Position numbers and translations under genes: made by a program. A stretch of DNA of 42,743 bases from Candidatus Bathyarchaeota archaeon (lineage in GTDB: Archaea > Thermoproteota > Bathyarchaeia > 40CM-2-53-6): the NCBI GenBank assembly GCA_005881695.1, contig VBBT01000106.1, positions 1-42,743 of the forward strand, read 5' to 3'. Positions 1 to 42,743 of this stretch are shown here, piece by piece; positions within the stretch are counted from its first letter, which is position 1, and every line of letters begins with the position of its first letter. The notes below the pieces were generated by a model that saw only the letters and a list, made by a program, of their open reading frames with translations, did no database searches and was not told the DNA's origin.

Positions 1-999
1 GTAAAAGATCCCGCCATTCTCCTCCCCTCCCAGCAACGCGCCTACTCTTACTATTGTTCTTGACACCTCAATACTTCCCACCTTTGTAAGGATCAGCTTG
101 CCCTTCCGCTTCTTAGCAATCTCCGATACCACCATCGAGGTGTTGATCGGTGTCACAATCTTAGCGCCAGGATGGTTCCTAAGCAATTCGTCTTCAACGA
201 GCGCAAGAGTACGATCCCCAGGCTGAACCACGCCTGTCTCGTCGACAAAGATGGCCCTGTCACCGTCCCCGTCATGAGCGATTCCCAAATCGGCCCCTTC
301 CTCCCTTACAATCTTCGAGAGAGAACCAAGGTTCTCAGGCCGCGGCTCCGAATTCCGACCCGGGAACTCACCATCAATCACATCATTAACACCAATCACA
401 CGTGCCCCGAGCTTTCTAAGCAGCCTTGGGGTCGTGAGCGCTGAGACCCCGTTTCCCGTATCGACGACGATCTTCAGATTCCCGACTCCGTCTCTGGCAA
501 GGACTTGGCTCTCAAGCTTCTCGAAATAGGATCCTATTCGTCCCTCTCTGATAACCCGCTGACCCGGCGGATTGCTTGCCCGCCACTTATCTCGGTGAAT
601 TAGGATCTCCATTTTCTCCTCCTTCGAACGAGGGATCTCGATCCCATCAGAATCAACTACCTTGAACCCGTTATATTCGGGCGGGTTATGACTCGCAGTA
701 ATCATCACTCCGGCCGAAGAGGAAGTATTCTTGACCATGAACTCCAACGCGGGGGTCGTGATCAAACCACGATCCTCCACATCTTTCCCTTGGGCGAGCA
801 GACCCGCCGCTAATCCTTCCATAAGCATAGGACTAGAAAGACGACCATCCCTCCCGATCAGTACTCTCTCTTTTGGAAACAGAGTCCCCAGAGCTGAACC
901 GACTCGGAAGGCCAGGCTCGAGCCTATCTCTTTGCCTGCGACCCCTCTGATCCCGTTGGTTCCGAAAAGCTTTGGTACTTTCACCATTCTGCTAGCCAT
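1..999 (-). CDS. Phosphomannomutase/phosphoglucosamine mutase family protein (C-terminus truncated by window edge)
   Basis: Reverse-strand translation from ATG at 999: MASRMVKVPKLFGTNGIRGVAGKEIG...VLIGRDGRLSSP...GVMITASHNPPEYNGFKV. FGTNGIRG and the TASHNP phosphoserine loop are family hallmarks. Absent from the ORF track because it runs off the edge. Confidence 0.92.
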   Translation of the reverse strand, partial: MASRMVKVPKLFGTNGIRGVAGKEIGSSLAFRVGSALGTLFPKERVLIGRDGRLSSPMLMEGLAAGLLAQGKDVEDRGLITTPALEFMVKNTSSSAGVMITASHNPPEYNGFKVVDSDGIEIPRSKEEKMEILIHRDKWRASNPPGQRVIREGRIGSYFEKLESQVLARDGVGNLKIVVDTGNGVSALTTPRLLRKLGARVIGVNDVIDGEFPGRNSEPRPENLGSLSKIVREEGADLGIAHDGDGDRAIFVDETGVVQPGDRTLALVEDELLRNHPGAKIVTPINTSMVVSEIAKKRKGKLILTKVGSIEVSRTIVRVGALLGGEENGGIFY

Positions 1000-1013
1000 C
1001 CTTCTCCCTAATC

Positions 1014-2069
1014 CTAGCAGAAGATAACCGAATTCGGAGACACCACTGATCCTGGTGGGATGCTTAGCTGTCCAGCTATTATCGACCCACTACCTATTCT
1101 CGATCCTCTACCGATTACCACCCTTTCGCCTATGACCGCGTCTTCGACAATCGTTTTCTCACCGATCGTAGTCTCTTCAAATACTATTGAATTCCGCACG
1201 ATGGCACCATCTCCAAGAGTGACATTGTCACTGAGAATCGTGAGAGGGCCCACTTTCGCACCTACCCCCAGGCGCGCCTTTGTTCCCAAATATGTGGGCC
1301 AGATGATTTGCCTCCCGTTTTGCCTTTCATCAGGTTCTCCGGCCTTAAGCTCTTGCTTCGCCAAGAGTTCTCTGTTGGCCCGTACATATTCCGAAACCCT
1401 CCCAATGTCGTACCAGAATCCATCATGTATCCATGCTCGCATCCGTCCGTTCCGAACTAACTTAGGGAAAACGTCCCTCTCCAGGCTGACACATCGGCCA
1501 ACTGGAATGGAACCTACCACGCCATGACTAAGCACGTACACCCCCGCATTTACCCGACCAGTGGCTGAGGGAACGGCCGATTTTTCCTCGAACTTCCTCA
1601 CTATTCCGTCGGAATCGGTCGTAACTGAGCCATATGGAGAAGGGTCAAGAACAGAGACCAACGCAATTGTTGCGTCCGCCTTCTTCTCCTCATGTAACGC
1701 TAGCATACCTCTGATGTCGATATTGCTTACAATGTCACCGTTTATCGCGAAGAATGGATCGTCTTTGCTGAGAAGGTTGGCTGCAAGCCGAATGGGACCT
1801 GCGGTTCCCAAAGGCATCTCTTCAACCGAAAACGCCACCGTCACGCCTCCTACGCGGTGACCTACCTCGATCTTCAACCTATCCGAAAGATGATTGACTG
1901 CTAGGATGATCTTGTCAACTCCACCAGAGCTGAGCCAGCGAGCCATCGACTCAACGAGCGGCACCCCAACAATAGGGAATAACAACTTCGGCTTGGAACA
2001 GCTCAGAGGTCGCAACCTAGTTGCGAAACCTCCTGCAAGTATCAAACCTCTCAACTCTATCCTCTGCAA
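1014..2069 (-). CDS. Sugar-phosphate nucleotidyltransferase (mannose-1-P guanylyltransferase/GlmU-like) with left-handed beta-helix C-terminus
   Basis: GLILAGGFATRLRPLSCSKPKLLFPIVGVPLVE N-terminal motif; hexapeptide-like repeats at C-terminus. Confidence 0.9.
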   Translation of the reverse strand: MQRIELRGLILAGGFATRLRPLSCSKPKLLFPIVGVPLVESMARWLSSGGVDKIILAVNHLSDRLKIEVGHRVGGVTVAFSVEEMPLGTAGPIRLAANLLSKDDPFFAINGDIVSNIDIRGMLALHEEKKADATIALVSVLDPSPYGSVTTDSDGIVRKFEEKSAVPSATGRVNAGVYVLSHGVVGSIPVGRCVSLERDVFPKLVRNGRMRAWIHDGFWYDIGRVSEYVRANRELLAKQELKAGEPDERQNGRQIIWPTYLGTKARLGVGAKVGPLTILSDNVTLGDGAIVRNSIVFEETTIGEKTIVEDAVIGERVVIGRGSRIGSGSIIAGQLSIPPGSVVSPNSVIFC

Positions 2070-2179
2070 CTCGTGAGCTTTCGATTCGTTAGTCCCCTAT
2101 ATTGTCTTTAGAGCCGGACACAGAATAGTTTGGAACTACCGATGTCCAAGAGCAACGGGTAGCAGGATAAGCTGGAAGG

Positions 2180-3091
2180 TTGATCCTGATGGTCAAGACC
2201 GGATTGTCATTCTCTCCTTGTCAGATTACTGGATTCTTTCGCATACATGATACCACGGGTGATCCGTTGAAGATCGGATCGACCGGGGCCGGAGTAAACC
2301 TTCAGCAGGGAGTGACAACTGCAGTAAGAATTAGCCGAGCCTCGCGAACGAAACTTGTAATCTCGTTCAACGGCAAGCCGCTCGCCCACCCAGTGGTTTC
2401 GCGGACAGTGGCTCAAGAACTCCTAGACGGATCATCGGAAGCATCGCTTGTGACTATCGACCACAGAAGCATTCTCCCAATGGGTTGCGGTTACGGGACG
2501 AGCGGCGCGGGAGCCCTCAGCCTATCTCTCGCGCTCAACGAAGCACTGGGTTCCGACTTGAGTCGCATCGAGGCTGCGCAGATCGCGCACAAGGCGGAAG
2601 TGAAGTATAGGACTGGCCTCGGGACCGTTACGTCCGCGTTCTATGGAGGACTAGTGATCCGAACCCGGCCCGGTGCGCCTGGATTCGCCGAAGTCAAGAA
2701 AATCATACCCCCGTCTTCGCTGAGAGTTGTTTCAGGCGCGTTCGGACCTATATCAACGGCGGGCGTTCTATCCAATTCTGGCTTGAAGAAAAGGATCAAT
2801 CTCTGCGGAAGAGGACTTGTCTCTCTTCAAATCAAGGGCCCTGAGACGAATACTTTCATCAGATTATCACGAAGGTTTGCCGATTGCCTCGGAATACTCT
2901 CTCTCCGCTTGCGTGAAGCCATTTCGATAATGCAACGGAAACGGATTACATCTAGCATGATGATGATTGGGGAATCCCTTTTCACCGTAGTTCGAAGGGA
3001 ACTCGTCTCTGAAGCCAAGTCGACGATCAAATCAGTGGGACTTACCCCGATTGTTAGCAAAATCGCTGAACACGGTGCTGTGGTGTTATGA
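2180..3091 (+). CDS. Archaeal pantoate kinase (GHMP superfamily)
   Basis: PCQITGFFRIHDTTGDPLKIGSTGAGVNL and GHMP loop MGCGYGTSGAGALSLSLALNEALG; next to PPS and panB. TTG start. Confidence 0.85.
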   Translation: MILMVKTGLSFSPCQITGFFRIHDTTGDPLKIGSTGAGVNLQQGVTTAVRISRASRTKLVISFNGKPLAHPVVSRTVAQELLDGSSEASLVTIDHRSILPMGCGYGTSGAGALSLSLALNEALGSDLSRIEAAQIAHKAEVKYRTGLGTVTSAFYGGLVIRTRPGAPGFAEVKKIIPPSSLRVVSGAFGPISTAGVLSNSGLKKRINLCGRGLVSLQIKGPETNTFIRLSRRFADCLGILSLRLREAISIMQRKRITSSMMMIGESLFTVVRRELVSEAKSTIKSVGLTPIVSKIAEHGAVVL

Positions 3092-3840
3092 GAATCTCAC
3101 CCAACCACCCACGGTTTAGATCACTCGAGACCAGAGAGCGCCTGGTCAGAGGATTTCGAAGCGGGATAGTTGCTCCTCAAGGCTTGATTGCCCACGGGCG
3201 TGGAGAGGCATTCGATTACCTGTTTGGTGAAATCACACCAAAATCCTCCCGAGTGGCCACGAGAGCTGCGGTCGCGCTTCTATTGAACGCAAAAACCCCA
3301 GTCCTATCCATTAACGGTAACACCGCGGCCTTGGTACCGCGAGATATCGTCAAACTTGCGCGTTCAGTCCCGGCAGGGCTTGAGGTAAACCTGTTTCACA
3401 GAAACCTCGCACGAGAGCGAAGGATCGCGTCCTTGCTCAAGCACAATGGAGCGAGTCAAGTGCTTGGAGTGAACGCAACCTCCAGACTTAGGATACCAGG
3501 GGTTGCGAGCCTAAGGCGCAGCGTCGACGCAAAGGGAATCGGGGACGCTGATGTCGTATTGGTCCCGCTTGAAGATGGCGACCGAGCGGAAGCACTTAGA
3601 AAAGCGGGCAAGATGGTGATCGCGATAGACCTCAATCCTATGTCACGAACCTCCCGGGCCGCGACCGTTACTATTGTCGATAACATCATCAGGGCTATTC
3701 CAGAATTGGTCCGGATCACTTTGAGAATGAAACCCCTTTCGAAATCCCGATTGGATGCGATAGCTTCGAGCTTTGACAATGAGAGGAATCTTACAAGTGC
3801 GATGAAGGACATGATCCGATACATGCGAGGATGGGCCTAG
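3088..3840 (+). CDS. 4-phosphopantoate--beta-alanine ligase (phosphopantothenate synthetase, archaeal PPS)
   Basis: NHPRFRSLETRERLVRGFRSGIVAPQGLIAHGRGEAFDYLFGE N-terminus typical of PPS; overlaps the pantoate kinase stop. Confidence 0.88.
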   Translation: MRISPNHPRFRSLETRERLVRGFRSGIVAPQGLIAHGRGEAFDYLFGEITPKSSRVATRAAVALLLNAKTPVLSINGNTAALVPRDIVKLARSVPAGLEVNLFHRNLARERRIASLLKHNGASQVLGVNATSRLRIPGVASLRRSVDAKGIGDADVVLVPLEDGDRAEALRKAGKMVIAIDLNPMSRTSRAATVTIVDNIIRAIPELVRITLRMKPLSKSRLDAIASSFDNERNLTSAMKDMIRYMRGWA

Positions 3841-4712
3841 AGTTGAGCGGAAATGCTCGCACGGAGAGAAAAAAGGTATCGGTTGCCGACTTTTCGAAAA
3901 TGAAGACTCATGGTCAGCGTATCGTGATGGTAACGTCGTATGACTACCCGACTTCGACTATCGCGGATGACGTTGGAGTTGACTCGATCCTTGTGGGAGA
4001 CTCTTACGGCATGGTAGTTCTTGGATATGATACGACGATTCCAGTAACGGTGGAAGAGCTTCTTCCAATATGCCGAGCAGTTAGAAGAGGCGCGAGCCAT
4101 TCATTGCTTGTCGGCGACATGCCATTCCTAAGCTTCCAGATCTCTGAAGAAGATGCCATAAGAAACGCGGGACGTTTCATCAAAGAAGGAAGAATGGAAG
4201 CAGTCAAGATCGAAGGAGGAAGAGAAATGGCACACATAGCAAGGGCTGTTTCGAATGCGGGTATCCCGGTGCTTGGACACATTGGCCTAACGCCACAGAC
4301 CTCAACTCTCCACGGAGGCTATAGGGTTCAAGGCAAGAACGCCGACTCTAGCGAGAGCCTCGTGAAGGATGCCAAGTCGCTGGAGGACGCGGGAGTATTC
4401 GGGATTGTTCTAGAAATGATAACAGAAGAAGTGGCCAGAGTCATCACACAAACGGTCTCAGTGCCAACCATCGGCATTGGATCAGGCAGATACTGCGATG
4501 GCCAAGTCCTGGTCTTGCACGACGTTCTAGGGCTCTATCCAAGATTTGTGCCAAAATTCGCGAAGCAATATGCAGATCTTGCCTCAACGATAAAAAAAGC
4601 CGTCGCGGAGTACGCATCTGACGTCCGTCAAGGCACCTTTCCGGAGGAGAAACACGTGTTCAAGATGGACGACGCTGAGCGAGACAAGCTAGATTTACGC
4701 CAGAAGTCCTGA
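3831..4712 (+). CDS. panB: 3-methyl-2-oxobutanoate hydroxymethyltransferase
   Basis: MVTSYDYPTSTIADDVGVDSILVGDSYGMVVLGYDTT...VKIEGG...VLGHIGLTPQ...IGIGSG family motifs. Confidence 0.95.
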   Translation: MGLELSGNARTERKKVSVADFSKMKTHGQRIVMVTSYDYPTSTIADDVGVDSILVGDSYGMVVLGYDTTIPVTVEELLPICRAVRRGASHSLLVGDMPFLSFQISEEDAIRNAGRFIKEGRMEAVKIEGGREMAHIARAVSNAGIPVLGHIGLTPQTSTLHGGYRVQGKNADSSESLVKDAKSLEDAGVFGIVLEMITEEVARVITQTVSVPTIGIGSGRYCDGQVLVLHDVLGLYPRFVPKFAKQYADLASTIKKAVAEYASDVRQGTFPEEKHVFKMDDAERDKLDLRQKS

Positions 4713-4716
4713 AGAC

Positions 4717-5634
4717 TTGCGTTTCGGCATTGTCGGGGCAGGGGCCATCGGTTGCCTATTCGGCGCAAGCTTAAGCCGGGCCGGCCACGATGTGACACTG
4801 ATACATCGGGACCTATCTATCGTTCGAGCAATCCAGAAGAACGGCGTTAGTCTTCGAGAGACTGACAAAACGGTCACAAGGGTTCGAGTGCCCGTTCGAA
4901 GGGGCCCTACCCCGTTACCTGGAACTGAGGTTCTCATCATCGCAGTGAAAGCCTACGACACCAAAGCAGTGGCGGCAAGCTATCGCGGGATAGTGCCATT
5001 TGAGACGACAGTTTTGAGCCTTCAAAACGGACTAGGAAACATAGAGACATTGCAATCTGAGCTCAAGAACGAACTTCTCGCAGGTTCCACTACGGAAGGA
5101 GCGTTCTCGTTGGGTCCAGGCTCTGTGCTACACACAGGGAGAGGATTGACGGTCATCGGAGACCCACGAGGGACAAAGTCAGAAACCTGCTCGCGAATCA
5201 AGATTGCCTTTGAAGAAGCGAGATTTCGAACGAAAATTAGTTCCAACATGGCGGGGGTGCTATGGACTAAGGCCATAGTCAACGCCGCCATAAATCCCCT
5301 CTCAGGGTTGACAAGACTGTCCAATGACGCGCTGGCTAAGAGCGCAAAGATCCGGGAGATCGGCTTTCGAGTAATAGACGAGGGAATATCGGTTAGTCGT
5401 GCCGAACGCGTCATATTGGCGGGGGATCCGAGAAAACTCTGGCGAAGGATTCTGTTGTCGACCAGCGCTAACAAGTCATCAATGCTCCAAGACATTGAGA
5501 GAAGGAAGATGACTGAGATTAGACAATTGAACGGTGCAATTCTCTCGCGGGGAAAGAGGAGAGGGGTCGAAACCCCTACCAATGGGATCTTGACAAAACT
5601 AGTACTAGGGATCGAGGAATCATCGAACCCGTAG
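4717..5634 (+). CDS. panE: 2-dehydropantoate 2-reductase
   Basis: MRFGIVGAGAIGCLFGASLSRAGHDVTLIHR Rossmann motif, AVKAYDT, SLQNGLGN, LWTKAIVNAAINPLSGLT. Confidence 0.92.
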   Translation: MRFGIVGAGAIGCLFGASLSRAGHDVTLIHRDLSIVRAIQKNGVSLRETDKTVTRVRVPVRRGPTPLPGTEVLIIAVKAYDTKAVAASYRGIVPFETTVLSLQNGLGNIETLQSELKNELLAGSTTEGAFSLGPGSVLHTGRGLTVIGDPRGTKSETCSRIKIAFEEARFRTKISSNMAGVLWTKAIVNAAINPLSGLTRLSNDALAKSAKIREIGFRVIDEGISVSRAERVILAGDPRKLWRRILLSTSANKSSMLQDIERRKMTEIRQLNGAILSRGKRRGVETPTNGILTKLVLGIEESSNP

Positions 5635-5675
5635 TCCTAAGGAGGGCTAGACGTTTCCCCGGAGCGGATCTATAC

Positions 5676-6704
5676 TCAGTTTTGACAGGCCGTTTTCGTC
5701 TTGCCTGACTTCAGGGCAGTATCGCACACTCGAATAGCTTCTATCGCATCCTTACCCGACGGGATAGGGTCCAAGTCGTCACTCACAGCATGCATAAAGT
5801 ACTCAAGTTCCAACCGTAGCGGTTCATCCCAACCTATGTATGGTTTGGTCATTGTTTTCGAATCTTCAACCGTAAGTTCTTGGGATATGTAGTCAAGATT
5901 TATCGTCGCCTCACTCCCGGTAATTATGAGAGTGCGAACTTTTCGCGGAGTCAACCAGTTTGCATCCAAGAAACCTGTAACGCCCCGACTGAATCGTAGC
6001 ATGATTTCCGCATAGTCTTCAAAGGAATGCTTCAAGGATCCCGTCTGAGCGTAGACTACGGAGACCTTGTCCTCCAACAGGAACCTCATGATGTCAATAT
6101 CGTGTATAGCGGTGTCCTTGATCACTCCTACGTCACCGATTCTGACCGGCCAACGAGCCACGCGCCTGCCTGTGGCAATGATGACCTCTCCAGCGGCCTT
6201 CTGGTCAAGTAGCTTCTTCACAAATCGAACGCCTGGGTTGAAACGTTCTATGAATCCCACCATAAGTTTCAATCCGGTTTTTGAGGCCATCGTGACCAGC
6301 TTGCCGGCCTGCACCTGATTGCCGGTCATTGGTTTCTCCACCAAGAGATTTTTTCCCGCCTCTAGGATCTGTGTCCCTACTTGGAAGTGCGTATGCGTAG
6401 GGGTGGCGACAGTCACTGCCTCTATTTCCGGAATCCGAAGCAGCTCCTTAGCGTCCGTGTACCATGGAACCGAATATTTGGAACCGACCTGTTTTGCTCG
6501 CTCCTGGTTGGAGTCGCAGATTCCGATAAGATTGCATTTGGGGCTTTGACGGAGAACCCGTACTTGGTTCTCGCCCCAGAATCCTGTGCCTATAACGCCA
6601 GCGCCGACACGTTTCAAATCCCCGAGCTGCCTCTTCCAATCGAAGTATAGAAGAGGCCGGCTCTCTCCACATTTGAAGCTTCCAGAACCCGTGACAGATC
6701 GCAA
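5676..6704 (-). CDS. Gfo/Idh/MocA family NAD(P)-dependent oxidoreductase
   Basis: AGVIGTGFWGENQVRVLRQ, AVTVATPTHTHFQVG, LVEKPMT. The true start is probably downstream of the listed one, which overlaps the neighbouring ORF. Confidence 0.9.
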   Translation of the reverse strand: MRSVTGSGSFKCGESRPLLYFDWKRQLGDLKRVGAGVIGTGFWGENQVRVLRQSPKCNLIGICDSNQERAKQVGSKYSVPWYTDAKELLRIPEIEAVTVATPTHTHFQVGTQILEAGKNLLVEKPMTGNQVQAGKLVTMASKTGLKLMVGFIERFNPGVRFVKKLLDQKAAGEVIIATGRRVARWPVRIGDVGVIKDTAIHDIDIMRFLLEDKVSVVYAQTGSLKHSFEDYAEIMLRFSRGVTGFLDANWLTPRKVRTLIITGSEATINLDYISQELTVEDSKTMTKPYIGWDEPLRLELEYFMHAVSDDLDPIPSGKDAIEAIRVCDTALKSGKTKTACQN

Positions 6705-8044
6705 ATTGCTCCTGGACGACCCATTTCCGAGGCCAATTTCTGCGGACTAATTTCCTCGAAGTCCATTCTGTCTAACGCTACCAACGCGCAAATCGCCTTC
6801 GAAGCAGCCCTCAGCGGCGTGTTCTCAACTCTAACGCTATCGCTGAGGACACCCCCTTCGAACCACCGATTATCCCTGCCCGGGTACACTGAAAGTATTG
6901 CACCCCTTCTTTCAAGCGTCTGAAGGATCAGCGGCGGATTCGGTTTCGGATCTCGGGGAGACTCCAGTCCGGTGAAACCCAAGATTGCAATTCTAGAGTG
7001 GCGAAAACGTTTTCCACAAAGAGACAGGGCATTCTTGATCATATCCAGCACTCTTTGCTCCCCGGCTTCATTGATCTTTCGCGCTGCACGAACAACGCCC
7101 ATGCTTCCTCGGTTACCAGTGCCGCCGATTGCGATGCAGCTAGCAATCGCGTCTCTCGCGACGAAGGTTCTAGGGATTCCTAAGTTGTCGGTTCCAGATT
7201 GTCTGCACAGATCGAGAGCTTCGGAATAGTCCACATCATCTAATTCACACATGCTCGCGAGTTCGAACTCCAAAGCTCGCAGAACATCTCGATATACCGA
7301 CCCGAATAGCCCGGCCGCCTCGGCGGCGCTGAGCTTTACGCTCGTACTCATAGAAGGGAATATTGAGAGAAAGATTTCCTGAGCTAACGTAGCTGCTTCT
7401 GTACCAAATCCAGCGGCGAGTTTAGGCTTCTCTTTGAATTTCTGAAGGGTCTCACCACTCCAAAACAAGGGGACGTAGCTTAATTGAACGTCTTTGCCAA
7501 CGATGTGTCCGCTGTGTTTTTCGATCGTCTCTCGAAGAAAGGTACTAGTGAAGTTCGGCCGGCACAAGCCAGTGAACGTGAGGCTAGCCCCTTGCGGGAG
7601 AAACTTGCATAAGGTGCGAGTGGTTCTCTCAAGCTCGCTAAGCTCTCTCTGGCCCACAGCGTGGCTAGTTAGGACGACAATTGAGGGTGGAATCGTCGAG
7701 AGTTCTTCGACGTTCGACAGTAGGTGTGTAGTTCCTGCCTTTCGGTGAACCCCGAGCAACCATCTTGCCTCAACCAGCCCGCCAGTTTCCGTTCTCCTCG
7801 TCTTGGCTTCATCGAAATGTCCCACGAGCCAATTTTGTTGTCCCGCCTCTGCAAACAGAGTTGAAATCAAGAGGGCCTCTGGCTGGTTTCCCACGATTGC
7901 GATCTTAGATTCAGAAAGTTGATTGCTCGTTCGAAACCACCATAATCTCGCGGGAGCCGCTACTGCTCCCTTGTGTGGGTTAACGAATTGACACGAATCC
8001 ATTACAATATTGCCAGCCTGACAGGGAGAAGTTGCTGTCCTCAC
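6614..8044 (-). CDS. Divergent UDP-sugar dehydrogenase-like protein, predicted to lack canonical catalytic motifs
   Basis: The middle segment SAAEAAGLFGSVYRDVLRALEFELASMCELDDVDYSEALDLCRQ and C-terminal RIAILGFTGLESPRDPKPNPPLILQTLERRGAILSVYPGRD align by eye with the 11308-12666 dehydrogenase. The GGHCIP motif and the GxGxxG loop are not conserved. Confidence 0.65.
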   Translation of the reverse strand: MRTATSPCQAGNIVMDSCQFVNPHKGAVAAPARLWWFRTSNQLSESKIAIVGNQPEALLISTLFAEAGQQNWLVGHFDEAKTRRTETGGLVEARWLLGVHRKAGTTHLLSNVEELSTIPPSIVVLTSHAVGQRELSELERTTRTLCKFLPQGASLTFTGLCRPNFTSTFLRETIEKHSGHIVGKDVQLSYVPLFWSGETLQKFKEKPKLAAGFGTEAATLAQEIFLSIFPSMSTSVKLSAAEAAGLFGSVYRDVLRALEFELASMCELDDVDYSEALDLCRQSGTDNLGIPRTFVARDAIASCIAIGGTGNRGSMGVVRAARKINEAGEQRVLDMIKNALSLCGKRFRHSRIAILGFTGLESPRDPKPNPPLILQTLERRGAILSVYPGRDNRWFEGGVLSDSVRVENTPLRAASKAICALVALDRMDFEEISPQKLASEMGRPGAICDLSRVLEASNVERAGLFYTSIGRGSSGI

Positions 8045-8176
8045 GAGATGGTGTCAATAGCCAGTTAATACGAATAGTATTAACCTTCCTCACAGAAAAA
8101 AAGTTAGAGGTTCGAATTATTTTGCGTCTTTTATCTATTCGTCGTTAAGCATTGGCGACTACTCGGAAAATATATT

Positions 8177-8761
8177 ATGGAAGTCTGGATTGAAGTTCTC
8201 ACGCCGAAACAGGCTCTTTTGTTCGAGCCGCTGCGCCGCATGCCAAAGGTCATGCTTTACAGGGCTTTGGATCCACCCGCTTGGCTGAAACGTCATCATC
8301 CCAAAAAGAATGTCTTAAGAAGTTGCACCTGACGGTGGTCACGCCTATCGTCGTTTTCAGAACCTAGGAAGCATTCGAATCCTATCTAATGGGGAAAGCG
8401 AGTGACAAAGAGCCTGTCGTAGGGCCAGTCATCGACGAATTGCTGAGGCTGCGGTTGGAATGCCAAGTGGTCCTCTTTACAAGGTACAAGAGGCAAGCTT
8501 CCGTGATAAGGATCCGATTCGGCGAGAGCATTGCTTTGGTTAATAGGATAGTCGATGCCACGAGCTTACTTTCCTATTCGTCAGCTTTCATCAGGTCCGC
8601 CGGAACAATGACTGCAGAAACTGCTCTGTTGGGGATTACCTCGATTTTCTGTTTTTCCGAGTCCTAAGTCGTTGTACATCCAGTGTTGGGAACAGCTAGG
8701 TCTAGTCGAGACGATTCGGTCGCGCGAGAGGTTCCATTGGAGTGGGCAGGCAGACCTATAG
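8177..8761 (+). pseudogene. Decayed DUF354-family gene copy (internal deletion, frameshifts, stops)
   Basis: MEVWIEVLTPKQALLFEPL, VMLYRALDPPAWLKR, EAFESYLMGKASDKEPVVGPVIDELLRL..VVLFTRYKRQ, SAFIRSAGTMTAETALLGI and PKSLYIQCWEQLGLVETIRSRE, spread over several frames, match successive parts of the intact DUF354 protein at 10232-11302. Confidence 0.85.
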
Positions 8762-9138
8762 AGACTACCACGTAGCGAAGCCCGACCGGGCAAACTGCTG
8801 CATTCCTTGATTCGATTCTCGGTAGGACTGCGCCAGTTGGATCATACAATCCTTCAACTTTGGGATTCCAGAGAGCCTACTGACCGACAAGCTCCCGTAA
8901 GATGGCGGAATTTCGGTGGAACCTTGAGAAGTGTCAAACCTCGAAGAAAGGAGTGGAAACTCTTGTTCTGCCCCTTGCAACGTGTCTTCTCCGAACTTTT
9001 TCGTTCGAAGCACATCAAACACATAAAAGAGCAATATATGGATCACGGAACGGACAGCCGGTAAGATTGTCGACGTAAGAATTGGTCGAGATTGAAAAGG
9101 GATTGCAATGAGTGGGCCGTCGTGGCGGATGATCCACC

Positions 9139-10131
9139 ATGACGATTGACGGATTGCGCGTACTAGTGACTGGCGGGTGTGGCTTCATCGGCTCTCACAT
9201 AACCCAAAGTCTCTCTAACAAAGGTGCGCAAGTAATTGCCTTTGATAACTTCAGTAGCGGATACAGGGAAAACCTTGAGGGACTGTCTGGAGACGTCCGA
9301 ATAATCCAGGGAGACATTATGGACTATCGCAAGCTCTCGCGGGCCTGCAAGGGGCTTGATGTAATTTCGCACCAGGCAGCACAACTGGAAATAACCAAGG
9401 CCCTGGCGGACCCCATTACGGATCTCAAGGTTAACACCGAGGGTACCCTTAATGTGTTTAGAGCAGCGGTCGAAAACGGCATCCGCAAGATTATCTACGC
9501 CTCCTCCGCGGGAGTGTACGGAGAAGCCCGGACGCTTCCCCAGACAGAAGAGCATCCGACTGACCCAAACTGGCCTTATGGCGTTAGCAAATTAGCCGGG
9601 GAAAAATACGCCGACATATACTCCAAATACTACGGAATCGAGATAAGCTGTCTCAGATACGGAATAGTGTACGGACCTAGAGAATGGTACGGAAGGGTAT
9701 TGACTCTATTCTTGCGAAGGGCCTTGGAAGGAAAGCCTCCAGTCTTATGGGGCGGGGACCAGATCAGAGACTTCATCTTCGTGACGGATGTCGTTGACTT
9801 CCATAATCGCCTATTAGAAGAGAGCGATCGAGCCGTGGGAGTTTTTAATGTGGGCTCCGGACAAGGAACCACCATAAGAAACCTGGCTGAACTTGTAGTA
9901 GAGACATATCACCTTGAGGAGCCCAAATACGAGGATACTGGGGAGGGAGAAATGTCTAAGGAAGTGAAGGGAAGGAAAAGGTTACCTCTAGAACTGAAGC
10001 GAATGGTTTTGGACAATTCCAAGGCAAAGAAACTAGGTTGGCGACCCGAAGTCTCTCTCATAGAAGGGATAAAGAAAGAGTACGCATGGCTCCAGAACAA
10101 CGTTCACAGATGGAAAGAATTGCGCTATTGA
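9139..10131 (+). CDS. NAD-dependent epimerase/dehydratase (UDP-glucose 4-epimerase-like, extended SDR)
   Basis: VLVTGGCGFIGSHI, AFDNFSSG, SSAGVYGE, YGVSKLAGEKY (YxxxK). Confidence 0.92.
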   Translation: MTIDGLRVLVTGGCGFIGSHITQSLSNKGAQVIAFDNFSSGYRENLEGLSGDVRIIQGDIMDYRKLSRACKGLDVISHQAAQLEITKALADPITDLKVNTEGTLNVFRAAVENGIRKIIYASSAGVYGEARTLPQTEEHPTDPNWPYGVSKLAGEKYADIYSKYYGIEISCLRYGIVYGPREWYGRVLTLFLRRALEGKPPVLWGGDQIRDFIFVTDVVDFHNRLLEESDRAVGVFNVGSGQGTTIRNLAELVVETYHLEEPKYEDTGEGEMSKEVKGRKRLPLELKRMVLDNSKAKKLGWRPEVSLIEGIKKEYAWLQNNVHRWKELRY

Positions 10132-10231
10132 CCTCCGATACGTCTGGGCCAACCCAGGCCGCGACCTGCTTCCCTAGCATTGCTCGGGTTTGGCGGCACC
10201 GCTCGCGCAGATTCGAAGGTCGTTCTTGCGA

Positions 10232-11302
10232 ATGAGCGAACTCCGAATCTGGATTGACATCATGACACCCAAGCAGGCCCTCTTCTTTACGCCTCTAGTA
10301 GAAGAGCTGAACAAGCTAGGACACCTGACATACCTCACTTCGAGGCATTACCGTGAGGTAGAGGGTTTAATCAAGAAATTGCCTCTCAACGTCTCCTTTA
10401 TTGGCAGACATGGAGGTGCCTCATTGCTTGGGAAGCTGGTTGCCAGCAGTGAGAGAATACGAGACCTAGCGGACCTAGTGCCGAGCTGGGCACCAAACCT
10501 CGCGGTGCATTTTGCTTCACCAGAATGCGCCAGAGTCGCCTATGGTCTCAAGATACCCCAAGTATGCATTTCCGACTGTCCACACACGGTTAACGTGAAC
10601 AAACTTACCCTACCCCTAGTAGACCATCTAATGACCCCATGGGTTATTCCATATCATGCCTGGAGGAATTATGGGGTCGACCGGAAGAAAATCGTCAGAT
10701 ACAAAGCTCTTGATCCAGCTGCTTGGCTAAAGCGCGGTAGCGTAGCTTCGATGGACCTCAAGGAGGTAGGAGCAGATCCCAGTAGGAAGACAATAACAGT
10801 CAGGTATGAAGAGAGTTACGCATCGTACCTTTTAGACAAGGACAAGGGCTGGGGAATCGGCGTTATCGACGCTCTCACTTCTCACTTCAAGGATCATAAC
10901 ATCATCGTGTTGGCCCGATATGAGGATCAGATATTGCAACTGGCGGAGAGGTATGGGGGTAAAATCATCTTGCCGCGAGAAATGTTGGATGGGGTTTCCC
11001 TCCTGAAAGCGTCTGATTTGTTCATCGGCATGGGTGGCACGATGACAATGGAAGCCGCGCTACTAGGAGTTCCCGCGGTATCGGCTTACCAAGGCGGGAA
11101 GCTGTATTACATCTCATACTTGGTCAAACAAGGGTTGATAGAGGAAACGAAGGAATTGAAACATTTGACGAAGATCGCGGAAACATTGCTGGTTGAAACT
11201 ACACAGAGAAAGCGGATCCGTGAGAAAGCTGAGGAAATACTCCAGAAGATGGAAGACCCCGTCACCAAGATTCTTAGCGTTGTTGAACGCGCGAGCCAAT
11301 AG
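10232..11302 (+). CDS. DUF354 family protein (GT-B-like, UDP-GlcNAc 2-epimerase/glycosyltransferase-like fold)
   Basis: MSELRIWIDIMTPKQALFFTPLVEELNKLGH...GGTMTMEAALLGVPAVSAYQG; ATG chosen downstream of the listed start at 10190. Confidence 0.82.
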   Translation: MSELRIWIDIMTPKQALFFTPLVEELNKLGHLTYLTSRHYREVEGLIKKLPLNVSFIGRHGGASLLGKLVASSERIRDLADLVPSWAPNLAVHFASPECARVAYGLKIPQVCISDCPHTVNVNKLTLPLVDHLMTPWVIPYHAWRNYGVDRKKIVRYKALDPAAWLKRGSVASMDLKEVGADPSRKTITVRYEESYASYLLDKDKGWGIGVIDALTSHFKDHNIIVLARYEDQILQLAERYGGKIILPREMLDGVSLLKASDLFIGMGGTMTMEAALLGVPAVSAYQGGKLYYISYLVKQGLIEETKELKHLTKIAETLLVETTQRKRIREKAEEILQKMEDPVTKILSVVERASQ

Positions 11303-11307
11303 AGAAT

Positions 11308-12666
11308 ATGAGCGATTCTACGTCTGCGTTGGCCGACAAGATCCGATCAAAGAGCGCGAAAGTATGCGTGGTAGGGCTTGGGTATGTTGGCGTCCCTCTA
11401 TCAGTCGCTTCCGCTCAAGCAGGCTTCCGTGTCGTCGGTGTAGATGTAGAAAAAGAAAAAGTCTCTATGATAAACGACGGAGTCTGCTACGTCGAGGACG
11501 CTTACAGCGAGGAGCAGCTTCCTGAGCTTGTCAAAGCCGGATCCATCAGGGCGACAGCAAGCCTGTCCGACGGGGCGGACGATTCCGATGTAATCCTCGT
11601 CTGTGTGCCAACGCCTCTTGATTCGAGAGGGGAACCGGACCTGTCCTATCTTCGGTCTGTAGGCAGGGGGCTCTCAAAGACACTTAAGCGATTCAAACTG
11701 ATTATTGTCGAGAGCACCAGCTTCCCGGGTACCACGAGAGACATTTTCTTGCCCTTGTTGGAACGGACCGGGAAGAAAGCGACGCTGGACTTTGCCCTCG
11801 TCTACTCTCCCGAACGAATCGACTATGGTAATGCGAAGTTCGGTGTCAGAAATATCCCAAAGGTGGTCGGAGGCATCGATGAGGAGTCGACTCGACTAGG
11901 GGCCGAATTCTACAAATCGATACTGGACGCTCCCGTCGTCACCGTAGGAAGCCCTTCAGTGGCGGAAGCAACTAAAATGCTGGAAAACATATTCCGCTAT
12001 GTGAATATCGCGTTAGTAAACGAGTTAGCAGTCCTTCACGAGATCTTGGGGGTTGACTTCGTCGAGGCGATAAATGCAGCCGCCACGAAACCATTTGGAT
12101 TCATGCCACACTATCCAGGTCCTGGGGTCGGAGGCCACTGCATTCCGAAGGACCCGTTTTATCTCGTTTTCAAAGCAAAACAAGCCGGATTCTCCCTGCG
12201 CCTTGTATCTGCCTCGAAGGCCGTCAACCAAATGATGCCAATTCATACGATTGAACGGTTGGCCAAGGCGCTGAGGGCCGGCAAGAAAAGTCTACCGAAC
12301 GCCACAGTAGTCATTTGGGGCCTTGCTTACAAAGGCGAAGTAAAAGATACTCGAAGAAGCCCTAGCTTAGAGCTTCTCGAACTCCTCAAACAATCCAGAG
12401 CAAGAATTCGGGTCTTTGATCCTTACGTTCCACGTGTTATAGTGGGAGGCAAGACTTACGAATCCAGCAGCACCGAAATCGAATCCGTCCGAGACGCGGA
12501 CGCACTCATGATCGCAACTGCACACAACGCATTTCGAACTGCCAACCTTTCGAAAATAAGGAGCCTTATGCGTGATAGACCTATCCTATACGATACAAGA
12601 AACCTTCGAACTAGGAGAGAATGCGAGGAAGCCGGATTCACTTACCTTGCAACAGGACGACCGTAG
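11308..12666 (+). CDS. Nucleotide-sugar dehydrogenase (UDP-N-acetyl-D-mannosaminuronate/UDP-glucose dehydrogenase family)
   Basis: CVVGLGYVGVPLSVASAQAGFRVVGVD, PGPGVGGHCIPKDPFYL catalytic Cys motif, GLAYKGEVKDTRRSP. Confidence 0.93.
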   Translation: MSDSTSALADKIRSKSAKVCVVGLGYVGVPLSVASAQAGFRVVGVDVEKEKVSMINDGVCYVEDAYSEEQLPELVKAGSIRATASLSDGADDSDVILVCVPTPLDSRGEPDLSYLRSVGRGLSKTLKRFKLIIVESTSFPGTTRDIFLPLLERTGKKATLDFALVYSPERIDYGNAKFGVRNIPKVVGGIDEESTRLGAEFYKSILDAPVVTVGSPSVAEATKMLENIFRYVNIALVNELAVLHEILGVDFVEAINAAATKPFGFMPHYPGPGVGGHCIPKDPFYLVFKAKQAGFSLRLVSASKAVNQMMPIHTIERLAKALRAGKKSLPNATVVIWGLAYKGEVKDTRRSPSLELLELLKQSRARIRVFDPYVPRVIVGGKTYESSSTEIESVRDADALMIATAHNAFRTANLSKIRSLMRDRPILYDTRNLRTRRECEEAGFTYLATGRP

Positions 12667-12691
12667 AATCATCATACGTCAGAAAAGGAAA

Positions 12692-12712
12692 CCGAGTCAA
12701 CACTTGACTCGG
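12692..12712. terminator. Perfect 9-bp inverted repeat CCGAGTCAA-CAC-TTGACTCGG, possible terminator or operator
   Basis: Read directly; lies about 26 bp after the dehydrogenase stop codon. Confidence 0.5.
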
Positions 12713-12783
12713 ATGAATCGAATTCACATTAACAGTTACCCTTATCCGAGAAGGCGTAGCGCTACATATTCCAAGGAATTGCG

Positions 12784-13062
12784 TTGAAGAGACGGTTGAT
12801 GGATATTCTCGCTTGCCCGATTGACAAACATTACCCCCTCGATCTACATGTATTCCAAGAGAAGGAAGAGATCGTCGAAGGATTACTTGTATGTTCCGAG
12901 TGCAGACGCTGGTATCCAATCATCGATGAGATACCGCAGCTACTTCCCGACGATTTACGCGAGCAGAGGGAAGAACTATCCTGGCTCAGCAAGTGGAAAG
13001 ATAACGCCCCACCTCAAGTGTTGAGGGAAGGAAAACCCTTCAACCTACAATTGTCACGCTGA
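12784..13062 (+). CDS. Trm112-family small zinc-binding protein
   Basis: MKRRLMDILACPIDKHYPLDLHVF...GLLVCSECRRWYPIIDEIPQLLPDDLR. TTG start. Confidence 0.85.
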   Translation: MKRRLMDILACPIDKHYPLDLHVFQEKEEIVEGLLVCSECRRWYPIIDEIPQLLPDDLREQREELSWLSKWKDNAPPQVLREGKPFNLQLSR

Positions 13063-13830
13063 AGAAACCGATTGGGTCCGTATCGGGACCTCGGGGAGAT
13101 CATACCAACGTTTCTTCTCCCCAACCTTGTCGCGCAATTTCCACCTGAACGACTTCGGGACCGTCTCAATCGCATGCAGAAGCTGGTTGATTCGGGCTTC
13201 GAGGATTTGCTTAGCTTCAGGTTCTATCTCATACTTCGAGAGGAAAGTCAGGAGCTTCCTTAGCGTTAGAGAGATGGTCTTGCATAATCCCCAATCGTCT
13301 GCACACAAAGTCGAAACATAGCGAGCATCAATTACCTCCCTATCTACGGAATCGATTCTTTCAACTACATCGTGGTCCTTTAGAATCGCGATTAGGTCTC
13401 GGATATCCTTCTCATTAGTTTCTACAACCTGGAGTTTCGTCAAGAGCAAGTCGGAGATAGGTATGGTATAGTCATCAAGAGTAAGCCTGTCTCCGAGATG
13501 AAGAGTATGGCACATTCTAAATACATCTAGGAAAATGTCTACCACCCTCAGATTCTTTGAGTCTTCGAAGATCAACCTAGTCGCACCATGGAGGGCGTTG
13601 AACCTTTGGTTAGGCTCATAGCCCAGATCCAAGAAAAGTTTCCTGATTTCCCGACCTTGTTTCTCTCTTCCGAAGAAATCTAGGTCGGGGTAAGACCTCT
13701 GGAGCGACCGGTGCGTTGCGCTCGGACAATGGTACTTAACGGCAACTCCGCCGAAGAGCCTAAGAATGATCCCCCTCTCCTTTGCTTCGTCCAGTACACG
13801 TTTGGCCTCATCAGATATTGCCGATTGCAT
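13054..13830 (-). CDS. Nucleotidyltransferase-like protein (AbiEii-like fold suspected)
   Basis: LRLFGGVAVKYHC...YPDLDFFG (GG...DxD pattern), DLLLTKLQVVETNEKDIRDLIAIL. Confidence 0.6.
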   Translation of the reverse strand: MQSAISDEAKRVLDEAKERGIILRLFGGVAVKYHCPSATHRSLQRSYPDLDFFGREKQGREIRKLFLDLGYEPNQRFNALHGATRLIFEDSKNLRVVDIFLDVFRMCHTLHLGDRLTLDDYTIPISDLLLTKLQVVETNEKDIRDLIAILKDHDVVERIDSVDREVIDARYVSTLCADDWGLCKTISLTLRKLLTFLSKYEIEPEAKQILEARINQLLHAIETVPKSFRWKLRDKVGEKKRWYDLPEVPIRTQSVSSA

Positions 13831-13963
13831 GATTGAGCAGCTGCTTCTATCCTACCCGAAGGATTGTAGTCTCGTTTCGTACTTAAATTTCGTAGAACCC
13901 CAGATGGTACGCCAACGATCACCCTAGACAATTTAAAGGGTTAGAGCTCTCCCTTTCTCAAGT

Positions 13964-14908
13964 TTGCCCAAGACCAGAATCATTTTCTCTTCGGACTTTC
14001 ATGGAAGCGACGTAGTTTGGAGAAAGTTCCTAAACTCCGCGTCTATGTTCAAGGCAAATGTCCTGCTGATGGGTGGAGATATGACGAGCAAGGTGATGGT
14101 TCCCATCGTACGTGAACTTGAAGGTGGTTACACGGCCAACTTTCTTGGCAAGAAGGTGAAAATTTCAGAAGAAGGACTTCCGGACCTTAAGAAGCAAATT
14201 CGTCAGCATTGTTACCTCCCCTACGTCTGCTCCATTGCAGAGGTCGAAAAGTTAAGCAAGCATCAGGAGTATGTCGAGAAAGTTTTCGAGGACTTGGAGG
14301 TGGAGATGGTGAAAGACTGGCTGTCGCTAATCCCAAGGAAAGCTCCCGATGCGAGAGTCATCATACACCCCGGAAACGACGATAAGTTCGTTCTTGACGA
14401 CGTGCTGAAAGATTCTCCAAGTGTAGTCTTTGCAGAGGAGTCAGTAGTCCAATTCGATAGCCTTCATGAGGGAGCCTGTGTTGGGTGGTCGAACCCAACC
14501 CCTTGGAACAGCCCGCGAGAGTGCACCGAAGAACAACTTTTGGAGAAATTAGAGAACACTGTGTCACAGTTAAAGTCCGTCGAGACATCGTGCTTCTGCT
14601 TCCATGTGCCCCCATACAATTCGACTATCGACATGGCTCCGAAACTTGATGCGACTCTCCGGCCAGTCTATGAGGGTGGGAGACCCGCGTTCATACCTGT
14701 CGGATCTAAGTCTGTAAGAAAGGTCATCGAAAAATACCAACCCCTGCTGGGACTACATGGCCATATTCACGAAAGCCCAGGCCTCGTAAAAATAGGGAAG
14801 ACCCAATGCATCAATCCCGGAAGCGAATATTCAGAGGGAATCCTACGGGCGTATATCATCGAGCTGGAAGATGGAAAGGCTAAGCGGCTTCAACGACTTG
14901 AGGGGTAG
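13964..14908 (+). CDS. Calcineurin-like metallophosphoesterase
   Basis: RIIFSSDFHGSDVVW, LLMGGDMTSK, IIHPGNDD, LLGLHGHIHESPGLVKIGKTQCINPGSEYSEG. Confidence 0.9.
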   Translation: MPKTRIIFSSDFHGSDVVWRKFLNSASMFKANVLLMGGDMTSKVMVPIVRELEGGYTANFLGKKVKISEEGLPDLKKQIRQHCYLPYVCSIAEVEKLSKHQEYVEKVFEDLEVEMVKDWLSLIPRKAPDARVIIHPGNDDKFVLDDVLKDSPSVVFAEESVVQFDSLHEGACVGWSNPTPWNSPRECTEEQLLEKLENTVSQLKSVETSCFCFHVPPYNSTIDMAPKLDATLRPVYEGGRPAFIPVGSKSVRKVIEKYQPLLGLHGHIHESPGLVKIGKTQCINPGSEYSEGILRAYIIELEDGKAKRLQRLEG

Positions 14909-15353
14909 TCTTTCTAATCCGAACTCCCGAGATCAGAGACTGGACATGGTCCCTAAACCTCTGAGGATCAGCATTAGTCTTGGAGATGGGAAGATCTACA
15001 TATTCACCTTCGACTGCCCTGTAGAGTCTCAGGTTAGGCTTACCGAACTGGTCTAACACCAAAGACACTAAACGAAAGCTCCTCCAAGATCCGGTTTCTG
15101 TCTCCCTCGACCCCTTGATTACGCTAAAAGAAATATCATCGAAGAGAATCTCGACATGAGACCGCTTAACGTAGATTAGTCGACCTGCCAAGAACCCGAG
15201 AGGAAATGCCCCACCGAGAAGTAGGATTTTCAAGGATCCGCCAGTGACATGGTTGTTCACGAGAAGTGTGTTGATTAGGAGGGCCGAGAGCAAAACGAAC
15301 GGCATGCTGTAGGACGCCAATACGGTTAGCTGAATCTTGGCTAGTTTCTCCAA
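14880..15353 (-). CDS. Membrane protein of unknown function, two predicted TM segments and a soluble C-terminal domain
   Basis: Open frame with two hydrophobic stretches (LASYSMPFVLLSALLINTLLV; LLLGGAFPLGFLAGRLIYV); overlaps the upstream ORF by 13 nt. Confidence 0.65.
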   Translation of the reverse strand: MEKLAKIQLTVLASYSMPFVLLSALLINTLLVNNHVTGGSLKILLLGGAFPLGFLAGRLIYVKRSHVEILFDDISFSVIKGSRETETGSWRSFRLVSLVLDQFGKPNLRLYRAVEGEYVDLPISKTNADPQRFRDHVQSLISGVRIRKTTPQVVEAA

Positions 15354-15874
15354 TGCTTGTTAGGCTCCAGAGCTTTCCTCAACTTCAATTGTTTTCCAAT
15401 GCTTCGTCCTACCTGATTGTTACTCAGAACGATCTGCTTTGACGAAGTGCTGGCAGCTGCGAGTCCGAGTTCCTTCCTATCATACCGAGAGACGAAGGAA
15501 ACGATTTGGGGGGATAAGGCCCTATCTGAAAGAACAACTAACCATGCCCACTGTAACTCGTCCTCATCAGTAACCTTGGTTACCGTCTCGATCCTCTTGC
15601 GAAGACTTTCGGTTGAGAGGAGAGTTTTCCCTTCATTGATACAGAAGAGTGAAACAGGGTAATTGGGAAGCACCGTCCAGGCGAAAAATCGAGAGAGGAA
15701 TAGGCCTTTGTTTCTCGTATTTCCCTTCGCGTAGATCGCGAAGGTCGTGTCATCAACCTTGTAGTCTCTGAAGAACTCTGTCAAATCGGCTATGAGACGC
15801 GATCCTCCTCGCAAGAGGTTTAGCTCAAAGGCGTCAACCGGTGATATCTGTTCAGACAATGAGCGACTCTGCAT
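15341..15874 (-). CDS. Hypothetical protein
   Basis: 177-aa ORF coupled to the following minus-strand membrane protein by a 13-nt overlap. Confidence 0.6.
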   Translation of the reverse strand: MQSRSLSEQISPVDAFELNLLRGGSRLIADLTEFFRDYKVDDTTFAIYAKGNTRNKGLFLSRFFAWTVLPNYPVSLFCINEGKTLLSTESLRKRIETVTKVTDEDELQWAWLVVLSDRALSPQIVSFVSRYDRKELGLAAASTSSKQIVLSNNQVGRSIGKQLKLRKALEPNKHWRN

Positions 15875-15998
15875 CTCGAAAGCACGCGACAGAATTAAGA
15901 CAATCGCTTTGTCGACTGAGGCAAGCTAAAAGGACATATCGAGTCAGCAAGTTGGAGATGCGAGGGTCCGGAGGGCAAAGCCCCCAGGACTAAACGCA

Positions 15999-17756
15999 TT
16001 ATTCAGGAGGTATTTGGGCGAAGATGGTTGAGTAGTTTATACCCCGCCTCATTCTGTGAATGTAGTATACAACTATGCCCAGTATTGCGACCACGATAGT
16101 AAAGATGACTGCCGATATGTCGCTGAGCAGAGTTGACGATGCCCAGTTTATCTGGGACAGGCCGAAGTCTGAGCCCTGCGGCCAGACAAACTCGTAGTCA
16201 ACGAAGAGATTAGCTCCGAAGCCAGCGAGTCCCAAGATGAGCATTCCCCACTTTCCACCCGGTTTGTAAGGTGCCGTGTCGAAAATTTGCCGTCTGCTAG
16301 CCCGAAGAGGAAGTATTACCAGCGATAGGGTGAACAAGGTAAAGAAGAATGAGTCATAGAAATCTGTTATTTGTACTCCACCTCCACTGCCCAATATAGC
16401 GGCTATCGCGGCATTCTTCCCAGGGTTCAAAGTGCCACCCGGGTCAAGTATCGTGGACTCCGAGAAGCAACCCAGAACAGCCACAATCCCGACAATGATC
16501 ACCGCATTAATAGGGGAGTGGAAGCGGTCATTGACATTCGCCAACGGAGCAGGCAGAACCCTGTCGAAGGACATGGCGAACAAGATTCTCGAGGCCGTGA
16601 GAATGAATGGAGGAATATCGTTTGCAACCCAAAACACTCCGAATATTACCAAGATTACGTTGGCAGATCCGAGATTGATTCCACTGCCAGCGAGTCCGGC
16701 TACGGTGGTGGTCCATAGTTTCACAGTAGGAAGACCCACGCTGGCAAGACTTACTTTTCCTCCATATGACAAGTAGCTCCAGGCTGTCAGCAGAGAGTAA
16801 GTATTATTCCCGACAGTAACTTGGCCGATTCCCTTGAGGGCATATGCCCCAACGAGAGATATACTCACATAGAGCGCGATGATTAGAACTGATGCAATAG
16901 CAAGCGTCTTTGGGAGCGCTTTATTGGCTTCCTTTATCTCCCCAGCAACGAAAGTCGAGGCAGCATACCCGATATACGCAAAATATGCTCCGATCAGGCA
17001 TGTGGTGAAGGCACCAGCATAACCTCCGATACCCGCAACCTGGCTTTGAAGGTTGTTTGTCAAAGTCGCGTTCGTTGCAGCGGCAACGTATTTGCCAGGC
17101 GTAACTCCGAGTACGTTCTGCATTCCTGAAAGAATCGTCGTGTTGTTCGCCTGACTGAGAAGTCCGAAGACATAGAACGTGAGAACGGCTGGAACCCAAA
17201 ACATCGCTTGGAGTAGAAGGCCTGTTAGTTTTACTCCGAAAACTCCTATCACGGTGAAAACCACTACGAGCAATAGCCCAACGAGGAAGAGGAACTCATC
17301 AGTAGGAATACCTGCAGGAGGTCCGAAGTTGAGACCAAATGCCACTGGACCCATTATGAAATAGAGGCCCTCGAACACGGCAACTGCGATTATCCCGAAA
17401 GACCAGGCAATGCTTAGGAATTCAAGCCAAGCGGCTAGAAACCCCCAAACCGGCCCAATGATTCTCGAAATTACGACGTATCCTCCTCCTGAACGAGGCA
17501 TTGCAGCGGCGAGAACGGAAACAGCGAGCACGGAGAGCAGAACTGCGATTCCACCAACAATGAACGCCATGGTCATTGGCGGAATCCCGGCCCAGTACTG
17601 GTTCTCTGGAAGCGGCGCCAACCCTGTGTACTGGAAAACTCGTTTTTGCCAACCTAGCCCGATTGTGTTAGCCATCACAATGATGATCGCAGTGATAGCT
17701 CCGATTTCCCTAACGAGGCCAGTTGCCTTTCGGACGAATAACTTCTCTTCTGCCAA
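15999..17756 (-). CDS. APC superfamily amino acid permease
   Basis: 585 aa, many TM segments; VREIGAITAIIIVMANTIGLG and PRSGGGYVVISRIIGPVWGFLAAW typical of APC transporters. Confidence 0.9.
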   Translation of the reverse strand: MAEEKLFVRKATGLVREIGAITAIIIVMANTIGLGWQKRVFQYTGLAPLPENQYWAGIPPMTMAFIVGGIAVLLSVLAVSVLAAAMPRSGGGYVVISRIIGPVWGFLAAWLEFLSIAWSFGIIAVAVFEGLYFIMGPVAFGLNFGPPAGIPTDEFLFLVGLLLVVVFTVIGVFGVKLTGLLLQAMFWVPAVLTFYVFGLLSQANNTTILSGMQNVLGVTPGKYVAAATNATLTNNLQSQVAGIGGYAGAFTTCLIGAYFAYIGYAASTFVAGEIKEANKALPKTLAIASVLIIALYVSISLVGAYALKGIGQVTVGNNTYSLLTAWSYLSYGGKVSLASVGLPTVKLWTTTVAGLAGSGINLGSANVILVIFGVFWVANDIPPFILTASRILFAMSFDRVLPAPLANVNDRFHSPINAVIIVGIVAVLGCFSESTILDPGGTLNPGKNAAIAAILGSGGGVQITDFYDSFFFTLFTLSLVILPLRASRRQIFDTAPYKPGGKWGMLILGLAGFGANLFVDYEFVWPQGSDFGLSQINWASSTLLSDISAVIFTIVVAILGIVVYYIHRMRRGINYSTIFAQIPPE

Positions 17757-18033
17757 GATGTCTCGTTAGAAGGGCTAATTCGCGCCCCGTTGTTAATTTA
17801 AGGCTTTGCAACAGCTTCAAAAATGGCTTCCGGGGAAGAATATGACAAAATCATGTTATGATCTAACCCCACATTTGGGGCACTCCTAGATACACCCGAG
17901 AGCTGTCTCCCACCGGCTTTATCGATCTTGCGCGAAAAGAAACGGATACGATTCGACTTAGACTCGGAGTGAATACCAATCGATTTGTACCGCAGATATC
18001 CTCTTAGCTCTCGATAGAAAAGACCAGGTCTCC

Positions 18034-18807
18034 TTGAGCGACAAGGTCGACGAAAATGTCCGACGAAGAGAAGTCCGATACGACAGAGAACGAAGAGTGA
18101 GGATAAAGTGGAGCGAGGACACAAAATCTCTCGAGGAGGTCTTCGACCGACGAACAATAATGACAGTTCTCAAAATGCTGAACACTGGTATATTGAAAGA
18201 ACTACACGGCGCAATGAAATCGGGAAAGGAGAGCAAGATCTACCACGGGATAGACCCCAAGGGCAAGGAAGTAGCCGTGAAGATCTTTCTAACAACATCC
18301 AACATATTCCGACATGGCCGATTGAAGTACATCCGAGGGGACCCTCGGTTCAAGGATATAGCGCACGACACGACATCTCTCGTAGATCAATGGGCATCGA
18401 AAGAGTACAAGAACCTCGAACTAGCAGACCATGCAGGAATATCGGTTCCGAAACCCATCCATGTAGAGAAGAATGTTCTGATTCTGGGATTTATCGGGAA
18501 GGATGGAATCCCCGCTCCGGTCCTTCGCGAGGTGCGGCTTCAGGCGGCAACGGATTGGTACAAGAAAATCATCGAGTTGATCAAGCAACTGTATGATAAG
18601 GCAAAGCTCGTGCATGGAGACCTCAGCGAGTACAATATAATGATCCCAGACGGATATCCCGTTCTAATTGACTTCGGGCAGGCGGTAACCACGGAGCACC
18701 CCGAAGCGCGAGCCTTCCTCGAAAGAGATATCGAGAACATTAATCACTATTTTGCCGGCCTCAGCGTCAGAACTCAATCTCCGGCGAGGATCATAGGAGC
18801 TCGATAG
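18034..18807 (+). CDS. RIO1-type serine/threonine protein kinase
   Basis: GAMKSGKESKIYHG, VAVKIF, VHGDLSEYNIMI, PVLIDFGQAV. TTG start. Confidence 0.93.
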   Translation: MSDKVDENVRRREVRYDRERRVRIKWSEDTKSLEEVFDRRTIMTVLKMLNTGILKELHGAMKSGKESKIYHGIDPKGKEVAVKIFLTTSNIFRHGRLKYIRGDPRFKDIAHDTTSLVDQWASKEYKNLELADHAGISVPKPIHVEKNVLILGFIGKDGIPAPVLREVRLQAATDWYKKIIELIKQLYDKAKLVHGDLSEYNIMIPDGYPVLIDFGQAVTTEHPEARAFLERDIENINHYFAGLSVRTQSPARIIGAR

Positions 18808-18810
18808 CAG

Positions 18811-19401
18811 TTGACAGAGACAAGGATGACAGCCCTGATACCAAAGGACAGGGTGGGTGTCCTTGTTGGCCTAGGCGGAACCGTAAAATCGACAATCGAA
18901 GAGAAACTGTTCGTGGATCTCAAGATAGACAGCCCATCTGGCACCGTCGAGATCGGAGTGAAGCCGTATGCACCCGACCCGTCAGGAACGCTTCAAGCTA
19001 AGGACATAGTTGTTGCAATTGGGAGAGGGTTTTCCCCTGAGCGAGCCTTCAGGCTCTTCAGCGAGGACAATACATTGGACATTATCGATCTTCACGACTT
19101 CTTCGGCAAGAACGAGGCCGAAATCCGAAGGGTTGATGGCAGAATCATCGGCAGAGAAGGCAAAACCAGGAGGATTCTAGAAGAACTGACTGGAACCGCC
19201 ATCTCCGTGAGCGGTCATACCGTGTCGATAATTGGCGGCTACGAAGCAGTCACGATGGCGAAAGATGCGCTAGAGAAACTGATCAAAGGCCGACAACACG
19301 GGACAGTCTACAAGTTCCTAAGAAGAAGACGACAGGAAATCAAGAAGGAGAAAGCTTTAGGACTCTGGGAAGGCCAAGTGCCTACAGCAAAGAAACCATG
19401 A
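18811..19401 (+). CDS. KH-domain RNA-binding protein (archaeal Pno1/Dim2-like)
   Basis: Two KH-like modules: IPKDRVGVLVGLGGTVKSTIEEKLFVDLKID and RVDGRIIGREGKTRRILEELTGTAISV; adjacent to the RIO kinase. Confidence 0.9.
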   Translation: MTETRMTALIPKDRVGVLVGLGGTVKSTIEEKLFVDLKIDSPSGTVEIGVKPYAPDPSGTLQAKDIVVAIGRGFSPERAFRLFSEDNTLDIIDLHDFFGKNEAEIRRVDGRIIGREGKTRRILEELTGTAISVSGHTVSIIGGYEAVTMAKDALEKLIKGRQHGTVYKFLRRRRQEIKKEKALGLWEGQVPTAKKP

Positions 19402-19429
19402 TCAAAGCGGACCTCACGGACTGGGCCCC

Positions 19430-21007
19430 ATGACAGTGGCCGAGGTCTTCCAGGAAATAAGCGCCGCCGATTTCTTCTATCGCAACCGGGACATCGCGGG
19501 ATTCACAAGCCCATCAAGATCAATATACTCGACGGTTCGCGAGCTTGTGGAAAACTCGCTAGACGCCTGCGAGACAGGCGGAATTCCCCCTGACATCTAC
19601 GTACGATTGTCCCATGAATCTGGCCCCCTCGACGGTCCCGGCACTTACATAGTAAGGGTCGAAGACAACGGCATAGGGATCCCATCAAACGTAATCCCAT
19701 CCGCTTTCGGTCAAGTTCTCTACGGGTCGAAATACAAACTCCGACAGACAAGAGGCACCTTTGGCCTTGGCGGGAAAATGGCCCTGCTCTATGGACAGAT
19801 CACCACCCATTCTGAGGCTGCGATCACCTCTAGCACAGGATCGAAGTCTCGGATATCTGAGGTAATTCTTCGAATTGATATCCAACAGAACAAGCCCGTC
19901 ATTATCAAGAACAAGACTCGGACCAACAAGCCTCACTGGCAGGGCACAATCATCGAGTTCAAGACCGAAGCCGACTACTCACGTGCAATGCCTAGGATTC
20001 TCGAATACTTCAAGCAGACAGCCATCATAGTTCCCTATGCGAATATCACATTCGTAGACCCCAGAGGAAGGCTCTACAAGTTTCTGCGTGGCACGACAAA
20101 GGTACCACCAGCACCCACTGAAACCTCTCCCCATCCTCATGGAGTCGATGTTGAAACTGTACAGCGAATGCTGAAGCTGACCAATGCTAGGAGCGTGCAA
20201 GAGTTCATGCGAAAGAACTTCCAGAGAATAGGAGAAACCACAGCCCGCAAATTCCTGCAGTTCGCTAGCCTCGGGCAAAAAAAGAACCCGAGAAACCTAT
20301 CCGCGCAAGACATGGTCAAACTAGTCAATGCCATGAAAAACTATGACGGCTTTCTGTCTCCAGATCCCACGTGCCTCTCACCTCTCGGCGAAGACCTGAT
20401 GGAAACAGGAATAAAGAAAGAACTTGGAATAACGGATCAGGAAATTGAGACCGGCTCCGCCTTTGTCACCACGCTTCAAAGGCGCCCTGCAACATACGCC
20501 GGCTTTCCGTTCATCATCGAAGTCGGCCTCGCAAGCTCCAAACAAATCGAAATGCAAGGCAAGATTCTCCTCTTCAGATTTGCAAACAAGATCCCCCTAC
20601 TTTTCGACGAGGCAAGCGATGTCTCATGGAAGGTCGTCGATACTGAGATTGATTGGCGAAACTACAAGGTCATCCCGGGTGAAACCCCTCTCGCCGTCTT
20701 CATTCACGTCTGCAGTACAAAGATCCCTTACAAGACAGTCGGAAAAGAATTCATTGCTGATCGACCTGAAGTAGAGCACGAGATTCTCAACGCTATCCGA
20801 GAAGTTGGCCGGAACCTCAGGCTATACCTCTCAAAGCGCGAACACCTTACTCAAGAGAAGAAACGTCTCGACGTGTTCGAAAAGTATCTGCCGAAAGTAG
20901 CCCAATTCTCAACGAAACTCGCAAAGGAGAAGAAAGAGCCAGACATCAAACCGCTGCTCAAAGGAGTGATCAAGTATGGTGCAGAAGAGGAAGAAGAGCA
21001 AGAGTAA
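19430..21007 (+). CDS. top6B: DNA topoisomerase VI subunit B
   Basis: SIYSTVRELVENSLDACE, VEDNGIGIP, GSKYKLRQTRGTFGLGGKMALLYGQ (GHKL ATPase motifs). Confidence 0.97.
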   Translation: MTVAEVFQEISAADFFYRNRDIAGFTSPSRSIYSTVRELVENSLDACETGGIPPDIYVRLSHESGPLDGPGTYIVRVEDNGIGIPSNVIPSAFGQVLYGSKYKLRQTRGTFGLGGKMALLYGQITTHSEAAITSSTGSKSRISEVILRIDIQQNKPVIIKNKTRTNKPHWQGTIIEFKTEADYSRAMPRILEYFKQTAIIVPYANITFVDPRGRLYKFLRGTTKVPPAPTETSPHPHGVDVETVQRMLKLTNARSVQEFMRKNFQRIGETTARKFLQFASLGQKKNPRNLSAQDMVKLVNAMKNYDGFLSPDPTCLSPLGEDLMETGIKKELGITDQEIETGSAFVTTLQRRPATYAGFPFIIEVGLASSKQIEMQGKILLFRFANKIPLLFDEASDVSWKVVDTEIDWRNYKVIPGETPLAVFIHVCSTKIPYKTVGKEFIADRPEVEHEILNAIREVGRNLRLYLSKREHLTQEKKRLDVFEKYLPKVAQFSTKLAKEKKEPDIKPLLKGVIKYGAEEEEEQE

Positions 21008-22091
21008 GGGCGTTATCAAAGAACGGAAAGAAAAGGTCCTATCCGCGATGCGGGACCTTGGCGGACAGGTCTACGGCCAGCTCAACAAGAAGGAATTTCC
21101 AACCTTCCGTATGCCAAGCCGATCCATAGCCAACATACTCTACGACTCGAAGACAAGACAGTACATTCTGGGAAAGAGAACTGTCAAGAGGAGCGCTCGA
21201 AACGTAAGACATCTCCGCCCCTTCACGCAACTCCTCTGGACAGCCATGTTCGCGGACGAACTCACAGAGCAGAACAAGACCAGCACGCTGAGAGACGTGT
21301 TCTACTCGGCCCAAGCCTACGAGATGGACTTTCAGGACCAACAGGAAAGCGACAATCTCATCACCGATCTAGAAACCGTAACCGGATACTCGAGAGAAGA
21401 CTTCAACGTCTACCCTGAAGAAAGAAGCGCAATATTCGGCGACCTGACAATCGAGTACACTGTCCCTGGATACGAAGGACGACGGCTAAACCTAGCCTCT
21501 CACCCTGACGGCGTGATGATCGGACCTGCCCTCACAACCTCAGAGTTCATCCAACCCGACAGCCGAAAAGTCGACAAAGTAATAGCGATCGAGAAAGGCG
21601 GATTGTTCACGCGGTTCATAGAAGAACGCGTACACCAGCGCTTCAAAGCCGTCCTTATCCACACCGCAGGACAAGCACCCAGAGCGACAAGGTTTCTGCT
21701 TCGCAGGCTCAACCAGGAATTGGACATTCCGGTATACATATTCACGGACGGCGATCCTTGGGGCATGCACATTGCTATGGTCATTATTTCTGGATCCGCT
21801 AATGCAGCCCACCTTCGCGAGCTGAACACTCCAGACGCAATCTGGGGCGGGGTCTGGGCAACAGACATTGTCGACTACAAACTCCCGAGCGATCCTTTGA
21901 CTGACTTGGATGTCAAAAGGTTGAACGAGTTGGAGAAAGACCCTCGCTATGCTGGAGGACTCTGGCAGAGAGAGATAGATACCTTCCGAAAGGTCAAGAA
22001 GAAATCGGAACAAGAAGCATTCAGCAGATACGGGCTCACCTACATCGTTGACGAGTATCTACCGAAGAAACTAAAGATCAAGTCCAACTAG
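20976..22091 (+). CDS. top6A: DNA topoisomerase VI subunit A (Spo11-like)
   Basis: EMDFQDQQESDNLITDLE, VIAIEKGGLFTRF, VYIFTDGDPWGMHI (Toprim); overlaps top6B by 32 bp. Confidence 0.96.
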   Translation: MVQKRKKSKSKGVIKERKEKVLSAMRDLGGQVYGQLNKKEFPTFRMPSRSIANILYDSKTRQYILGKRTVKRSARNVRHLRPFTQLLWTAMFADELTEQNKTSTLRDVFYSAQAYEMDFQDQQESDNLITDLETVTGYSREDFNVYPEERSAIFGDLTIEYTVPGYEGRRLNLASHPDGVMIGPALTTSEFIQPDSRKVDKVIAIEKGGLFTRFIEERVHQRFKAVLIHTAGQAPRATRFLLRRLNQELDIPVYIFTDGDPWGMHIAMVIISGSANAAHLRELNTPDAIWGGVWATDIVDYKLPSDPLTDLDVKRLNELEKDPRYAGGLWQREIDTFRKVKKKSEQEAFSRYGLTYIVDEYLPKKLKIKSN

Positions 22092-24448
22092 ACAAACTGT
22101 TCAAGTCCCAAAGCGACAGATTTCTTCATCTGAGGGGGCTTGTTGAGATCAAGTTTACCGTAGACACCGTCGTAACCTGGTTCGACAAAGACATCGTCGT
22201 TACGCACACGAAGAATCGCTCTAGCGATCTCTGGTCCAGCCGCCGCTAGCAGCTGGGCCTCGGAAGCGTCTAGCATCACGGAATATTCTGACCCGAATTT
22301 TCCAACAAGCATATTGTACTTCTCCCAGACTTTCGTTGAACCGGGATTAACCTCACCGATCAAGAGGGCAATAATCTCGGAGAGCGGGAGCAAATGGCGG
22401 TACCCGATTGCATTCTTCGGGACGTAGCCTTCGGGTCGGTCCGCAAGTTCTTCTATCCGTTCTTCGACGCCCCGAGTCATCTTCTTTCCGCACTTGGGAC
22501 ACTTGTCGTCTAGGTTGCGAGCATCCCTGGCGGACATTGAAACTTGACAGTCACGATGTCCAGTCCAGTGGTATTTGCCATAGGCAGGCGAGGTCTCTAT
22601 CGTGAACAAGAAACGTTTAGGATCCTTGTCTCTGATCGCCCCAACCAGATTGTGATATGTAACATGGTCTAGAGCGAATAAGTTTGCTTCTCTTCCCAAC
22701 CGCCACGGCCACGCCGAGTGCGCGTCAGAATTCGAGACAAGACAGAGACGATCGAGCTGGGAAAGCCGCCAGTTCATCGGGGGATCCGAATTGCCGGACC
22801 AGACTGGAACTCCATTCCTTCTTACATATACTGTCTTGTTTGGCACACTAACGCACGAGACGATACCACCATAGGATCCCCATTTTTCTATATGATTGGA
22901 GTCTTTGATCATTGATGGAATAACGACGGGTTCATTCTTCATTATGAAATAAATAGTCCAAGAGTCCTCGCTCTGTAGGTAATGCTTCTCTCCTGATAGC
23001 GAAGAAAGCAAAGTTCCCTTCTTCCGATGAAGTTTGAAGTATGCGGACATCCCAAGCTTTAGAGCAATCTCTTGCAAATCGTCGCGCAGACGCACGGATA
23101 TGGTTGTTGCAGACAGGCCCTTTCTGTTCCTTCCATACCGATGACCATCTCCCCTAATGTACCATTCAAAGAAGACTCGCAGAAGATTCGGCGAGAGACT
23201 CTTTATGTTATCTGGAACAAACTTGTTACTTGCCCCCGAGAACCGTTTCAGATAGTCGAAAAGTTGAACATCTCTCACTCTTAGTCTGTATCCGTTTCTG
23301 TCCTTTGCAACAAGTGGATTGAATCCAAGGGTTTTCAAGATCTGCCTCATTTGTGTAAGCAGCTTCAGGCTATGATTGGAAAGGTACACGCTATACTCGC
23401 TTCTTGATTTGGTTACCCATCCCTCGGCAATCCAAAACCCAAAGAACTTGAGCCAGGGAATCACTGGCATGTGAATTTCTTTGACAATTCGAAATTCAGA
23501 GTGGTGCCGACTGCCATGCCTTACTCGTGTTCCAGGGATGAGGAACGTCTCGCTATCCACACCCCTCCACGCTCCATCCTTCTTGAGTCGTTTTGATTTT
23601 CCGAACAAAGCTCGCGCATCACCTAGCCTCAAATCCTTCGAACTTCTAAAGTCGCAAGGCCGGTAGACCAACCTGTGATTCGGCGTCACAAGTAAATCCA
23701 CTCGTTGAGTCTTCAATTCGTACATCGTGCCGTTGTAATTATAAACAAATACCCCGTGGGGCCTCTGGAACTCTATTGTCTCAGATTCCAAGTTCAAAGT
23801 GCAAACCTCATCATGATATTCTACATCATAGACTCGTTTCCAGCCACGATTCGTGAGCACCTCTGTCTTTTCGTCGTAACACGACATGCCTGTTTCGAGC
23901 GCGAATATTCTGTCAGTTCTATCCTGATAGCAATCGGTGACGCTGTCAAATCCACTGTTTGCGCCGAAGAGGCTGAACCAGGGGGTCCAGGCGTGCGCGG
24001 GAAAGACTACGCATTGTCTGTCGGCTTCAAGCACCTCATCCACGAGCTCTGGAGCGGTCGCACGTAGTGTGGGCCGACCGTCGCTCAGGAGGTTCCCGTA
24101 CTTCGCCAATCGATCGGCTACGGAATCCGCTGCCTCTATCGAAGGAGCGAGAAGGCAATGATGTATTCTTCGCGACTTCTCACCGAATTGGTAGGTGGTG
24201 TTGACTTCTCCGGTGATCATGTACTGTACTTGGAAGGGACCGTCCCTGAGCTGGTAAAGTCCCGAATCCGGAGAATCTTGTAGGTCCTTACGAATCTCCT
24301 TTCTCCAATCAGGATGGGTGAAATCGCCCGTTCCGACAATGTTCAGTCCCTTCATTTCAGCGAAGCGGGCGAGCTCTTTCAGGTCCATGTTCTTGCTCGT
24401 CGCCCTGCTGTAAGGGCTGTGGACTTGAAGGTCAGCAAAAACACGCAT
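22088..24448 (-). CDS. Endonuclease Q (EndoQ)-like PHP-domain protein, intein-containing precursor
   Basis: DLQVHSPYSRATSKNMDL, GTGDFTHPDW, SNSDAHS, CPKCGKK with upstream HRDC; about 422-aa extein after intein removal. Confidence 0.88.
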   Translation of the reverse strand: MRVFADLQVHSPYSRATSKNMDLKELARFAEMKGLNIVGTGDFTHPDWRKEIRKDLQDSPDSGLYQLRDGPFQVQYMITGEVNTTYQFGEKSRRIHHCLLAPSIEAADSVADRLAKYGNLLSDGRPTLRATAPELVDEVLEADRQCVVFPAHAWTPWFSLFGANSGFDSVTDCYQDRTDRIFALETGMSCYDEKTEVLTNRGWKRVYDVEYHDEVCTLNLESETIEFQRPHGVFVYNYNGTMYELKTQRVDLLVTPNHRLVYRPCDFRSSKDLRLGDARALFGKSKRLKKDGAWRGVDSETFLIPGTRVRHGSRHHSEFRIVKEIHMPVIPWLKFFGFWIAEGWVTKSRSEYSVYLSNHSLKLLTQMRQILKTLGFNPLVAKDRNGYRLRVRDVQLFDYLKRFSGASNKFVPDNIKSLSPNLLRVFFEWYIRGDGHRYGRNRKGLSATTISVRLRDDLQEIALKLGMSAYFKLHRKKGTLLSSLSGEKHYLQSEDSWTIYFIMKNEPVVIPSMIKDSNHIEKWGSYGGIVSCVSVPNKTVYVRRNGVPVWSGNSDPPMNWRLSQLDRLCLVSNSDAHSAWPWRLGREANLFALDHVTYHNLVGAIRDKDPKRFLFTIETSPAYGKYHWTGHRDCQVSMSARDARNLDDKCPKCGKKMTRGVEERIEELADRPEGYVPKNAIGYRHLLPLSEIIALLIGEVNPGSTKVWEKYNMLVGKFGSEYSVMLDASEAQLLAAAGPEIARAILRVRNDDVFVEPGYDGVYGKLDLNKPPQMKKSVALGLEQFV
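22790..23881 (-). mobile_element. Intein (364 aa) with LAGLIDADG homing endonuclease domain, within EndoQ
   Basis: Starts CYDEKTEVLTNRGWKRVYDV (block A); LLVTPNHRLVYR (block B); LKFFGFWIAEGWV and FFEWYIRGDGH (dodecapeptides); ends KTVYVRRNGVPVWSGN|S. Extein junction ETGMS|SDPPMNW. 1092 nt, in frame. Confidence 0.93.
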
Positions 24449-24492
24449 TGGAAATGTCAGCGACCCAACAAATGTTTCAGTGTGTCTATAAG

Positions 24493-24837
24493 ATGACGTT
24501 TGCGTGGACCGGCCTCTTTATTAGCGGTTCAAAAAGGCCCGGCTTTGAGCGCGAGGGACAACCTTTACCTAACGAAGTCCGAGTCTTCCTAAACCTGTTC
24601 GTCGAGTCGAAGGAACTGGAGATGGTCACTGACAGCCTCGTGAAACTTTCCGAGGTTACCGATGTATACGAGGTCACTGGCGAATACGACATTGTCTGCT
24701 TGCTTAGGACCGAAAGCATACTCGCTTTTCGCGAGGTTCTCAAGAACAAGGTCCTCAAAATACCAGGTGTGAAAAGCACCGTCTCTGCAATAGTCCTCTA
24801 CACACATAAACGCGACCGGAAGCCAGTCTCAGAATAA
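24493..24837 (+). CDS. Stand-alone Lrp/AsnC ligand-binding (RAM) domain protein; start uncertain
   Basis: EVRVFLNLFVESKELEMVTDSLVKLSEVTDVYEVTGEYDIVCLLRTESILAFREVLKNKVLKIPGVKSTVSAIVL; no HTH domain. Confidence 0.75.
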   Translation: MTFAWTGLFISGSKRPGFEREGQPLPNEVRVFLNLFVESKELEMVTDSLVKLSEVTDVYEVTGEYDIVCLLRTESILAFREVLKNKVLKIPGVKSTVSAIVLYTHKRDRKPVSE

Positions 24838-24975
24838 GGACCCATGGGAAGCCGTCAAACAGAACGAATGGGTCTCGTTTGGTTTCGAATCGTGCCGTAG
24901 CTGTGCTCATTAGGAAAAGGGCTCTGTTAACTTGTCGTCGGATGCCTCTCTGGCTTATACCTAGAATTTTGGGTC

Positions 24976-26190
24976 TTGTCGTTTATCGTGCTTGCTGTCA
25001 AGTCTGTCTGGCAATACTATGTTCCATCAAGGGATGTTCTGCGATTGCTGGACATGTTCAGATGGATGGTTAATGATTCCATAGGGATCGGTCTGGTGAA
25101 CGGTGCGTCTTCTCTGAGAAGGCTTTCACTCCTCTCCTACAGCCAGCTCGCCCGCTACGATTCTCCGAGCTGCTACAAGCTCTGCGCGATATCACGCGCC
25201 GCAGGAATACTAGCAGCCCAGAAGAAGTCTGTCAGGAGAGGTTTCACCACTAGGACCCCGTACTCTTTCAAACAGCAGCTCGTCTCCTGCTACGGCTTCA
25301 AGATAGAGAATGGATACTTGCGTATTCCGGTATTGAGAGGGAAACGCTTCAGCATACCCTTGACCAAGCACATGTTAGAGGTGATATCTCAACCAAGAGT
25401 CAAGGTTCGCTCTTTCACCCTCACCCAGAACAGACTGAGTCTCTGCATCGCCCGCGACACTCCCAGGATAGAATGCACGTCCACGATCGGCGTGGACCGT
25501 AACCTTCGTAATCTAACGGTTGGAAACGACGAGGAGACCCGTCACTATGACCTCTCGAAGTGTGTGAGAATGGCGAAGACTACTGTGCGTATCGTCGCGT
25601 CTTTCACACGGAACGATGATAGGATAAGAACAGTAATAGCATCGAAGTACGGAGAACGTAGAACAGCTAGGACTGGTCATCTGCTCCATAATGCCACAAA
25701 AACGATTGTTGCAATGGCAGTCCGCCGGAGAGAAGCAATAGTTCTCGAGAACATCGGCGGTATCCGATCCCTCTACAGGAAGGGTAACGGTCAGGGTGGA
25801 AAGTATCGTGGTAGAATGAACGGGTGGAGTTTCGGAGAGGCTCAACGACAGATCGAGTACAAGGCCCGATGGATAGGCCTACCGATAATCCGTTTGTCTA
25901 GGCGTGAGACCAGAGGTTCCAGTGTGACTTGTCCGAGATGCGGGGAGAGACTCCAATCAGACAAGAAACTGAAACGCAAACTCTGGTGCGGTAACTGTAG
26001 AATAGTAATGGACCGGGACATGGTTGCGGCTGTTAACCTGGCTCGGCGGGGACGGGTGAGGTTCGCACGTTCCCGGCCTCCCATCATCGAGGCGCAAGGC
26101 GGAGCAGTTGAAGCAATGAAGGGGAACCCGACGCCTACGGTAATCCCCGGAGTCGATGCCCCGAAGCTAACTCAACCAACAAAGAGTTAA
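24976..26190 (+). mobile_element. tnpB: IS200/IS605-family TnpB (RNA-guided nuclease-type transposon protein), no TnpA in window
   Basis: RuvC-like motifs IGVDRNLRN, AIVLENIGGI, MDRDMVAAVNLARRG; zinc-ribbon CPRCGERL...CGNC. Confidence 0.93.
26168..26189. repeat. TAACTC-(10 nt)-GAGTTA hairpin at the 3' end of tnpB, candidate right-end element
   Basis: Perfect 6-bp inverted repeat read directly; overlaps the last tnpB codons. Confidence 0.45.
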
Positions 26191-26333
26191 CAGAACCGGG
26201 AAAGAAAGACTAAATATGGTCGAGAAGCATTCGCCGGGTTACTGCCGAGGGTTCCAAAATGGGCGATTTATTTCCAGAATCACCTATCGCACTGTAATCA
26301 TCTTCGTGCGTCTTCACTCCGGAGATTTTTTCT

Positions 26334-27776
26334 TTGAGCAGCAAAGAGCTAGGGATTACTGTCAGGAAAGACCAAGACCTCTCAGAATGGTATACGCAAG
26401 TTGTCACAAAGGCCCAACTGGCGGATTATTCTAGCGCGAAGGGCTTCATGGTACTGATGCCCTACGGCTATTCGATCTGGGAGAAAATCAGAGAGGATTT
26501 TGACAAGAAAATCAAGGCGATAGGCCACAAGAACGCATACTTCCCGCTGCTCATACCCGAGCGATTGCTCAAGACGGAAGCTGAACATTTCGCAGGCTTT
26601 ACACCTGAGGTCTTTTGGGTCACACACTCCGGAGACACGGAGCTGGCTGAGAAGCTGGCAGTTAGGCCGACTTCCGAGACCATAATCTATGAGTCTTACA
26701 GTAAATGGGTGAAGAGCTGGCGAGACCTACCGATCCTCATCAACGTATGGAACTCTGTGGTCAGAGCCGAAATAACGTCCACACGGCCTTTCCTGCGAAC
26801 AACAGAATTCCTCTGGCAGGAAGGACACACGGTACACGAAACTGAGCAGGAGGCCGAGGAGGAAGTGATGACAATCTTGGACATCTATGCGAAGCTGGTC
26901 GAGGAAGAACTAGCGATCCCGATTCTTGTAGGCAAGAAGACGGAAAGAGAGAAGTTCAAGGGCGCCGTCTATACGACGACAATGGAAGCTATGATGCCTG
27001 ATGGCAAGGCATTACAGATGGGAACATCACACCACCTAGGACAAAAATTCTCAGTGCCTTTCGAGATCAAGTTCCTTGGGAAGGATGAGAAAGAGCACTA
27101 CGGCTGGACAACATCTTGGGGAATATCGTGGCGCCTCATAGGAGCTGCAATCCTTAGCCATGGCGACGACAGAGGACTTGTCCTCCCGCCCAGAATAGCT
27201 CCCACACAAGTCGTAATCATTCCAATCTTCTACAAAGAGACCGACCAGAAAGACATCTCAGATGAAGTAAAACATCTCTCATCTCAACTGGAACAGATCG
27301 GGATAAGAACAACGATCGACGATCGAGCCCAGTACACCCCTGGTTGGAAATATCACGAATGGGAGATGAAAGGCGTCCCACTCCGTGTCGAGATTGGACC
27401 CAAAGACATCCAAGCGAAACAGGTGACAGTGGTGAGGCGAGATAACAGGGAGAAGATTGCGATCAACCGTAGCGACGCGAAAGACAGAATCAATGGAATA
27501 CTCAGGGATATCCAGAACCACCTATACGAAAGAGCAAGAAAATCTCTCGACGGTCTGACAACCGCAGCGGCCGATATGAAATCGTTCAGGAAGGTCTTGG
27601 AAGAAAAAGGAGGATTCATCAAAGCCTTTCTCTCCGACGAGACTTGCGAGGAAAAGATCAAAATCGAGACTGGAGCAACGGTGCGAGTTGTGCCCATGAA
27701 AACTGCGAAAAAAGGCACTTGCGTATATTGCGGAGCGGACAATTCGAGCGAGGTTTACTTTGCGCGGTCATACTAG
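26334..27776 (+). CDS. proS: Prolyl-tRNA synthetase (archaeal/eukaryal type)
   Basis: KGFMVLMPYGYSIWEKI, VRPTSETIIYESYSKW, FLRTTEFLWQEGHT, QMGTSHHLGQ, HGDDRGLVLPPRIAP. Confidence 0.97.
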   Translation: MSSKELGITVRKDQDLSEWYTQVVTKAQLADYSSAKGFMVLMPYGYSIWEKIREDFDKKIKAIGHKNAYFPLLIPERLLKTEAEHFAGFTPEVFWVTHSGDTELAEKLAVRPTSETIIYESYSKWVKSWRDLPILINVWNSVVRAEITSTRPFLRTTEFLWQEGHTVHETEQEAEEEVMTILDIYAKLVEEELAIPILVGKKTEREKFKGAVYTTTMEAMMPDGKALQMGTSHHLGQKFSVPFEIKFLGKDEKEHYGWTTSWGISWRLIGAAILSHGDDRGLVLPPRIAPTQVVIIPIFYKETDQKDISDEVKHLSSQLEQIGIRTTIDDRAQYTPGWKYHEWEMKGVPLRVEIGPKDIQAKQVTVVRRDNREKIAINRSDAKDRINGILRDIQNHLYERARKSLDGLTTAAADMKSFRKVLEEKGGFIKAFLSDETCEEKIKIETGATVRVVPMKTAKKGTCVYCGADNSSEVYFARSY

Positions 27777-28678
27777 CCCTTGACTAGTCTCGAGTTCTTG
27801 TAAACCCAAGAGGCTCGTCGGAACAGTTCTTCTCTAGCGAATCGGAACTTCGAGGCCCCAAAGCCTCGTACCGAAAGAGAGGCAAAGGCGGCGCCTACAG
27901 CTCCAGCCCAAAGAGGATCCTTGAGGGCCAAAAAAGTTGCGAGCCAGCTACCGATGAAAATATCTCCCGCCCCAGTTAGATCAATTGCTTTGCTCTCCGG
28001 AACCGATGGTATGTGGAGAGCATCCCCGTCCTTCCTCACCAGAAGGGAACCTGATCTGCCTCGTGTGATTATCGCGAATTGAGCGCCCTTGTGCAAGAGT
28101 CGCCTTGCAGTGGCGACTGTGGTCGCGGCGGCGGGAGCCATCACGTGAGCTTCCTCCTCTGTGGCCTTCACGAGATTGCACTTTGATAAGAATGGGCCGA
28201 TGTTTCTTCTCACCAGGCGAACAGACCCGTCTCGGTCTAGGGTCCGTAATAGACCCTGCATATCCAACGAGAGGAATGGGGAGTGATGACGCGCGTAATT
28301 TAGCACGTCGAGTCCAGCTTCCATGAAGACAGGGCCTAAGTGGATAGCCTCTAGCGAGCGAGGGCGGTCAGCAGGCTTGAGTCTTTGGCCGGGATGAATC
28401 AACTCTAGCTTGCGCGAGTCCCCGAGGTAGGATATTCTAAAGCGAGTCGTGAGGCCTTCGAACTTCTTGACGCCAGTGACATCTATCCCCCGCCTCTTGA
28501 TCAAGGATAGGATGCGGTTCGGATAGTCGCGGCCGATGTTCGAGAAAACTGATACTCTCGCGCCTAAAGAAACAGCGGCGAGAGATGAGTAGAGGGCGGA
28601 GCCTCCCGGGCGGACTATAGGTTTGCCGTTTCGGTCTAGCTCGTCGAGGGTAAGGTTGCCATATACTCCAATCCTCAC
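27773..28678 (-). CDS. PfkB/ribokinase family sugar kinase
   Basis: VRPGGSALYSSLAAVSLGA and the anion-hole motif AIDLTGAGDIFIGSWLATF. Confidence 0.88.
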   Translation of the reverse strand: MRIGVYGNLTLDELDRNGKPIVRPGGSALYSSLAAVSLGARVSVFSNIGRDYPNRILSLIKRRGIDVTGVKKFEGLTTRFRISYLGDSRKLELIHPGQRLKPADRPRSLEAIHLGPVFMEAGLDVLNYARHHSPFLSLDMQGLLRTLDRDGSVRLVRRNIGPFLSKCNLVKATEEEAHVMAPAAATTVATARRLLHKGAQFAIITRGRSGSLLVRKDGDALHIPSVPESKAIDLTGAGDIFIGSWLATFLALKDPLWAGAVGAAFASLSVRGFGASKFRFAREELFRRASWVYKNSRLVKG

Positions 28679-28764
28679 AGGTCGCCCCTCCGCCGACCCG
28701 GGTCCACTGTCCGGGAAGAGATTATGTACTCATGGCACCCCTCCTCCGGTAGGATTGTTGGATA

Positions 28765-29037
28765 GTGCCTAAGAAAAGACGGTCTAGGGGACGAAGCAAG
28801 GGAGGCAAGGGAAGAAGCGAGCTGGTCCAATGTGCGAATTGCGGAATGCTCACGCCACGAGACAAGGTAAAGAGGGTGACTAGCTGGGTGTCCCTGGTCG
28901 AACCGTCGTTGGCAAAGGAGCTCAGAGCGCGAGGCGCCTATATCGCACGGCAGAGAGTCATGAAGAACCTCTGTGTCTCCTGCGCGGTGCATTTCGGAGT
29001 CTCCAAAGTCAGGTCCGCAGAAGACAGACGCCTCTAA
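28765..29037 (+). CDS. rps26e: 30S ribosomal protein S26e
   Basis: MPKKRRSRGRSKGGKGRSELVQCANCGMLTPRDKVKR...YIARQRVMKNLCVSCAVHFGV. Confidence 0.93.
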   Translation: MPKKRRSRGRSKGGKGRSELVQCANCGMLTPRDKVKRVTSWVSLVEPSLAKELRARGAYIARQRVMKNLCVSCAVHFGVSKVRSAEDRRL

Positions 29038-29645
29038 GCCGAGCCGTTCCCAGAACCTGAGAGCACAACTCGAGTTCCATAGAGACGCTCAACTATCGTT
29101 ACCGTGGACAATAGTGCGATAAAGCTGACCCCGAACTCCAACGAGAAGGAGCTAAACGCGGCTAGGATTGTTGCAAACAATAGGATCAAAAGCCGCTCCG
29201 GACGCTCAGCTAATCCAACCCCCTTCAACTTTACACCCTCAACATCGACCCTAGCCCTGACGTAGCTCACCATCAAGGAGGCTGAAAGCGCCCACAGAGA
29301 CAGCCAACTCGGGACTAGACTTCCAATGGCAAGACCTGCATAGAGTGTTATCTCGCCCACGCGATCCGAGACACTGTCCAGTATTCCTCCCATTTTAGAG
29401 GTCTGATGGTAACGCCGGGCCATGGCACCGTCGACCGCGTCTAAATAGGCGCCGACTAGGAGTGCCGAGACAGCCCCGAAGATCAACCATACGGTTCCCA
29501 ATCCTATTGAGTAGAGTAGTGAGGCGACTATGGTCAGGAGAAAACCGAGTGCGGTTACAGCGTTGGGCGTGAATCCAGCCTTGTTGAATGCTCCCGCGGC
29601 CTGCTGAAAATGTCCTTCCACGAGGTACTGTATTTTCGAGAGCAT
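29034..29645 (-). CDS. CDP-alcohol phosphatidyltransferase (archaetidylinositol-phosphate synthase-like)
   Basis: DAVDGAMARRYHQTSKMGGILDSVSDR matches the DGx2ARx8Gx3Dx3D motif; multiple TM segments. Confidence 0.9.
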   Translation of the reverse strand: MLSKIQYLVEGHFQQAAGAFNKAGFTPNAVTALGFLLTIVASLLYSIGLGTVWLIFGAVSALLVGAYLDAVDGAMARRYHQTSKMGGILDSVSDRVGEITLYAGLAIGSLVPSWLSLWALSASLMVSYVRARVDVEGVKLKGVGLAERPERLLILLFATILAAFSSFSLEFGVSFIALLSTVTIVERLYGTRVVLSGSGNGSA

Positions 29646-29712
29646 ATGACTGGGAATTCCCCTTTGAAACCGGCATTAGAGTATTGTGATTCCTCTCGCA
29701 AAACCTTCTATT

Positions 29713-29955
29713 ATGGTGCAACACTTCGATGACCCGAGGGATCCGCGTCTGGGTAAGGTCGCAAAGGGCGTCAAATGCTCCGTTGTCGGGTGCAAGGAAG
29801 ACGCCGTACGTTCCATCTCACTAGAGGAAGTCTCAAGGGCTGGCCTGAAAACCTCTGCTTCAGGCCGAGGCTATCTCTGTAAGAACCACTACAAAGAACT
29901 CAAGAAGAAACTCAAGAAAGACAAACAGATCGAACAGTGGCGGATGAAACGGTGA
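29713..29955 (+). CDS. Small conserved-looking putative zinc-binding protein
   Basis: VKCSVVGCKEDAVRS...YLCKNHYKELKKKLKKDK (CxxxxC...CxxH); 4-nt GTGA overlap with the thrS start. Confidence 0.6.
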   Translation: MVQHFDDPRDPRLGKVAKGVKCSVVGCKEDAVRSISLEEVSRAGLKTSASGRGYLCKNHYKELKKKLKKDKQIEQWRMKR

Positions 29956-31802
29956 GACTCCTTCTAGTTCATGCGGATCGATTCGAATACGAAGCCAGAG
30001 AAAAAGCCGTCAAAGAACCCGAGCCTCTTGACGAGTCGCACAAGACGGGTACCCTCGAAAACGGGCTTGTAGTCTTCTCGACCGTCGAGAAGAATGACGA
30101 GCAAGAACCGGAACAGATCGCAACAAACGCAGCCTCTTCAATCGAGGAGGTCCTCGGATGGCTGAAGACAAAGAAAGTGATGGTGTACCCATACGCCCAT
30201 TTATCCACGAGCTTGGCCTCCCGCGAGCCAGCGATCTCAATCCTAAAGGCCTTGGAGGAAAAACTCGCCCAGAAGGGATACGAGGTCAGCAGAAGCCCCT
30301 TCGGATGGTACAAGAGCTTCACGATAACCGCCAAAGGACATCCTCTCTCTGAATTATCAAGAACGATTACAGTAGAAACAAGATCACGACAAGCAGCTCC
30401 TACGGTCAAGACAGAATATGTCATCATGGACCAGGAGGGAAAATTACACTCGCCAGAAGATTTCGTCTTCAGGCCGAATGACGCCGAATTCAAGTCTCTT
30501 GTCGAAAAAGAAGCTCTCAAGAAGGGACTCACGGGCGGCGAACCTCACTTTCTAGACTATGCTCGTCGATTCGGAATCGAGTGGGAATCCTTCGCGGACG
30601 TAGGACAGATGAGGTTCGGACCTGAGGCCAACCTGATAATGGACCTCCTAGCAGAATACGCTGGACAAGTAATCCGACGGATAGGAATCCCGATATTGAA
30701 CGTGAAAGGAACGAACATGTTCGATGTTGCGGTCAAGCCGATAAAGGAACACCTCCAGCTGTTCGGGTCCAGAGCCTACGAGGTGAAAGTGGACGAGAGA
30801 ACATTTGTTCTGAGATACGCTGCGTGCTTCCAGCAATTCTCGATGGTCAAAGACTGGACACTGAGCTACAAGACTCTGCCTTTTGGGACCTTCGAGGTCG
30901 CAGACAGCTACCGAATGGAGCAAAGCGGGGAGTTGCTGCTCTCGTTTAGGCTTAGAAAATTTCTCATGCCGGATCTGCACATCTACCTCAAGAGCCTTGG
31001 AGAGGCGATTCGTATCGGAGACAAGATCCATCGTACCATATACGAGGAGATCCGGAAGCTGAACAGGGAATACGTCTCGCTCTACAACACCACACGATCC
31101 TTCTTCGAAGCAAACAAAGACTCCTTCATGGAACTGGTAAAGGTGGAGAAGAAACCGATACTGCTCAACTTCGTCCCTGAAGGATTGTACTATTGGGTCC
31201 TCAACGTCGAGTACAACATCATTGACGACCTCGACAGGCCCAGGGAGATCGGAACTTTCCAGATCGACATCGGCAACGCGAAACGGTTCGGAATAGCATA
31301 TACCGATGAGAAGGGGGAAAAACAATTCCCTGTCATCATCCATACTGCCGTCATAGGCGGACTGGAAAGATACCTATTCACTCTTCTAGACTCAGCAGTT
31401 CGCCTAGAAAGACAGGGCAGGAAGCCAATGCTTCCGGTCTGGATCTCACCAGCACAAGTTCGAATTATCCCAATCGCGAAACAGTTCGTAAAACAGGGAA
31501 TGAAACTGCTCGAGACGCTGGCGAAGGCTGGGATAAGAGCTGATATCGACGATCGAGACGATACGATGCAGAGTAAGGTGCGAGACGCAGAACTGAGCTG
31601 GATCCCGTACACGATTATCTATGGTGAAAGGGAGATCAAGGCGAAGGAGCTGTCAGTCCGGTCGAGATCCGACTCGAAGGAAAGCAAGGTTTCGTTGACT
31701 GCGTTTCTGAGACGATTCAGAGCCGAGGTTGAAGGATACCCGGTTAAGCCTCTCACTTACCCCGTCTTGCTGTCTCAGCGTCCAGGCTACAAGAGAATGT
31801 AA
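29952..31802 (+). CDS. thrS: Threonyl-tRNA synthetase (archaeal type with archaeal N-terminal editing domain)
   Basis: VRLLLVHADRFEYEAREKA archaeal editing-domain start; SFTITAKGHPLSELSR; GKKPMLPVWISPAQVRIIPI-like anticodon-binding region. GTG at 29952 preferred over the track start at 29937. Confidence 0.93.
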   Translation: MRLLLVHADRFEYEAREKAVKEPEPLDESHKTGTLENGLVVFSTVEKNDEQEPEQIATNAASSIEEVLGWLKTKKVMVYPYAHLSTSLASREPAISILKALEEKLAQKGYEVSRSPFGWYKSFTITAKGHPLSELSRTITVETRSRQAAPTVKTEYVIMDQEGKLHSPEDFVFRPNDAEFKSLVEKEALKKGLTGGEPHFLDYARRFGIEWESFADVGQMRFGPEANLIMDLLAEYAGQVIRRIGIPILNVKGTNMFDVAVKPIKEHLQLFGSRAYEVKVDERTFVLRYAACFQQFSMVKDWTLSYKTLPFGTFEVADSYRMEQSGELLLSFRLRKFLMPDLHIYLKSLGEAIRIGDKIHRTIYEEIRKLNREYVSLYNTTRSFFEANKDSFMELVKVEKKPILLNFVPEGLYYWVLNVEYNIIDDLDRPREIGTFQIDIGNAKRFGIAYTDEKGEKQFPVIIHTAVIGGLERYLFTLLDSAVRLERQGRKPMLPVWISPAQVRIIPIAKQFVKQGMKLLETLAKAGIRADIDDRDDTMQSKVRDAELSWIPYTIIYGEREIKAKELSVRSRSDSKESKVSLTAFLRRFRAEVEGYPVKPLTYPVLLSQRPGYKRM

Positions 31803-31823
31803 GCTGAGTAACGGAGAATAAGC

Positions 31824-31834
31824 AATTTATATGC
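31824..31834 (+). promoter_or_regulatory. Candidate archaeal TATA box (aatttatatgc)
   Basis: AT-rich TTTATAT core upstream of the 31873 ORF. Confidence 0.4.
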
Positions 31835-31872
31835 AGCCATTCATAGCCCGTCGCGATAAGTGATAGCGAGAC

Positions 31873-32142
31873 TTGAACAAAGACCAATCGTATGGCGGTC
31901 TGATATTTGCGGTGTCCGCGATCGTATTCGTTCTCTACCTGATTTTCCTGACCGACCCGGTATTGCGTACGTATGCGATTGACATTCCGGTCGTGCTTGG
32001 TGTTTTGGGAATCCTGGGGATAACCGGTTGGATTGGCTGGACGATGCTTACGACTCCTCCTCCGGCCCCGTTAGAAGCGGAGCCTAGTACAACAAGTGCT
32101 GGAACCGAGTCGAGCGATTCGAAGCCCGAAAAGAAACATTAG
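31873..32142 (+). CDS. Small membrane protein, two predicted TM helices
   Basis: YGGLIFAVSAIVFVLYLIFL and VVLGVLGILGITGWIGWTML hydrophobic segments, polar tail; TATA-like element upstream. Confidence 0.65.
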   Translation: MNKDQSYGGLIFAVSAIVFVLYLIFLTDPVLRTYAIDIPVVLGVLGILGITGWIGWTMLTTPPPAPLEAEPSTTSAGTESSDSKPEKKH

Positions 32143-32240
32143 TCTTCGTCAGTCTCAGGTTACTCGTTCTCTGCATTTCCGGTTACAACAGCTGTAATTC
32201 TGGCTGCACCGTCTCTCAGCGTACTCTTCGGTGTGACCAG

Positions 32241-32645
32241 ATGAGTGAGGTAGCGATAGACAAGGTAGTTACTGAGATCAACGGTTTCCGCCAGAGGCTA
32301 GCTATGCTGAAGGAGGAATATGCTAGGGCTAACCGGGCTATGGCAGATAAGATGGCTCAATTGGGTGAGAATCTTACTCGGAGGGTCCGGGATCTCAGGG
32401 ATCAAGTTACTAATGCTCCCCAGAACCTGCTTGGTTTGGAGAGCCGTTTCATGTCCGGTGATATTCCTGAGCAGGAGTACAAGTCGACGAGGGAGGAGTA
32501 TCGGAATCAGTTGCAGACGAACTTGCGTAGTATCGACGAGATTCGCAGCCTTCTCATGGTCATGAGCCAGCTTGAGATGCGGCCTGGCAGCGCAGCTGGG
32601 ACTGGGCAGGGCGGCACGTCTCCTCGACCCTCCCAAACCGACTAA
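32241..32645 (+). CDS. Coiled-coil protein of unknown function
   Basis: 134 aa, heptad-like charged helices, disordered Gly/Ser/Pro tail. Its start shares the MSEVAIDKV frame after a GTGACCAG leader. Confidence 0.65.
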   Translation: MSEVAIDKVVTEINGFRQRLAMLKEEYARANRAMADKMAQLGENLTRRVRDLRDQVTNAPQNLLGLESRFMSGDIPEQEYKSTREEYRNQLQTNLRSIDEIRSLLMVMSQLEMRPGSAAGTGQGGTSPRPSQTD

Positions 32646-32816
32646 GAATCGAACTCCCCTGACACCCGGCTTTCTGGCTGGGACATCGTTCCTTTCTATT
32701 CGGGGCCTCGATAGCTTCTCGTTGGTAGTCTTGTTTGTCAGGAAAGGAAGTCTTCAGAGCTGAAAGACCCAGGGTTTCGTTAATTTTCATGAAGGGCGGG
32801 GCGCGAGACTTGGGTA

Positions 32817-32832
32817 GGGCCCGGGGGGGCCC
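32817..32832. terminator. GGGCCC-GGGG-GGGCCC GC-rich hairpin
   Basis: Read directly at gggcccgggggggccc. Confidence 0.35.
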
Positions 32833-32851
32833 GAAAATTCACTAGTATGGA

Positions 32852-32935
32852 TTTCAGAACCGTTTCAAGAACCGGATTTCAAATAGCGTTTTCAAACTGG
32901 TTTCAAAAGTTGTTTTCGATTGCGTGTTTTCATTT
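32852..32935. repeat. Imperfect short tandem array, seven TTTC(A) units at 11-14 nt spacing
   Basis: TTTC at 32852, 32863, 32877, 32890, 32901, 32914, 32928. Confidence 0.5.
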
Positions 32936-33229
32936 TGTAATTAGAAACTGGAACCAGGAGGCGGAGTGGCGGGTAGCTGGACGAATTTACCATATTCTGT
33001 TGCTACAGTTAAATAGTGTTAGGGTAGAAAGGCGTCGCTGGACGTATTTTGAGGTCGTTTGAGGTAGAAGTATACTCTTTTCCGTAGGAATGAGTAAATC
33101 AGCTAGCATATTCAGAGCAAACCTTCTGAGGGATCTCTCAGAGGCAGAGTGGCTTCTTAGACAGGCATAATGCGGACATTCTAATAACCTTGTTACCTCA
33201 AAAAGGTAGCTTCCTCAAAGGCTATCAGC

Positions 33230-33913
33230 ATGGCAGTAAGAAAACTCAGCTTCACCCGATTCGACCAAGGCAAACCTCTCCTCAACCGCGGAACCCTCGA
33301 CCAATACCGCATGGTGGTCGTATGTGTCCGAGGCAACGTTAGCGTCAAGGAAACCATGAGCCTAATCCTGAAAGAAACCATAGGCCCTGAAGGTCCCTCA
33401 CCGACCCTCGTGCTCGGACCAACCGCTCCGGAGGATCTCTCGACTGACTGGACCGGTAAGGTAGGATGGATTACCTTCGTTGACGGAACCTCGATGTCTC
33501 ACCCTTCTAGCGACGTGGAGATAATCTCCCCGGACAACTTGTTGGAGATCAACTTATTCATCGAAAAAGCCTCCCATGGAGAAGGAACTCAGATAATTCT
33601 CGGCGATTTTCTCGACAACATCATCAAGAGCATTGGATCCCCAGAGAGTTTCTACTCGTTCTTCTGCCAATTGGCCTCAAGGGTCCGACTCAGAAAAAGA
33701 ACCGCGATCCTCGTGATAAAAGAGGATATCCACGAGAAGCCGATGGTCGAGATGGTCAAACGATTCGCCGACATCGTCTTGGAGTTCCGCGACCAAGACA
33801 ACGAGGGCGCACTGACCGTTGAGATGAGAACGCTAAATTTTGCAGATAACATCTACACCAGATGGCTACCCTTCCCACAAGCCCTGAGACCCCTCTGCAC
33901 GAATTACACCTAA
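33230..33913 (+). CDS. KaiC/DUF835-like protein lacking a recognisable Walker A motif
   Basis: RMVVVCVRGNVSVKETMSLIL...GTQIILGDFLDNIIKSIGSPESFYSFFCQLASRVRLRKRTAILVIKEDIHEKPMVEMVKRFADIVLEF resembles the Walker-B-side half of KaiC/DUF835 proteins. Confidence 0.5.
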   Translation: MAVRKLSFTRFDQGKPLLNRGTLDQYRMVVVCVRGNVSVKETMSLILKETIGPEGPSPTLVLGPTAPEDLSTDWTGKVGWITFVDGTSMSHPSSDVEIISPDNLLEINLFIEKASHGEGTQIILGDFLDNIIKSIGSPESFYSFFCQLASRVRLRKRTAILVIKEDIHEKPMVEMVKRFADIVLEFRDQDNEGALTVEMRTLNFADNIYTRWLPFPQALRPLCTNYT

Positions 33914-34099
33914 TAGTCCTATTGACTTGAAGAATTGGGGCCGCGCCGAAGCCGCCTTACTCGGAACTTTTGCGGCGATGGTCAGGGAATACTGGATTCT
34001 GGCTTGGCTCCGTTTGAGAGTCTCTAGCGTAACTCGGTTTCCCGGTCTTTAGTTCAGTTGGGCTCTTGTTCGAGTGAGAGCATTGACTCCTTAGAAAGC

Positions 34100-34552
34100 A
34101 TGATGCGCCCAACGACCGGGACAATACTCATCGTTGTAATAGTATGTGGGCTAGTTCTCGGAGGAGTGCTCTATTGGGAGACGACTGGTAGTCCGTCACC
34201 TTTGTGCGGAGGATGCTACCGCTACAATGCGCCAGGATGCATTGTTACTCCCTGCCCAGGACAGGAGAACCTGATCGTCGAGACCTCACAAGTCAACTCA
34301 CCCACTAATATGACTCTAAACATAAGAAACGCTGGGTCGGTGAGCACATCGTTCGTCTCATACACAGTCCACTACAACAACAATCAGTTCACAAAGATGA
34401 ACCCGACGGAGCCCTCTATCGGGACAAACCAAGTCGCGCCAATCAACATCGTCATAGATGGAAATGCGTTCACGTTCCGGTCCAAGTACACCTACACCAT
34501 AAATCTGACGACATCACGGAACACCATACTCACGTTCACAATAACTGCCTGA
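34100..34552 (+). CDS. Membrane-anchored extracellular protein with Ig/CARDB-like beta domain
   Basis: MMRPTTGTILIVVIVCGLVLGGVLYWETT single N-terminal TM, then ENLIVETSQVNSPTNMTLNIRNAGSVSTSFVSYTVHYNN. Confidence 0.6.
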   Translation: MMRPTTGTILIVVIVCGLVLGGVLYWETTGSPSPLCGGCYRYNAPGCIVTPCPGQENLIVETSQVNSPTNMTLNIRNAGSVSTSFVSYTVHYNNNQFTKMNPTEPSIGTNQVAPINIVIDGNAFTFRSKYTYTINLTTSRNTILTFTITA

Positions 34553-34572
34553 TCATACCACGCCTGTATGAT
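34552..34572. terminator. ATCATAC-CACGCCT-GTATGAT hairpin after the stop codon
   Basis: Perfect 7-bp inverted repeat immediately following the upstream stop. Confidence 0.4.
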
Positions 34573-34788
34573 TCCCCCATCGGACAAGTCGTTCCGGGCG
34601 ACCATTCCTTGTGCTCGGTGTAGTGCTTCTCGCAGTGGATCCGCCACGCCGTCGGCCACGACACAGAGGAAGGCGCGGAGGCGTTCGCCCGGAGGTACCA
34701 CCCCAAGTCTCATGATAAACAAATCCTCCAGAAGTAGAATCCTTACACCTAAAATCGGGACCCCTACCCGATCATACGGGGTTGAGGC

Positions 34789-35499
34789 CTGAAGATCATC
34801 AGATACAAAAGAATCTCATCAACCAACAACAAGGCAAAGACCCTCGCCGAGAAACGGGCCGCCGAATGGACCGTTGTTGTAGCGGAGGTTCAGACACACG
34901 GCAGAGGCCGATCAGGACGAAGCTGGAAGTCGCCCAAGGGCGGTCTGTGGTTTTCGGTAGTCATCAGACCAAGGACTCCTATCAACCGGATACAGCTTCT
35001 CCAGTTCTGGGTGGCCAACGCTCTTCGAAAAGGAATCGAAGAGGTATACGACGTCCAATCAGAGCTAAAGTGGCCGAACGACATCGTGGTCGACTGGAAA
35101 AAACTAGCCGGCCTACTCATCGAGACGAAAATCAGTGGTCCGGCGCTGCTATACGCAATCGTCGGCATCGGGCTCAACGTGAACCTGACTGCTGAACAGT
35201 TGCCGACGGGAGCCACCTCGATTTTCCTTGCCAGAAAAAAACGATTCAGTCTAGAAAAGACGTGTAGCTCGATTCTGACTGTCTTGGAACGGCATTATGA
35301 GACCTTGAGAGACGAAAGTGCCGTTGTGGGTGAGTGGTGGATGCACTGTGCTCATCGAATGAAACCGGTGATAATCGAAACCGGCAACGATAAGATCCGC
35401 GGAAAGTGCGTTGGAGTAAATCCGGACGGAAGCATCATCATACAGACTGACCGAGGAAACCTGACAATTCCCGATGGGACTCTCCAGCTGGACGAATGA
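34789..35499 (+). CDS. birA: Biotin--[acetyl-CoA-carboxylase] ligase (BirA, no HTH domain); no canonical start codon
   Basis: Manual translation from 34789: LKIIRYKRISSTNNKAKTLAEKRAAEWTVVVAEVQTHGRGRSGRSWKSPKGGLWFSVVIRP, then the listed ORF ELKWPNDIVVDWKKLAGLLIE...IVGIGLNVN. In-frame TGA at 34783-34785. Confidence 0.88.
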   Translation: MKIIRYKRISSTNNKAKTLAEKRAAEWTVVVAEVQTHGRGRSGRSWKSPKGGLWFSVVIRPRTPINRIQLLQFWVANALRKGIEEVYDVQSELKWPNDIVVDWKKLAGLLIETKISGPALLYAIVGIGLNVNLTAEQLPTGATSIFLARKKRFSLEKTCSSILTVLERHYETLRDESAVVGEWWMHCAHRMKPVIIETGNDKIRGKCVGVNPDGSIIIQTDRGNLTIPDGTLQLDE

Positions 35500-35553
35500 G
35501 CTTGTCTTCCGTGCTTTAATACGAGAGGCCTCTTCAGCGAGTTCCAAACGATC

Positions 35554-37101
35554 ATGACGATGAAGGAACTATCGAAGGAGCTGGGCGACCTCCGGGAACG
35601 GTCGGAGGAAGGTGGCGGCAAGGACAAGATCGAAGATCAGCATTCTAAGGGAAAGATGACCGCCAGGGAGAGAATTGTCGCACTTGTAGACCCTGGCAGT
35701 TTTGTGGAAATGGATAGGTTCGTGGTCCATCAGACCGCTGACTTCGGCATGGCTGAGAAAAAGATTCTCGGCGACGGGGTTGTAACGGGTTATGGGAAGA
35801 TTGACGGAAGGACGGTGTATTTGTTCTCTCACGACTTCACCGTCTTCGGAGGCTCTCTGGGAGAAATGTTCGCCGGGAAGGTGACGAAAATAATGGATCT
35901 CGCCCTCAAGACTGGGGTCCCGGTTATCGGGATTAACGATTCAGGCGGGGCCAGAATCCAAGAAGGAGTCGTCAGTCTAGGTGGTTATGCTGAGATATTC
36001 TTCCGAAACGTCCTGGCTTCGGGAGTGATCCCGCAGATATCCGCTGTTATGGGCCCGTGCGCGGGAGGCGCGGTGTATTCCCCTGGCATGACGGATTTCA
36101 CAATAATGGTCGACAAGACGAGCTACATGTTCATAACGGGACCAGACGTCATCAAGGCCGTTCTCAATCAGGACGTTGATTTCGAAGAGCTTGGAGGCGC
36201 AAGACTTCACAACACAAAGAGCGGAGTCGCGCACTTTCTCGCCCAAAACGAGCAGGAAGGATTACAGCAAATTCGGAAACTCTTGAGCTTCATCCCATCG
36301 AACAACACCGAAGACCCGCCTAGAGCCAAGCCCAAACCTCCCGTCGGGGACAAGAGTGAGCTAAACAGTGTCCTGCCTGACAACCCGGACAAGGCGTACG
36401 ATATCCAGGATGTCATAACCCGGATCGTCGATGGAAGCGAACTGTTCGAGATACAACCTCTCTGGGCTCAGAATATCGTCATCGGACTCGCCAGACTCAA
36501 CGGATACTCGATTGGGATCGTTGCAAACCAGCCCAAAGTTAACGCTGGAACCCTTGACATCGATTCCTCCGTCAAGGCTGCACGCTTCGTCAGATTCTGC
36601 GATGCGTTCAACATCCCGATCCTGACCCTGGTGGATGTTCCCGGGTTCTTGCCGGGAATAGATCAGGAACACAACGGGATAATTCGGCATGGGTCAAAAC
36701 TCCTCTATGCCTACTGCGAAGCCTCTGTTCCCAAACTTACTGTAATCGTAAGAAAGGCGTATGGAGGCGCCTACGACGTGCTTGGAAGCAAGCACGTCAG
36801 GGCCGACGTGAACCTTGCCTGGCCATCGGCCGAAATAGCAGTAATGGGTCCCGATGCAGCGATCAACATAATCTTCCGCAACGAAATCGCCAAAGCGAAA
36901 GACACCGTGGCAGAGAAAAGGAAACTTGTAAAGGAATATCGCGAAAAATTCAGCAACCCGTACATCGCTGCGGGAAGAGGATATGTTGACGATGTTATCG
37001 AGCCCTCAGAAACAAGGGAGGTATTGATCAGATATCTCGAATCTGTGAAGACGAAAAGGGAGGCACGCCCTCCCCGGAAACACGGCAACATTCCACTCTA
37101 G
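35554..37101 (+). CDS. Acyl-CoA (acetyl/propionyl-CoA) carboxylase carboxyltransferase subunit
   Basis: [79 protein letters not shown]. Confidence 0.95.
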
Positions 37102-37116
37102 ACCGGACCACTACCG

Positions 37117-38631
37117 ATGTTCAGAAAGATCCTCATCGCGAACCGTGGAGAAATCGCCGTCAGAATCATACGAACATGCAGGAAACTCGGAATCAAGACC
37201 GTTGCAGTTTACTCAGAGCCTGATCTGGAATCCCAGCACGTCGTCTATGCTGACGAAGCCTACAACATCGGACCTGGACAGCCTTCTGAAAGCTATCTGA
37301 ACATTCCAAAGATAGTCAAGGTTGCGAAGGCCTCCAAAGCAGAGGCAGTGCACCCTGGGTATGGGTTCCTAGCGGAAAATCCCCAGTTTGCCCGAGAGTG
37401 TGAAGAAACAAAACTCGTTTTCATCGGCCCAAGAAGCAAGATTCTGGCTTCGGCCGCAAACAAGTTCGGATCAAGAGAAACGGCAGCTCGAGCCGGCGTC
37501 CCCACGATTCCCGGTTCGAAACGGCAACTAGAGACCGCGGATGAAGCTGAAAATGAAGCCCTTCGCGTGGGCTTCCCCGTATTGATCAAAGCCTCCTTTG
37601 GAGGAGGCGGAAGAGGCATGCGCGTTGTGAAGACCGCGAGTGAATTGCGAAGGTCCTTCGACCTCGCTGCTTCCGAGGCGAAAGGAGCCTTCGGCCGCTC
37701 AGAACTCTACTTGGAAAAACACCTCAACAATCCTCGACACATCGAGGTCCAAATAATAGCTGGACAAAGAGGACAAGTTGTCCATCTGGGTGAGAGAGAA
37801 TGCTCACTTCAGAGGCGACACCAGAAAATCCTCGAAGAAACACCCGCACCGCGACTCGATCCCACATCAAGGAAAAAACTGATCTCGCTTGCCTTGAAAA
37901 TCGCCAAAGCGACAAGATACGAAAATGCGGGAACGGTAGAGTTCGTACAATCAGCAGGCGGCGTATTCTACTACCTCGAGACAAACAAACGGATCCAAGT
38001 AGAGCATCTCATTACGGAAATGGTCACGGGGGTGGATATTGTCGAGCAGCAGATTCGAATCGCTGACGGAGAGGGTCTTGGGTTTTCTCAGGAAGAGACT
38101 GAGTTCAACGGGGCTGCGATGAACTGCAGGATTAACGCTGAGGATCCATCGAAGGGCTTTGCTCCCTCGCCCGGCCGCGTCGAGGAATTTGTCCCACCGG
38201 GAGGCCCAGGTATCAGAGTTGACACCGCCATGATCGACGGTGCTGTCATTCCAGAATACTATGATTCACTCATTGCGAAGATTGCGTCACAGGGCCGAAC
38301 TAGGGAGGAAGCGATTCAAAGACTCAAAGGCGCTTTGAGCGAGACCATCATTATCGGGGTTGAGACCACGATTCCTCTACACCAGACCATACTTAAAGAC
38401 AAGGGCTTTGTCCGCGGTGACTGCCATACTCAGCTCCTCGACAACAAGATCTCCACCTGGAACTTCAAGCCGCAACTGTCAAAGGAGGAGGTCGCGATGC
38501 TGCATTTGACAGCAAACTATCCCTTCTCGGGGACGAGCAAATCGCAACTAGAGAGCGGTCAGACAAGATGGCGAAACGCTCTCCAGACGGAACCATCACC
38601 GAGGCAACCCTTGTTTGTCGAAGGACTCTAA
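37117..38631 (+). CDS. Biotin carboxylase subunit of acyl-CoA carboxylase
   Basis: MFRKILIANRGEIAVRIIRTCRKLGI, VHPGYGFLAEN, KASFGGGGRGMRVV, ECSLQRRHQKILEETPAP, RIQVEHLITEMVTGVD. Confidence 0.95.
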   Translation: MFRKILIANRGEIAVRIIRTCRKLGIKTVAVYSEPDLESQHVVYADEAYNIGPGQPSESYLNIPKIVKVAKASKAEAVHPGYGFLAENPQFARECEETKLVFIGPRSKILASAANKFGSRETAARAGVPTIPGSKRQLETADEAENEALRVGFPVLIKASFGGGGRGMRVVKTASELRRSFDLAASEAKGAFGRSELYLEKHLNNPRHIEVQIIAGQRGQVVHLGERECSLQRRHQKILEETPAPRLDPTSRKKLISLALKIAKATRYENAGTVEFVQSAGGVFYYLETNKRIQVEHLITEMVTGVDIVEQQIRIADGEGLGFSQEETEFNGAAMNCRINAEDPSKGFAPSPGRVEEFVPPGGPGIRVDTAMIDGAVIPEYYDSLIAKIASQGRTREEAIQRLKGALSETIIIGVETTIPLHQTILKDKGFVRGDCHTQLLDNKISTWNFKPQLSKEEVAMLHLTANYPFSGTSKSQLESGQTRWRNALQTEPSPRQPLFVEGL

Positions 38632-39148
38632 ACAGATTCGCCGCCTCACTGTCAACGGAAGAACTTGGGCCATTACCGAGCTCGAGAAGCAGGGTCTAAC
38701 TCAAAAGATCATGATCAACGATGAAGAGTTGAGTGTTCGCATCCTCCGAGAGCCGACAGTTGACCAACCAGATCTGGTTGCGAATATCAATGGTAAGGTT
38801 CTCATCGCGAGAAGAGAGGAAGACCGCGATGGAAGCGACTATCTCATTCGACTAAATGGAAGACTACTGAAGGTGAGTTTAGAGGAGAGAGAGCAATCAC
38901 TCCAAAATGCTGGAATCCCTGAGACTGTTCTCGGGCCTGTTGTGATAACTGCACCCATGAGCGGGAGAATCGTGTCCTTGAAAGCGTCTCCTAACACATC
39001 GGTAACCAAGGGCCAACCGCTAGCTGTTCTTGAGGCGATGAAAATGGAAAACGAGATTGCCGCACCAAAGACTGGGATTGTGAACGAGGTCTACGTTCAA
39101 TCCGGCGCCTTAGTGAAGGCGGGAGACAAGATATGCCTCCTACAGTAA
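38615..39148 (+). CDS. Biotin carboxyl carrier protein subunit
   Basis: C-terminal biotinyl domain GQPLAVLEAMKMENEIAAPKTGIVNEVYVQSGALVKAGDKI. Confidence 0.94.
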   Translation: MSKDSKQIRRLTVNGRTWAITELEKQGLTQKIMINDEELSVRILREPTVDQPDLVANINGKVLIARREEDRDGSDYLIRLNGRLLKVSLEEREQSLQNAGIPETVLGPVVITAPMSGRIVSLKASPNTSVTKGQPLAVLEAMKMENEIAAPKTGIVNEVYVQSGALVKAGDKICLLQ

Positions 39149-39183
39149 CCTAGAGTCAAGAGACTGAGCATCGACCCTGGAAA

Positions 39184-39975
39184 ATGCATTTCAGCCAGCC
39201 AGAAACCACTTCTTCCGGATATCCTGTCATGGACCGCTGGAAGTATTACGATATCATCCATCAGCGCCACTCCGTAATGAATCCTGTAAACGAGACTAAG
39301 CTTGAGCGCTTGTATGATCTGCTGGAACTGAAGCCGAATGCCAGGGCCATAGACATCGGATGTGGGAAGGGAGAGATGCTAATGAGGCTAGCCGAGAAGT
39401 ACGACATCAAAGGCCTAGGAATCGACAAGTCTCCATATTGCATACTGGAAGCCCAGAAACTGAAACGTCAACGCATTCCGCAGGCGAACCTGAAGTTCCT
39501 AGAAATGGACGGGGCCCAGTACAAGCCTGAAACTGGAGAATACTCAGACCTAACCATGTGCATAGGCGCCACATGGATCTATGGTGGCTACAAGAATACC
39601 GTCAGCGCGCTATGCGGAATGACGAGGGCACCCGGATTCGTGATGGTCGGCGAACCACTCTGGCGCACAAATCCTCCCAAAGAATACCTTCAGTCTGAGG
39701 GGCTCTCGGCTGACTCTTTCGACACCCATCAAGGAAACGTTAGAACGGGAGAGTCGGAAGGACTGAGGCCTGTCTTCACACTTGTCGGCAGCAAAGAGGA
39801 TTGGGACAGATCAGAAGGACTTCATTGGACCAGTGCCACCGAATATGCCTTTGCTCATCCCGAGGATACCGACCTCGAAGAACTACTGGCGCGTGATTCG
39901 AAGGAGAGAGAGTCTTATCTAAGATGGGGAAGGGACACCCTAGGCTGGGCAATCTACCTCTTTCGAAAGATGTGA
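39184..39975 (+). CDS. Class I SAM-dependent methyltransferase
   Basis: ARAIDIGCGKGEMLMRLAEKYDIKGLGIDKS (motif I). Confidence 0.87.
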   Translation: MHFSQPETTSSGYPVMDRWKYYDIIHQRHSVMNPVNETKLERLYDLLELKPNARAIDIGCGKGEMLMRLAEKYDIKGLGIDKSPYCILEAQKLKRQRIPQANLKFLEMDGAQYKPETGEYSDLTMCIGATWIYGGYKNTVSALCGMTRAPGFVMVGEPLWRTNPPKEYLQSEGLSADSFDTHQGNVRTGESEGLRPVFTLVGSKEDWDRSEGLHWTSATEYAFAHPEDTDLEELLARDSKERESYLRWGRDTLGWAIYLFRKM

Positions 39976-40113
39976 TAGAGAGTGGAAGAGAGACATGGAA
40001 CCAAGGAAGCAATAACTGATTGGGAATATCTCGTTTCAGATCATCTCGCAATCGCGTTCGTTAACGTTGGACCGTTTCAACTTTAGAATGGTGAATCCTG
40101 GCGCGGGCTCATC

Positions 40114-42123
40114 TTATTTTGCCCGCAGTTGTGGAAGCAACTGCGTGTAAAAGTCGAGGGATTCGGGGTTTGCGAGAGCATCCCGATTGGTTACGGGTCT
40201 GTTGTTTACAATGTTCGCGACCGCAACCTCAACTTTCTTCATGTTGAGAGTGTATGGAATATCAGGCACTTCCAGGATCAGAGCTGGAACGTGCTTAGGC
40301 GAAGCCTCAGCCCGAATCACTTTCCTGATTTTCTCTTTCAGTTCCTCCGTAAGCTTGTGGTTCGGGGACAGTTTGACGAAGAGGATGATTCTCTGATCTC
40401 CCGCCCAGTTCTGTCCTACCGCGAGACTGTCGGCGACCTCAGGCAGTTTCTCAACCACATTGTAGATTTCCGACGTGCCGACACGGACCCCAGAGGCCTT
40501 TATCGCCGCGTCCGAACGTCCATAGAACGTGTAGCCACCAGTATCGCCGTGGACCAACACATAGTCACCATGCCTCCAAACGTTCTTCCCTTTGGTGCGG
40601 TAGTATTCGAAGTAGGCCTCACGGTACCTCTCATTATTGGGGTCATCCCAGAAGTATAACGGCATAGATGGAGTTGGAGCCTCGCAGACAAGCTCGCCCA
40701 TCCTGTCAACAACTGGCTGCCCGTTCTCATCGTATACGTTGATCTTCATCCCGAGCCCCGGTGCTTGCAGCTCGCCTCCAAAGACGGGGAGAATCGGTAC
40801 TCCACCTGCGAAGCAACCGTTGATGTCTGTGCCTCCGCTGATCGAGTTGAGATGCAGGTCCGGTTTGACCTCCTTGTAGACCCACTCAAATGCTTCCACG
40901 GAGAGAGGCGATCCGGTTTGGGAAATCTCTCTGAGCGATGATAGATCGTAATCTTTGCTCGGTTTGGCACCTATTCCTCTCAGATGGTTGATGTAGCTAG
41001 CACTGCATCCCAGGATTGTGATCTTTTCTTCTTGAACCAGCCTCCACATTGTGCTCCAGTCAGGATGGAGAGGATTTCCATCGTACAAAATGAGGGTCGC
41101 GCCTGCTGCTAAGCAGCTCATCAGCCAGTTCCACATCATCCAACTCGGCGAAGTAATGTACGTGATCCGATCCGTGTTCTTCAAGTCAGCATGAAGCTGC
41201 GTCTCCTTCAACTGGTTTACCAAAACTCCCGCTGCTCCTTGAACTATACATTTCGGCTTCCCAGTTGTCCCTGATGTGAACATGACGAGAACCGGATGGT
41301 CCGAGGGCAATTGCTCAAACCGAATCTCGCCTGACTTATTCGCTGATCCGAATTCGTCGAATCTAACGGTGTTGACAAGTTGGCCCATGCTGGATTCAGC
41401 GTCCAGGCAGGGGATCGTCACTATCTTCTCGAGCGAAGGGATTCCATCTGCAACAATTTTGACGTTGGACGAAATGTCGAATTTCTTTCCCTTGTAGACG
41501 TAACCGTCAACAGCGAACAATACTTTCGGTTTGATCTGACCAAGCCTATCCAGGACGGCGCCTGAGCCGAGCTCCGCCCCGCAACACGCCCAGACCGCTC
41601 CGACGCTGGTGGCAGCCAACATTGCGATCGCTGCTTCCTCTATGTTCGGCATGTAACCTCCGACTCGGTCACCAGCTCGTACTCCTGTCTCACGTAGACC
41701 GTTCGCAACAAGCCCGACTTTTCTGTAGAGGTCGGAGTAGCTCAGGCTCGAACGCTCTCGTCCCTCGGACCGTGAGACGAGGGCGATCCGTTCATCTCTG
41801 AATCTCAGAAGGTTCTCGGCGAAATTTAGTCTGGCCCCGGAAAACCATTTGGCCTCAGGAAACCTGCCGAGATCATCGACGACTGTCTCAAACTTTTTCG
41901 AGGATATGATTCCTGCATAGTCCCACATGGCGGACCAAAACTCGGTAGGTTTCTCAACGGACCATCGGTAAAGCTCAGAGTAAGATCCGAGACTCAGATC
42001 ATGCTTCTTATTGACAAATGTTAGGAATCGAGTGAGATTGGCCTTTTTTACTCGCTCATCGGAAGGAGTCCAGAGAGGCTTTCTCCCGGGACCCGTTCCA
42101 ACCAAGTAGGCCAACCGCTCCAA
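40114..42123 (-). CDS. Acetoacetyl-CoA synthetase / acyl-CoA synthetase
   Basis: VLVMFTSGTTGKPKCIVQGAAG (P-loop), YGRSDAAIKASGVRVGTSEIY, acetoacetyl-CoA synthetase-type N-terminus LYRWSVEKPTEFWSAMWDYAGI. Confidence 0.9.
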   Translation of the reverse strand: MERLAYLVGTGPGRKPLWTPSDERVKKANLTRFLTFVNKKHDLSLGSYSELYRWSVEKPTEFWSAMWDYAGIISSKKFETVVDDLGRFPEAKWFSGARLNFAENLLRFRDERIALVSRSEGRERSSLSYSDLYRKVGLVANGLRETGVRAGDRVGGYMPNIEEAAIAMLAATSVGAVWACCGAELGSGAVLDRLGQIKPKVLFAVDGYVYKGKKFDISSNVKIVADGIPSLEKIVTIPCLDAESSMGQLVNTVRFDEFGSANKSGEIRFEQLPSDHPVLVMFTSGTTGKPKCIVQGAAGVLVNQLKETQLHADLKNTDRITYITSPSWMMWNWLMSCLAAGATLILYDGNPLHPDWSTMWRLVQEEKITILGCSASYINHLRGIGAKPSKDYDLSSLREISQTGSPLSVEAFEWVYKEVKPDLHLNSISGGTDINGCFAGGVPILPVFGGELQAPGLGMKINVYDENGQPVVDRMGELVCEAPTPSMPLYFWDDPNNERYREAYFEYYRTKGKNVWRHGDYVLVHGDTGGYTFYGRSDAAIKASGVRVGTSEIYNVVEKLPEVADSLAVGQNWAGDQRIILFVKLSPNHKLTEELKEKIRKVIRAEASPKHVPALILEVPDIPYTLNMKKVEVAVANIVNNRPVTNRDALANPESLDFYTQLLPQLRAK

Positions 42124-42214
42124 AAATCCCTTGATAACTTGTCCGGACTTGCTTTGAAGGATTTCGACCTGGATAATTTATAGCCTTTCGATCAGACTTG
42201 AGACCCGGGTCCAG

Positions 42215-42743
42215 TTGACCGTCCTCGATGTAAGACTGCTTACGGATGGTTATTTCACGCTTGACAAGAGCTTTCTCGTATTTGGCAAATATCAGGGAAC
42301 CAAGTACAAAGCAGCACTCAAACCTCTACTGATACGAACAGACAAGGAGAATATTCTGGTAGACACCGGAATCGGAACACTGCCACCGAAATACGAGAAA
42401 TTCCACGAGGTCATCAGGACCAAGGAAGAGCAGCTACGGCTATCGTTAAAGAGAGCTGGACTGGAACCCAGCGACATTACTTTAGTGGTAAATACTCATC
42501 TGCATTTTGACCACTGTGGAAACAATCTTCTCTTTCCCAACGCAAAGTTCCTAGAACAGATAGACGAGGTCCGGTACGCGTACTTTCCAGACCGATTCAT
42601 GCGGGTCAGCTACCTGCGTGAATTCTTCGATACCGAAGGAGAAATCGTGCCGCTACGGGGACGTTACACGATTGAGGACGGAGTGGAGATCGTGCCAACA
42701 CCAGGCCACACTATCGGACACCAGTCCGTCGTCGTGAAGTGGA
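42215..42743 (+). CDS. MBL-fold metallo-hydrolase (C-terminus truncated by window edge)
   Basis: Manual translation from TTG at 42215: LTVLDVRLLTDGYFTLDKSFLVFG...ILVDTGIG...VVNTHLHFDHCGNN...TPGHTIGHQSVVV (HxHxDH). Confidence 0.88.
   Translation, partial: MTVLDVRLLTDGYFTLDKSFLVFGKYQGTKYKAALKPLLIRTDKENILVDTGIGTLPPKYEKFHEVIRTKEEQLRLSLKRAGLEPSDITLVVNTHLHFDHCGNNLLFPNAKFLEQIDEVRYAYFPDRFMRVSYLREFFDTEGEIVPLRGRYTIEDGVEIVPTPGHTIGHQSVVVKW

Follow-up and report, generated by a model that had tools for sequence, protein, structure and literature searches.

An in-frame insertion of 364 residues interrupts a gene for an endonuclease Q (EndoQ)-like nuclease of a bathyarchaeon, within the stretch of 42,743 nucleotides analysed here (the window). 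It raises the question of whether this insertion is an intein that can still splice and move, and of whether it has become part of how its host enzyme is controlled. An earlier reading of the DNA (the original prediction) had described an intein beside a catalytic residue of the nuclease, at a possibly new insertion site, and had proposed that splicing might gate a repair enzyme.

The insertion and its host gene

The precursor reading frame runs from 22088 to 24448 on the minus strand and encodes 786 amino acids (aa), with an ATG start and zero internal stops. The insertion lies in frame between Ser189 and Ser554 (Table 1), with the junctions ETGMS/CYDEK on the N side and VWSGN/SDPPMNW on the C side (slashes mark splice junctions throughout), and its removal in silico leaves an EndoQ-like PHP nuclease of 422 aa. 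The intein landmarks of the original prediction were all found: block A (CYDEKTEVLTNRGW), TPNH, a pair of LAGLIDADG-type motifs (FFGFWIAEGW and WYIRGDGH) and the ending ...VPVWSGN/S. Its coordinates for the insertion and its length for the extein also proved exact. A chimeric assembly is ruled out as the source of the insertion, as identical junctions recur across 24 other loci, drawn from many assemblies. In a genome-wide search the EndoQ intein was present as a single copy, with no further copies in the source genome.

Table 1. Features of the interrupted EndoQ-like gene, in plus-strand coordinates of the window
Feature	Position	Strand	Evidence or counterpart
N-extein, aa 1-189 of EndoQ-like PHP nuclease, end ...IFALETGMS	23882..24448	-	Pfu EndoQ residues 3 to ~171; TIGR00375 positions 2-167
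Intein of 364 aa (aa 190-553): LAGLIDADG endonuclease nested in Hint splicing domain	22790..23881	-	profiles, fold, homologous same-site inteins in 24 other loci
Intein block A, CYDEKTEVLTNRG, including Cys1	23843..23881	-	alignment; Cys1 invariant 25/25
Intein block B core TPNH (intein T66, N68, H69)	23675..23686	-	alignment; invariant
LAGLIDADG motif 1, FFGFWIAEGW; presumed catalytic acid, intein E153	23417..23446	-	invariant column
LAGLIDADG motif 2, WYIRGDGH; presumed catalytic acid, intein D245	23141..23164	-	alignment; lost only in L017 (GCG)
Intein blocks F and G, VSCVSVPNKTVYVRRNGVPVWSGN: F:4 Cys, Lys for block F His, penultimate Gly, terminal Asn	22790..22861	-	alignment; block definitions PMC5222942
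C-extein, aa 554-786, begins S+1 DPPMNW; contains SNSDAHS and Cys-rich metal site	22091..22789	-	Pfu EndoQ 188-382; TIGR00375 167-373
D575 codon, counterpart of Pfu EndoQ Asp193	22724..22726	-	SNSDAHS aligned to Pfu 190-196
Stop codon of precursor reading frame	22088-22090	-	

The reading of this insertion as an intein with a probable homing endonuclease, placed inside a near-invariant motif of an EndoQ-like PHP nuclease, is supported by profiles, fold matches and homologous inteins. The LAGLIDADG_3 profile (PF14528) matches the intein at E=1e-14 over two stretches. The Pfam Intein_splicing match of the window protein is weak (E=2e-3, below the model cut-off), yet 24 of the 25 aligned family members match the same profile at E<=0.01, the best of them at 1e-7. 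Matches of the window protein to gp41 were weak (E >= 0.005) and judged to be due to chance. The structural model of the intein, which is of low confidence at residues 66-103, matches the TliVMA intein, PI-SceI, PI-PkoII and PI-PfuI in Foldseek (E 4e-15 to 6e-10; 4e-15 to 9e-12 for VMA inteins, PI-SceI and PI-PkoII), with the Hint fold recovered against VMA inteins at E down to 4e-15. For an AlphaFold model of the whole precursor, the best Foldseek match is EndoQ of P. furiosus (Pfu; 5zb8, E 5.5e-25, TM 0.85 by target length), which extends across the insertion, followed by intein endonucleases that are matched separately. The TliVMA and PhoVMA inteins (7qsu, 7qss, 7qst), PI-PkoII (2cw7), PI-PfuI (1dq3) and PI-SceI (1vde) have the same architecture, a LAGLIDADG endonuclease nested in a Hint fold, but they occupy different host genes and sites, share only 9-16% identity with the EndoQ intein and have been studied experimentally, whereas the latter is known from sequence and model.

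The identity of the host, which the original prediction had proposed to check against EndoQ, held for both extein halves: the flanks align to Pfu EndoQ (5zb8, 7k30) over its residues 3-178 and 188-382, at E 1.5e-61. The Pfu enzyme has no intein, reads ELGLSADSDMA at the site where the window protein would read ETGMSSDPPMN, and carries His8 where the genus of the window has Gln. With the intein in place the window protein scores 208.8 bits against TIGR00375, below the curated cut-off of 326.6 bits, and intein-free relatives in the phylum also fall below it, at only ~255 bits; since the cut-off is missed with or without an intein, the window protein is best placed in a divergent EndoQ-like subfamily. 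Its PHP metal motifs are retained at D575/H577, H10 and other positions, while HxH has become QxH. This His8 to Gln change (Pfu numbering; codon 8, 24425-24427, minus strand) is shared by every EndoQ-like gene sampled from the genus, occupied or empty, and other lineages have His. Because the cut-off is missed and the first His of HxH is Gln, 'EndoQ-like' is the safe name, and action of the window nuclease on deaminated bases, which in EndoQ takes the form of nicking on their 5' side, would be assigned to it by homology only.

The insertion splits the near-invariant motif E185-S189/S554-W560. The original prediction had argued that the unspliced precursor should be inactive, on the ground that the insertion lies one residue from the catalytic Asp193 of Pfu EndoQ. 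That ground is lost in the alignment, in which Pfu D193 (replaced by Asn in the sequences of 7k30 and 7k31) corresponds to D575 in SNSDAHS, residue 22 of the C-extein, and the Asp beside the junction, D555, corresponds to approximately Pfu D173. The precursor is still plausibly inactive, because the insertion splits the near-invariant motif.

Two genes from the EndoQ-like gene, a 404-aa TnpB/Cas12f-like protein (PF07282) is encoded at 24976-26190 on the plus strand, adjoining an Lrp/AsnC-type regulator. Other inteins are present in the same genome. An AmmeMemoRadiSam-type radical SAM enzyme (L058:223-2418, G000 contig C11) carries an apparent intein whose nested nuclease is DUF559/REase_MTES_1575-like, not LAGLIDADG, and there is one intein in MCM and there are two in family B DNA polymerase (L055:466-3636, L056:1-3348; G000 contigs C111, C48), both of these proteins being familiar intein hosts.

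Splicing residues and the nested endonuclease

Cys1 (aa 190), TPNH, the terminal Asn (N553) and Ser+1 (S554) are invariant among the 25 same-site inteins, which gives the window intein the N-terminal Cys nucleophile, the block B T..H and the C-terminal Asn with Ser+1 of a class 1 intein. The common helpers of this class are replaced, with Cys at F:4, Lys at the block F His and Gly as the penultimate residue. Block F Asp/His and the penultimate His are common but non-obligatory helpers in class 1. Across the whole EndoQ intein family the penultimate His is absent and the block F His position varies freely; the F:4 Cys is present in nearly all members (Ser in L016), and most relatives have an extra Cys two residues ahead of the terminal Asn. 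Splicing persists in several inteins in which the customary His residues are missing (PMC7664689). The 786-aa precursor most likely self-splices by a class 1 pathway initiated by Cys1, the order of steps being drawn from the residues present and from established knowledge of inteins. An N-S acyl shift at Ser189-Cys190 would be followed by transfer to Ser554 and cyclisation of Asn553, and religation would release the mature nuclease and a free intein.

Each of the two LAGLIDADG motifs of the nested domain carries an acid (AEGW, E153; RGDGH, D245), as in LAGLIDADG homing endonucleases. The first acid is invariant among the 25 inteins and the second is missing only in L017. Between the window and L003, its counterpart in another genome, dN/dS is 0.11 for the intein, 0.09 for the endonuclease part and 0.12 for the extein (0.05-0.19 over all parts of the intein), and since the values for the intein and its endonuclease resemble that of the extein, the splicing and endonuclease parts both look selected. 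The excised intein is thus probably an active homing endonuclease. As a free protein of 364 aa it would cleave unoccupied EndoQ alleles at the corresponding codons, and repair templated on the occupied allele would then copy the intein into the empty one.

Distribution, relatives and probable horizontal transfer

A scan for precursors over 84,980 species genomes, biased to occupied sites by a search word (NSDPPMNW) that spans the junction, yielded 24 further EndoQ-like genes with an insertion (L003-L026) together with two whose site is empty (L027, L028); in anaerobic ribonucleotide reductase genes it also returned six inteins related to the EndoQ one (L029-L034). All 25 EndoQ inteins lie between identical residues, ETG[LMI]S/SDP.MNW, and the empty-site relatives read ETG[LMI]SSD..MNW straight across. 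Occupied and empty sites, which the original prediction had proposed to survey, were both found, with flanks conserved at the empty ones. Hosts of this allele, always at the identical position, belong to Bathyarchaeia, Brockarchaeota, DPANN, Parcubacteria and Omnitrophota. Of the suggestion that the insertion site may be new, one part stands, as the literature search brought up no published EndoQ intein, but the occupied site recurs beyond this genome, with the allele in no fewer than 24 other loci.

Occupancy was estimated from TIGR00375 matches in whole genomes, where an intein appears as two matches meeting at model positions 166-168; the resulting figures are estimates, as the data include incomplete genomes and fragmentary matches. 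The intein is rare (~2-4% in phylum samples) and patchy down to genus level by these estimates. Two of the eight EndoQ-bearing genomes of the window's own genus are occupied. In the phylum sample 136 genomes gave a match, and 5 of these, counting the source genome of the window, are occupied; the figures are 3/129 in Omnitrophota (two of them already known loci), 1/52 in Patescibacteria (the seed) and 2/94 in Nanoarchaeota (one of them the seed). No other intein insertion site in EndoQ was seen in the surveyed genomes. Long EndoQ frames (e.g. G421, G538, G826, G831, G875) were considered as inteins and rejected, their extra length being a repeated N-terminal PHP half. This extra half lies upstream in the same frame in the EndoQ-like genes of G421, G538, G807, G826, G831 and G875 (Patescibacteria, Nanoarchaeota), and G807 additionally shows a split where the intein inserts. 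In Omnitrophota (G581, G583, G585, G600, G650, G715, G729), EndoQ-like matches lie within open frames of ~1,000-1,116 aa, a length that hints at a second large domain fused to them. The Tagabacteria genome that contains L006 (G071) has two EndoQ-like genes, one occupied and one empty.

The closest relatives found in other hosts are the anaerobic ribonucleotide reductase inteins of Parcubacteria and archaea, with 30-35% identity over the whole intein. They share the ending ...RRNGK..W[CS]GN and the F:4 Cys with the EndoQ intein, but they occupy a different enzyme at the site PLTG/C...GN/SIGV (another site in L032). Several of these reductases carry two or more inteins. Viral or phage-borne relatives (L060-L088) have 26-39% full-length identity and mostly a ...VRRNGK...GN/S ending (S/T/C at +1); their hosts are glycosyltransferase-like, terminase-like and other proteins on viral contigs, with no EndoQ among those inspected. 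A close viral source of the EndoQ intein is ruled out, the viral contigs having only distant relatives in other hosts.

The intein and host trees disagree, and this probably reflects transfer between archaea and bacteria. The window and L003 inteins are sisters (support 100/100), while their exteins group with different empty-site relatives and a joint extein clade is rejected (AU p 2e-45). Synonymous divergence between these two loci is higher in the intein (pS 0.64) than in the extein (0.47), a difference that points to separate acquisitions or to unequal rates. With support 98/97, the inteins of L025 (Parcubacteria) and L021 (Pacearchaeota) form a sister pair, a grouping that the exteins reject (AU p 7e-9). 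In L004 and L024, intein pS is 0.159 against 0.444 for the N-extein, and identity upstream of the junction is 93-98% over the first 135 nt and 76-91% beyond that, the footprint expected of homing with co-conversion. AU tests of single intein clades rejected neither Parcubacteria (p 0.067) nor Bathyarchaeia (p 0.075) at 0.05, and the number of transfers is uncertain given these borderline values. The intein would persist by recurrent horizontal transfer, including transfer between archaea and bacteria, with no service to the host.

A probable mobile intein and its rival explanations

It is very likely that the insertion is a mobile intein, combining a Hint splicing domain with a LAGLIDADG endonuclease at one fixed site of EndoQ-like genes, which splices itself, probably homes and has spread by recurrent horizontal transfer. 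The element is called probably active and mobile on the basis of its dN/dS of 0.11, both endonuclease acids, the disagreement of the intein and host trees and the footprint resembling co-conversion. The points against are the missing block F and penultimate His residues, the Intein_splicing score of the window protein below the cut-off, the low confidence of the intein model at residues 66-103 and the borderline AU tests of single intein clades. The missing His residues, of which the first is replaced by Lys, could also be taken as decay, the loss of splicing or of endonuclease activity in a gene that is turning into a pseudogene, and the His8 to Gln change of the first PHP metal motif in the genus would fit such a course. 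We consider decay highly improbable, as the frame is open, the catalytic residues are invariant, dN/dS is low in all parts of the intein, and the His positions are missing or freely variable family-wide; Gln8 is also found in empty-site relatives, so the insertion is not its cause. The first step of splicing could differ from that proposed above if the F:4 Cys, and not Cys1, attacked the N-junction, making the element a class 1/class 3 hybrid; this is a variant of the mobile intein reading that concerns the chemistry of that step only. Class 3 inteins are defined by Trp at B:12, Cys at F:4 and Thr at G:5, with Cys1 dispensable, and in these the F:4 Cys initiates splicing and Ser+1 is typical (PMC5222942). 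Both the F:4 Cys and Ser+1 are features of the EndoQ inteins, and one of the three solved sequences that their family profile matches is a class 3 intein, AceL NrdHF. Membership of class 3 is rejected, however, as B:12 is Leu, G:5 is Ser (or Cys in the family) and Cys1 is invariant, so that only one position of the W-C-T signature fits, and a class 3-like start is for these reasons unlikely.

A role for the intein in its host is harder to sustain. The original prediction had proposed a repair enzyme gated by splicing, whereby the intein would be retained because conditional splicing (through redox, heat or metal) controls activation of the nuclease. The split motif and the plausibly inactive precursor fit this proposal, and Cys1, the block F Cys and the further Cys of most relatives make redox control conceivable. 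Most EndoQ genes, those of close relatives within the genus included, nevertheless have an empty site, and the intein has a phylogeny of its own. The proposal is unsupported on this evidence and appears improbable, and the absence of the intein from most EndoQ genes argues that it is not a needed regulator. We give similarly little credence to a more specific reading, in which a cross-domain intein family at one EndoQ site has a redox-sensitive splicing start with two cysteines (Cys1 and the block F Cys), making maturation of a deaminated-base repair nuclease redox-dependent in the carrier lineages.

The mobile intein reading places the interest of this locus in its host and its distribution. 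A literature search, intein databases such as InBase lying outside it, turned up no earlier report of an EndoQ intein, and the only paper to bring up both subjects treats them separately. The finding is of moderate interest as a host gene for which no earlier intein record was found, the intein itself being of a familiar type; an EndoQ intein alone does not open a long-standing question. The EndoQ-like nuclease joins the DNA-repair genes that host inteins, with one site common to archaea and bacteria. Its unusual set of residues (Cys1, F:4 Cys, no block F His and a penultimate Gly) makes a simple mutational test possible where class 1 and class 3 splicing meet. Paired alleles, one occupied and one empty, some within a genus and some with intein exchange across domains, constitute a natural data set on homing in the uncultured DPANN, Parcubacteria, Omnitrophota and Bathyarchaeia.
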